Part shown: piece after piece, positions 1 through 39,466 of the stretch | Layout of the letters: every line of letters begins with the position of its first letter | Numbering within the stretch: position 1 is the stretch's first letter | Virus record (IMG/VR): IMGVR_UViG_3300024518_002057 | Location: 1 to 39,466 of that record | Strand: one strand, 5' to 3' | Length of the DNA: 39,466 nucleotides | Source: a virus | Notes under the pieces: model-generated | Seen by the model: only the letters and a program-made list of their open reading frames with translations | What the model was told of the DNA's origin: nothing | Databases searched by the model: none | Translations under genes and position numbers: made by a program

Positions 1-258
1 TACTGTTCAGACGTCAATGAATTAGAGGCTTCTATATGGGCCAAAGGTGCTGAAAAATACGAGGCTGGTAACTGGCAGAAGGGCCAAAGCTTGGTCAAAG
101 GGATTGATAGCTTACAGCGACATGTGACGGCGTTATTAAATGGTGAGGATTTAGACAAAGAAACTGGTTTGCCTCATGTTGGTCATATGATTACATGTGC
201 TAAGATTATAGCTCGCGCTTATTTAAAAGGCGGTGAATTTGATGACAGGGTAAAATAA
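1..258 (+). CDS. DUF5664-type (dATP/dGTP diphosphohydrolase N-terminal-like) protein, C-terminal part
   Basis: The reading frame is open from base 1 to the TAA at 256-258 with no start codon, so the gene is cut by the window edge. The residues include AKGAEKYEAGNWQKG, SLQRHVTALLNGEDLD and GLPHVGHMITCAK, the pattern of the phage DUF5664 family, annotated as dATP/dGTP diphosphohydrolase N-terminal and presumed to act on nucleotide pools. The missing RYNSGKPELSY start of this domain lies at the right end of the window (39075-39466). Joining the ends over the shared TACTG restores one frame of about 214 residues. The next gene starts within the stop (taATG). Confidence 0.8.
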   Translation, partial: YCSDVNELEASIWAKGAEKYEAGNWQKGQSLVKGIDSLQRHVTALLNGEDLDKETGLPHVGHMITCAKIIARAYLKGGEFDDRVK

Positions 259-497
259 TGATTGAGCACCCGCGGGCACGTAGTCACATTACTTTAAATG
301 AGTTTATTTATATACAGGGTAAGCGTGCCGTGTTGGGTAGCCTAGCTTTAGAATTTGACCATTACCACACAAGAGGAGATTTTGATAGTTGCGAGGAAGT
401 TTTAGAAGAGTTTTGTATTATTAAAAATGAGTATCAAGGCTTTGTTGATGCTGTTAATAGGTCAGATGAATATCATAGGAGGCGTAAAGATGTATGA
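258..497 (+). CDS. Hypothetical protein, 79 aa
   Basis: The ATG overlaps the stop of the DUF5664 gene by one base, so the two are probably translationally coupled. The protein is soluble and acidic in its second half (FDSCEEVLEEFCIIKNEY), with no membrane segment or motif I can name. It overlaps the next gene by 8 bases. Tight packing and direction place it at the tail end of the operon that crosses the window ends. Function unknown. Confidence 0.65.
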   Translation: MIEHPRARSHITLNEFIYIQGKRAVLGSLALEFDHYHTRGDFDSCEEVLEEFCIIKNEYQGFVDAVNRSDEYHRRRKDV

Positions 498-792
498 GAT
501 ATTAATATCGTTAATGCTGTTATCCGCTGGAGGTTATAAAGAGCGCGTACAGGCCGAACATACATTGAAAGTAAGCGGTATATCGTTTGAGTATGGTAAA
601 GCCTTTTATGATGCCTCAGAGTGTCCAGAGTTTAAGCATAGAATGAAGCGAGTCTTATGGTTTAGGTGGTGTATAGAAAACGCTGAGAAGTATGAGCCAA
701 ATGATAATTATTATAATAGTAGGGATATTATGGAAAGTCTGAAGGAATATGATTTTAAAGAAATGTTTAAAAAAGTTTACATTAAGCCTTGA
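490..792 (+). CDS. Hypothetical protein, 100 aa
   Basis: I start this gene at 490 because GGAGGCGTAAAG lies directly upstream; an in-frame ATG at 427 lies inside the previous gene. The N-terminus (MYEILISLMLLSAGG) is hydrophobic and could be a short membrane anchor or just a buried helix. The rest is charged with many Trp and Tyr (RVLWFRWCIENAEKYEP). The last codons overlap the first AAAGTTTACA box (772-781) of the downstream promoter, so regulatory DNA is written into the end of this gene. Function unknown. Confidence 0.6.
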   Translation: MYEILISLMLLSAGGYKERVQAEHTLKVSGISFEYGKAFYDASECPEFKHRMKRVLWFRWCIENAEKYEPNDNYYNSRDIMESLKEYDFKEMFKKVYIKP

Positions 793-817
793 TAAAAGTT
801 TACAGTTGCTGTATTAT
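789..817 (+). promoter_or_regulatory. Phage-class promoter P1 (TTGATA-N17-TATTAT) with AAAGTTTACA boxes
   Basis: The -35 is TTGATA (789-794) and the -10 is TATTAT (812-817), 17 bp apart. The decamer AAAGTTTACA (795-804) directly follows the -35, and a second copy lies at 772-781, 23 bp (about two helical turns) upstream. The same arrangement occurs at 31550, 35644 and, leftward, 21772-21800. It would drive the genes from 854 on. That the decamer binds a regulator is an inference. Confidence 0.75.
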
Positions 818-853
818 ATAATTATTGAAAGCAAACAAACAAAGGAAAATAAG

Positions 854-1027
854 ATGAAAGAGATAATCAAAACATTAAACCTAATAAATATAAGAAGAAC
901 TGAAAATATTATGTTAAATGATTTTATGTACATTGTAAAGACTCTTGCAAAGCATGGCATCACCACTGACACGAAAGAAATATACAAAGTGGCACTAACT
1001 TGTCAGGTTATTCACGATAACGATTAA
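854..1027 (+). CDS. Hypothetical protein, 57 aa, first gene after promoter P1
   Basis: The ATG at 854 is preceded by AAAGGAAAATAAG, the ribosome site seen throughout this genome (often ACAAAGGAAAA). A longer frame from 749 would start inside the preceding gene and run through promoter P1, so I rejected that start. The protein is basic at its start (MKEIIKTLNLINIRRTEN) and looks helical, without a recognisable motif. As the first gene behind P1 it is probably expressed early. Function unknown. Confidence 0.6.
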   Translation: MKEIIKTLNLINIRRTENIMLNDFMYIVKTLAKHGITTDTKEIYKVALTCQVIHDND

Positions 1028-1032
1028 ACAAA

Positions 1033-1046
1033 AGCCCTTCGGGGCT
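1033..1046 (+). promoter_or_regulatory. UUCG-tetraloop RNA hairpin between two small genes
   Basis: AGCCC-TTCG-GGGCT forms a 5-bp stem capped by a c(UUCG)g tetraloop, right after the stop at 1027 and just before the AAAGGAAAAG ribosome site of the next gene. No T run follows, so it is more likely an mRNA-stabilising or attenuating hairpin than a full terminator. A stronger hairpin with the same loop lies at 9618-9638. Confidence 0.55.
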
Positions 1047-1065
1047 AACCAAAGGAAAAGACAAA

Positions 1066-1290
1066 ATGAGCGATTTAGAAAAAAAACCAACTAATTTAGA
1101 TATGGTTCGTGAAGCATCAATCGGGCGTGTAGTTAAAGACATAGTATGGTTTGATGTTGATAATTATGATGGTTCAACCTGTGGCAGTTATCGCATTGAT
1201 TTTCATGATGATGTTTCTGTAGAGTTTGAGGCCATGTCTGATGATAATGAAAGGTGGATTGATCCTACTATTTTGAGGGGTTTGAAATGA
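1066..1290 (+). CDS. Hypothetical acidic protein, 74 aa
   Basis: The ATG follows AAAGGAAAAGACAAA. The protein is strongly acidic (VWFDVDNYDGS, FHDDVSVEFEAMSDDNE), without Cys pairs or membrane segments. The gene overlaps the next start by 4 bases (ATGA). Small acidic phage proteins are sometimes DNA mimics, but nothing here shows that. Function unknown. Confidence 0.6.
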   Translation: MSDLEKKPTNLDMVREASIGRVVKDIVWFDVDNYDGSTCGSYRIDFHDDVSVEFEAMSDDNERWIDPTILRGLK

Positions 1291-1502
1291 ATAAAGACTT
1301 AGAAAGATTATTAACTTACTGTCCTGTGACAGATAAAAAGGCTGACCAGATGCTGAATCAAGGCAATAAGCTTGTCGGTTATATTTTTCAAGATGGTGAG
1401 ACTTATAAAACTTGTGCTTTTGGATCGGTTAGAAACTCTATTAGCCAGAAAGAATGGGAGCTTATGAAAAGAGAGGAAAAATCAAATGCAGAAAATGGCT
1501 AA
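1287..1502 (+). CDS. Hypothetical protein, 71 aa
   Basis: It starts in an ATGA overlap with the previous gene and ends 16 bases inside the next. It is a small soluble protein with a mixed-charge C-terminus (KEWELMKREEKSNAENG). There is no recognised domain. The coupling suggests it is made together with its neighbours. Function unknown. Confidence 0.6.
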   Translation: MNKDLERLLTYCPVTDKKADQMLNQGNKLVGYIFQDGETYKTCAFGSVRNSISQKEWELMKREEKSNAENG

Positions 1503-1917
1503 AGAAGAGTTGCTCCCGCACTTAGAGTTTTTTGGGTTAGAGTTGGGGGATAATCAAGCCCTTAAATTTAAAGGTCAATATGGGAAATACCTAAGATATA
1601 CATATGATTCAATTACTGAGATTGAGGAACTTGTCACACTAAAGGCTTTGGACATCGAACTCATAGAAGAAAAGCCAGCGATAACCATTAAAAACCTTGG
1701 CTTGTTCATGGCTAAGTTTGGGGAGTATCCAAAAGCTGAGTTTACCGATCACGCAGGAAAGTCTCAAATAGGTCAATTAGTTACTATTACTCAATCAGGG
1801 AGTTATATGCAATATTTAGGGTTTGCGTTTTTTAGTCAATGCACAATCACAGACGACAAGTGGACAGTTGAGAATTTAAAGGCTGAGGCGGGGAGTGATA
1901 CATTTGTAGACACTTAG
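1486..1917 (+). CDS. Hypothetical protein, 143 aa, last gene of the P1 operon
   Basis: Two in-frame ATGs (1486 and 1495) follow GAGAGGAAAAATCAA; I take the first. The protein looks like a mixed alpha/beta soluble fold (EELLPHLEFFGLELGDNQAL near the start, QLVTITQSGSYMQYLGFAFF near residue 110) and resembles no family I can name. It is followed by a promoter and inverted repeat before the terminase module, so it probably closes the operon begun at 854. Confidence 0.6.
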   Translation: MQKMAKEELLPHLEFFGLELGDNQALKFKGQYGKYLRYTYDSITEIEELVTLKALDIELIEEKPAITIKNLGLFMAKFGEYPKAEFTDHAGKSQIGQLVTITQSGSYMQYLGFAFFSQCTITDDKWTVENLKAEAGSDTFVDT

Positions 1918-1926
1918 TGATAAGTA

Positions 1927-1954
1927 TTAACATTTAGAGCATTTGTCATATAAT
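1927..1954 (+). promoter_or_regulatory. Candidate late promoter upstream of the terminase module
   Basis: TTAACA (1927-1932) and a perfect TATAAT (1949-1954) are 16 bp apart. They lie in a 132-bp gap between the small-gene operon and the terminase module. It lacks the AAAGTTTACA box of the P1-type promoters. An inverted repeat begins within the -10. Confidence 0.6.
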
Positions 1955-1992
1955 ACCATAGATTTGAGTATTAGGCCCGTTTTTATGGTATT
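1952..1992. promoter_or_regulatory. 9-bp inverted repeat over the promoter (operator or hairpin)
   Basis: AATACCATA (1952-1960) and TATGGTATT (1984-1992) are exact reverse complements separated by 23 bp, followed by TTACC. The left arm covers the end of the -10, so it could be an operator. Read as RNA it could be an attenuator hairpin at the start of the terminase transcript. Confidence 0.5.
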
Positions 1993-2049
1993 TTACCGCC
2001 ATAGTGTGCAAATTGTGAAAAGTCAACTTATATTAAGGTAACGCAATAA

Positions 2050-2232
2050 ATGAGGATGCAAAAAATGTCGATTACTATTATTGATAAGACCCAAAAGTAT
2101 AAGCCTGAGTTACATATAAACGGTGTGCAAGCTGGTTATTATTGTGTAGATTCCAATTCCTTCTTAGCTTCGACCGCGTTAACTGTTAAAGAACTATCAG
2201 AGATTATTGATTTTATGAAGGGTGAGAAGTGA
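2050..2232 (+). CDS. Hypothetical protein, 60 aa, ahead of terS
   Basis: The start could be 2050 (after AAGGTAACGCAATAA) or the internal ATG at 2065 (after GAGGATGCAAAAA). The core, MSITIIDKTQKYKPELHING, reads as a small beta-rich protein ending in a short helix (VKELSEIIDFMKGEK). Its end overlaps the GTG start of the terminase small subunit. Function unknown. Confidence 0.55.
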   Translation: MRMQKMSITIIDKTQKYKPELHINGVQAGYYCVDSNSFLASTALTVKELSEIIDFMKGEK

Positions 2233-2666
2233 AGCGGGAGACAAAGAAGAAGCCAGTAGGCAGGCCAAAGAAGGGCTTGGAGATTCTGTGCAAGGATTGG
2301 AAGAGTGTATTTTTAGATATGGCAGAGCGCGGTTGTGCAATTGTTGAAATTGCCGTGGCAATGGGTGTCAGTCGGCAACAAATGTATGTATTACGGGATA
2401 ATAACACGGAATTTTCTGACACTTTCGCGCGGGCTAAAGAATTGTCTTATGCTTGGTGGTTGTCTCAAGGGCGTAAAAATATGGAAAATCGCGAGTTTAA
2501 CAATGCTTTGTGGGCGTTCAATATGAAGAATAGATTTCGTGATGAGTGGGGCGATAACTCCAAGGTGCAGGTAGAATCAACCAATAGAACAAATGTTACT
2601 CATAAAATTGAATTGGTTACCAAGGATGAGATGGACTTAAAAAAGATTGATTACAAGGATACATGA
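2229..2666 (+). CDS. terS: Terminase small subunit (TerS), GTG start
   Basis: The protein has 145 residues. A basic start (KRETKKKPVGRPKKGLE) is followed by a helix-turn-helix at about residues 35-58 (GCAIVEIAVAMGVSRQQMYV) and a helical region (WWLSQGRKNMENREFNNALW) typical of phage small terminases. TerS recognises the packaging site and brings the large subunit to the DNA. The start is GTG and overlaps the previous stop (GTGA), with GAAGGGTGAGAA as ribosome site. Position two genes before terL supports the call. Residue similarity is to the general class; the packaging mode cannot be read from it. Confidence 0.85.
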   Translation: MKRETKKKPVGRPKKGLEILCKDWKSVFLDMAERGCAIVEIAVAMGVSRQQMYVLRDNNTEFSDTFARAKELSYAWWLSQGRKNMENREFNNALWAFNMKNRFRDEWGDNSKVQVESTNRTNVTHKIELVTKDEMDLKKIDYKDT

Positions 2667-2854
2667 TGCGACAAATATATATAGAAGAGGTTCGTCAATG
2701 GGCCGAAGATAACCCTGCTAATTATTTACAAAGGCTGTCTATTTCCGCACTTCCCGCCAAGGTAGTATATGATATTATACACGAGAGGCGCTTATTTGAG
2801 GATGATAAAGGGGTTCTATATATTAAGGAGAAAGATAATGACTTTAACAATTGA
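2663..2854 (+). CDS. Hypothetical protein, 63 aa, between terS and terL
   Basis: It begins in an ATGATG overlapping the terS stop and overlaps the next gene by 17 bases. The protein is helical and charged (IYIEEVRQWAEDNPANYLQR), without motif. Insertions of small genes between terS and terL are common in phages. Function unknown. Confidence 0.6.
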   Translation: MMRQIYIEEVRQWAEDNPANYLQRLSISALPAKVVYDIIHERRLFEDDKGVLYIKEKDNDFNN

Positions 2855-3068
2855 TCAATGTATGACCTATGAAAGCCCTTTTGACTTAGATAATATTTAT
2901 CGTGTATTGGAAAGTATTACTAGAGCACCTTCAAACAAGTTCGGCGGGGAGCGTGTGTTCATGGTTCAGATTAACGATTCTTTTGAAATGTTTTTGAGTT
3001 ATGCCGAGGTTAAGAAGTATTTAAAACTTGAATTAGAAAGCGCTTGTCTCAAAAGCCTATTTAAATAA
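2838..3068 (+). CDS. Hypothetical protein, 76 aa, upstream of terL
   Basis: I chose 2838 because AAGGAGAAAGATA lies directly before it; an upstream in-frame ATG at 2769 lies inside the preceding gene. It is a soluble mixed fold (GGERVFMVQINDSFEMFLSY). The stop overlaps the terL start (taATG), implying coupled translation. Function unknown. Confidence 0.6.
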   Translation: MTLTIDQCMTYESPFDLDNIYRVLESITRAPSNKFGGERVFMVQINDSFEMFLSYAEVKKYLKLELESACLKSLFK

Positions 3069-4342
3069 TGACCAAGCAGGTAACAGTCTCTTCTCAATGG
3101 TATAAGCCCGTAATGGTGTCACGGCATCGCTATAATGTGTTATATGGTGGGCGATCCTCCGCAAAGTCATATACGGCAGCACTTAAAGCGGTTATACTTA
3201 TGAAGTCAGAGAAGGATTTCAAAGGCTGTTGCCTGCGTAAGATCTACGCCGATGTAAAAGATTCTCAGTTTGCGACAATGGAAAGTATTATACACGAGTA
3301 CGGCCTTTCTGATGAGTTTCATATAACCAAGTCCCCTCTTGAAATAACACACATACCGACTGGCAATAAGATGCTCGCACGTGGTCTGGATAAAGCCCAT
3401 AAATTGAAGTCTATCAATAATCTTACATGGCTATGGATAGAAGAAGCTGATGAGATAGCCTTTGAGGATTTTATTAAGTCAGATACATCGGTGAGACATC
3501 CAGATAATGACGTCCTGCTTCAAACGATGATTACATTTAACCCTGAAAGTGAAGAGGGCTGGATTAATGACTATTTCTTCCCCCCTAAACATATGTATGA
3601 AAAGGATGACGGCTCACACACTTATATAGAGTCAACGGTTAGTGATACAATTATATTACATACGACATTTAAGCATAATGACTTTTGTTCCAAGGGTAAT
3701 ATTGAAGTGATTGAACGATTGGCCAAACTAGGCTTAGATTCTAATTATTACCGTGTTTATGTATTGGGCTTGTGGGGTAACGCGCTTAAAGGTTTAGTGT
3801 TCGATGAAGTCAACTATGTGAATGATTTTCCCAGCCGTGAAGATTGCAAGCATTATGGTTATGGGTTAGACTTTGGTTTTACAAATGATCCAACCGCCAT
3901 AGTAAGGTGTGCTTTAGCTCATGGTGAGATATACCTACAAGAGTTAACCTACAAGACTGGCTTAGTCAATACCGGTAAAGATTCTATTGTTCAACAGTTT
4001 GAGCTTAACCAGATTAGTAAAAATGATAGGATTATTGCCGATAGTGCGGAGCCTAAAAGTATTGCTGAACTATGCCGTGAACATTATTCCGTTATTGGCG
4101 TTAAGAAAGGTAAAGATTCAATTGAGGCGGGTATAAACTTAATGAAGCAGTATAAAATTAATATTGTAGGAGATAGCCCGAACCTCAAAAAAGAAGTAAA
4201 GTCCTATAAGTACCAAGAGAATAAGGATGGCGCCCAAAATGAATTCAGTAATAAGCCTATTGATGCTTGGAATCATATTATCGACGCCTCCCGTTATTGG
4301 TGTTGGCATAATCTAAAGAAATCTTCTTTCTTCATTGCCTAA
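3068..4342 (+). CDS. terL: Terminase large subunit (TerL)
   Basis: The protein has 424 residues with the two-domain packaging motor layout. The ATPase part has a Walker A-like loop at about 27-34 (GGRSSAKS), a Walker B with catalytic Glu at 121-130 (TWLWIEEADE) and the coupling region ITFNPESEEGWI. The RNase H-like nuclease follows: YGLDFGFTNDP with D269, IIADSAEP with D326, and PIDAWNHIIDASRYW at the end. It pumps DNA into proheads and cuts it. It resembles the PBSX/Terminase_6-type group. The C-terminus meets a leftward gene: the two stop codons overlap. Confidence 0.95.
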   Translation: MTKQVTVSSQWYKPVMVSRHRYNVLYGGRSSAKSYTAALKAVILMKSEKDFKGCCLRKIYADVKDSQFATMESIIHEYGLSDEFHITKSPLEITHIPTGNKMLARGLDKAHKLKSINNLTWLWIEEADEIAFEDFIKSDTSVRHPDNDVLLQTMITFNPESEEGWINDYFFPPKHMYEKDDGSHTYIESTVSDTIILHTTFKHNDFCSKGNIEVIERLAKLGLDSNYYRVYVLGLWGNALKGLVFDEVNYVNDFPSREDCKHYGYGLDFGFTNDPTAIVRCALAHGEIYLQELTYKTGLVNTGKDSIVQQFELNQISKNDRIIADSAEPKSIAELCREHYSVIGVKKGKDSIEAGINLMKQYKINIVGDSPNLKKEVKSYKYQENKDGAQNEFSNKPIDAWNHIIDASRYWCWHNLKKSSFFIA

Positions 4343-4431
4343 AGCATGCCCCTGTACTGAAGCAAGAAATACCAGTAAATAAATACGCCCAGCATCATAC
4401 CCCAGATAACACGCAATTTTTGTTTAGTCAT
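4339..4431 (-). CDS. 30-aa single-pass membrane peptide, coupled to the lipoprotein protease
   Basis: Read leftward, the ATG overlaps the last codons of the protease gene (its TAA is at 4424-4426). The frame is MTKQKLRVIW, a hydrophobic stretch with GVFIYWYFLL, then QYRGML and TAG. The short basic N-terminus and single hydrophobic helix suggest an inner-membrane peptide. GAGG lies about 10 bases before the start. It overlaps the terL stop by 3 bases. The tight coupling suggests it acts with the protease; it could be an inhibitor, an anchor or a toxin-like peptide. No family is recognised. Confidence 0.55.
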   Translation of the reverse strand: MTKQKLRVIWGMMLGVFIYWYFLLQYRGML

Positions 4432-5047
4432 GATTTATAAACCTCATAAACTCGCTATACTCATTACAGATGCCAATGCCCGCCCAGTCACCAGTAGACG
4501 TGTAGATTAATTGATTAACACCGATAATCTCAAAATCTTTATTGAGTACAGGCCCGCCAGAAGCTCCGCGATTGATTGCCGCATCAAAGAACATTAGATT
4601 AATTGGTTTGCCGGTGATGTTGGTTATATGGCCATGACTAGCAACCTTTAATTGTGGTATACCAAAGTGGAAGCCAATTGTATAGATTTGATTACCAACT
4701 TGAGGCGCTGTTTTAGCTATCTTTAGCACTGGCAGATTAACTGGCTGAATCATTTTAAGTATAGCAAGATCTAAATCTTTACTATGTTTGACTAGTTCAC
4801 ATTCATGTAAGATGTCATTGTATGCATAGAAAATACGATCTTTTTGTATTATGTGGCTTTCGATTACGTGATAAGCAGTTAATATCTGACCATTACCTAT
4901 ATAAGCACCTGAGCCACGGGATCCGCTTTCCATAAATAACTGGATTGTGCTGTCCATAGCTGATTGAAGCTTAACGTGTCGGGGTGTTTCTTTCGGGGTG
5001 TTGCAAGCGCTAAGGATTAGCACTATTGATAGTATTATTTTTTTCAT
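4424..5047 (-). CDS. Trypsin-like serine protease lipoprotein, moron-type insertion
   Basis: The protein has 207 residues. The N-terminus is a lipoprotein signal (KKIILSIVLILSAC) with lipobox Cys at 15. Then comes a trypsin/DegP-like core with all three catalytic positions visible: His60 in ILTAYHV, Asp93 in DLDLAILK, Ser163 in GASGGPV. There is no PDZ domain, so it is shorter than DegP. It should sit lipid-anchored in the envelope (Asn at +2 would favour the outer membrane if Lol rules apply). It is on the opposite strand between terL and portal, with AGGAGA before its ATG and its own promoter, so it is not a structural gene. Alteration of the cell surface or exclusion of other phages is an inference. 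Confidence 0.85.
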   Translation of the reverse strand: MKKIILSIVLILSACNTPKETPRHVKLQSAMDSTIQLFMESGSRGSGAYIGNGQILTAYHVIESHIIQKDRIFYAYNDILHECELVKHSKDLDLAILKMIQPVNLPVLKIAKTAPQVGNQIYTIGFHFGIPQLKVASHGHITNITGKPINLMFFDAAINRGASGGPVLNKDFEIIGVNQLIYTSTGDWAGIGICNEYSEFMRFINHD

Positions 5048-5065
5048 GGTGTCTGTCTCCTGTAC

Positions 5066-5093
5066 CTTTTATTAACTTATCATGTTTTGTCAA
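5066..5093 (-). promoter_or_regulatory. Candidate promoter of the lipoprotein protease gene
   Basis: Read leftward, a consensus TTGACA (5093-5088) lies 16 bp before TAAAAG (5071-5066), a poor -10. The gene is isolated on its strand and needs its own promoter, but the weak -10 keeps confidence low. Confidence 0.4.
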
Positions 5094-5148
5094 GTCGACA
5101 AATAAAGATTTTTTTATACTATTTGATTATTAGTTAAAGTGATATAAA

Positions 5149-5177
5149 TTTATTAATGTATCGATACTATTTATAAT
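5149..5177 (+). promoter_or_regulatory. Candidate promoter upstream of the portal gene
   Basis: A perfect TATAAT (5172-5177) has only TTTATT (5149-5154) at a 17-bp distance. The 150-bp divergent gap between the protease and portal genes is very AT-rich. A rightward promoter is plausible because the leftward pair interrupts the packaging operon. Confidence 0.35.
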
Positions 5178-5197
5178 TCAAACATTTAGGCTATCAT

Positions 5198-6496
5198 ATG
5201 AACCTATTTACAAAGGCTTTTAATAAGCTGTTTACAAAGTCAAATAGTGCTAATCCATCCGCATCATTGGCAGTCTTACAAGAATTTTCGCAACTATTAA
5301 GGATATCAGGAAACTATCAAGCATTAGCACAAACGGGCTATATCGAAAACTGCGTAGCAAATACCTGCATTAGACGTACGTGCGAAGCAATGAACACTAT
5401 TCCTTTAACGTATAAGGTTAATGGTCAAGAGGTTGAGAGTGGAAAAGGTGACAGGTTAATACGCGCCTTAATTGATGTTATCGAGAACCCTTCTATGGAT
5501 TTAAACCGCAAGCTATGGCTTGAAACTGTTCAAAGTCAATTATTTATAGATGGTAATAGCTATATTTTCCCGCGCGAAGGCTCAACGTCATTAGTGCCAG
5601 TTACTGAATTAATGCCCTTAAGATCAGATAGAATGACAATTAAAGAAGATACAGAAAGTCGCGTATTCAGTTACACTTATCAAGCTGGCGCGTGTCGCTA
5701 TGTCTTTGAGCGTGATAGATGGCAAGATAAAACTGGTGAGTGGAAACCTAACGAGAATGGACTTCAGGGGCGCTTTAACACCGTAGTATTAAGAACTTAC
5801 AACCCATCAAGCGATTTAAAAGGTTTAAGCCGTTTAGGTTCTTGCGCGCTATCTGTACAAGGCCATAATAACTCGTTATCGTGGAATAATTCAGTAATGG
5901 AAAACGCGGGCAAGTCTTCAGGGATCTTGAGCTTTGGAGACAATGAGGCGGGATCACTTGACCCTGAGCAAATAAAGGTTATTTCTGATAAATTAAAGCT
6001 ACAGACTACCGGTAAAAATCGCGGTTCTATTTTGGTTTCCAATTCACCAGCCAAGTTTGAAAAGTTTAATATGACATCGCAGGAAATGGATTTTATTGAA
6101 GGTACTGTTCAGCGATCTATTGAAATTTGTAATGCTTTAGATTATCCGCCATATTTATTAGGCCTTAATGGTGCTACTTTCAACAATCAAGCAGAAGCTA
6201 AACTATCATTATATGAAAACTCTGCTATCCCAAAGGTTGAAGCCATCTATGAATCAATATCACAGTTCTTCTCTTTAAAATACAAGATTGACTTCAAGGT
6301 GTGTCCAGATGTCAGCCGAGTTGAGGCTATGGCTCCACGCTATGCGGAAAAGAATGACAATATTATCAAGCAATACACCAGCAATGTAATTAGATTGAAT
6401 GAGGCCCGCGAGAAGCTAGGCTATGAAGAAGACTCAGCCAATGGTGATTTATTCTTTTCTGATTTTGTACGCTCAAACGATAACCCACCGGCATAA
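5198..6496 (+). CDS. Portal protein, HK97-type
   Basis: The 432-residue length fits HK97-family portals. Features include an N-terminal NTCIRRTCEAMNTIPL helix, LWLETVQSQLFIDGNSYIFP (the tool-like stem start), VVLRTYNPSSDLKGLSRL, WNNSVMENAGKSSGIL, and the wing/crown region LDYPPYLLGLNGATFNNQAE. Twelve copies should form the DNA channel at the capsid vertex. It ends where the MuF-like gene begins (the ATG directly follows the stop). The start at 5198 has only a weak ribosome site (TAGGCTATCAT). Confidence 0.92.
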   Translation: MNLFTKAFNKLFTKSNSANPSASLAVLQEFSQLLRISGNYQALAQTGYIENCVANTCIRRTCEAMNTIPLTYKVNGQEVESGKGDRLIRALIDVIENPSMDLNRKLWLETVQSQLFIDGNSYIFPREGSTSLVPVTELMPLRSDRMTIKEDTESRVFSYTYQAGACRYVFERDRWQDKTGEWKPNENGLQGRFNTVVLRTYNPSSDLKGLSRLGSCALSVQGHNNSLSWNNSVMENAGKSSGILSFGDNEAGSLDPEQIKVISDKLKLQTTGKNRGSILVSNSPAKFEKFNMTSQEMDFIEGTVQRSIEICNALDYPPYLLGLNGATFNNQAEAKLSLYENSAIPKVEAIYESISQFFSLKYKIDFKVCPDVSRVEAMAPRYAEKNDNIIKQYTSNVIRLNEAREKLGYEEDSANGDLFFSDFVRSNDNPPA

Positions 6497-7246
6497 ATGA
6501 CAGATACTGAAGCAGATAGACTTTTCGATTCAATGTTGGCCCGTGTTGAAAAGCGCTTAGGCCGTAGACTATTAGAAAATTTTAATGAGTTATCGCGGTT
6601 GATTGTACAGGTTATTGCCAATGGTGGTCAATTAGCGGGTGACGTTGCTATCCAACAAAATACAGACGACTTAGAACGCATCCTTGAAGAGTCTTACCGT
6701 GAAGCTATTATGGAAGGCGCTAGATTTACCCGTCGTGATTTAGAACTACCTGAAGAGGAAGATGAAGAGAGCTACGCGGCCATATTATTATTATTGTTAT
6801 TTTGGCGTCAAGATACAGCACGCAATCACGCCCAAATGTTAACACAAACCACTATGACACTTTACGATAGATTCTATGACGAGTCGCGCGTATTGGGTTT
6901 AACAGGTGGGGCACAAAGTCAATTCATATCAAGAGAGTTGTTAAGGAGAAATCGGGGTAGGGTTCGGAATATTGCAACATCGGAATCAGGCGAGGCATTG
7001 AGTGCAGGTAGTGAAGCGCAAGCAGGTCTATTAAATGAGGCTATTGTCAAATCTTGGCGGTCTCAACGTGATCGAATTGTGCGCGATAGTCATATCAGGG
7101 CTGATAGGCGTTATACTGAGCAACCAATACCACTAGATCAAAACTTTCAAGTGGGTGCATCTTCTGGGCCCTATCCCAGATCGTCACAACTATCTGCCGC
7201 GGAGCGTTCGGGCTGTCGGTGTTATATTCGCCATAAGCGAGTGTAG
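6497..7246 (+). CDS. Phage head morphogenesis protein, MuF/SPP1 gp7-like
   Basis: The protein has 249 residues. The N-terminal half is helical and acidic (PEEEDEESYAAILLLLLFW). The C-terminal half carries the MuF-type signature: KSWRSQRDRIVRDSHIRAD, then DQNFQVGASSGPYP and a closing RSGCRCYIRHK. The family is a minor head protein associated with the portal, sometimes ejected with the DNA. It sits between portal and protease, the usual place. The start abuts the portal stop. Confidence 0.88.
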   Translation: MTDTEADRLFDSMLARVEKRLGRRLLENFNELSRLIVQVIANGGQLAGDVAIQQNTDDLERILEESYREAIMEGARFTRRDLELPEEEDEESYAAILLLLLFWRQDTARNHAQMLTQTTMTLYDRFYDESRVLGLTGGAQSQFISRELLRRNRGRVRNIATSESGEALSAGSEAQAGLLNEAIVKSWRSQRDRIVRDSHIRADRRYTEQPIPLDQNFQVGASSGPYPRSSQLSAAERSGCRCYIRHKRV

Positions 7247-7271
7247 TAAAATGATACATAATGTATTGAAT

Positions 7272-7300
7272 TTGAACAAATGATAAAGTAAACATATATT
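7272..7300 (+). promoter_or_regulatory. Candidate capsid-operon promoter
   Basis: TTGAAC (7272-7277) and TATATT (7295-7300) are 17 bp apart in the 95-bp gap before the protease gene. Transcription would begin near 7307, at a perfect inverted repeat. It would boost the protease-capsid genes above the packaging genes. Confidence 0.5.
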
Positions 7301-7307
7301 ACAATAT

Positions 7308-7322
7308 ATTGATCTTATCAAT
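7308..7322. promoter_or_regulatory. Perfect palindrome ATTGAT-CTT-ATCAAT at the predicted start site
   Basis: Two 6-bp arms (7308-7313 and 7317-7322) flank CTT. The palindrome covers the predicted +1 of the 7272-7300 promoter, the usual position for a repressor operator. As RNA it would be a weak 6-bp stem with a 3-base loop, so a protein-binding site is the more likely role. Confidence 0.45.
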
Positions 7323-7341
7323 AATAAACGCGAGTTATATA

Positions 7342-7980
7342 ATGGAAATAGATATTGAAATCAAGAGTCACGATGAAAAGGGGCACTTTGTCGCTTATGG
7401 CTCAACGTTTGGAAATGAGGATTTAGGCGGGGATGTAGTAGTCAAGGGGGCTTTTACAAAATCGCTTCAAGATACACCAGCCGAAAATGTATACATGTTC
7501 TATAATCACGACACAAAGGAAATTATCGGAGAGTACACCGAGATTCAAGAGGATGAGCACGGCTTAAAGATTGAAGGTAAGCTATTTGTGGATAATATCC
7601 AACGCGCTAAAGAAACATATTTTCTAATGAAGAAGGGGTTAATTAAAAAGTTTTCTATCGGTTATTCGGTAGTTAAGAAGTCTTTCGAGGGTGGAAAGCG
7701 GATGCTGGAAGAATTGAAGCTTGTAGAAGTTTCTCCAGTTACATTCCCAATGAACCCCGAGGCTAGTTTGGTGGCTGTTAAATCGGCCTCTGAGCTATCA
7801 AAAAGAGAACTTGAGCAAAAGCTACGTGATGTCGGCTATTCTCAGAAACAAGCTAAGGCATTTATTGCTGAAGGCTGGAAAGGTATTCATCGTGATGATG
7901 AACAACCAACCAAGAAACCGGAAGTGTCTGACTGGGCGCTTATTGAACAACTAAATAATATAATGAGAGATCAACCATGA
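7342..7980 (+). CDS. Prohead protease, HK97 (S78/U35) family
   Basis: I start at the ATG at 7342; a TTG at 7309 would lie inside the palindrome. The protein has 212 residues. It begins FVAYGSTFGNEDLGGDVVVK, and has catalytic His56 in MFYNHDTKE and Ser105 in KKFSIGYS, then LVEVSPVTFPMNPEA, all hallmarks of HK97-type maturation proteases. It should remove the N-terminal scaffold of the capsid protein. The C-terminal tail (residues about 155-212) is charged and may mediate encapsidation. The gene overlaps the capsid gene by 4 bases (ATGA). Confidence 0.93.
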   Translation: MEIDIEIKSHDEKGHFVAYGSTFGNEDLGGDVVVKGAFTKSLQDTPAENVYMFYNHDTKEIIGEYTEIQEDEHGLKIEGKLFVDNIQRAKETYFLMKKGLIKKFSIGYSVVKKSFEGGKRMLEELKLVEVSPVTFPMNPEASLVAVKSASELSKRELEQKLRDVGYSQKQAKAFIAEGWKGIHRDDEQPTKKPEVSDWALIEQLNNIMRDQP

Positions 7981-9218
7981 GCGAGAGCGAAGGTAAAAAA
8001 CTCCTAGAACAAAACTTAGAAGCCTTTGGTGAATTAAAATCTAAGATTGAAGTACTAGAAGGCAAGGATTTTTCTGGTGAAGCTAAGCAGGCCGCTACGG
8101 TTGCCGTTGCCGACATTCAGGAAAAAATGAACGAAATGGAAGCGAAACAGCTAGAAATAGCTAAACAGCTTGAAGTTGAAAAGACTAAATCTGCACAGCT
8201 AAACAGCATCGATAAAGATCAGGTTAAGCGCTCACAGATTATCGAATTCGGTAAAAAGTTTGTTGATGCTTGTAAGACTGGCGATGCATTTACTTCTACT
8301 GACCTTAAAGGTTTCAAAGAGTACGAAGCAAAAGCAGCTGCACAATTCAATGAATTAAGTGACCCTAACGGCGGTTTGGCTGTTATGCCTGAAGTTGACA
8401 CAATGATTGATTCACTAGTTCGTGAATATTCTAACATTCGTCAATGGTGTGCAAACAGTACTACTCAGTCTAATATCTGGACACGTCCATTCCTTAATAA
8501 AACTAACGGAGCACAGCGCGAGAAGGATTTAACTTCTTTCTCAACTGCAACCAAAACTGACACACTCAGCAAAATCTCTATTCCTGTTGCGCGTCTATTT
8601 TCTATCATTCCAATTGATAGCGATTTAATTGATGATGACATGATCGGTTTTGTTAGCGAGTTGATGGCGTCCGCCGCTGAAGATTTCGTTATTACTGAAG
8701 GTGAAGAGTTCGTTAATGGTGATGGAAAATCTGAATTTTCAGGTATTAAAAACACTGCTGACGGTACAGCATATAATGAAATCGAAAGATACACCACTGC
8801 TGGCTCAACTGTTATCGCTATGGATGACCTTATTAACCTTATGGGTAAACTAAAGTCCGCTTATAAGAGAAATGCCGCTTGGTATATGCCACGTGAAATC
8901 ATGACTCTTGTTAGACTCCTTAAAGATAGCCAGAATAACTACCTATGGCAACCAAGTAATATTCTTGGACAACCTGCAACTCTATTCGGCCACGCTGTTA
9001 GAGAACTTGCAGAGCTTGATACTTCTCAGGCTGTCGCTGGTAACATTCCAATGGCTTTCGGTGATCTTCGCGGATACAGAGTTATTGACCGTGCAGGAAC
9101 TGAAGTTTCTCGTGATCCTCATTCTGATTACCCTAACGTATTGATGAGAGTCAAGAAGCGTTCTGGCGGTGGTCTGACTAAGGGCGAAATGATCAAACTA
9201 TTAAAGATAAAGGCCTAA
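7977..9218 (+). CDS. Major capsid protein, HK97-fold with N-terminal scaffold domain
   Basis: The protein has 413 residues. The first 100 or so form a charged coiled coil (ELKSKIEVLEGKDFSGEAKQ, NEMEAKQLEIAKQLEVEKT), the delta domain removed on maturation. The capsid core follows (GGLAVMPEVDTMIDSLVREY, LARLFSIIP-like spine region, MPREIMTLVRLLKDSQNNYLW). Position after portal and protease confirms it. It assembles the icosahedral shell. I saw no cross-linking Lys/Asn pair and cannot judge one from sequence alone. Confidence 0.93.
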   Translation: MSESEGKKLLEQNLEAFGELKSKIEVLEGKDFSGEAKQAATVAVADIQEKMNEMEAKQLEIAKQLEVEKTKSAQLNSIDKDQVKRSQIIEFGKKFVDACKTGDAFTSTDLKGFKEYEAKAAAQFNELSDPNGGLAVMPEVDTMIDSLVREYSNIRQWCANSTTQSNIWTRPFLNKTNGAQREKDLTSFSTATKTDTLSKISIPVARLFSIIPIDSDLIDDDMIGFVSELMASAAEDFVITEGEEFVNGDGKSEFSGIKNTADGTAYNEIERYTTAGSTVIAMDDLINLMGKLKSAYKRNAAWYMPREIMTLVRLLKDSQNNYLWQPSNILGQPATLFGHAVRELAELDTSQAVAGNIPMAFGDLRGYRVIDRAGTEVSRDPHSDYPNVLMRVKKRSGGGLTKGEMIKLLKIKA

Positions 9219-9220
9219 TC

Positions 9221-9610
9221 ATGAGTAGATTTGACTTAGACTTTGGTAATACTGTTCTAGTAGGTTTAGACCTTACTGACGTAACAGCTACTTCAAACGG
9301 TGATTCCATCGACCTGAAGGATAGACGCGGTGCACTATTTTGCCTAAACGCACATGACCTCAACAGTGGAACTTTCACGTTTCACCTAGAAGATTCACCA
9401 GATAACAGCACTTGGACAGACGTTGACGCGTCATATGTTTCGGGTTCTGCTAACTCTGTGGCTTTTGCTGATACTGCTGACAATACAGTTGGCCAGATTG
9501 GTTACCACGGTCTCCAGAGATACGTACGTTGTGTATGTGTTGCTACGACTCCGGTTGGAACAAACAATCTTTCTGCTATGGCTGTAGTAGCTGAGAATTA
9601 CGCAAGCTAA
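9221..9610 (+). CDS. Probable capsid decoration or minor structural protein, 129 aa
   Basis: The gene starts two bases after the capsid stop and ends before a strong hairpin, so it shares the capsid transcript. The protein is beta-rich and Thr/Ser/Asn-rich (GTFTFHLEDSPDNSTWTDVD, GYHGLQRYVRCVCVATT), a common style of phage surface protein encoded next to the capsid. High expression and position suggest a head decoration protein. I do not recognise a precise family. Confidence 0.6.
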   Translation: MSRFDLDFGNTVLVGLDLTDVTATSNGDSIDLKDRRGALFCLNAHDLNSGTFTFHLEDSPDNSTWTDVDASYVSGSANSVAFADTADNTVGQIGYHGLQRYVRCVCVATTPVGTNNLSAMAVVAENYAS

Positions 9611-9617
9611 ATCGATT

Positions 9618-9638
9618 GGGGGGCTTCGGCCCTCCTTT
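9618..9638 (+). terminator. Hairpin with UUCG tetraloop after the capsid/decoration genes
   Basis: A 7-bp GC-rich stem (9618-9624 with 9629-9635, one G-U pair) capped by TTCG is followed by TTT. It is strong enough to be a partial terminator or 3' stabiliser, separating highly expressed capsid mRNA from the genes beyond. The T run is short, so read-through is likely. Confidence 0.6.
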
Positions 9639-9651
9639 CAAGTGAGGATAT

Positions 9652-9897
9652 ATGAAAATAAAAGCACTAATAGATATTTGTTGGAGATCGGAAATAGATT
9701 GCCGCATGATTGATAAATGCAAAGCTGGTGATTCTGTTGAACTATCTGACGAACTAGGACAGCAATTTGTAGATGCCAATAAAGCAGAGTTGCATACTGA
9801 TAAACCAATCAAAGAGATCAAGGTTGTCGAGCCAGTTAAAGAGATTAAGGCCACACCTAAAAAGAAGACTAAACGAGTTTATAAAAAGAAAGGTTAA
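9652..9897 (+). CDS. Hypothetical basic protein, 81 aa
   Basis: The ATG follows GTGAGGATAT. The first 40 residues are a mixed fold with several Cys (DICWRSEIDCRMIDKCKAGD). The second half is a Lys/Glu/Pro-rich tail ending KKKTKRVYKKKG. It may be a head-associated protein given its position, but no family is recognised. Confidence 0.55.
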   Translation: MKIKALIDICWRSEIDCRMIDKCKAGDSVELSDELGQQFVDANKAELHTDKPIKEIKVVEPVKEIKATPKKKTKRVYKKKG

Positions 9898-9899
9898 TC

Positions 9900-10127
9900 A
9901 TGAAAGTCAAGATGTTGAAAACCGCCCAATATTCACACGATGGAAAAAAGTTAATTAAGCGCCTTGAGGGTGCAGTCTGTGAATCTATCGACAATCAAAA
10001 AGTCATTGCTGACGGGAAAATACATCAAGGCGTGATTGATCAGTGGATCAAGCAAGGCGTTTGCAGAGAAGTGAAGCCACGGACTAAGAAATTAGAAGAA
10101 GTTGAGGTGTTTAATGGGGTGCAATAA
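9900..10127 (+). CDS. Hypothetical protein, 75 aa
   Basis: The start is 2 bases after the previous stop (taatcATG). It is basic and soluble (MKVKMLKTAQYSHDGKKLIK), with a short domain of the kind found in small phage head-region proteins, then a charged tail. It overlaps the next gene by 14 bases. Function unknown. Confidence 0.55.
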   Translation: MKVKMLKTAQYSHDGKKLIKRLEGAVCESIDNQKVIADGKIHQGVIDQWIKQGVCREVKPRTKKLEEVEVFNGVQ

Positions 10128-10488
10128 TTTTAATTTCAACAGCTCCACTTGTACGCAGGTGAATACGGGCTTTTGGTATAGCAGGGTAATGAAGTATACG
10201 GATGATAGTAGCAATGCTATTGATTTGACCGGCTTTTCTTTAAGTATGACTATTAAGGATGCGCTGGGAGGTTCTACACTTTTGACTCTTTCCAGTGGTG
10301 TAGATGACTCAACAACCGGCTTTCACATTCCAGACCCTACAGCGGGGATTATTTACATGCAAATAACCTCAATAGATTCAGGTATGACCGGAGGAAATTA
10401 CCCTTATGAAATAGTAATCACAGATAGTTCTGGCAAAGACCAGATTTTTATGCAGGGGTATATTAATTTTGTAGATAGAGGGCTGTAA
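10114..10488 (+). CDS. BppU-like immunoglobulin-type structural protein, 124 aa
   Basis: I take the ATG at 10114, which has GAGGTGTTTA before it. The sequence has the beta-sandwich pattern of the N-terminal domain of baseplate/tail proteins of the BppU type: LTGFSLSMTIKDALGGSTLL, PDPTAGIIYMQITSIDSGM, GGNYPYEIVITDSSGKDQ. The same pattern appears at the start of the large fibre at 21894. Its position upstream of tail genes suggests an accessory structural role rather than a baseplate core. Family assignment is by pattern only. Confidence 0.6.
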   Translation: MGCNNFNFNSSTCTQVNTGFWYSRVMKYTDDSSNAIDLTGFSLSMTIKDALGGSTLLTLSSGVDDSTTGFHIPDPTAGIIYMQITSIDSGMTGGNYPYEIVITDSSGKDQIFMQGYINFVDRGL

Positions 10489-10920
10489 ATGTCCAATCTA
10501 ATTACGGTTCAAGGTGCTGAAAATTTGGTTTCTGTAAGCGCTACACCCGCTAAAATAGACATTAATCCGATTGATACCAAAATTGAAATTCAATCCCAAG
10601 GCGCACAAGGCGCACAAGGCGCAACCGGTCAAGGTGTCCCAACTGGCGGCACCGCTCGCCAAGCTTTAACTAAGATTGATGGAACCGATTACAATACAGA
10701 GTTTAAATCAAACTGGTTCGACTACTCTATAAATGTTGAATATACTGGGGCAGAAACCGCTATCACAGCGGGCACAGTGTATACTTGTTCTATTGATAGC
10801 GGGACAATTTATCGCTTTGTTAATAGTACGAACAACGCCAACGGCTACCCATCGGAAGACTCTTTCTATACTAATTTTGATGGTGTAAACTTAGCAAATT
10901 TAATAACAACACGAGGATAA
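10489..10920 (+). CDS. Short fibre-like protein with collagen-type GAQ repeat, 143 aa
   Basis: The ATG directly follows the previous stop. Residues about 38-48 are collagen-like (GAQGAQGATGQG), encoded by a short tandem DNA repeat (ggcgcacaa). They are followed by PTGGTARQALTKIDGTDYNT, a segment commonly seen in phage fibre proteins ahead of a head domain. It is probably a trimeric surface or fibre protein. Confidence 0.6.
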   Translation: MSNLITVQGAENLVSVSATPAKIDINPIDTKIEIQSQGAQGAQGATGQGVPTGGTARQALTKIDGTDYNTEFKSNWFDYSINVEYTGAETAITAGTVYTCSIDSGTIYRFVNSTNNANGYPSEDSFYTNFDGVNLANLITTRG

Positions 10921-10921
10921 A

Positions 10922-11242
10922 ATGATTTTACGCTTAACCAACCCAGTAGACGAGTATGACCTACTAGAAGTCTTGAGGTTTTGCTATAGGTCAACACAGG
11001 GCCAAGTAGTAAAGAAAACGCTGACAGTACGCGCTGTTAAATTTTTAAAAACGTCAAATGGCAGATTTGTGTACTCAGATGAACCGCCCCTAGATTTGTA
11101 CGTATCAGATATTGATGCCATGTTATTGCAAGATGCGTCTGACGGAAAGTTTGTGAAAATGGAAGCTTTAAGCAAGTGTTTCGAGGCCACCGCTGAGTTA
11201 TTCACAGAAAACGGATTAACCATTCATGTAGAAGAAGTTTAA
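10922..11242 (+). CDS. Hypothetical structural-region protein, 106 aa
   Basis: It starts one base after the previous stop, within one operon. It is a mixed soluble fold (LEVLRFCYRSTQGQVVKKTL, LYVSDIDAMLLQDASDGKFV) with no family recognised. It could be a chaperone or a small virion protein for the adjoining 497-residue product. Confidence 0.55.
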   Translation: MILRLTNPVDEYDLLEVLRFCYRSTQGQVVKKTLTVRAVKFLKTSNGRFVYSDEPPLDLYVSDIDAMLLQDASDGKFVKMEALSKCFEATAELFTENGLTIHVEEV

Positions 11243-11243
11243 T

Positions 11244-12737
11244 ATGATAGGCACACTTATAAAACAGTCCCCAGATGTTGAGGCAATTGCTGCCGGTTCT
11301 ACTCTAGGATTAGAGCAAGGTCTATTGGCAGCAGCGGGGCAACCAGCTCTTACAGTGTTAGCTGTAGGCTATACAACTTCGGGAAAAGTTCAAGGCGTAT
11401 CATTAGGCGCAGGTAATGTAGTCGAGGTTTACGCTAATGGGGACGACTATAATGCGGGCACTGTGTTATACAGGGAGTTTATGAATTTGGGTGAACCTAT
11501 ATGCTTTACAGGTTTATCTAATGGTGCAATTATAACAAGCACGCAAGGCTTTTACGGTTTTTCTGAACAAGTAGAAGGTGTTCATGAAAGTCCAATGCCT
11601 CTTTTAAGTTACGGATTATCTTTTAAAGAAACTTTTGTCTACGCTTTTAGAGATAGTAACAACGACACAGATGACAGAGGTTTTATTAGGGTAGTAAATG
11701 GCCCACTAGCCTCTAAGGTGTCTTTAACTAGAGGTGACGGGACCCCAGTAAATACTAACGCTGGATCTGGAACACCACAAACAGATTTAGGCGTAGCACC
11801 TTGGGGATTCCTTACACTGCAAACTGATGCGAATACAGAGTTTATAGTAAAATCGACCAATCCTATAATGGCTTGCATACATGCGGAAATGGGAACTAGT
11901 ACCCAGAGGTTCTATGATTCAAGATTAGTTATGCCCTTAACAAATGATGGCATCACATGGCCTAGGTCTGGTAATGTTTCAGCACCTTATGACGATACAA
12001 TTGTCTTATGGTATACAAGAGATAACGCTGAAGGGTCTTTAAATAATGGACTAGGTGTAAGCCCAGGTTCTCCCATAGATTTTGACCAAGCTCCACCAAC
12101 AGGAACAGGAGCTAACGATTCAGACTACGAGCCAGATGGAGCGACAAGAGTTTTAGCTACTGGCCTTATATCAGCCTATTCAGGTGCAGACTCAGCAGGT
12201 TTGGAGGCGTCACCTTTAATGCCTACCAGCGCAATGAGCCAAGTAGTTGCACAGCCTCTTTATATTGCAGATAATGGAGATGGGGGGAATTCAGGTGTGG
12301 CTATAGCGAGTCCTTATGACGGTACTGCAAAAATTTATTCATGGAATGGCTCAGGATTAACTTTAGAGTACACTGTACCTTTGAATCGAAATGGTGTTAC
12401 AATATCCTCGAAAGAAGATCAAAACCACCCTGCTGCTGGTATGGTAGCAAATGAAACAGCGAATGGAGCTGTTACTTTAGTTGGGCAATTAGATGCAGGT
12501 GTTATCATTGCTGATGTGCCAATAACCGTTGTAGTGCAGAATGGTGATTCAACATTAAGTCCGACTATTAGGTCACAGAATGGAACCACAACAACATCTA
12601 TAATTAATGATGATGACGAAACTCTCTCTCTAGGCTGGACACCCGCAACACTAAAAGCAGAAATAACTGAAGGAACTGACGGCATACTCTACAAAAGAGT
12701 GGTAAACGCTGGTTCTGAAACTTGGGAGGTCGCGTAA
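11244..12737 (+). CDS. Large beta-rich structural protein, 497 aa
   Basis: The start follows one base after the previous stop. The protein is Gly/Ser/Thr/Asn-rich with few Lys and long beta segments (GAGNVVEVYANGDDYNAGTV, AAGMVANETANGAVTLVGQL), as in virion surface, adhesin or appendage proteins. The final part ends SLGWTPATLKAEITEGTDG. It overlaps the next gene at TAATG. It could be a head fibre, as it precedes the connector genes rather than following the tape measure. No named family. Confidence 0.6.
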   Translation: MIGTLIKQSPDVEAIAAGSTLGLEQGLLAAAGQPALTVLAVGYTTSGKVQGVSLGAGNVVEVYANGDDYNAGTVLYREFMNLGEPICFTGLSNGAIITSTQGFYGFSEQVEGVHESPMPLLSYGLSFKETFVYAFRDSNNDTDDRGFIRVVNGPLASKVSLTRGDGTPVNTNAGSGTPQTDLGVAPWGFLTLQTDANTEFIVKSTNPIMACIHAEMGTSTQRFYDSRLVMPLTNDGITWPRSGNVSAPYDDTIVLWYTRDNAEGSLNNGLGVSPGSPIDFDQAPPTGTGANDSDYEPDGATRVLATGLISAYSGADSAGLEASPLMPTSAMSQVVAQPLYIADNGDGGNSGVAIASPYDGTAKIYSWNGSGLTLEYTVPLNRNGVTISSKEDQNHPAAGMVANETANGAVTLVGQLDAGVIIADVPITVVVQNGDSTLSPTIRSQNGTTTTSIINDDDETLSLGWTPATLKAEITEGTDGILYKRVVNAGSETWEVA

Positions 12738-13675
12738 TGGCTGACGAATTAAAAATGCCTTTAGACCCTTTTACAGATACAGGTCTTACATTATTAGGAA
12801 AAATATACAATTCTACAGGAGCGCAAGAAGGCTCTACGGTGGCAATGAGTGAAGACGGCCCAGCGCTATATATAGGGGATTTTGATGTCTCTGCTCGCAG
12901 TGATGGTCAATACATTGTACGTTTCGAAACAAATACGCCAGATAAGCTTTACGGAACAGGTTCTCTATACATAAGAGACGGTAAAGAAGTGAGTCCAGAA
13001 ATGTATTTTAATCACGCGCTAGACACTGTCTCTAATGTTACTCTAGTCGCAACGACTACCACTAATACGGATATGCGAGGAACAGACAGTGCTAATACAG
13101 TCGCACCAGACAACGCAGGTATTACAGCGAACGGCAACGCTATTGCGGCACTGAATGATTTTAATCCTTCTGTGGATCAAGTCACGGTATCAACTAATAA
13201 TGATAAGGCCGGTTACAGTATAAGCGGAACAAAAACAACGCTTGATGCACTGAATGATATAGCCGATACTGACATAGTTTCAGCAGGTCCAATAACTACA
13301 CTTTCGGGAGCGGTCGTAAATGTTGATTTAGTTGATACTTGCACAACAAATACAGACCAACGAGGTACAGACGGGGCTAATACTATAGCTCCAGACAATG
13401 CCACGATAACTGCAAATGGTGTTGCTATATCAAGTCTAAATGATTTCAATCCTGTAACCGATACAATTGCAAACGTTACGACAGTACAAACCACAGTTAC
13501 CAATACTGACATGCGCGGCACAGATGGAGCTAATACAGTTGCGCCGGACAATGCAACAATCACAGCGAATGAAACGAATATCGAGGAATTAAGAGCCAAT
13601 CAAGTGGCATTTAATGAAGGTGTAAAAAAATCAAGTTTAATGATCCCTTACTCTGCCAGCTTGCCAAACGCTTAG
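12737..13675 (+). CDS. Repeat-containing appendage protein, 312 aa
   Basis: I start at 12737, overlapping the previous stop. Residues 1-90 form a BppU-like beta domain (LTLLGKIYNSTGAQEGSTVA). The rest holds three copies of a module with core NTDMRGTDSANTVAPDN followed by ITANG and a short ALNDFNP linker. Such modules occur in phage fibre and tail proteins and probably build a repetitive shaft. The last residues after the third copy are short, so a separate tip protein may be needed. Confidence 0.6.
   Translation: MADELKMPLDPFTDTGLTLLGKIYNSTGAQEGSTVAMSEDGPALYIGDFDVSARSDGQYIVRFETNTPDKLYGTGSLYIRDGKEVSPEMYFNHALDTVSNVTLVATTTTNTDMRGTDSANTVAPDNAGITANGNAIAALNDFNPSVDQVTVSTNNDKAGYSISGTKTTLDALNDIADTDIVSAGPITTLSGAVVNVDLVDTCTTNTDQRGTDGANTIAPDNATITANGVAISSLNDFNPVTDTIANVTTVQTTVTNTDMRGTDGANTVAPDNATITANETNIEELRANQVAFNEGVKKSSLMIPYSASLPNA
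13051..13568 (+). repeat. Three divergent copies of an ~85-bp coding module
   Basis: Copies lie at about 13051-13134, 13340-13419 and 13485-13568, each around aatacngayatgcgNgg-type sequence and encoding NTD.RGTD.ANT.APDN. Spacing is uneven (about 290 and 145 bp). Much of the divergence is at third codon positions, so protein-level selection is likely. Confidence 0.65.
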
Positions 13676-13687
13676 GGAGATGCGAGA

Positions 13688-13715
13688 TTGAATATCTATT
13701 GATTATAATTATATT
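13688..13715 (+). promoter_or_regulatory. Candidate promoter before the connector-tail operon
   Basis: TTGAAT (13688-13693) and TATATT (13710-13715) are 16 bp apart in a 66-bp AT-rich gap. It would serve the genes from 13742 to the tape measure. AT-rich background gives chance matches, so support is modest. Confidence 0.4.
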
Positions 13716-13741
13716 AAAATAAAACAATATTGGTTTAACTT

Positions 13742-14353
13742 ATGCGATTAGAATTAAAAACAGCCCCCGCAGTGGCTTCAATGACTCGCGCTGATGTTAA
13801 AACTTATGCTTTTATCAAGACCACTAAATATGACGATCAGATTGACGCGCAATTGACACCATGCACTGAAGAATTAGAGCGCTATACAGGCCGTAAAATG
13901 ATTGATCAGTCTTGGTATATATATTTAGATGCTCAAGAGTACTACGACCGCTTAAACGCCTTTAATAACACTATTACACTGTCAACGTTTAACGTTAGCG
14001 CAATCACGGAAGTTTTAACCTATTCAATGGACAATACTTCAACTGCAATTACCGCTAGTGATTATCGTTTATCTGGTAGTGTTTTGTCATCTTTCAGCCG
14101 TTTGGTTTTTAATGATGATACTCCGCCAGTTTATGAAAGCCTAAGAAAGGTTGATTCTGTGCGCATTGAAGTTGTGGCCGGTTATGGTGCAAGCCAAGCC
14201 AGTATCCCAGACCCATTACAGACAGCTTTAAAAATGCTTATTAACCACCGTGTTAAGTTTCCAAGTAAATCCATGAAGGACAGTGTAAACGATATTGGCG
14301 GGAACTACCTATCTGCTTTGCAGGGGTATAGATCTGTGGAGAATTGGGCATAA
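13742..14353 (+). CDS. Head-tail connector protein, gp6-like
   Basis: The protein has 203 residues. It has the typical start of HK97 gp6-type connectors (SMTRADVKTYAFIKTTKYDD, then DAQLTPCTEELERYTGRKMI), a middle beta part (ITLSTFNVSAITEVLTYSMD), and the helical PDPLQTALKMLINHRVKFPS near the C-terminus. It forms the ring under the portal. It overlaps the next gene by one base. Confidence 0.85.
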   Translation: MRLELKTAPAVASMTRADVKTYAFIKTTKYDDQIDAQLTPCTEELERYTGRKMIDQSWYIYLDAQEYYDRLNAFNNTITLSTFNVSAITEVLTYSMDNTSTAITASDYRLSGSVLSSFSRLVFNDDTPPVYESLRKVDSVRIEVVAGYGASQASIPDPLQTALKMLINHRVKFPSKSMKDSVNDIGGNYLSALQGYRSVENWA

Positions 14354-14853
14354 TGGCGTTAAAATCATTTGAAGAGTTTGGGAATATTACCCAGCAGATA
14401 GCAGAGAGTAGTATAAGAATCTATCAAGGCAACATGGCCGCTAAGATAATGCAGGAAGTTGCACATTTTACACCGGTTGACCGTGGCTATGCTAAAGGCA
14501 ATTGGGAAGTTGACGTCAATGACGACACTGTTACGCCTTCAAATGATCGGGATAGAACTAAGACCGGTATTAGAGCTAAACGCAAAGCCTTAAAAAAGTT
14601 ACAATCATTTATGACAAGCGGGGGTGTTAATCCTTCTCAGAGTTCAAAAAGTGCTGGATCAGATGACGCCATATATATTAAAAACGGTGTTGTTGGCATA
14701 GCTCGCAAAGATGGAAAATATAAAGAGTCAGAAGGCAAGGGGTATATCATCCAACTTGATGAAGGTAAATCTGAGCAGTCGCCTTTCGGTATGGTGTACC
14801 CAACCTTGGCGCGTATCGATCACCTTTCCAAGCAAGCCTTAAGGGGTAAATAA
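14353..14853 (+). CDS. HK97 gp10-like neck/tail completion protein
   Basis: I start at the ATG at 14353, inside the previous stop. The 166-residue protein shows the gp10-like motif FTPVDRGYAKGNWEVDVND at about residues 40-58 and a C-terminal YIIQLDEGKSEQSPFGMVYP that matches the family's 'N..pYa..iE.G.S.QAP.Gm' pattern. Such proteins join head and tail. It overlaps the next gene by one base. Confidence 0.82.
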   Translation: MALKSFEEFGNITQQIAESSIRIYQGNMAAKIMQEVAHFTPVDRGYAKGNWEVDVNDDTVTPSNDRDRTKTGIRAKRKALKKLQSFMTSGGVNPSQSSKSAGSDDAIYIKNGVVGIARKDGKYKESEGKGYIIQLDEGKSEQSPFGMVYPTLARIDHLSKQALRGK

Positions 14854-15314
14854 TGAGTTTAGATACTGCCGACAGATTCAAGGCCGATTTTGTTACTAAT
14901 ATAGCTGATGTTTATACAGATTATGAATACTCATACACAATGGACAATGACGGTATTGAGCTGGAAAACTATGGAGCGGGGCCGGTAATAGAGGTTAATG
15001 TTGAGCCATTTGATGACGAATTTTTTGGAGTTTGTCCAGCCGGTGACCCTCAAGAGTATCAGGAAGAAGGCCTTTTTGTAATTCGCTTTTATACAGAGTT
15101 AGGCAGTGGATCAAATGAAGCTGGAACCTTTTACACAATTTTAAGAAATCAATATAGACAGAGTGAAATCGCTCAAGGTGTTGGAGAAGAAGGCACCATT
15201 TATATTGATAGAATTTCTCGCAGACCACGCGTAGAAGTGAGAAACCCACGAGACGAAAGAGACTGGGTAAGACATGATATGTTTTTGGCGTATCAAAAGT
15301 ACTATGATATTTAA
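14853..15314 (+). CDS. Tail terminator protein
   Basis: The protein has 153 residues. The order connector, gp10-like, this gene, tail tube is standard, and the protein has the mixed fold expected of tail terminators (RFKADFVTNIADVYTDYEYS at the start, LFVIRFYTELGSGSNEAGTF in the middle, strand pattern TIYIDRISRRPRVEVR). It would cap the tail tube. The assignment rests mainly on gene order and size. Confidence 0.65.
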   Translation: MSLDTADRFKADFVTNIADVYTDYEYSYTMDNDGIELENYGAGPVIEVNVEPFDDEFFGVCPAGDPQEYQEEGLFVIRFYTELGSGSNEAGTFYTILRNQYRQSEIAQGVGEEGTIYIDRISRRPRVEVRNPRDERDWVRHDMFLAYQKYYDI

Positions 15315-15339
15315 CGTTAAGTATTAAGGAGGCCATAAA

Positions 15340-15756
15340 ATGGCATCAACTATTGGAATTAAATCGGCTGTTTTCGCTGGACTATCTATCAAGATGGCGG
15401 CTGAAGATGGTTACGACTACGACGGAAAGAGCGTTCCTGCTGTAAATGATACACCGGATGACTCAGCAAATATGACTTATGCGGCAGGTGACAAACCTGA
15501 CTATGGTCAGTTCAAGGCAACTGGTTTGATTGATTCAGATTCTCTTGAAGAGTTGGAGGCACTTATTGGAACTGAAGCATCATTGACACTAAGCTATAAC
15601 ATCGCATCTGGTTCTAGTAACACAACAAACGCCACTCGTGTAGGATCTGCTATTTTATTGAGTGCTAACGAAACGCATCGTACAAATGTAGCTGTCAAAG
15701 CGGCTTTAGTTTGGCAATGGGTAACTGCTCCGACTACTACAGACGCGGCGGTATAA
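15340..15756 (+). CDS. Major tail (tube) protein, 138 aa
   Basis: An excellent ribosome site (TAAGGAGGCCATAAA) precedes the ATG, suggesting high expression. The protein is Ala/Thr/Ser-rich and beta-type (TIGIKSAVFAGLSIKMAAED, SLTLSYNIASGSSNTTNATR). It sits directly before the frameshifted tail chaperone, where tube proteins are encoded. It is short for the class but similar in size to other compact tube proteins. Confidence 0.78.
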   Translation: MASTIGIKSAVFAGLSIKMAAEDGYDYDGKSVPAVNDTPDDSANMTYAAGDKPDYGQFKATGLIDSDSLEELEALIGTEASLTLSYNIASGSSNTTNATRVGSAILLSANETHRTNVAVKAALVWQWVTAPTTTDAAV

Positions 15757-15757
15757 T

Positions 15758-16186
15758 ATGAGCTTAACAGTTGAAGATTTTTTTGATGATTTTGCTAAGG
15801 CAGAGTTAAAAGAGGTTCAGCTGGAGTCTAAGGGGGGCCGTACGATTTTTCTGCGTGCTCTTCCTTATGCTAAGGTTTGGCAATTCCGAGTTTTAGCAAC
15901 AAAAATAGCTCGCGCTCGTGCACTGGATGTAGTCTCAGGATCTAAAGACGAAGAGAACTGGGAAGCTGATAAAGTTAGGGCTGAAGATTACTTAATTGAG
16001 GAGGCTATGGCTAATCATGATGGGACAAAATTCTTTAGTGATAAATCCCAGTTTGCGCGCTGGCGTGACAATGTTCAAAACAATGTAGTTAATGAAATAC
16101 TTTTCCATATTGATGAGATGAATGTATTGGATGACAGTTTTAAACCGGATCAAGTCACACAAGAGTTAAAGCGAAAAAAAAAATAA
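15758..16186 (+). CDS. Tail assembly chaperone, upstream frame (G-like)
   Basis: The 142-residue product is acidic and helical with a KRKKK end. It starts MSLTVEDFFDDFAKAELKEV and includes GGRTIFLRALPYAKVWQFRV, as in tail chaperones. The gene ends in a run of ten A (16174-16183) just before TAA. In the zero frame this is cgA AAA AAA AAA TAA, a classical -1 slippery site. Ribosomes that slip continue into the second frame to 16482. The product guides assembly of tail tube around the tape measure. Confidence 0.82.
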   Translation: MSLTVEDFFDDFAKAELKEVQLESKGGRTIFLRALPYAKVWQFRVLATKIARARALDVVSGSKDEENWEADKVRAEDYLIEEAMANHDGTKFFSDKSQFARWRDNVQNNVVNEILFHIDEMNVLDDSFKPDQVTQELKRKKK

Positions 16187-16482
16187 TAAGACATAACCAA
16201 GAGGCTCAATTTTTCTTTAGACTAGCACATCAACAAAGAATAAGCGTTTCAGCCCTGTTAGGTTTAAGACCACGGGAAGATGTACCGAGCTACAATGAAA
16301 TATTATGGTGGGCCGCTTATAGATCTTTAGCACCTTTAGAGGGCGAGATGATGGATATACAGCTACAAGCATCTACAGGAAGTAAAATCAATTGGTTTGA
16401 TCCTTGGGAAGATGACGAATTTTTAGATAAAGAAGTACAGGAAATACGAGAAGCCAACGCAAAACGCAGAGCTAGTAAATAG
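16183..16482 (+). CDS. Tail assembly chaperone, -1 frameshift extension (T-like)
   Basis: This frame has no ATG near its start and is reached only by a -1 slip in the A10 run at 16174-16183. It reads IIRHNQEAQFFFRLAHQQR, then SYNEILWWAAYRSLAPLEGE and NWFDPWEDDEFLDKEV, ending at TAG 16480-16482. The extension adds about 99 residues to make a GT-type fusion of about 241. The Trp-rich LWWAAYRS segment is typical of T domains in this gene position. The slip itself is inferred, but the open frame between tube and tape measure is otherwise unexplained. Confidence 0.85.
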   Translation: MIRHNQEAQFFFRLAHQQRISVSALLGLRPREDVPSYNEILWWAAYRSLAPLEGEMMDIQLQASTGSKINWFDPWEDDEFLDKEVQEIREANAKRRASK

Positions 16483-16490
16483 GTTTTATT

Positions 16491-18269
16491 ATGGGTCAAA
16501 CACAAATAGAAGAAATTATTTTAAAAGTTACAGTTGACACCAAAAAAGCTGACGCAGGTTTAGACGGGTTGGAAGATAAAGCAAAAAAAGTAAATACTGG
16601 TCTAAAGAAACTTGACCCAACAACCGCAAGCGTGAGCAATAGCCTTGGAGATATGAGGGGCCAAATTAAGGCCAACAATATAACACTGGGAACAGCTCAA
16701 CAAAATCTAGCCAGAATTGCCAAGCAAAATAAAAAAGTGTCAGCTAGTAATAAAAAAGTCGGTTTAAGCTTTAGCGCAGTAGGCAAAGTTGTTGCGGCAT
16801 TAGGACTAGCTAAACTGGGCAAGGAAGCTTTTGATATTGCCTTAGCGTATGATAAAATCAATAATAGTCTTAAAACTGTAACCGGTTCACAAGCTGCCGC
16901 TAATGCTGAATTTGCTTTTTTGGAAGGTTTAGCCGATGATTTAGGCGTTCAAATTCCAAGTATTGCCGAGGGCTACACCAGATTATATTCTGCTATGCAA
17001 GGCGCTGGAATTGCTACCTCTGTGACTCGTGAATTAACTCAAGGCGTTGCCGAATTATCAACCGCTATGGGCTTAGGCTCAAGTGAAACTTCAGGATTGA
17101 CAAGGGCACTTTCTCAAATCGCGGCAAAAGGCAAAGTTTCTAGTGAAGAGTTACAGCAATTAGCAGAGCGTGGCGTTGATGCTTTTGGCCTTGCTTCTCG
17201 TGCTATCGGTGTGACTACAAAAGAATTGACGAAGATGCTAGAACGCGGTGAGATTATATCGAGTGACTTTTTGCCTAAGTTTGGTAAACAGATGCGCTTA
17301 GAATTCGGAGATGCGGCACAGGAAGCAAGCAATAGTGCTCAAGCGGCAGTCAATAGAATGTCAAATGCTTGGGAAAAATCCTTAACTGGAATGGGTAATG
17401 CAATCTCAAAATTTATTCCAATAGCAACCAGCTTACTTAATACAGTTAATAGCGTTGGTGAAGCAGTTGGGGAAACGGCAACCGGTTTTAGTCTTTGGAT
17501 AGATGAGCTTATGGGTGTTGTGGATACTTCGGGAGATGCTGACACTGCCGCCATTGAGTTAGGTAGAAAAAGACGTTTAGCCGCACAGGAAGCCAAAAAG
17601 AACGCAGACGCCGAAAGAGAATACAAGAAAGCGTTAGAGGAATCCGCGAAGGAAGCTAAAAAAGTTGAAGGCTTTGGAGAGTTAGGAAAAAAACTTATAT
17701 TCAATGAACAACTGGAAGAAATGGCGGAAAAGCTCAAACTGACCAAAAGTGAATTGAAGTCATTGGGGCCGATTATTCTACAAGCATTAGGCAAAGGTGC
17801 TGACTTACAAACTGTTGAAGATCAAGTTATTTCCATCGTTAAGCACTTTAAAGACGAATTAAACACCATTCAGCCCCTAATTGAAGACTTATCAACGCCA
17901 TTTGATGCGGTACTAAAGAAGGCTACACAATTACAAGAAGCTATGGATATGTCTAAGGTATTAGGACTCAATAAGAAAGAATTTGACAAGATCAAAGGGA
18001 CTCTAATTGATGCCATAAATAAAGGCGTAAGCATAGACCAAATTAAGGCAAAAATTGCCGGTTTACGTGATGTTGGTTTTTTCGATGAGGAGCAGAAGAA
18101 GGTCGAGCAAGAACTGCCAAAACTTACTGGTACAACCGTGGAAGCTGGAACGGCGGCCGCAACTGAATTTTTAAAACAATCTGAGCTTGATGTAACCCGT
18201 AATGATATGTTATCTAAGATTGAAAAGAATACGGCTAAATCAAATCAAATTAAAGTAATAACTAAATAG
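16491..18269 (+). CDS. Tail tape measure protein, 592 aa
   Basis: It is helical throughout with the conserved tape-measure N-terminal region: LADDLGVQIPSIAEGYTRLY, GLTRALSQIAAKGKVSSEEL, QLAERGVDAFGLASRAIGV and SNAWEKSLTGMGNAISKFI near residues 140-310. A coiled coil (AAQEAKKNADAEREYKKALE) follows. No lysozyme or peptidase domain is visible. The family sets tail length; 592 residues at roughly 0.15 nm each suggests a tail near 90 nm. The position behind the chaperone pair confirms the call. Confidence 0.93.
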   Translation: MGQTQIEEIILKVTVDTKKADAGLDGLEDKAKKVNTGLKKLDPTTASVSNSLGDMRGQIKANNITLGTAQQNLARIAKQNKKVSASNKKVGLSFSAVGKVVAALGLAKLGKEAFDIALAYDKINNSLKTVTGSQAAANAEFAFLEGLADDLGVQIPSIAEGYTRLYSAMQGAGIATSVTRELTQGVAELSTAMGLGSSETSGLTRALSQIAAKGKVSSEELQQLAERGVDAFGLASRAIGVTTKELTKMLERGEIISSDFLPKFGKQMRLEFGDAAQEASNSAQAAVNRMSNAWEKSLTGMGNAISKFIPIATSLLNTVNSVGEAVGETATGFSLWIDELMGVVDTSGDADTAAIELGRKRRLAAQEAKKNADAEREYKKALEESAKEAKKVEGFGELGKKLIFNEQLEEMAEKLKLTKSELKSLGPIILQALGKGADLQTVEDQVISIVKHFKDELNTIQPLIEDLSTPFDAVLKKATQLQEAMDMSKVLGLNKKEFDKIKGTLIDAINKGVSIDQIKAKIAGLRDVGFFDEEQKKVEQELPKLTGTTVEAGTAAATEFLKQSELDVTRNDMLSKIEKNTAKSNQIKVITK

Positions 18270-18277
18270 GTCAAATC

Positions 18278-19171
18278 ATGGCAACTATAAGCACATTAAA
18301 ACGCTATCACATACAGCCTGATTTAGAGGTCAACGGAAATAGTGTAGAAGTTAACGAAACGTGGATATTGAAAACCAATACGAGAACCTCAACGGCTGGC
18401 GTCCGTCTGTTGATTAATGCTTTAACAGCTTCAAACTCTTATGGGTGGCCTATCATTGGCGATGAAGACGATGGACAACACGAAGATGACTCAAGCTTAG
18501 TTGCAACAACTTATAATATTGCTCGTGATGAGGAAGCTGGATTTATATTTATGTTAAGCGTATTTTATACGAATGATATTAATACAATTGCTAAATCCCA
18601 GAATCAGTCTGACTCAAGTAATGGTTATGATTACCAAGAAGTTACAGTGATGGAAGAAGTTGACTTTGACCCGATTCAAGAAAAACAAATATCTGCCTCA
18701 AGTGGTGAGGGTGTATGGCCAAAATTGCAACGTCCGAGAACATTAGATAGAATCATTGTCACACGCAATCAATCAAGATATAGACCAAGCGATTTAAAAC
18801 GTTATAGGAATAAAGTTAATTCCAGCTCAATGAATATTGATGGGTATAACTACGAAACGCGCAGCTTAAGAATGGAAAGTATCACTGGCAAAAGACAAAT
18901 TGATCCAGACGGCGAAGAATATTATATTGTTCGTTATGCGCTTTTATATGATCCAGACCAATTGCACCAAAAGCCTTTGATTGATATTGGCAACGGGCCT
19001 GACGTGAACGGAACACACCCACAAATTGTAGGCGCAAAATGGAACAAACCTCGGAAACTGGACGGCTCCGGCGCTTACATGTCAAAGGCTCGACAGCAAG
19101 ATCCAACCGACTACGTAACTAATACATGGAATATTTATCCTGAAGTAGCAATGAATCATTTAAGGTTATAA
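18278..19171 (+). CDS. Tail protein downstream of the tape measure, 297 aa
   Basis: It occupies the distal-tail position. The protein is polar and beta-rich (LKRYHIQPDLEVNGNSVEVN, DDSSLVATTYNIARDEEAGF), and later has many charged segments (RNQSRYRPSDLKRYRNKV). I do not recognise a DIT or hub family in it, but by order it may be a distal tail or baseplate component. It abuts the next gene with a 1-base gap. Confidence 0.55.
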   Translation: MATISTLKRYHIQPDLEVNGNSVEVNETWILKTNTRTSTAGVRLLINALTASNSYGWPIIGDEDDGQHEDDSSLVATTYNIARDEEAGFIFMLSVFYTNDINTIAKSQNQSDSSNGYDYQEVTVMEEVDFDPIQEKQISASSGEGVWPKLQRPRTLDRIIVTRNQSRYRPSDLKRYRNKVNSSSMNIDGYNYETRSLRMESITGKRQIDPDGEEYYIVRYALLYDPDQLHQKPLIDIGNGPDVNGTHPQIVGAKWNKPRKLDGSGAYMSKARQQDPTDYVTNTWNIYPEVAMNHLRL

Positions 19172-19172
19172 G

Positions 19173-20033
19173 ATGTCGAACGAATTTTACGCATACGGTA
19201 ATGAATCAGATTTAGATACTTCCTTGGAAGTTATCCGTGATTATCGCAATTTTAACACTGTGCCAGTTCAGGCCGGTAATGATAGTGAGCGCATTATATT
19301 TGCCAAAGTTGACACGGGGGAATCAGGGAAGAGTGTAACAGCTACAGAGGTGGTCTGGAATTCCACAACGGAAGCTTTTGAAGCGCCAGAGGGCACAGCA
19401 TGGAAATGGGACACGGCCAATATTGCAAATGATTACACCGTTGGAAACCTTACAGCAAGCGAGGATTTAACCGCTGATCAAGTTGTGGAGGTTATTTTTT
19501 ATCCTGACAAATCAGAATCAACTCAATTTATGGCGCGTACTTCGGGGGGCGGCTCTCTCGTATATGCTACGAGCCCAAACACGACTTTTGACGCATCTTT
19601 CACATATGGCGCAACAGCCAACGAACCCAGTGCAACAGTGGGAGACTTTACAGCGTTAACGATTGCTGCATCTTTTAAACTAACTACGCCTTGGAATACT
19701 GCAGTAACGGCCCCTGATAAACTTTTCGGTTGGTGGAATAAAGTGGGAGATAATTACAATTTAGCAGTTGATTCTTTTTATGTAAAACCTTCAGCCAACT
19801 ATTCAGCGGTGGCAGGTACGGGTATCACTACTTTCACAGCTTACTGGAACAAGGTGGCAACCCACTCACTAGGTATAAATACGGCTTTTCCTTCAGGTAT
19901 CAAGATTCTTTTAGATGGTTTTGATGCGGCGAACGCTTCAACTAATTCACTTAATTATTTTAATGGGAAGATTTTTCCCTGTACTTATGATACTGAAAAC
20001 AATATTATATATTTAGATCATCCGAGTTTTTAA
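19173..20033 (+). CDS. Tail-region structural protein, 286 aa
   Basis: One base separates it from the previous stop. It is Thr/Ala/Asn-rich and beta-type (TATEVVWNSTTEAFEAPEGT, SFKLTTPWNTAVTAPDKLFG), a style of virion protein. No named domain is visible. Order suggests part of the tail tip. The next gene follows immediately. Confidence 0.5.
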   Translation: MSNEFYAYGNESDLDTSLEVIRDYRNFNTVPVQAGNDSERIIFAKVDTGESGKSVTATEVVWNSTTEAFEAPEGTAWKWDTANIANDYTVGNLTASEDLTADQVVEVIFYPDKSESTQFMARTSGGGSLVYATSPNTTFDASFTYGATANEPSATVGDFTALTIAASFKLTTPWNTAVTAPDKLFGWWNKVGDNYNLAVDSFYVKPSANYSAVAGTGITTFTAYWNKVATHSLGINTAFPSGIKILLDGFDAANASTNSLNYFNGKIFPCTYDTENNIIYLDHPSF

Positions 20034-21266
20034 ATGGCTACTTCATTATTAGCGGGTTATAATTGGGCTGATCTGTCAGCGGAGGAAATGACTTCAGCGG
20101 TTCAAGCATTGGCTAAAGCTACACAAGAGCGATGCAATATTGGTTTTTGTAGTATGTCTGGTACTTATTCAACTTCTGGCAGTCCTAGCTTCCCTTCTGA
20201 AGATACTCTCTCTAAAATATTTCCTTGGGGAGGCAATACAAGCTTAAAATGGGAGTTAAATATTGGAGATCCACTGACAGACTTATCTCAAGATGTGCAG
20301 GATATGCTATATAAATGCGCTCAGAACTATGCAGATATAGAGAAATGGAATGATGCCGATACGAACAAAACTGTCAGCTCAACACTGTGGAATCTTTTAG
20401 GAGTAGCAGACGCCCCTTTAACTTACGACAATAGACTGTTTGAAATTACTGGTTATACCAGTTGGCCGGATCTTTCTGTTTATGATAAACGTGAGGTAAA
20501 AAAATGGTATGATATGCTAACTGAAATGAAATATGCTTTCAGAGATATTGGCAACACAAATGATGATTATTTAATTTTTGAGGGTGAGTTCGACCAAGAC
20601 GCAGAGCCGTTTTATAACGCAGATGATGACTTGGGGAGAGGTGCGGAGTGGTTTGCGCCAAGTGATCCCACAGATTCAGCCTATGTCGATCCAGCAACAA
20701 CGACACCATACAGTGATTTTAAAACGGCAAATAGTGGCTTATTTGGTACATTTTCGACAACGTATAATGAGGACACTGGAACCGCTGGAACCTATCCACC
20801 TTACAATAATGCAAGAATTTATTCAGCAGTATTTAAGAGAGATACCAGTGGGGATTATGCCTGCTATATACGCGCCTATAAAATGACTCATGTGGGTGAC
20901 TATACTGATTTCAAAGCGACTACAGGAACTAGTAATAAGCCGATATCATATAAATATCAGACGCAAATAGAGATTAGCGAGAATTTTCCCACGGGTGAAG
21001 ATACAAATATGACCTACCCACAAGGGACAACAGCCGACAATCAAAGATATTATTGTGACTTAACAGTAACAGAGAATGGTGACAATAATGAAATTGAGGT
21101 TGATTTTGATGTGACCACAGCGACATTCCCAACTAATTTAACTGATATTGCCAGCAATGAATCCGTTACTGGTATTTTTGAATTAGGAGGGGCGTCAACT
21201 TACAGATATAGGTTTTTGGAATTTTGGGACGGTGACGGGGGTTTTGAATACTATACACCGCCTTAG
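20034..21266 (+). CDS. Tail-region structural protein, 410 aa
   Basis: The ATG directly follows the previous stop (ttTTAAATG). Trp/Tyr/Asp-rich (LLAGYNWADLSAEEMTSAVQ, EWFAPSDPTDSAYVDPATTT), it looks like an extracellular beta protein. It ends before the leftward pseudopilin gene. It may belong to the tail tip or a carbohydrate-facing appendage. I cannot place it in a family. Confidence 0.5.
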   Translation: MATSLLAGYNWADLSAEEMTSAVQALAKATQERCNIGFCSMSGTYSTSGSPSFPSEDTLSKIFPWGGNTSLKWELNIGDPLTDLSQDVQDMLYKCAQNYADIEKWNDADTNKTVSSTLWNLLGVADAPLTYDNRLFEITGYTSWPDLSVYDKREVKKWYDMLTEMKYAFRDIGNTNDDYLIFEGEFDQDAEPFYNADDDLGRGAEWFAPSDPTDSAYVDPATTTPYSDFKTANSGLFGTFSTTYNEDTGTAGTYPPYNNARIYSAVFKRDTSGDYACYIRAYKMTHVGDYTDFKATTGTSNKPISYKYQTQIEISENFPTGEDTNMTYPQGTTADNQRYYCDLTVTENGDNNEIEVDFDVTTATFPTNLTDIASNESVTGIFELGGASTYRYRFLEFWDGDGGFEYYTPP

Positions 21267-21338
21267 AACCCGCGCCACATGTAAAATATATCTATAAGCT
21301 GAAGGAAGACTTTAAAAACCCCGTAGACTATATAAACC

Positions 21339-21743
21339 TCAGTTAGTGTATTTATTATTTTCATCGTCTTCTGTCCATATAATAAACGTTTCAAAATCAG
21401 TAAACTCTAAATAATAACTTTTATTCCAAGGGTTTTTAAGTGGTTTTGAAGTCTCATAGAATTCTTTCCCTCTCCAGTTAGTTAAAGTACCGTCAGTGAG
21501 AGACCCTTTTAGGTGAATCCTTGCAGAGTCGTTAAAATCCTGCTCATTATCTATAGCTATAACTGAAGTCCCAAACTCGCTTACATATGCTTTACATGCC
21601 ACTTCTATCTGTTTGATATGCGCTCTAACTTGCGTCTTTTTGGCTTCATCTCTAGCCCCTGAAATAGCTGGTAATAAAATAGCAGTCAAAATACCTATGA
21701 TAGCCAATACCACTAAAAGTTCAATGAGTGTAAATTTCTTCAT
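21339..21743 (-). CDS. Type II secretion/type IV pseudopilin-like protein (GspG-like), phage-borne
   Basis: The 134-residue protein starts MKKFTLIELLVVLAIIGIL, a class III prepilin signal and N-terminal helix with Glu at +5 (E8). Lys replaces the usual Gly at -1. A helical stem (LLPAISGARDEAKKTQVRAH) leads to a globular part with NWRGKEFYE, NPWNKSYYLEF and WTEDDEN, like the GspG core. It should be an inner-membrane protein able to join a pseudopilus. It lies antisense between tail genes and has its own promoter of the phage class (21772-21800), with AAAGGAAAAAACAAG before the ATG. A role in altering host secretion or pili is an inference. Confidence 0.82.
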   Translation of the reverse strand: MKKFTLIELLVVLAIIGILTAILLPAISGARDEAKKTQVRAHIKQIEVACKAYVSEFGTSVIAIDNEQDFNDSARIHLKGSLTDGTLTNWRGKEFYETSKPLKNPWNKSYYLEFTDFETFIIWTEDDENNKYTN

Positions 21744-21771
21744 CTTGTTTTTTCCTTTGGTTAATTACCCT

Positions 21772-21800
21772 ATTATATGCCCGCTGTAAACTTTTTGCAA
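21772..21800 (-). promoter_or_regulatory. Leftward phage-class promoter P4 for the pseudopilin gene
   Basis: Read leftward: TTGCAA (21800-21795), then the box AAAGTTTACA (21794-21785), then TATAAT (21777-21772), with 17-bp spacing. It is the same architecture as P1, P2 and P3, which drive early genes. There is one box only here. It ties the pseudopilin to the phage's own regulation. Confidence 0.78.
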
Positions 21801-21893
21801 GTCATTGCCGTAGAAAGTCACTATATTGATTAAATTGATACTTGTGATATTTTATATTAAGTATACTTATAATGATTAAACGAGGTCATCACT

Positions 21894-23858
21894 TTGGACA
21901 CTCCTATTTATCCGGTTGCCGTTACTGTAGGTGGCCCAAATCAAACAACTTCTTCAGGCTTGGGAAAAGTACTCCCAAAGGTTATAAATACGCGTCAATC
22001 AGGCTCAATTGTGGCAACCTTTACGGATGCGGACGCAGCTGCTTTTGATATATCAGGACTTAGCGGATTAGATGTAAAAGCCAAACCATATAACACGAGT
22101 GAAACGCCTATTACTTTAGGCACTGGTGTGGTTTCTGGCGCTGGTAATAACATTTTCACTGTATCATGGGTTAGAGATCTATTTCCGGCGGGGTGGTCAT
22201 CTTATGCCTCAGATAGGGAAGGCGCTATAGTCATCTATATTGAGTTAGAAGAAACTGGAACTGCTGACTATTACCAATGGGATACCAGAGTAAACGTTGA
22301 AGATGGTGACTACACCGGTGACGCGTCTACACTTCCTTTAGTTAATCTAGTTTTTTATGACAATCAAGTTTATGAATATGACAACACCACAGCAGAGGCA
22401 GACCCTACAGCGGGTAAATTTAGATTAAATAATGCTACTTTGGCAAGTGTAACCGAAATGTATATTGCTGATGATAATAAATCTGGCGTTGATATGCAAA
22501 CTTTCTGGCAGTCTCTTGCAAGTGGTTCAGATATCTATATTGCCACAGCAACCTCTCAAAATGACGCTGTTTATTTTACTGTATCAGGTGCCCCGACTAA
22601 TAATGTAGGCTATACAAAAATACCTCTGACATACGTTTCAGAAGGGACAACACAGTTGACTAATGGCTCTTACATGTCCTTGATGGTAACTAAAATAGCA
22701 GGGATCGCTTATTCAGATGGTGAATCGATAAACGATAATAACGGCAATGAGCTAATACAGTTCGGTGTTGTTGGTAGTGCTGTAAATGAGGTTAAGATCA
22801 CCAATGCGGCAACGGGTAACGGGCCAATCATAGCGCCAGCAGGTGAAACCAATATTGACTTAAATATTAACGCAACTGGAACCGGTGTAATAAAAGCTGG
22901 ATCAACCTTATTAACGTCAAAAGGGGCCGATGTTGCGAGCGCTGGAGCGTTAACCCTTGGTACAGATGGAAATTACTTTGACATTACCGGAACAACCGCA
23001 ATTACAAGCATCGCGACATTAGGAGTCGGCACACAAGTAACTTTACACTTTGACGGGGCTTTAACTCTCACACATCATGCAACCGATTTAATTTTACCTA
23101 GTGGGGCCAATATAACTACTGCGGCAGGTGATGAATTTACGTTTGTTGAATATGCTTCTGGCGATTGGCGTTGTATTGGTTATGTTCTAGCGAGTGGTGA
23201 GGCTATTGTGGGCGGTGCTGGTGGTGGTGGAAATTTCAATAACCAAACTGGAACTACTTACACATTAGTTTTAGCGGATGGCGATGGCATAACCACCGTA
23301 ACTATGAATAATGCCTCAGCTAACACATTAACTATTCCAACAAACGCCAGCGTTGCTATCGGGACAGATGTTGCGATTTCAGTCATGCAGTACGGGGCTG
23401 GTTCTACTACAATTTCAGGTGATACTGGAGTGACTGTAAACGGCGTTTCTGGTGGATCGGTAGAGATTGGCACTCAATACTCAGGCGCAGTATTAACGAA
23501 AACGGCCACAGATACATGGATTGTAACAGTGGGCGCTTCTGGTGGTGGTGGCTTTCCAAGTACTGATTCAGATAAAACAGCCGCTTATACAATTGTTTCC
23601 GGTGATGTTGGTAATAATATTGTTTTTAGTGGCCTTTCTGCTGATGTTGATTGTACCTTAGACGTTAGTCTGTTATCTCTTGGGGATCAAATAGGCGTTA
23701 TTAATGAGGATGCAACTTACAGAGTTAGGGTAGTGGTTTCCAATACGTCAACAATGACAATAGGATCAACTCGAACGGATTTAATGCTGTGGCAAGGCGG
23801 GACTCTCTTACTAGGTGGTGACACTTCTACCAATAATAGAATTTTGGCAAGGTCCTAA
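21894..23858 (+). CDS. Large tail fibre/baseplate-type protein, 654 aa, TTG start
   Basis: The first codon is TTG, 8 bases after a clear GAGG (21882-21885). An ATG at 21872 is out of frame. Residues about 30-140 have the BppU N-terminal style (SGSIVATFTDADAAAFDISG, AIVIYIELEETGTADYYQWD). Later parts are Gly/Thr/Asn-rich repeats of receptor-binding fibres (GGGGNFNNQTGTTYTLVLAD, YTIVSGDVGNNIVFSGLSAD). A TATAAT (21868-21873) sits just upstream but without a clear -35. Probably the main receptor-binding fibre. Confidence 0.72.
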   Translation: MDTPIYPVAVTVGGPNQTTSSGLGKVLPKVINTRQSGSIVATFTDADAAAFDISGLSGLDVKAKPYNTSETPITLGTGVVSGAGNNIFTVSWVRDLFPAGWSSYASDREGAIVIYIELEETGTADYYQWDTRVNVEDGDYTGDASTLPLVNLVFYDNQVYEYDNTTAEADPTAGKFRLNNATLASVTEMYIADDNKSGVDMQTFWQSLASGSDIYIATATSQNDAVYFTVSGAPTNNVGYTKIPLTYVSEGTTQLTNGSYMSLMVTKIAGIAYSDGESINDNNGNELIQFGVVGSAVNEVKITNAATGNGPIIAPAGETNIDLNINATGTGVIKAGSTLLTSKGADVASAGALTLGTDGNYFDITGTTAITSIATLGVGTQVTLHFDGALTLTHHATDLILPSGANITTAAGDEFTFVEYASGDWRCIGYVLASGEAIVGGAGGGGNFNNQTGTTYTLVLADGDGITTVTMNNASANTLTIPTNASVAIGTDVAISVMQYGAGSTTISGDTGVTVNGVSGGSVEIGTQYSGAVLTKTATDTWIVTVGASGGGGFPSTDSDKTAAYTIVSGDVGNNIVFSGLSADVDCTLDVSLLSLGDQIGVINEDATYRVRVVVSNTSTMTIGSTRTDLMLWQGGTLLLGGDTSTNNRILARS

Positions 23859-23859
23859 T

Positions 23860-25308
23860 ATGGCTTTTACAGAATTAGTAGATAAGCTCCCGTCAGGCAG
23901 TAGAAACTTAAATACATCACCTTGGACAGTTTCGGGACTAAAGGGCGACCAGTTTGATTACTCTTTTATGGTTTTTTGCGATTCGGGTTCAACTACAAAT
24001 GGAGATTTAGAGGTGACTTTAAACTCAGACGTTAGTACAAACTATGAGCATTATCGAATGCAGGGGCGTACTACAAATCAAGAAGTTACCTCAAGCACTG
24101 GCCTTAATGCAATGGATTTTCCACAGGCAACTAGAAGTGCTAGCTCCAGAAATACACTCATAGTAGGAACTCTACAAGGTGAGTCTGGCAATGAACGGTA
24201 TGTAACGACATTATACAGCAGTGGCTACAATCCAAGGATAATGCAATCTAGGTTTATATGGACAAATACCATTGATGAGTTAACATCCGTAACATTTACT
24301 GGTGGCGTTTCAGCCTCCTACACTTGGGAAATTTACGTTTGGGCCGTTCCAAAGCTTAATAATAATGATAACTGGGAGCTGGTCGATACGCTATCTTGGA
24401 GTGCTTCAAGCACAGAACAGAGTTTTACAGGCTTAGACGGGGACACGTCAAAATATTTCAAGTTGCTTTGGGATTCTCAAGACGCCGAACTTCAAGTGGA
24501 AATTAACAACGATGCGACAGCCGCCTATAAAAGAGAACAGGTTCGGAATACTGGTTCAGCTTTTACCGCCACGAGTGGTACTGATAACAATATACTAGTT
24601 GAGCGCTCAGGAATGCTCAGTATTAACGCTGAAACTGGAGATGAGCGCACAAGTATTGGTATTCATGGTGGGGATGGAACTAATAAGCAATTTATTCGTG
24701 CAAACTGGCATACAGACACAGCCACAGAGCTAACTTCCTTGTATTGCACCCCTTCAGCGCCAACAACAGCCACAACGAAACTATTCCGCTCTAAATATCC
24801 TAGCTCATGTATTCCAGACATGTTTGACTTACCTTTTGAAAAAGTGGATGAGTTTAGCGTTAATAGTGAAGACTTTACTTCAGGTCACACTTTCAGCAAT
24901 TTAAATGGTGATTCCGTTGTATTGTACCGCTTAGAATGGAAAGGCCTAAAGGATAATTTAAGCTTGAATGTGCGTACTAATGGAGATTCTGGCGCTTCTG
25001 ATTTTGCTTGGCAAAGATTAACGGGATCGGGTACGGCTGAGAGTGCAGCAAGTGACACGGCTGACACAAGTTTAAGATGGATTCAAGGGGGCGATACAGC
25101 TGAACAAGCGCATGGTGTTATGTATATTTATCCACAGTCGGGAGAGTATAGGCCAGCATTAAGTTATATGATGTGCGATGAAAATGAAATAGAATTGGCA
25201 GCTGGATGGAGGCTTGACACGGCCACAGAAATTACATCTATAAATGTCTATGCAACCGCAACAAAAACAGTCAACGGAACCTTCACCCTTTCAGCAATTT
25301 ATCTATAA
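23860..25308 (+). CDS. Fibre/appendage protein, 482 aa
   Basis: I start at 23860, one base after the previous stop. The sequence is a repeated beta-sandwich, with each unit ending in a tract such as TATELTSLYCTPSAPTTATT or TATEITSINVYATATKTVNG. At least three related units are visible (around residues 75-170, 270-330, 380-470). It is probably part of the adsorption apparatus. Function beyond that is unknown. Confidence 0.6.
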   Translation: MAFTELVDKLPSGSRNLNTSPWTVSGLKGDQFDYSFMVFCDSGSTTNGDLEVTLNSDVSTNYEHYRMQGRTTNQEVTSSTGLNAMDFPQATRSASSRNTLIVGTLQGESGNERYVTTLYSSGYNPRIMQSRFIWTNTIDELTSVTFTGGVSASYTWEIYVWAVPKLNNNDNWELVDTLSWSASSTEQSFTGLDGDTSKYFKLLWDSQDAELQVEINNDATAAYKREQVRNTGSAFTATSGTDNNILVERSGMLSINAETGDERTSIGIHGGDGTNKQFIRANWHTDTATELTSLYCTPSAPTTATTKLFRSKYPSSCIPDMFDLPFEKVDEFSVNSEDFTSGHTFSNLNGDSVVLYRLEWKGLKDNLSLNVRTNGDSGASDFAWQRLTGSGTAESAASDTADTSLRWIQGGDTAEQAHGVMYIYPQSGEYRPALSYMMCDENEIELAAGWRLDTATEITSINVYATATKTVNGTFTLSAIYL

Positions 25309-25317
25309 GGAATTATT

Positions 25318-25803
25318 ATGAAAATCAGACATATCCAAGTAATAGGCGACATAGCAAAACCTTTGCCTGATCGACTCGCCGACAGAGCTACACATCAACT
25401 GAACCTAACAAATGAAAAATATGACAAGTATGTCAATCCAACTTATTTCAAGGTTGTAGATGGTGCTCCAGTAGCTAAGACTCAGGAGGAGTTAGATATT
25501 CAACTAGCGGAAGCACAGAAACGAAACGCTAAAAAAGCACTAAGAGAAGAAAGGGACGAAAAGCTTATTACTTCAACAGTGACTTATGACGGTTCAGAGT
25601 TCCAGACTAGGCCAAGCGATCTAATCAACTTTACAACCATGTTAACACTGTTACAAAATGACTCTGATGCGATCGTGTGGACTTTGGCCGATGATACCGA
25701 AAAGACTATAACTAAGGCTGATTTACAAGCTGTATATCTCTTAGGACTTCAAGCCGGTGCAATGATTGACAAGGAATATCGTGACGCTGTAAGGGCTTTA
25801 TAA
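25318..25803 (+). CDS. DUF4376-type tail protein, 161 aa
   Basis: A strong ribosome site (AAGGAATTATT) precedes the ATG. The C-terminal half (EERDEKLITSTVTYDGSEFQ then FTTMLTLLQNDSDAIVWTLA and TKADLQAVYLLGLQAGAMID) matches the DUF4376 pattern found in phage tail-fibre regions. It may assist fibre assembly or be a small tail component. It overlaps the next gene by one base. Confidence 0.75.
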   Translation: MKIRHIQVIGDIAKPLPDRLADRATHQLNLTNEKYDKYVNPTYFKVVDGAPVAKTQEELDIQLAEAQKRNAKKALREERDEKLITSTVTYDGSEFQTRPSDLINFTTMLTLLQNDSDAIVWTLADDTEKTITKADLQAVYLLGLQAGAMIDKEYRDAVRAL

Positions 25804-26585
25804 TGTTTTTTGCAAGGTCATTAATAGGCGCTACAAGTCAAGGTGAAAGCGCAGTTGAAGTATCTGCAAACACATTATTGTTAGATGGCTCTACTCAGTA
25901 CCTAACCGTACCCGATAATGGGTCTCTGCTAGATATGGAGTCAGGAGATAAATCACACTCAATATGGTTTAAAACTGGATCAGCTGGAACACATATTATG
26001 TTCTCTAAGGGCGATCAGAGTAATAACGCTTATTATGATATATTTATTGAGGGTGGTGTAGTTAATGCAAGAATTAGAACAGCAGTTGGTGCAAATATTA
26101 GACATTATCGGACTAACAGTGCAGCATTTGCTGATGATGCTTGGCATCATGTAGTAGTTAGGTGGAATAATTTTGGTACGTATGAAATTATAATTGATAA
26201 TGTTAATCAAGCTCTCAATCAACCTTCCTCTGATGCAATATCTGGGCCTTTCAATACCTCTGATGATGTTTATATTGGGGCTATTGTAGCTACAGTACCC
26301 GTGGGCTTTTATAGCGGTTCATTAGCTAACATAATGATGTTTAATACGACCATTACAGATACAGAAGTAACCGCACTTTATAACGGCGGAGTCCCAAAAC
26401 AGCCTTGGCTATTGTCTACAGCTTTAAAAAGTGATGCAGTGCTATTATTACCCCTAAATTCAGAAACAGATTCAAACGAATACAGTGACTACTCAGGGAA
26501 TGCTAATGACGCAACCGCAACAGGCTCCCCAACGATTACAGGCGCATCTTTAACTATTGTTAACTCAACTGATACGGGGCCATAA
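25803..26585 (+). CDS. LamG/concanavalin-like lectin domain protein, 260 aa
   Basis: It overlaps the previous stop (taATG). Residues about 25-200 form one LamG-type jelly roll: SLLDMESGDKSHSIWFKTGS, FADDAWHHVVVRWNNFGTYE and SLANIMMFNTTITDTEVTAL, with the family's 'W.hvv...d' and 'i.i....aLs..ev..ly' features. It should bind carbohydrate on the host surface and so act in receptor recognition. It is the last structural gene before the lysis cassette. Confidence 0.82.
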   Translation: MFFARSLIGATSQGESAVEVSANTLLLDGSTQYLTVPDNGSLLDMESGDKSHSIWFKTGSAGTHIMFSKGDQSNNAYYDIFIEGGVVNARIRTAVGANIRHYRTNSAAFADDAWHHVVVRWNNFGTYEIIIDNVNQALNQPSSDAISGPFNTSDDVYIGAIVATVPVGFYSGSLANIMMFNTTITDTEVTALYNGGVPKQPWLLSTALKSDAVLLLPLNSETDSNEYSDYSGNANDATATGSPTITGASLTIVNSTDTGP

Positions 26586-26586
26586 A

Positions 26587-26994
26587 ATGACTGAGTATAC
26601 ACTTAAAAAGATTCCGCAATATCACCTATATTGTGCATTAAATGGCGGGTGTTATGATCCTAAAAAGGATTATGTAGGTGCTCGCGGTGATTGGAAATCT
26701 AAACTGATCCCCAAAAAACGACATGGCTGTAGCTTTAATGAATCGGCTTTTATACATGACGCTCAATATTTAATAGGTGGCTGTGAAGAATGTAGAGAGG
26801 TGGCAGACTTACAATTTTATTACAACATGAAAAACGCCGTAACGATGTCTAAACCGAGATATTTTTGGGGGCTGGATTGGGCGCGCAAACTATTAGGTAA
26901 AAAATCAGCATGGGTATATTATCAAGCCGTGTCACTTGCTGGCAAAGATGCCTTTAATTATCACAATGAATGCAAACACTTAAGAAAAAGTTAA
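26587..26994 (+). CDS. PLA2-like conserved phage protein (HDxxY motif)
   Basis: I use the ATG at 26587, one base after the previous stop. The 135-residue protein contains FNESAFIHDAQYLIGG then ECREVADLQFYYNM, the His-Asp catalytic motif layout of phospholipase A2-like phage proteins. The end has RKLLGKKSAWVYYQAVSLAG, as in phage relatives found beside lysis genes. It may cleave phospholipid; activity is not shown by the sequence. It heads the three-gene cassette with membrane protein and lipoprotein. Confidence 0.6.
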   Translation: MTEYTLKKIPQYHLYCALNGGCYDPKKDYVGARGDWKSKLIPKKRHGCSFNESAFIHDAQYLIGGCEECREVADLQFYYNMKNAVTMSKPRYFWGLDWARKLLGKKSAWVYYQAVSLAGKDAFNYHNECKHLRKS

Positions 26995-26998
26995 TACA

Positions 26999-27259
26999 AT
27001 GACAAGCAAGAAAGAACCCTCAGAGTACATAAAAAGCGCAATAGCAATTTTTCAAGTTTTAATGGCCTCTGTTGTCGTTTGGCTATTCTCTACCGTATCC
27101 GATTTAACTGGTCAAGTTATCGAGCTTAAAGCCAATCAGAAACACATACAAAGCGATATACCGCGAGTAGTTGAAGCAGTCGAAAAGAATACCGAAGTTA
27201 TACGAGGGTTGGAAAAGATTATAGAAAGGTTAACCGCACTATTAGAAAAAGACCGATGA
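26999..27259 (+). CDS. Membrane/coiled-coil protein, holin- or XhlA-like, 86 aa
   Basis: A basic start is followed by one hydrophobic helix (IAIFQVLMASVVVWLF, about residues 15-32) and a C-terminal coiled coil (VVEAVEKNTEVIRGLEKIIE). Small proteins of this build in phage lysis cassettes are holins or membrane partners of lysis proteins, as with XhlA. One helix only, so classical class I is excluded. The gene overlaps the next by 4 bases (ATGA). Confidence 0.6.
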   Translation: MTSKKEPSEYIKSAIAIFQVLMASVVVWLFSTVSDLTGQVIELKANQKHIQSDIPRVVEAVEKNTEVIRGLEKIIERLTALLEKDR

Positions 27260-27441
27260 AATTATACAAACTCTTAACTTTAGTGATATTATTCTGGTTT
27301 ATGGTAGGTTGTCAAATTGACGCTACAGGCCCTTATACAGGCACTAAATATTCAGCAGGGATTAACGCGGAAGATGGGATTTTTCTTAAGGCTAAGCCTT
27401 TTGGATGGGATTCTATTATTAAGCTCTTGACTCAGGAATAA
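27256..27441 (+). CDS. Small lipoprotein, possible outer-membrane spanin or lysis lipoprotein, 61 aa
   Basis: A signal with lipobox FMVGC gives Cys at about residue 19 (MKLYKLLTLVILFWFMVGC). The mature part is short, about 43 residues. It could be an o-spanin-like lysis protein, but it lacks the usual Pro-rich tail. It ends shortly before the rightward terminator at 27466. Confidence 0.55.
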   Translation: MKLYKLLTLVILFWFMVGCQIDATGPYTGTKYSAGINAEDGIFLKAKPFGWDSIIKLLTQE

Positions 27442-27465
27442 AGAGTTCTGTACCTGAATTAAGAG

Positions 27466-27486
27466 GCCCCGAGATGGGGCTTTTTT
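27466..27486 (+). terminator. Intrinsic terminator ending the late operon
   Basis: GCCCC (27466-27470), a GAGAT loop and GGGGC (27476-27480) are followed by six T. It lies between the end of the rightward structural/lysis operon and the leftward early operon, which converge here. Confidence 0.88.
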
Positions 27487-27490
27487 AGGT

Positions 27491-27712
27491 TTAGGGGATC
27501 ACCTTATTATAAACAGCTGTGACAAATCCGTTCTTAAAATCCCAATCATGAAACTTAAAATCCTCCGCCAAAAGTTCAGCGCCTTCATTATCAATCATTT
27601 TTTGTATCTGTTGCCTGACTAAGTTCATAACCGTCGTTTTACACTGTGATTCTGTGCGGTACTGGCTTGGACGATTACACGCGGCAATAGGAAATTTATA
27701 CGTATTAAGCAT
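27491..27712 (-). CDS. Hypothetical protein, 73 aa, end of the leftward operon
   Basis: I start at 27712 because AGGAGGTAAAAAG directly precedes this ATG; a longer frame to 27778 would run within the neighbouring zinc-ribbon gene. The protein is helical (TTVMNLVRQQIQKMIDNEGA) with a C-terminal beta tail (WDFKNGFVTAVYNKVIP). Two Cys (AACNRPS, ESQCKTT) do not form a standard zinc pair. Function unknown. Confidence 0.6.
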   Translation of the reverse strand: MLNTYKFPIAACNRPSQYRTESQCKTTVMNLVRQQIQKMIDNEGAELLAEDFKFHDWDFKNGFVTAVYNKVIP

Positions 27713-27848
27713 TCTTTTTACCTCCTTTTCTGATATAATAACCATTGCACTTTGCGCATTTCCTTTTATAAACACCATTGTATAACTTGCGCGTATTGAT
27801 AACCTTGACAGCGATCTCGCTCATTTTATAACATCCGTTACAGGTCAT
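27705..27848 (-). CDS. 47-aa zinc-ribbon protein
   Basis: Read leftward from the ATG at 27848, which overlaps the preceding stop (ATGA). Two CxxC pairs are visible: MTCNGC at the start and KRKCAKCNGYY near residue 31, with a basic end (RKGGKKNA). It looks like a small zinc ribbon that binds nucleic acid or protein. It overlaps the next gene by 8 bases. Too short for most gene finders. Confidence 0.65.
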   Translation of the reverse strand: MTCNGCYKMSEIAVKVINTRKLYNGVYKRKCAKCNGYYIRKGGKKNA

Positions 27849-28045
27849 TTGAATTTCACCCCTGCTATTTTTGCTATCAATAAGAATGGTAAGACGACAA
27901 CAAACAATCCACCAAATAACATAAATAGGCCTACCATCGGGACACCTTCTTTGAGCTCAAACTCTTGCTTAGAAGATTTCATGGCAAACACACCAAATAT
28001 AAAACCAATCCATAACCAAGCAATTATTATATATATTATATCCAT
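27845..28045 (-). CDS. Small two-helix membrane protein, 66 aa
   Basis: Two hydrophobic segments flank a charged middle: IIYIIIAWLWIGFIFGVFA near residues 3-22 and VGLFMLFGGLFVVVLPFLLI near 38-57, with KSSKQEFELKEG between. AAGGAATGAG precedes the ATG. It is coupled to the zinc-ribbon gene by an ATGA overlap. Its place in the recombination operon does not reveal a function. Could be an accessory membrane protein. Confidence 0.65.
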   Translation of the reverse strand: MDIIYIIIAWLWIGFIFGVFAMKSSKQEFELKEGVPMVGLFMLFGGLFVVVLPFLLIAKIAGVKFK

Positions 28046-28046
28046 C

Positions 28047-28328
28047 TCATTCCTTTATCTTTTCTAATACCTTGGAAACGTCAGCGAGTGCACGAACAAT
28101 AAAATAAGGCTCATTGAGTTGGTAACACTTATCGCGAAATTTAACCTCTCCCGATGTAAGCTTTTTGTTGCCGTCTTTAATCTCAATCCATGCCCAGCCA
28201 CCACGATTATTAGATATATGAACATCACAAAAATTATCTCTTGCGGTCATATCCTCAACAATACAGCCAAGTCTTTCAAACTCTTTAACTATATCATGGT
28301 GGTTTTTATCTTTACGGCGCGCTCTCAC
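28047..28328 (-). CDS. VRR-NUC-like nuclease, GTG start, 93 aa
   Basis: The start is GTG at 28328 with AGGA nine bases upstream. The fold carries the PD-(D/E)XK pattern of phage VRR-NUC/Holliday-junction-resolvase-like proteins: FCDVHISNNRGG with Asp35, AWIEIKDG with Glu49-x-Lys51, then KLTSGEVKFRDKC and PYFIVRALADV. It probably cuts branched DNA or acts in recombination, matching its operon with the annealing protein and exonuclease. Length is short but the core is complete. Confidence 0.75.
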   Translation of the reverse strand: MRARRKDKNHHDIVKEFERLGCIVEDMTARDNFCDVHISNNRGGWAWIEIKDGNKKLTSGEVKFRDKCYQLNEPYFIVRALADVSKVLEKIKE

Positions 28329-28376
28329 TTGACATTATCCTAGTTTATGATTATATTTATAAATACTTTCCCTCAG

Positions 28377-28419
28377 CCCCGTTAGGTTTTCCCTTTCCTT
28401 TGTCCTAGCGGGGTTTTTT
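28377..28419 (+). terminator. Intrinsic terminator-like hairpin, rightward, inside the leftward operon
   Basis: CCCCGTTAGG (28377-28386) and CCTAGCGGGG (28404-28413) pair over 10 bp with one G-U, then TTTTTT (28414-28419). It would stop rightward RNA that leaks past 27466 into the convergent operon. On the leftward strand the same hairpin has no T run and carries ACAAAGGAAAGGGAAAA, like the local ribosome sites, in its loop. Confidence 0.65.
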
Positions 28420-28482
28420 ATTGTTTAGTTAGAGCCATAGCCATTATATATTTTTACGTCTTCCACTCTTCATCCTCAAATA

Positions 28483-29022
28483 TTATTTTGAATTGCTTCT
28501 GTAATGCTGTACTACCTTTTGAGAAAATTTAAAATCTCGCCAAGAATGTCCTCGAAACGCGCTAGTAATGGTGCCACGGCTGATATTTAATTCTTTTGCA
28601 ATTTCAAACATTTTATAACCATTATTATATAATTTATCTGCCAGCTCAAGTAAGCTCTGATTGAGTTTTGAAGTTCTTCTATTTCGGCAATTAGTCGCAC
28701 CTGTTACCATGTGACAATTTTCAGGGGAATATGGGCCGTTATTATCAATCCGGTCAACTTGTAACCCATTCACATAATGATCATGATACCACTGTTCAAA
28801 ATTAGATAACTTGTGCCACGCATCAACAACATAGATACCCCGTTGGCCATAGTTTGCAAAATCCTTATAATTAACATCGTAGCACCTTGAGTGGATGTTT
28901 TGCCAAACCGTCCTCACCTTACAGCATTTTTTACATTTATTTAAGCGACCATCCAACATTCCTTTATGTTTATAGAATTCATTAATAGGTGATACAGTGC
29001 TACATCTTATACATTTTTTCAT
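28483..29022 (-). CDS. HNH endonuclease, free-standing (homing-type), 179 aa
   Basis: GGAGGTTATAAA precedes the ATG. The N-terminus has two Cys pairs (C4/C7, C30/C33) for a zinc ribbon. The centre, near residues 75-117, has the HNH pattern LQVDRIDNNGPYSPENC and ATNCRNRR. The C-terminus (ELADKLYNNGYKMFEIAKEL, NISRGTITSAFRGH) is a helix-turn-helix that would add target recognition. Free-standing HNH genes of this kind are often mobile homing endonucleases. A 153-bp gap follows, unlike the tight packing elsewhere in this operon, which fits insertion. Confidence 0.8.
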   Translation of the reverse strand: MKKCIRCSTVSPINEFYKHKGMLDGRLNKCKKCCKVRTVWQNIHSRCYDVNYKDFANYGQRGIYVVDAWHKLSNFEQWYHDHYVNGLQVDRIDNNGPYSPENCHMVTGATNCRNRRTSKLNQSLLELADKLYNNGYKMFEIAKELNISRGTITSAFRGHSWRDFKFSQKVVQHYRSNSK

Positions 29023-29074
29023 TTTATAACCTCCATTGCTTTAATATAACACCATATCATCATTATATCAAATT

Positions 29075-29416
29075 CTAAAAGGGTATTACTTCACCGGTTT
29101 CCGCATCTATATTTGGTTCAGCTGTTGCCGTATGTTGTGTATTTCCCTTGTCGATCTTCCAAGCCTGAAGAGTATTAAAATATTTAACCTCCCCTTGTGG
29201 GTTTGTCCATTCACGACCACGCAAATTAAACTCAACGTTTAGCATCTGACCGACCTTTACATCATTTAAAACATCACATTTATCCTGCACTACTTCAAGC
29301 TGTATTTTTTGCGAGTATTCGCCATCTTCAACCGCCAGCACAAATTCACGTTTTTTAAATGTTTCACTAATATGCTGTACGTCTTTAACTACAATTACGT
29401 TTCCTGAGATATTCAT
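29075..29416 (-). CDS. DUF3127-type OB-fold protein (probable ssDNA-binding)
   Basis: The 113-residue protein follows the DUF3127 outline: MNISGNVIVVKDVQHISETF, KKREFVLAVEDGEYSQKIQL, VGQMLNVEFNLRGREW and YFNTLQAWKID. The domain is a beta barrel found in phage recombination operons and likely binds single-stranded DNA. It ends in an acidic tail (NIDAETGEVIPF), as in SSB-type proteins. It lies directly after the exonuclease gene, which supports a role in recombination or replication. Confidence 0.75.
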   Translation of the reverse strand: MNISGNVIVVKDVQHISETFKKREFVLAVEDGEYSQKIQLEVVQDKCDVLNDVKVGQMLNVEFNLRGREWTNPQGEVKYFNTLQAWKIDKGNTQHTATAEPNIDAETGEVIPF

Positions 29417-29418
29417 AC

Positions 29419-30210
29419 TTAAAACTCTCCTATTTTTAACTTCTTAACTAAACTATCGATGTACACTTGGCACATTTTAACACGTTGTTTTATTTTCGCT
29501 ATTACATCCTCGTCTTTTTCTATGTTGAATTCCTTGTATCTTCTCTCTAAAGCATAATCGTCATAATTATGGTATTCCATAAGGTAGTCATATACATCAT
29601 CATAATCACCCCCAACCCTATACCACTCTTGTTTTGCATCACGCTTAACTAAATCCGGTGGCGTTGTCATTAATGTATAGACAAGCTTGAAGTGTTTTTT
29701 ATTCCATAGCTCCATATAACCTTGTCCTTGATAGTAGTAATCTTTCTCTGGAATCTCCTCCGCAGTTAATGGGAATGTCTCCCAACTCCACGAGCTTTTA
29801 TTATCTATAATGCATTCAGGCGCATGAACGTCACAAGTACCAGTCAGAAAATCATTTTCTCTATACTCCTCATTTTTAGTTAGTGGTAATCCTAATTTAT
29901 GACCAATTAAAGTGATCGCTTGATCCTCTACCATGTGCCCCTTTTGGGTATATTTGGAATTAATTTGTGCGGGCTTTTTACCATATATTTGACCTTTAAG
30001 CCAATTTTGACAAACAGTTTTAGCGCCTTGTGGCAATTCTGGATTATCCCTTTTATATAGTAGTTCACTATATTTCTTTTCCATATTATCGGTGTATGGC
30101 TTCTGACGGTCGATTAGATCGTTTAGTGTTTTCTGTTCAGTGTCACTTAAGCCTATATGACCGCCCATAATCTTACCAATTGCCGAGCATCTGATTCTAA
30201 ACTTATACAT
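29419..30210 (-). CDS. YqaJ-like PD-(D/E)XK recombination exonuclease
   Basis: The 263-residue protein shows an Arg-rich start (FRIRCSAIGKIMGG), Glu95 in KGHMVEDQAI, Asp127 in TGTCDVHAPE and Asp136-x-Lys138 in IIDNKSSW, and a C-terminal YYYQGQGYMELW. These are the order and spacing of the phage YqaJ/lambda-exo-type nuclease core. It would resect DNA ends to produce 3' single strands for the ERF protein. It overlaps the ERF gene by one base. Confidence 0.82.
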   Translation of the reverse strand: MYKFRIRCSAIGKIMGGHIGLSDTEQKTLNDLIDRQKPYTDNMEKKYSELLYKRDNPELPQGAKTVCQNWLKGQIYGKKPAQINSKYTQKGHMVEDQAITLIGHKLGLPLTKNEEYRENDFLTGTCDVHAPECIIDNKSSWSWETFPLTAEEIPEKDYYYQGQGYMELWNKKHFKLVYTLMTTPPDLVKRDAKQEWYRVGGDYDDVYDYLMEYHNYDDYALERRYKEFNIEKDEDVIAKIKQRVKMCQVYIDSLVKKLKIGEF

Positions 30211-30839
30211 TACAGACCCAACTTAGCCTTCATTTCATCCTTTGCCTTTTTAACTGCATCCGCATTTTGCATGGTGGCCGGTAGACTTAACCAAATCTGT
30301 TTTAACTGTTCGCCATCTTTTACAGCCTGTAAAGCTTTGATTGAATCGGCAATCTGTGAATTTGGCTTTGTGGCTTTGGATTGTGTCTGTGAATAGTCAT
30401 GTCGTGCTTCATCGTTCTCACCGGTGGCCAATCCAAACAACTTTAAGTAAGCATATTTCACCGCATATGAGTAAGCTTTACCTGCGCCTTTGTCAGATGG
30501 ATCATCACCCTGTCCAATACCTTCAACAAAATCATACTCGCTTGGCTCATCCATATTTACAAACTTTACCTTGACTTTGGCCGTAGTAATTGAACGATAC
30601 TTAGTGACCATAGAATTACTTTTATAATCAAGGGCTTGGTATGCCTCACGCACCAATTTAGTTTTGACTTGATTAACAATAGATATTACTCCATGTTTTA
30701 TCATAAGGTCATTAACAGCTTTTAATACTGCATCATGGCTGACAGCTTTATAAGAATTACGACCCGCTCCGACTGTGACGTCTTTGACTACATGGCCAAC
30801 TTCTTTTTTAACTTCATTTATCCTTTGATAAAGATTCAT
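30210..30839 (-). CDS. erf: ERF-family single-strand annealing protein
   Basis: The 209-residue protein has the ERF signature at about residues 108-142: GIGQGDDPSDKGAGKAYSYA followed by VKYAYLKLFGLATGENDEA. The N-terminal half has the family's YKAVSHDAVLKAVNDLMIKH. ERF proteins anneal complementary strands and support recombination and circularisation of phage genomes. It is coupled to the exonuclease and OB-type genes as a complete recombination set. The start overlaps the preceding stop (ATGA). Confidence 0.93.
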   Translation of the reverse strand: MNLYQRINEVKKEVGHVVKDVTVGAGRNSYKAVSHDAVLKAVNDLMIKHGVISIVNQVKTKLVREAYQALDYKSNSMVTKYRSITTAKVKVKFVNMDEPSEYDFVEGIGQGDDPSDKGAGKAYSYAVKYAYLKLFGLATGENDEARHDYSQTQSKATKPNSQIADSIKALQAVKDGEQLKQIWLSLPATMQNADAVKKAKDEMKAKLGL

Positions 30840-30955
30840 TTACTTAACCCTCTTCTTAATATTGTTATTACATCGTTTAAACTTTTAGCTTCTAAAGACT
30901 GTTTTAACTGCTTCAGTGCTATGTGATTTTCATTATTGACTTTTACGCTTTTCAT
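30836..30955 (-). CDS. 39-aa hypothetical protein upstream of erf
   Basis: Read leftward, ATG at 30955 is preceded by AAAAGGAAAAAC. The protein is MKSVKVNNEN followed by a helix (ALKQLKQSLEAKSLNDVITI) and RRGLSK. Its stop overlaps the erf start (ATGA), so it is coupled. It follows the hexamer repeat array closely. Function unknown; it is too short for many gene finders. Confidence 0.6.
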   Translation of the reverse strand: MKSVKVNNENHIALKQLKQSLEAKSLNDVITILRRGLSK

Positions 30956-30977
30956 GTTTTTCCTTTTATTAATTATT

Positions 30978-31112
30978 AGACCCAGACCTAGACCTAGACC
31001 TAGACCCAGACCAAGACCTAGACCAAGACCCAGACCAAGACCCAGACCTAGACCAAGACCCAGACCCAGACCCAGAACTAGACCAAGACCCAGACCCAGA
31101 CCCAGACCTAGA
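30978..31112. repeat. Array of 22 hexamers AGACCN, never with G at the variable base
   Basis: The array is 135 bp: 22 copies of AGACCN followed by AGA. The last base of the unit is C in 10, T in 6 and A in 5 copies; one copy is AGAACT. The 5-unit block at the end (CCA, CCC, CCC, CCC, then a CT-ending unit) occurs twice. Leftward it reads TCTNGG, lying between the stop of the 88-residue gene (31136) and the ATG at 30955. The only long open frame through it (a TTG start at 31166) would give a Ser-Gly/Arg/Trp tail with no sign of codon-level constraint. Confidence 0.92.
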
Positions 31113-31135
31113 AACTTTCTGTTTTTTCCCGCGTA

Positions 31136-31402
31136 TCACTTTAATTTTCCGAAGCTTTCGATACAATTCATATGCACATAAAACTCATCTACCCCTAAAG
31201 CTTGAACGTCTGAATATTCCTTTTCAGTGAAACTGCCCGTGTCATAGACAATTGCCGGATCTTTTAATAAAACACATGTTTCATTAACGCCTTCTAAAAT
31301 ACCTGTATAGATATAATTAAGACAAAAGATTGTTATTTTCTCACCGAGTAATTTTACTAAGCCTTCGCCTTCGACTTCAGTTACATTTACGACTTTCTTC
31401 AT
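31136..31402 (-). CDS. Conserved phage protein, possible Sm-like fold, 88 aa
   Basis: AAGGAAAAAACAAA precedes the ATG. The sequence (EGLVKLLGEKITIFCLNYIY, TGILEGVNETCVLLKDPAIV, VDEFYVHMNCIESFGKLK) resembles a group of small phage proteins with a barrel-like pattern of alternating strands. That resemblance is from memory and not decisive. It is the first gene of the leftward operon, directly behind its promoter, so it is probably expressed early and strongly. Confidence 0.65.
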   Translation of the reverse strand: MKKVVNVTEVEGEGLVKLLGEKITIFCLNYIYTGILEGVNETCVLLKDPAIVYDTGSFTEKEYSDVQALGVDEFYVHMNCIESFGKLK

Positions 31403-31449
31403 TTTGTTTTTTCCTTTTATTTGTTAATATCCCGTGTTTGAGATACCTA

Positions 31450-31478
31450 ATGATAGTACAGTTTTTCCACTTAATCAA
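31450..31478 (-). promoter_or_regulatory. Leftward early promoter
   Basis: Read leftward: TTGATT (31478-31473), 17-bp spacer, TATCAT (31455-31450). It drives the leftward recombination operon. The spacer does not have a full AAAGTTTACA box, unlike the divergent rightward promoter P2 about 70 bp away. Confidence 0.65.
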
Positions 31479-31549
31479 GTACATAAATGACTTCAAAGTA
31501 GAATTTGATGCATATTTTAAAAAAGTTTACAAAAAGTCAATTACAGGTA

Positions 31550-31578
31550 TTGCAAAAAGTTTACAGTTGAATTATCAT
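31550..31578 (+). promoter_or_regulatory. Phage-class promoter P2 for the middle operon
   Basis: TTGCAA (31550-31555), AAAGTTTACA (31556-31565), and TATCAT (31573-31578) at 17-bp spacing. A second box lies at 31522-31531, 34 bp upstream, with a partial one (AAAGTCAATTACA) between. The 213-bp divergent region (31403-31616) thus holds both early promoters and several boxes, and is the probable control switch. Confidence 0.75.
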
Positions 31579-31616
31579 TAAGTATTGAAAGTTAAAATTA
31601 ACAAAGGAAAAGAAAC

Positions 31617-31799
31617 ATGACACAAGCGGAAAAAATAGAAATGGAAAATTATATCAGACACCTATTTAATATCAAAAGAGAACAATTAAGTCAACACCTA
31701 AAAGAGTGCGGAAGAGACTCTTATTACAATACTGAAGTGAGCGCTCTGCTAGTAATGCGCAATAGATTTGGCGACACTTGTACAAACCCATTTATTTAA
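31617..31799 (+). CDS. Hypothetical protein, 60 aa, first gene after promoter P2
   Basis: AACAAAGGAAAAGAAAC precedes the ATG. It is a helical, charged protein (MTQAEKIEMENYIRHLFNIK then LSQHLKECGRDSYYNTEV). The promoter and start make it an early gene. No motif is recognised. Confidence 0.6.
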   Translation: MTQAEKIEMENYIRHLFNIKREQLSQHLKECGRDSYYNTEVSALLVMRNRFGDTCTNPFI

Positions 31800-31827
31800 T
31801 TAACGACACAAACAAAGGAAAAGCAAC

Positions 31828-32067
31828 ATGGATAAAGAAAACATATCAGCCGATACACTAGCCAACTATTTTGACAAGCCAGAGAATATCGAGCAGTGTG
31901 AGCCTGATTTATATGACGCCTTAATAGATGTATTTGTCGAGCACTATGAAGAACCAATAGAAACTAAATTATACCAGTGTCACGGGTGTAAAAGACTAAC
32001 ACCAATTAAACGCGGTGATAATACATGTAAAAATTGCAACACTGGTATTTATTGGGGGACGTTATGA
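31828..32067 (+). CDS. Small zinc-ribbon protein, 79 aa
   Basis: ACAAAGGAAAAGCAAC precedes the ATG. The first part is acidic and helical (DKPENIEQCEPDLYDALIDV). The C-terminus has CxxC pairs in QCHGCKRLTP and TCKNCNTG, a zinc ribbon. It overlaps the next start (TTATGA). It may bind nucleic acid or a host protein; the sequence does not tell. Confidence 0.65.
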   Translation: MDKENISADTLANYFDKPENIEQCEPDLYDALIDVFVEHYEEPIETKLYQCHGCKRLTPIKRGDNTCKNCNTGIYWGTL

Positions 32068-32246
32068 AAAAGTCTTTGCTCCCCAACTTTGAACCCCGCA
32101 CAATGATGTGCCAATGTCTACTCGCTACGATTGCAGTACACACGTTTGAGCATGGCTTGTATGTTTGGTTTGGCTTAATGTGGCTACCGATAACTGGTTT
32201 AATACTAGACTTTATAGATTGGATTAACATGAAGGTTGGAAAATGA
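32064..32246 (+). CDS. Small membrane protein, 60 aa
   Basis: I start at 32064, within an ATGA overlap and with GGGGGACGTT upstream. It has one long hydrophobic region (GLYVWFGLMWLPITGLILDF) after a charged start (KKSLLPNFEPRTMMCQCL). It may span the membrane once or twice. The gene overlaps the next by 4 bases. One of a series of tiny membrane proteins in this operon. Confidence 0.6.
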   Translation: MKKSLLPNFEPRTMMCQCLLATIAVHTFEHGLYVWFGLMWLPITGLILDFIDWINMKVGK

Positions 32247-32362
32247 AAAACCTAAAACACAAATATAAGCTTGGTGAACACCCGCCGCTACTTTGCAAAG
32301 ACTGGGTATTGTATCTTACAATAATTTTACTAACTGCAAGACTATTTTTAGAGAGGTGCTAG
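32243..32362 (+). CDS. 39-aa membrane protein
   Basis: The ATG overlaps the previous stop (ATGA). A basic start (KNLKHKYKLGEHPPLLCKDW) is followed by one helix (VLYLTIILLTARLFL) and a short ERC tail. GGTTGGAAA precedes the start. Probably a single-pass inner membrane protein. Function unknown. Confidence 0.55.
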   Translation: MKNLKHKYKLGEHPPLLCKDWVLYLTIILLTARLFLERC

Positions 32363-32363
32363 A

Positions 32364-32567
32364 ATGCAACACATAGACATTAACAAATTGACCGCTGTAT
32401 TAGACCATTTAAACAACCGTATTGACCAACAAAACAGATTTATACATTTCTTGCTTGCATCGGGTGAATACACAATTGAAGAGTTGCACGAACTTAAAAA
32501 ACTTACTAAAGAAATTGAAGACGAAGTTAATGTAAAAGAGATGCTAAATAGGATGCTGGAACAATGA
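32364..32567 (+). CDS. Hypothetical helical protein, 67 aa
   Basis: The start follows one base after the previous stop, with GAGAGGTGCTAGA upstream. It is a soluble helical/coiled-coil protein (AVLDHLNNRIDQQNRFIHFL, LKKLTKEIEDEVNVKEMLNR). It overlaps the next gene by 4 bases. Function unknown. Confidence 0.6.
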   Translation: MQHIDINKLTAVLDHLNNRIDQQNRFIHFLLASGEYTIEELHELKKLTKEIEDEVNVKEMLNRMLEQ

Positions 32568-32653
32568 AAATAACCATAGACGACTTTTATATAATTTTAA
32601 TCTTAAGCTTATTTGCTGGCTCAATGCTGGCTTTAATAATCGGGGGTAAATGA
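32564..32653 (+). CDS. 29-aa membrane peptide
   Basis: The ATGA overlap couples it to the previous gene. After MKITIDD there is one hydrophobic helix (FYIILILSLFAGSMLALIIG) and a GK end. It is followed directly by the next start (ATGATG). Very short single-pass peptides like this are often missed; support is the coupled position and consistent hydrophobic pattern. Confidence 0.5.
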   Translation: MKITIDDFYIILILSLFAGSMLALIIGGK

Positions 32654-32889
32654 TGGATAATAACAAAGACTTAGAAGAAATAAAGACAATGATTCAAGCT
32701 CAAAAACAACTGGCTAAAGATCAAGCTCAATATATTAAAAACCTAGTTAGTGAGGCAAAGATACAGATTAACAAATATGATGCTTTAGAGTGGGATTACA
32801 CCCATTTAAAAAACGATTATAAACTGGTTAATACATGCTGGTGTCTAATTGGCTTAATGGTTGGAATTATTACAGGGGTGATGTTATGA
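32650..32889 (+). CDS. Coiled-coil protein with C-terminal membrane helix, 79 aa
   Basis: Start is 32650 or 32653 (two adjacent ATGs), with GGGGGTAA upstream. The N-terminal two thirds form a coiled coil (QAQKQLAKDQAQYIKNLVSE), then YTHLKNDYKLVNTCW and a hydrophobic end (CLIGLMVGIITGVML). It is a tail-anchored type of layout. It overlaps the next gene by 4 bases. Confidence 0.6.
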   Translation: MMDNNKDLEEIKTMIQAQKQLAKDQAQYIKNLVSEAKIQINKYDALEWDYTHLKNDYKLVNTCWCLIGLMVGIITGVML

Positions 32890-33038
32890 AACAAACGCTA
32901 TTTAAAAACGATCTACATGACGAAATCCGCGTTCAGGAGCTTAATCATAAGCTGGATAAAAACCAACGTGAGCGGGAAGCGTTCAGAAAGTCACAGCAGG
33001 AAAAATATAAACAATGGTTAAAGGAGCAAGGGAAATGA
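32886..33038 (+). CDS. Hypothetical charged protein, 50 aa
   Basis: I start at 32886, overlapping the previous stop (ATGA), because GGGGTG precedes it; an ATG at 32835 lies within the neighbour. It is very charged and helical (NHKLDKNQREREAFRKSQQE, KYKQWLKEQGK). Overlaps the next start by 4 bases. No motif. Confidence 0.55.
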   Translation: MKQTLFKNDLHDEIRVQELNHKLDKNQREREAFRKSQQEKYKQWLKEQGK

Positions 33039-33217
33039 GTATAAATGAGAAAGCTTTAATTAAAAGTTTAGAGGTGAATATGGACAGTATAAAAACTATT
33101 GCTCATTTTCTGATTGATGAGGTGTTGACAGGATCGCAAGCTAAACTGCTATGTGACAAGCTCAATGCAATCGGAAAAGAAGCTGATGATTCTATTAATG
33201 AAGTTGAGGAGGGTTAA
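33035..33217 (+). CDS. Hypothetical helical protein, 60 aa
   Basis: The start at 33035 follows AAGGAGCAAGGGAA and overlaps the previous stop. It is helical and acidic at the end (LLCDKLNAIGKEADDSINEV). No membrane segment. Function unknown. Confidence 0.6.
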   Translation: MSINEKALIKSLEVNMDSIKTIAHFLIDEVLTGSQAKLLCDKLNAIGKEADDSINEVEEG

Positions 33218-33218
33218 A

Positions 33219-33392
33219 ATGTCACAGCAACAATTAGAAAAGGAAGTTAAACAGATGGTTACACAAGATAAATACACAACGGTGAAAGAAAAGCGTGTGA
33301 AAGAAAAGCGTGTGAAAGAAGCAATTCACGACCACGGTAATTATATTAAAAAGCTAAATAGTTGCGTCGAGCGTGGCGTGTGGGGGAAGTGA
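33219..33392 (+). CDS. Hypothetical basic protein with VKEKR repeats, 57 aa
   Basis: The start at 33219 follows GAGGAGGGTTAAA. Near residues 22-35 it has VKEKRVKEKRVKEA, made by a perfect 15-bp tandem DNA repeat. The rest is charged (QQQLEKEVKQMVTQDKY). It overlaps the next start (TGATG). The repeat may be recent slippage in coding DNA. Function unknown. Confidence 0.55.
   Translation: MSQQQLEKEVKQMVTQDKYTTVKEKRVKEKRVKEAIHDHGNYIKKLNSCVERGVWGK
33282..33322 (+). repeat. 15-bp perfect tandem repeat inside a coding gene
   Basis: GTGAAAGAAAAGCGT occurs twice in a row (33282-33296, 33297-33311), then 11 bases (GTGAAAGAAGC) of a third copy. It keeps the reading frame. Copy number could vary among relatives by slippage. 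Confidence 0.85.
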
Positions 33393-33598
33393 TGAAACCG
33401 CGTGAAATTGAACAAACAAGTAAAAAGCTTAAAGCTCATATTATATGTTGTTATTTATTGGGGATGTTTGGAGCGTTGATATTATGCTTTGGGGATCTTA
33501 AACAAGAAGGTGCCGCGTTTACTATTCTCTGCTTCTGGCTAACTGGAGGCGTTTGGTATATCGTAACAAAATTTAGAGTATGGTGGAACAATGGATAA
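33392..33598 (+). CDS. Two-helix membrane protein, 68 aa
   Basis: I start at 33392 (TGATG overlap), after GGGGGAAGTG. A basic start (KPREIEQTSKKLKAH) is followed by two hydrophobic stretches (IICCYLLGMFGALILCF and FTILCFWLTGGVWYIV). The short loop is FGDLKQEGAA. Probably an inner-membrane protein of the middle operon. The end overlaps the next gene by 8 bases. Confidence 0.6.
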   Translation: MKPREIEQTSKKLKAHIICCYLLGMFGALILCFGDLKQEGAAFTILCFWLTGGVWYIVTKFRVWWNNG

Positions 33599-33833
33599 AT
33601 ATATAAGCTTATTAGAATTGGTTAAGTATTATTATCAAACGAACTGCGCCGGTGGCAATCTTCACGTGTTACTTGATGACGGCAATACAGAGTATTCGAC
33701 ACTTCAGTTTTGTTTAGAGATATGCGAGAATCAAGGTGATTTACTAGGCGCGTTAATATGCGAAATGTTATATAGTTTCCCTGAAAAGGCAATACAGGAA
33801 TTTTACCAGAGGGGAGGATATAGACTTGATTAA
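33591..33833 (+). CDS. Hypothetical protein, 80 aa, last gene before the structured RNA
   Basis: It overlaps the previous gene by 8 bases. It is a soluble protein (YISLLELVKYYYQTNCAGGN, LHVLLDDGNTEYSTLQFCLE) of a kind seen in small phage genes; I cannot name the family. Its end contains the -35 of the promoter for the structured RNA. Confidence 0.6.
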   Translation: MDKYISLLELVKYYYQTNCAGGNLHVLLDDGNTEYSTLQFCLEICENQGDLLGALICEMLYSFPEKAIQEFYQRGGYRLD

Positions 33834-33853
33834 ATTTAATAAAACTATATAAT
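33826..33853 (+). promoter_or_regulatory. Promoter for the structured RNA region
   Basis: TTGATT (33826-33831) and a perfect TATAAT (33848-33853) are 16 bp apart. Transcription would start near 33860 and reach the terminator at 33902-33967 after about 108 nt. Confidence 0.65.
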
Positions 33854-33859
33854 AGGGTA

Positions 33860-33967
33860 AAGGCTGTTGACCTAGTCTTAAAACAAACTAAATGCCAATT
33901 TACCCGCCTCTTGAGGAAGCTTTACATTTAGAGCTTAGGTCAAACTCAGGATGAGCGGGTTTTTTTT
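33860..33967 (+). ncRNA. Probable free-standing structured RNA or attenuator leader
   Basis: The 147-bp gap has a promoter, paired elements and a terminator but no gene. TTGACCTA (33867-33874) pairs with TAGGTCAA (33936-33943). AAGCT (33917-33921) pairs with AGCTT (33932-33936) inside the terminator stem. The long 5' stem and the terminator stem interleave, so they would form a pseudoknot or two competing states. The RNA is about 108 nt. A small regulatory RNA or an attenuator controlling the downstream regulator gene both fit; I match it to no known family. Confidence 0.6.
33902..33967 (+). terminator. Intrinsic terminator at the end of the structured RNA
   Basis: ACCCGC(C)TC (33902-33910) pairs with GAGCGGGT (33953-33960) with one bulged C; the stem encloses about 42 nt with an internal hairpin, then T8 (33960-33967). 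The ribosome site GAGAGGATATT of the next gene follows immediately, so expression of that gene would need read-through or a separate start. Confidence 0.75.
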
Positions 33968-33980
33968 CTGAGAGGATATT

Positions 33981-34232
33981 ATGGATAATGAATTAAAAGA
34001 TTGCGTCACGCATTTTCAAAATCAAAAACAATTAAAACTAACCAAGTGGATCGATTCATTAGATGGACGCGCCAGAGTATCTAAAATTTTAGGTGTAAAT
34101 AAATCCACTCTCTACCGTTGGGAAACCGGAGAACTTCCTGTGCCTGAATGGTTGAATAAATATATGTTAATGTCTGAAAATCTCGCAGAGGCCAAGCAGG
34201 AAATAGCACAGTTAAAAAGGGCGTTAAAATGA
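33981..34232 (+). CDS. HTH regulator, CII/Cro-like position, 83 aa
   Basis: The ATG follows GAGAGGATATT. A helix-turn-helix lies near residues 31-55 (ARVSKILGVNKSTLYRWETG), and the C-terminus is a coiled coil (SENLAEAKQEIAQLKRALK) suited to oligomerisation. Gene order, regulator then replisome organizer then helicase loader, mirrors lambda cII-O-P. It is a candidate to bind the AAAGTTTACA boxes. It overlaps the initiator gene by 4 bases. Confidence 0.72.
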   Translation: MDNELKDCVTHFQNQKQLKLTKWIDSLDGRARVSKILGVNKSTLYRWETGELPVPEWLNKYMLMSENLAEAKQEIAQLKRALK

Positions 34233-34882
34233 GTACTGGATGGATAAGACTGCATAGGCAAATACAAGATAATCCACTTTGGACTTGTGAAGCATTTACA
34301 AGGGGTCAAGCTTGGGTTGATTTATTACTCTTAGCTAATCATTCAGAATCATTTTTCTATAAGCGAGATATTAAGATATCAGTCAAGCGGGGGCAGGTCG
34401 GAAGAAGTGAGGTTGAATTAGCTGATCGCTGGAAGTGGTCAAGAAGTAAGGTAAGAAAGTTTTTAAAAGACCTTGAAAAAGAACAGCAGTTAACACAGCA
34501 GAAAAGTAATGTAACTCAACTACTTACAATTAATAATTACGAGGAATACCAGAAAAAAGAACAGCAAGACGTACAGCAAGAAGACAGCAAGAAGACAGCA
34601 AAAGAACAGCAAGAAAACACATACAATAATGATAAGAATATAAAGAATGATAAGAATGATAATAAAAGACCTGCCACTAACACCCGCTTTCAGCCTCCTA
34701 TATTAGAAGATATTGCCTCATATTGTTTACAGCGAAATAATGGTGTAGATTCTGTGAAGTTTCATAATTTCTATTCTGCGAAAGGTTGGATGGTGGGCAA
34801 AAATAAAATGAAGGATTGGAAGGCGGCCGTTCGAACATGGGAAAAACCTAAACAACAAAACGACAGTACAGGGGGTTGGTGA
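34229..34882 (+). CDS. Replisome organizer (replication initiator), with origin-like repeats inside
   Basis: The 217-residue protein starts GWIRLHRQIQDNPLWTCEAF, followed by FTRGQAWVDLLLLANHSES and a winged-helix end (KWSRSKVRKFLKDLEKEQQL), as in phage replisome organizers. A polar linker (residues about 100-150) rich in Gln, Glu and Lys is coded by DNA repeats (see 34561-34616). The C-terminal part (FHNFYSAKGWMVGKNKMKDW) matches the DUF-type domain seen at the ends of such initiators. It should bind the origin and recruit the loader. Confidence 0.85.
   Translation: MSTGWIRLHRQIQDNPLWTCEAFTRGQAWVDLLLLANHSESFFYKRDIKISVKRGQVGRSEVELADRWKWSRSKVRKFLKDLEKEQQLTQQKSNVTQLLTINNYEEYQKKEQQDVQQEDSKKTAKEQQENTYNNDKNIKNDKNDNKRPATNTRFQPPILEDIASYCLQRNNGVDSVKFHNFYSAKGWMVGKNKMKDWKAAVRTWEKPKQQNDSTGGW
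34561..34668 (+). other. Candidate replication origin: iterons plus AT-rich region
   Basis: Five copies of ACAGCAA(G/A)A-type repeats, 11-12 bp apart, occupy 34561-34616 (starts 34561, 34573, 34584, 34595, 34606). Shorter ACAGCAG copies lie at 34483 and 34495. They are followed by a very AT-rich tract (34617-34668) with GATAAGAAT at 34631 and 34649 and a partial third copy. Initiator iterons within the initiator gene next to AT-rich DNA match the lambda O/ori design. Coding of a Gln-rich linker could also create such repeats, so this is inference. Confidence 0.6.
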
Positions 34883-34883
34883 T

Positions 34884-35615
34884 ATGAAAACGAATTGTAT
34901 AGAATGTAATAGTGAATTTGATTATATACCTGCACAGAATGCGCTCGGTGTTAATTTAAGCGATTTAAAGCCAACTTTATGTACAAGTGAGTGTGAGTCT
35001 ATCTATCGCGCTAAAACGCAGGCAGAGGTATCTAAAAACGTATTCTATCGAATTTTAAACATAATGCCCGATGCTTATAAAGGCGTTAAGATGGATGATT
35101 TCAATAATACGCCTATTTGCCAAGGTGGCAAAGAGTATAAATTTCAAGACTTGGTGCAACGTTATTGTAATTCTCAATATTGGAATATTAGCCTTTTTAG
35201 CCCTCAGTACGGCAATGGTAAAACTCGAATGGGTTTATATATGTTGGCATGTTTAGCACTTAAGGGAATTTATAAAACACGAGAAATACATAACATTCAA
35301 GACGCGGGATATTATTCTGCTATTGATATAGTAAAGATATTGAAAACAGAAACCTTTGACGCCAAGCAGTACCAATTGAAACGGTTTTACAGTTCTCGTG
35401 CTTTGATGATTGATGACTTAGGGCAAGAGCCTAAACAGTTTTCAACAGAGATAGCAGGGATTTTAAAAGTGCGTGAAGAGACTTATAGAAAAACCATTAT
35501 TACAAGTAATTGTACGAAAGAGGAATTAATGGAGCGTTACACTGGCCGGATATATTCACGAATTGCCAAGGGTGCGTTTTTAGTTAAAGGTTCAGATTAT
35601 AGGATGGCTAATTAA
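34884..35615 (+). CDS. DnaC/IstB-type helicase loader ATPase, with N-terminal zinc motif
   Basis: The 243-residue protein has Cys pairs at C5/C8 and C33/C37 (NCIECNSEF, LCTSECES), then an AAA+ core: Walker A-like SPQYGNGKTRM (106-116), Walker B ALMIDDLG (173-180), sensor-1 IITSNCTKEE (206-215) and arginine region GRIYSRI. It is the DnaC/DnaI-type loader that brings host replicative helicase to the origin. It lies one base after the initiator gene. A mobile-element IstB is unlikely as no transposase is near. Confidence 0.85.
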   Translation: MKTNCIECNSEFDYIPAQNALGVNLSDLKPTLCTSECESIYRAKTQAEVSKNVFYRILNIMPDAYKGVKMDDFNNTPICQGGKEYKFQDLVQRYCNSQYWNISLFSPQYGNGKTRMGLYMLACLALKGIYKTREIHNIQDAGYYSAIDIVKILKTETFDAKQYQLKRFYSSRALMIDDLGQEPKQFSTEIAGILKVREETYRKTIITSNCTKEELMERYTGRIYSRIAKGAFLVKGSDYRMAN

Positions 35616-35643
35616 AAAGTTTCTAAAAAGTTTACAACAGACC

Positions 35644-35672
35644 TTGATAAAAGTTTACACTTAGATTATTAT
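35644..35672 (+). promoter_or_regulatory. Phage-class promoter P3
   Basis: TTGATA (35644-35649), AAAGTTTACA (35650-35659) and TATTAT (35667-35672) at 17-bp spacing. A second AAAGTTTACA is at 35627-35636, 23 bp upstream as in P1, with a degenerate third (AAAGTTTCT) before it. It drives the operon from 35710 to the DUF5664 gene across the window ends. Confidence 0.78.
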
Positions 35673-35709
35673 TAGGTATTGAAAGCAACGAAAACAAAGG
35701 AAAAACAAA

Positions 35710-35892
35710 ATGACCGAAGAATGGAAAATACAACAAGACCGCCTAAATCCTAGATATTATAATATCGTGTCAAATAAATCGACTTGGTTTATTGCTGAGC
35801 AAATAACTTATAATCACGCCATGACAATTGTAACACATTTTAATAATTATGGCGCTGTAAAACTAGATGAAAATGGAGCAGTAAACAAGTGA
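35710..35892 (+). CDS. Hypothetical protein, 60 aa, first gene after promoter P3
   Basis: AACAAAGGAAAAACAAA precedes the ATG. It is a small soluble fold (WKIQQDRLNPRYYNIVSNKS, EQITYNHAMTIVTHFNNYGA). It overlaps the next gene by 4 bases (GTGAAA). Function unknown. Confidence 0.6.
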   Translation: MTEEWKIQQDRLNPRYYNIVSNKSTWFIAEQITYNHAMTIVTHFNNYGAVKLDENGAVNK

Positions 35893-36188
35893 AAAGTAGC
35901 GACATACCAATGATAATAAAAAGGTGCTTGACTCATAGAGTTCAGATTTACCCATTTCAACTGGCTTGTATATTACAAATGTATGAAAAGCACAGAGTTC
36001 CTGATGTTGATTTGGTAAAATTTGATAGCCCTACTTTAAAAGCGTATATAGAGGGGTTGTATTATTCTGGCCAAGAAAGCGCGTGTGATTGGACTAGAGG
36101 GCATAAAATACTTGAATCCATAGGGTTTGTTAAAGATGAGGTACAAAGAGGCCACAGGCGGTACACTTCCCTTATATGGACATTCTAA
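35889..36188 (+). CDS. Hypothetical protein, 99 aa, GTG start
   Basis: The start codon is GTG, overlapping the previous stop. The protein is helical with a possible winged-helix C-terminus (DWTRGHKILESIGFVKDEVQ then RGHRRYTSLIWTF), which could bind DNA. No family recognised. Confidence 0.55.
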   Translation: MKSSDIPMIIKRCLTHRVQIYPFQLACILQMYEKHRVPDVDLVKFDSPTLKAYIEGLYYSGQESACDWTRGHKILESIGFVKDEVQRGHRRYTSLIWTF

Positions 36189-36201
36189 CCAAAGGAAAAC
36201 A

Positions 36202-36618
36202 ATGCCACGCTGCAAAATATGTAAAAAAGGAAACTCAGTCGGTAACGGCGGGTTAAAATGTAAATGCAAAGGAGAAAGTAAGATGAAGATAGAAATAGAA
36301 CTACCAGAGATTGATGGTTTTGAGTATACGGGGGAGTATAGATTGCCTAAAAAAGGTGATTGGTTTGTGTACGATGATGGTGACGCTGTGCAGGCGAAGG
36401 TTGATTTTAAAGGTAGTTATCCCCGCTTTATACTCAAACCCGTAGAAAAATGGATACCGGTCCACCTTAAGTATATACAAGAGCATTATAAGTGGGGGGA
36501 AGATGTAGAGATGAGAGTAAGGGATCGCGAGACGGATAACTGGTATTATCCAATTGTCTGGAGCACGCCAAATTATTTAGCTTGGGAATACGCAGAAATG
36601 AAAGAGGTGAAGAAATGA
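36202..36618 (+). CDS. Hypothetical protein with N-terminal Cys motif, 138 aa
   Basis: I start at 36202, after AACCAAAGGAAAACA; an ATG at 36127 lies in the preceding gene. The start has Cys pairs (MPRCKICKKG, GGLKCKCKGE), which may bind zinc. An internal ATG at 36282 with GGAGAAAGTAAG would give a second, shorter protein (MKIEIELPEIDGFEY) without the Cys part. Later segments (KKGDWFVYDDGDAVQAK) read as a soluble beta domain. It overlaps the next start by 4 bases. Confidence 0.6.
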   Translation: MPRCKICKKGNSVGNGGLKCKCKGESKMKIEIELPEIDGFEYTGEYRLPKKGDWFVYDDGDAVQAKVDFKGSYPRFILKPVEKWIPVHLKYIQEHYKWGEDVEMRVRDRETDNWYYPIVWSTPNYLAWEYAEMKEVKK

Positions 36619-36776
36619 CAATAAAAGATTATAGGCAAAAGGAAGGATTAACACAGAAGGCATTAGCTAAAAAATTAGGCTGTAGCTTGCAGGCTGTTAA
36701 GTTTTGGGAAACTGGCAGAAGGGAACCGCATGAAAAATGGAAAGTGGAATTAAAAAAACGAGGTGTTGAGGTATGA
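36615..36776 (+). CDS. Small XRE-type HTH protein, 53 aa
   Basis: I start at 36615 (ATGA overlap, after GAGGTGAAGAA). Nearly the whole protein is one HTH: YRQKEGLTQKALAKKLGCSL then QAVKFWETGRREPHEKWKVE. It is like small phage Cro-type regulators, but with no paired repressor nearby. It may control the P3 operon. It overlaps the next gene by 4 bases. Confidence 0.72.
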   Translation: MTIKDYRQKEGLTQKALAKKLGCSLQAVKFWETGRREPHEKWKVELKKRGVEV

Positions 36777-36916
36777 CACACAAAGGAAGCTGGAACCGTA
36801 ACAACCCTTCTGAGCTTAATAGCTTTTATTGTAAGGTGTGCGGATTTGGCCCGAAAAGCTGTAAGTGTGAAAAGCCGAGAAAGGGCGGTAAATTAAAGAA
36901 ACAGGTTAAGAGGTAA
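36773..36916 (+). CDS. 47-aa Cys-rich basic protein
   Basis: It starts in an ATGA overlap. The protein has a compact Cys cluster (FYCKVCGFGPKSCKCEKP) that likely binds zinc and a basic tail (RKGGKLKKQVKR). It probably binds nucleic acid. Not in a family I can name. Its stop lies three bases before the metallophosphoesterase start. Confidence 0.6.
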   Translation: MTHKGSWNRNNPSELNSFYCKVCGFGPKSCKCEKPRKGGKLKKQVKR

Positions 36917-36919
36917 AGT

Positions 36920-37771
36920 ATGAATTATGAATCATTATTAGACGTATGTGACAGCCATAAACAGAAAGAACGTGTATTAGCATGTATGAATTATGGAACG
37001 CAAACAGCGGCCGCCGAAGCACTAGGTGTAGACCGTAAAAGAGTAAATGAGACTATCAAATTATTAGAGGGAAGGTTAAACAAAGCAAGTCATGAGACTG
37101 TAGTAGGCATTATAGGAGACACACATTTACCTTATGAACTGGCAGAATATAGAGAATGGGTTAAAGATGTATTCGACGCAAACGGCGTAAATAAGGTTAT
37201 TCATATTGGCGATTTATTTGACCATCACGCGCTAAGTTTTCACGATTCAGAACCCGCTTTAAAAGGTGCACATGGCGAATATATAGACGCGCTTGAACAT
37301 CTTGAACCGTGGAAAGAAACCTTTCCTCAATTAACACTTATCACCGGAAACCATGACCTAATACCAAGTAGACAATTAACTAAGTTAGGTGTGAACCCGC
37401 TTAAGTGGATGAGGCCACTATCTGAAGTTTATGAGTTCCCGCGTGATTGGGTAGAGGTTCAAGACATTGAGATTGACGGCGTTTTATATCATCATGGTCA
37501 TACTTCTGTTGGCGTGAATGGATTTAGAAATGACGCGAAAAATAGAATGCAGAATACTGTTTCAGGACACGCGCATGGTAATTTAGGGGTCAGTTGGACG
37601 GCTTGCCATCATAGGGCGGTTTGGGGTATGGCTGTGGGCTGTGGAATAGACAACAAAGCTATGGCTTTCGCATATGGTAAACACTTTAAAAATAAACCTA
37701 TTGTTGGTTGTGGTGTAGTTCATGGCGGTCATACTCCGATGGTTTATGCAATGGATTTGGGGGAAAATTAA
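36920..37771 (+). CDS. Metallophosphoesterase with N-terminal HTH, 283 aa
   Basis: Residues 20-45 form an HTH (NYGTQTAAAEALGVDRKRVN). The calcineurin-like core has GDTH (Asp67, His69), GDLFDHH (98-103), GNHD (143-146), a histidine in YHHGHTS and GHAH near 217. All metal-binding motifs appear intact. Such phage enzymes hydrolyse phosphoesters of nucleotides or nucleic acids; the HTH hints at a DNA or RNA target. It lies directly before the DNA methyltransferase. Confidence 0.88.
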   Translation: MNYESLLDVCDSHKQKERVLACMNYGTQTAAAEALGVDRKRVNETIKLLEGRLNKASHETVVGIIGDTHLPYELAEYREWVKDVFDANGVNKVIHIGDLFDHHALSFHDSEPALKGAHGEYIDALEHLEPWKETFPQLTLITGNHDLIPSRQLTKLGVNPLKWMRPLSEVYEFPRDWVEVQDIEIDGVLYHHGHTSVGVNGFRNDAKNRMQNTVSGHAHGNLGVSWTACHHRAVWGMAVGCGIDNKAMAFAYGKHFKNKPIVGCGVVHGGHTPMVYAMDLGEN

Positions 37772-37772
37772 A

Positions 37773-38507
37773 ATGATAAACCTAATTAAAGGCGATTGCC
37801 TTGAGAAGATGCAGGATATTGAAAGCGGAAGTGTTGACGCAATTATAACCGACCCGCCTTATGGAACAACCGCTTGTAAATGGGATAGCGTTATTGATTT
37901 TGAATTAATGTGGGAGCAGTTGAATAGGATAATAAAACCCAATGGGGCTGTTGTTTTATTTGGTTCTGAGCCTTTTAGTAGTGCTTTGAGAATGAGTAAT
38001 ATTAAGAATTATAAATATGATTGGGTTTGGGATAAGACGTTTGGCAGGCAACCACAGTTAGCGAATATTCAACCAATGAAGCAGCACGAATTAGTTCATG
38101 TCTTTGAATCTAAAGGGAGGAAGGTTTTTTATTATCCACAAAAAGAAAAACTAAAAAAGCCATATAAAAGCAATGGAGCAGGTAATAACACAGGAACTAA
38201 TAACTCTCATAAATTAGGACTAAAAAAGCAGGCAAAAACATACACGCATAAGACCCCAACAACATTATTATCTTTTAAACCTCAAGCCAATTCAAAACTT
38301 TCGCACCCAACACAAAAACCAGTTGCCTTAATGGAATACCTAATTAAAACGTACACAAACGAAAAAGAAACGGTTTTAGATTTCACAATGGGCAGTGGTA
38401 GCACTGGCGTTGCTTGTGTCAACACTAACAGGTCATTCATAGGCATCGAGCAGGATGATAAATATTTTGAAATAGCTAAGGAGAGAATCAATGATAATCC
38501 GCGATAA
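37773..38507 (+). CDS. DNA methyltransferase, N4/N6-type (beta-class order)
   Basis: I use the ATG at 37773 after GGGGGAAAATTAA; an ATG at 37722 lies in the preceding gene. The 244-residue protein has DPPY at 27-30, a middle recognition region, SHPTQKPVALMEYLI and DFTMGSGSTG (203-212) as the AdoMet motif near the end. DPPY before the AdoMet loop gives the beta class. No restriction partner is nearby, so it probably methylates phage DNA against host restriction or regulates. It overlaps the next gene. Confidence 0.9.
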   Translation: MINLIKGDCLEKMQDIESGSVDAIITDPPYGTTACKWDSVIDFELMWEQLNRIIKPNGAVVLFGSEPFSSALRMSNIKNYKYDWVWDKTFGRQPQLANIQPMKQHELVHVFESKGRKVFYYPQKEKLKKPYKSNGAGNNTGTNNSHKLGLKKQAKTYTHKTPTTLLSFKPQANSKLSHPTQKPVALMEYLIKTYTNEKETVLDFTMGSGSTGVACVNTNRSFIGIEQDDKYFEIAKERINDNPR

Positions 38508-38706
38508 CTGCGAAGTATTAACCAATATGTTAGCGGGTGCTGTGATTAACTATCTTTTAACTATGATTATTTTCGGAGTTAGTGCAAAATTTGCAATAGG
38601 TACAACCGCGCTATTTTTTAGCGTATCGTATGTTAGAAGTTATATAATAAGACGTATGTTTAGAAAAGGCGAAGTTTCAAAAAAAATGAAAGCAAAGGAT
38701 AAATGA
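38491..38706 (+). CDS. DUF7220-like membrane protein, 71 aa
   Basis: It overlaps the methyltransferase gene by 17 bases. The N-terminal segment NCEVLTNMLAGAVINYLLTM, a second hydrophobic region (FAIGTTALFFSVSYV) and the RSYIIRRMFRK motif match a known group of phage membrane proteins. Its role is not known. The C-terminus is basic (KGEVSKKMKAKDK). Confidence 0.7.
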   Translation: MIIRDNCEVLTNMLAGAVINYLLTMIIFGVSAKFAIGTTALFFSVSYVRSYIIRRMFRKGEVSKKMKAKDK

Positions 38707-38710
38707 AAAA

Positions 38711-39082
38711 ATGAGTAATAAACTACAAGTTGGTAATATTGTAAATATAGGGCCTCCGATGGATGTCTATTCTGAAGTACCTAGTCACTTTTTATATCAC
38801 AATCGTGTAGGTGATTGGTCGTTATCTAAGGGGCATATTAAGGTATCTGACTTTCCTCATATGATTGGTAAGTATGTTGTTGTGGAGGCTAAATTGCATG
38901 GTGGCGGGACTGGTCATGGGCCGCATGATATATATCCTGATGGTTGGCATGTCGTTTTAGAAAAGATGGATAACGATTGGGTAAAGGTGGATTTTTATCA
39001 GAGCGGATCATTTACTTGCGTTCACAGAGATGTTGAAGTTGTAGGAAATGCAAAAATGACATGGAGTTCAAAAAATGAGTAA
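38711..39082 (+). CDS. Hypothetical protein, 123 aa
   Basis: The start is four bases past the previous stop, with GGATAAATGAAAAA before it. The protein is beta-rich (KLQVGNIVNIGPPMDVYSEV, MIGKYVVVEAKLHGGGTGHG), His/Gly-rich in the middle. The first 20 residues (GNIVNIGPP) resemble the SH3-like start of its neighbour. No family known. It overlaps the next gene by 8 bases. Confidence 0.6.
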   Translation: MSNKLQVGNIVNIGPPMDVYSEVPSHFLYHNRVGDWSLSKGHIKVSDFPHMIGKYVVVEAKLHGGGTGHGPHDIYPDGWHVVLEKMDNDWVKVDFYQSGSFTCVHRDVEVVGNAKMTWSSKNE

Positions 39083-39466
39083 CCCATTCAAAGTAGGCGA
39101 TCAGGTTATCGTAGAATCTGGCATGTCAAAAAAGCTTATAGGTTTATATGGCGAGGTGATGTATATAGACGGGGAATTTTGCGAGGTGGCTTTAGAAGGT
39201 CGAAAGGATTATGATAGATTGCATTATTTGGCTATGTCGGAGTGTGAGTCTGTTCAATATCCTAGTGTTTGTGATCTACCAGAGACATGTGACATATGCA
39301 GAGGCATCTTTCCTATGGTGGTATTAACTGAAGACGGCTTTTGCCCTGAATGCGATTTAAAGCGCGGAGCTGAGACGTTAAAAAATGACGTTAAGGTTGA
39401 AAGTAAACCAGAGAAGGCAAAACGCTATAATTCAGGAAAGCCGGAGCTGTCATATAATCTATACTG
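39075..39466 (+). CDS. DUF5664-type protein, N-terminal part (continues at base 1)
   Basis: The frame opens at ATG 39075 and is cut by the window end in the codon tg. It begins with an SH3-like stretch (FKVGDQVIVESGMSKKLIGL), then a zinc motif (ETCDICRG and GFCPECDL), and RYNSGKPELSYNLY, which starts the DUF5664 domain. The remainder is at 1-258. Joined with TACTG overlapped, it gives about 214 residues with three parts: SH3-like, zinc ribbon and DUF5664. The right-end and left-end features are the same gene. Confidence 0.82.
   Translation, partial: MSNPFKVGDQVIVESGMSKKLIGLYGEVMYIDGEFCEVALEGRKDYDRLHYLAMSECESVQYPSVCDLPETCDICRGIFPMVVLTEDGFCPECDLKRGAETLKNDVKVESKPEKAKRYNSGKPELSYNLY

Follow-up and report, generated by a model that had tools for sequence, protein, structure and literature searches.

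What does a gene-free gap directly ahead of phage replication genes encode: a stand-alone structured RNA, or a leader that belongs to the genes behind it? The question is raised by an IMG/VR virus record of 39.5 kb, analysed over its whole length and called the window here, which also encodes TerL, portal, capsid and tape-measure proteins. A first-pass annotation, made from the letters only, had described a promoter, an 8-bp stem, an inner stem and a T8 terminator in this gap, together predicting a 108-nt RNA. All of these elements are present, in the following arrangement.

33826-33853, plus strand: promoter, TTGATT (-35), 16-nt spacer, TATAAT (-10)
33855-33861, plus strand: GGGTAAA, 5' arm of a possible antiterminator, a 7-nt exact inverted repeat with TTTACCC
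33860-33879, plus strand: hairpin P1, AAGGCU-GUUGACCU-AGUCUU, at the predicted 5' end of the RNA (folding)
33867-33873, plus strand: K, UUGACCU, in the P1 loop (folding)
33899-33905, plus strand: TTTACCC, 3' arm of the possible antiterminator, overlapping the 5' arm of the terminator
33902-33960, plus strand: terminator hairpin (predicted fold, -24.3 kcal/mol), with 33902-33907 paired to 33955-33960 and 33909-33915 to 33945-33951
33917-33936, plus strand: inner hairpin AAGCUUUA-CAUU-UAGAGCUU within the terminator hairpin (predicted fold)
33937-33943, plus strand: K', AGGUCAA, unpaired within the terminator hairpin and complementary to K in P1
33960-33967, plus strand: U8 tract (T8 in the DNA), read from the sequence, predicted 3' end
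33981-34232, plus strand: HTH regulator of 83 aa, the first gene behind the RNA, with weak PHROGs regulator matches
34229-34882, plus strand: DnaD-like replication initiator or helicase loader of 217 aa (E 1e-28), whose relatives have the RNA family described below upstream
34884-35615, plus strand: DnaC-like helicase loader of 243 aa (protein match)

The promoter overlaps the 3' end of an upstream 80-aa ORF (33591-33833) and is the single occurrence of TTGAnn-N15..18-TATAAT on the plus strand of the window. The RNA predicted from it runs from about 33860 to 33967, the end of U8, which gives 108 nt. The HTH gene begins at 33981, its ATG being separated from the end of T8 by only 13 nt. A further promoter would not fit into this space; the RNA thus doubles as leader of the replication genes, and its description as stand-alone becomes doubtful. 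The AAGCT/AGCTT stem (33917-33924/33929-33936) turns out to be the apical part of the terminator hairpin rather than an element separate from it. The site is missing from a simple terminator scan because that scan permits loops of at most 8 nt.

The long stem of the first-pass annotation, which interleaves with the terminator, is formed by TTGACCTA (33867-33874) and TAGGTCAA (33936-33943), an exact match of 8 bp with a possible imperfect extension to 17 nt. It had been taken to suggest either a pseudoknot or a switch between terminating and non-terminating states. The predicted fold leaves K' unpaired within the terminator hairpin, where it can contact K without disrupting the terminator. The stem is therefore most plausibly a 7-bp kissing (loop-loop) contact formed by the P1 loop and the loop of the terminator hairpin. 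A switch by mutually exclusive pairing was rejected, as a nested K-K' helix is about 11 kcal/mol worse than the terminator fold. Thus, the pseudoknot is retained as a pseudoknot-like loop-loop contact, and the exclusive switch is dropped; with contact and terminator able to coexist, the structure does not by itself require that read-through be affected. The GGGTAAA/TTTACCC stem, absent from the earlier annotation, overlaps the promoter region and has a predicted energy of -10.4 kcal/mol as a hairpin alone. As an idea, it could form an antiterminator in those transcripts only that enter from upstream.

How far the contact exceeds chance was assessed within the window and among other terminators. 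Of the dinucleotide-shuffled sequences, 5% show 8 nt of complementarity between the upstream part and the terminator loop (p = 0.052), and the combined hairpin-loop-to-terminator-loop score is reached in 45 of 2000 shuffles (2.2%, p = 0.022). Among strong terminators that were not placed in the family described below, about 1% reach the same score. In the control set, comprising 231 strong terminators of the fetched loci that an automatic filter had left outside the family, seven score at least 12, the window (12.75) among them. Of the other six, L070 is a plain family member, L062, L086 and L111 are divergent relatives, and two are likely chance. A looser definition of a terminator raises the background, which then includes two coding sites of the window itself, and whole-RNA folding of the window RNA gives z = -1.86. 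Taken from the window sequence alone, the interleaving is modest (p about 0.005-0.05), suggestive and not decisive. These figures bear on a plainer explanation, in which a promoter and an intrinsic terminator simply lie between two operons, K and K' match by chance and the short transcript has no function. The shuffles and the few similarly scoring terminators outside the family speak for it, whereas a dedicated promoter followed by termination after 108 nt calls for a reason. We regard this explanation as somewhat unlikely, and further evidence on both sides follows.

The two arms could also be read as DNA. As a perfect inverted repeat in a regulatory gap next to an HTH gene, TTGACCTA and TAGGTCAA might be operator half-sites of a phage regulator, with no RNA pairing involved. 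This is very unlikely: further copies of TTGACCTA (1769, 10987, 18267) fall within genes or beside one gene start, the evident operator set is a different element, and the arms covary as RNA in the phage family. That other element, 57 nt long and promoter-like, with AAAAAGTTTACA direct repeats and a -10-like end, is present three times (761-817, 31522-31578 and 35616-35672), and the three copies are likely repressor operators of the window phage; the RNA promoter lacks it.

Several further repeats of the window were recorded. A copy of TAGGTCAA, identical to K', lies at 18267-18274 directly before an ATG at 18278 and is probably due to chance. Between early minus-strand genes, 22.5 tandem copies of AGACCC/AGACCT occupy 30978-31112, possibly an iteron array or origin. 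GACCTA repeats (30985-31105) were considered as a source of K and rejected, being part of this AGACCY tandem array; they do not explain K.

Stronger evidence comes from other phages. Relatives of the DnaD-like gene of the window were fetched, and the terminators before them were inspected. A recurrent RNA of about 95 nt was found there. It begins with a P1 hairpin bearing an 8-nt K in its loop, followed by an A-rich linker that contains UUAUU, and continues with a terminator stem of about 10 bp, a UGAA/GGAU internal loop, a 4-bp inner stem and a U-tract. The loop of the inner stem is K', the exact complement of K. As a first loose descriptor gave too high a background, tighter descriptors were used. 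One of these detected kissing-loop terminators in 26 of the 80 stretches that precede DnaD-like genes, a set to which the window belongs, compared with 11 of 2188 control stretches (0.5%). A strongly conserved kissing-loop plan at the same position in about one-third of the DnaD-linked stretches argues against the chance explanation.

The extent of this family was examined with a scan pattern that fixes only the linker, the internal loop and two K' bases, naming neither K nor P1. It gave at least 120 matches in uncultured viral contigs. Among the viral matches listed, 119 carry the family RNA, nearly all with exact K-K' complementarity where the flank suffices; the match in L223 was set aside as chance. 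The descriptor scored 113 of all 128 listed matches, viral and genomic, and most of the unscored viral ones are cut by contig ends or deviate slightly from its rules. In 84,980 genomes, the pattern had eight matches, none with a K-K' match, so the main family was not seen in the genomes scanned. Two RNA queries against 50,697 phage records returned no true match. In Rfam 15, which includes the C4 antisense RNA family, nothing reached the gathering threshold for either the window RNA or the family representatives searched.

Covariation was measured on alignment A2, which holds 51 non-redundant family sequences and in which 93.8% of cells pair. The covariation score is 0.664, against 0.211 for shuffled and 0.05-0.11 for slid alignments. 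Changes on both sides are seen in 25 of 28 pairs (P1 5/5, kissing helix 6/8, terminator stem 10/11, inner stem 4/4). Covariation across all four helices establishes the RNA family, including its loop-loop contact. The comparison proposed in the first-pass annotation thus yields strong covariation of this architecture among phages whose initiators are related.

The family RNA lies about 20-40 nt upstream of the first ORF of an operon that contains an optional small ORF, an initiator of about 200 aa (DnaD-like or other) and a protein of about 300 aa, a helicase-like ATPase in the examples read. A TAnnTTTG promoter directly precedes P1 in 111 of 119 members and lies between terminator and gene in only 2 of 116. 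This motif is the -7 element of Bacteroidota, and the hosts of these phages are thus probably Bacteroidota. Antisense promoters are not enriched in the family (6/116 versus 4/79), and the minus strand of the window has only weak promoter sites.

Whether the window RNA belongs to this family was judged by structure, setting and sequence. Its P1 loop and terminator loop are complementary over 7-8 nt (K UUGACCU, K' AGGUCAA), a promoter of its own stands before P1, and the initiator operon follows directly with no promoter between. It lacks the UUAUU linker and the UGAA of the family; GGAU alone has a counterpart in the corresponding position (33949-33952), where the predicted fold pairs part of it. 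The covariance model R1, run with filters off, gives no match at the window locus up to E 10. Since R1 misses it, membership is architectural, and the window RNA is probably an architectural relative or analogue of the family rather than a proven member. The miss also counts in favour of the chance explanation.

The searches made brought up no close relative of the replication region of the window. DNA similarity searches with the window RNA in INPHARED phages, PLSDB plasmids and IMG/VR gave no real match, a hit in L003 being a chance 18-mer within a coding frame, and the 83-aa HTH protein found no relatives in IMG/VR. With the DnaC-like protein as query, one relative at 52% identity (L002/L004) was obtained, which has no comparable gap; the others are remote only, and a genome scan with the DnaC alignment gave no match. 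The contig L014, whose TerL is 81% identical and whose head region is syntenic, contains no replication region. It ends in genes of the right end of the window, a layout suggesting that the two ends of the window are adjacent in the genome.

The initiator itself points in both directions. Vibrio and Pseudoalteromonas phage loci with related initiators have no kissing terminator; they carry a plain terminator and a promoter instead. The element is also missing from contigs that share 63-75% identity with the window in the DnaD N-terminal domain, except L233, in which inspection by eye showed a comparable unit of promoter, P1 and terminator, its 8-bp contact containing one G-U. Both observations favour the chance explanation. 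The DnaD-like protein of the window is about 52% identical to those of the RNA-bearing contigs L121, L150 and L226.

The same plan recurs with different sequences in L044/L058, L045/L047, L054/L159/L171, L061, L062, L069 and L233, with L061 and L233 assigned by eye. Divergent versions stand ahead of other initiators as well as of HNH endonuclease genes. The version in L086, L111 and L150 has an 8-nt P1 loop, as in the window; here K changes from GUUGCGG to GUUACGG between L086 and L111/L150, and K' changes in step. Four kissing-loop terminator RNAs of these contigs are located as follows.

L086, 7791-7866: kissing-loop terminator RNA
L111, 3525-3603: kissing-loop terminator RNA
L062, 1930-2018: kissing-loop terminator RNA
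L150, about 4576 on the reversed contig, minus strand: kissing-loop terminator RNA

In L086, L111 and L062, a NUMOD4/HNH-type endonuclease gene lies directly behind the RNA, at a distance of 10 nt in L086 and L111. This bears on the proposal that the RNA or its transcription primes or activates a replication origin. The main-family RNA is always beside replication genes, which speaks for such a role, but the same plan before HNH endonuclease genes away from an initiator speaks against it, and the proposal is very unlikely.

The divergent versions also raise the question of action in trans. In several of them, the gene that follows has a further copy of K at its start codon: AGGGCAGTATG in L054 (p 0.0015), TCGCAGCAAAAATG in L062 (p 0.001), ACAACCATG in L044/L058 (p about 0.05) and ACACGACCGATG in L045 (p 0.09). 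In L044, L045, L054, L058 and L062, this hints at an additional contact of K' with the region where the next gene starts. An antisense RNA would then be conceivable whose K' binds an early phage mRNA at its start region and blocks translation, in the manner of C4 or RNAI, with P1 as a latch or decoy. As an account of the window RNA, this is unlikely. No K copy was found at the downstream start in the main family or the window, and the HTH-gene start region is only 3-nt complementary to K'. Copies of K elsewhere in main-family contigs show no excess (3 seen versus 3.3 expected), which rules them out as targets there; the most likely partner of K' is K itself rather than some fixed target outside the RNA.

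Set against these alternatives, the window RNA as a promoter-proximal leader or attenuator of the replication operon is a reading to which we give about an even chance. RNA polymerase would start near 33860, make P1 and then the terminator hairpin, and mostly stop at U8, releasing the 108-nt RNA. K in the P1 loop would pair with K' in the terminator-hairpin loop to form a compact kissing structure, which might set, or let a factor set, read-through into the HTH, DnaD-like and DnaC-like genes. The contact may tune termination or present a binding surface. The position of the window RNA suggests control of replication, and as the same layout is conserved before replication genes in at least 119 other contigs, it probably controls the start of phage replication. 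The sequence elements, the lack of room for a second promoter and the covariation of this architecture at the same position in many phages are direct observations. We infer that the K-K' contact could change read-through in one direction or the other, possibly with a ligand or protein, and that what holds for the family may transfer to the window. The attenuator reading is weakened by the R1 miss, the modest K-K' statistics of the window and the contigs with a similar DnaD and no element.

The broader proposal, which we consider evenly balanced, is a class of RNAs that is widespread and missing from Rfam 15. In this class, a 5' hairpin loop would kiss the loop of an intrinsic terminator and gate early phage genes, namely replication initiators and HNH endonucleases, in several lineages. 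The window RNA would be a divergent member with a sigma-70-like promoter instead of TAnnTTTG. The significance of the findings rests mainly on the phage family and less on the window RNA alone. Detailed accounts of the timing of replication onset exist for few model phages, and a covarying promoter-terminator RNA ahead of operons with different initiators would represent a general control point at the RNA level. As K varies between phages and K-K' is nearly always matched, the contact could, speculatively, act as a phage-specific code comparable to plasmid copy-control loops.

Among known systems, the 6S RNA of phage lambda (pR'-tR') likewise combines a phage promoter, a short terminated transcript and genes reached by read-through only; it differs in serving late genes and depending on Q, and it is not known to have a kissing loop. 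In the open-access literature, the scope of our search, no RNA of the kissing-loop terminator kind was found described. The attenuation systems of pT181 and of pIP501 repR (pIP501 reviewed in PMC4981023) also have an intrinsic terminator in the leader RNA of the replication-initiator gene that directly follows. There, control comes from an antisense RNA encoded on the opposite strand, whereas here antisense promoters are not enriched and the contact lies within one RNA. The C4 antisense RNA of P1/P7 (relatives in PMC5320573) and the lambda OOP RNA (PMC5869508) are small RNAs of phages as well, encoded close to early regulatory genes or to replication genes; both are antisense to other transcripts, unlike the kissing-loop family. 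Structured-RNA candidates from comparative genomics (e.g., PMC2864571) similarly covary, and some derive from phages; the window RNA and the phage family differ from them in matching no Rfam family. The kissing-loop terminators constitute a new RNA family within a broad kind that is already known, that of structured leaders and small RNAs.
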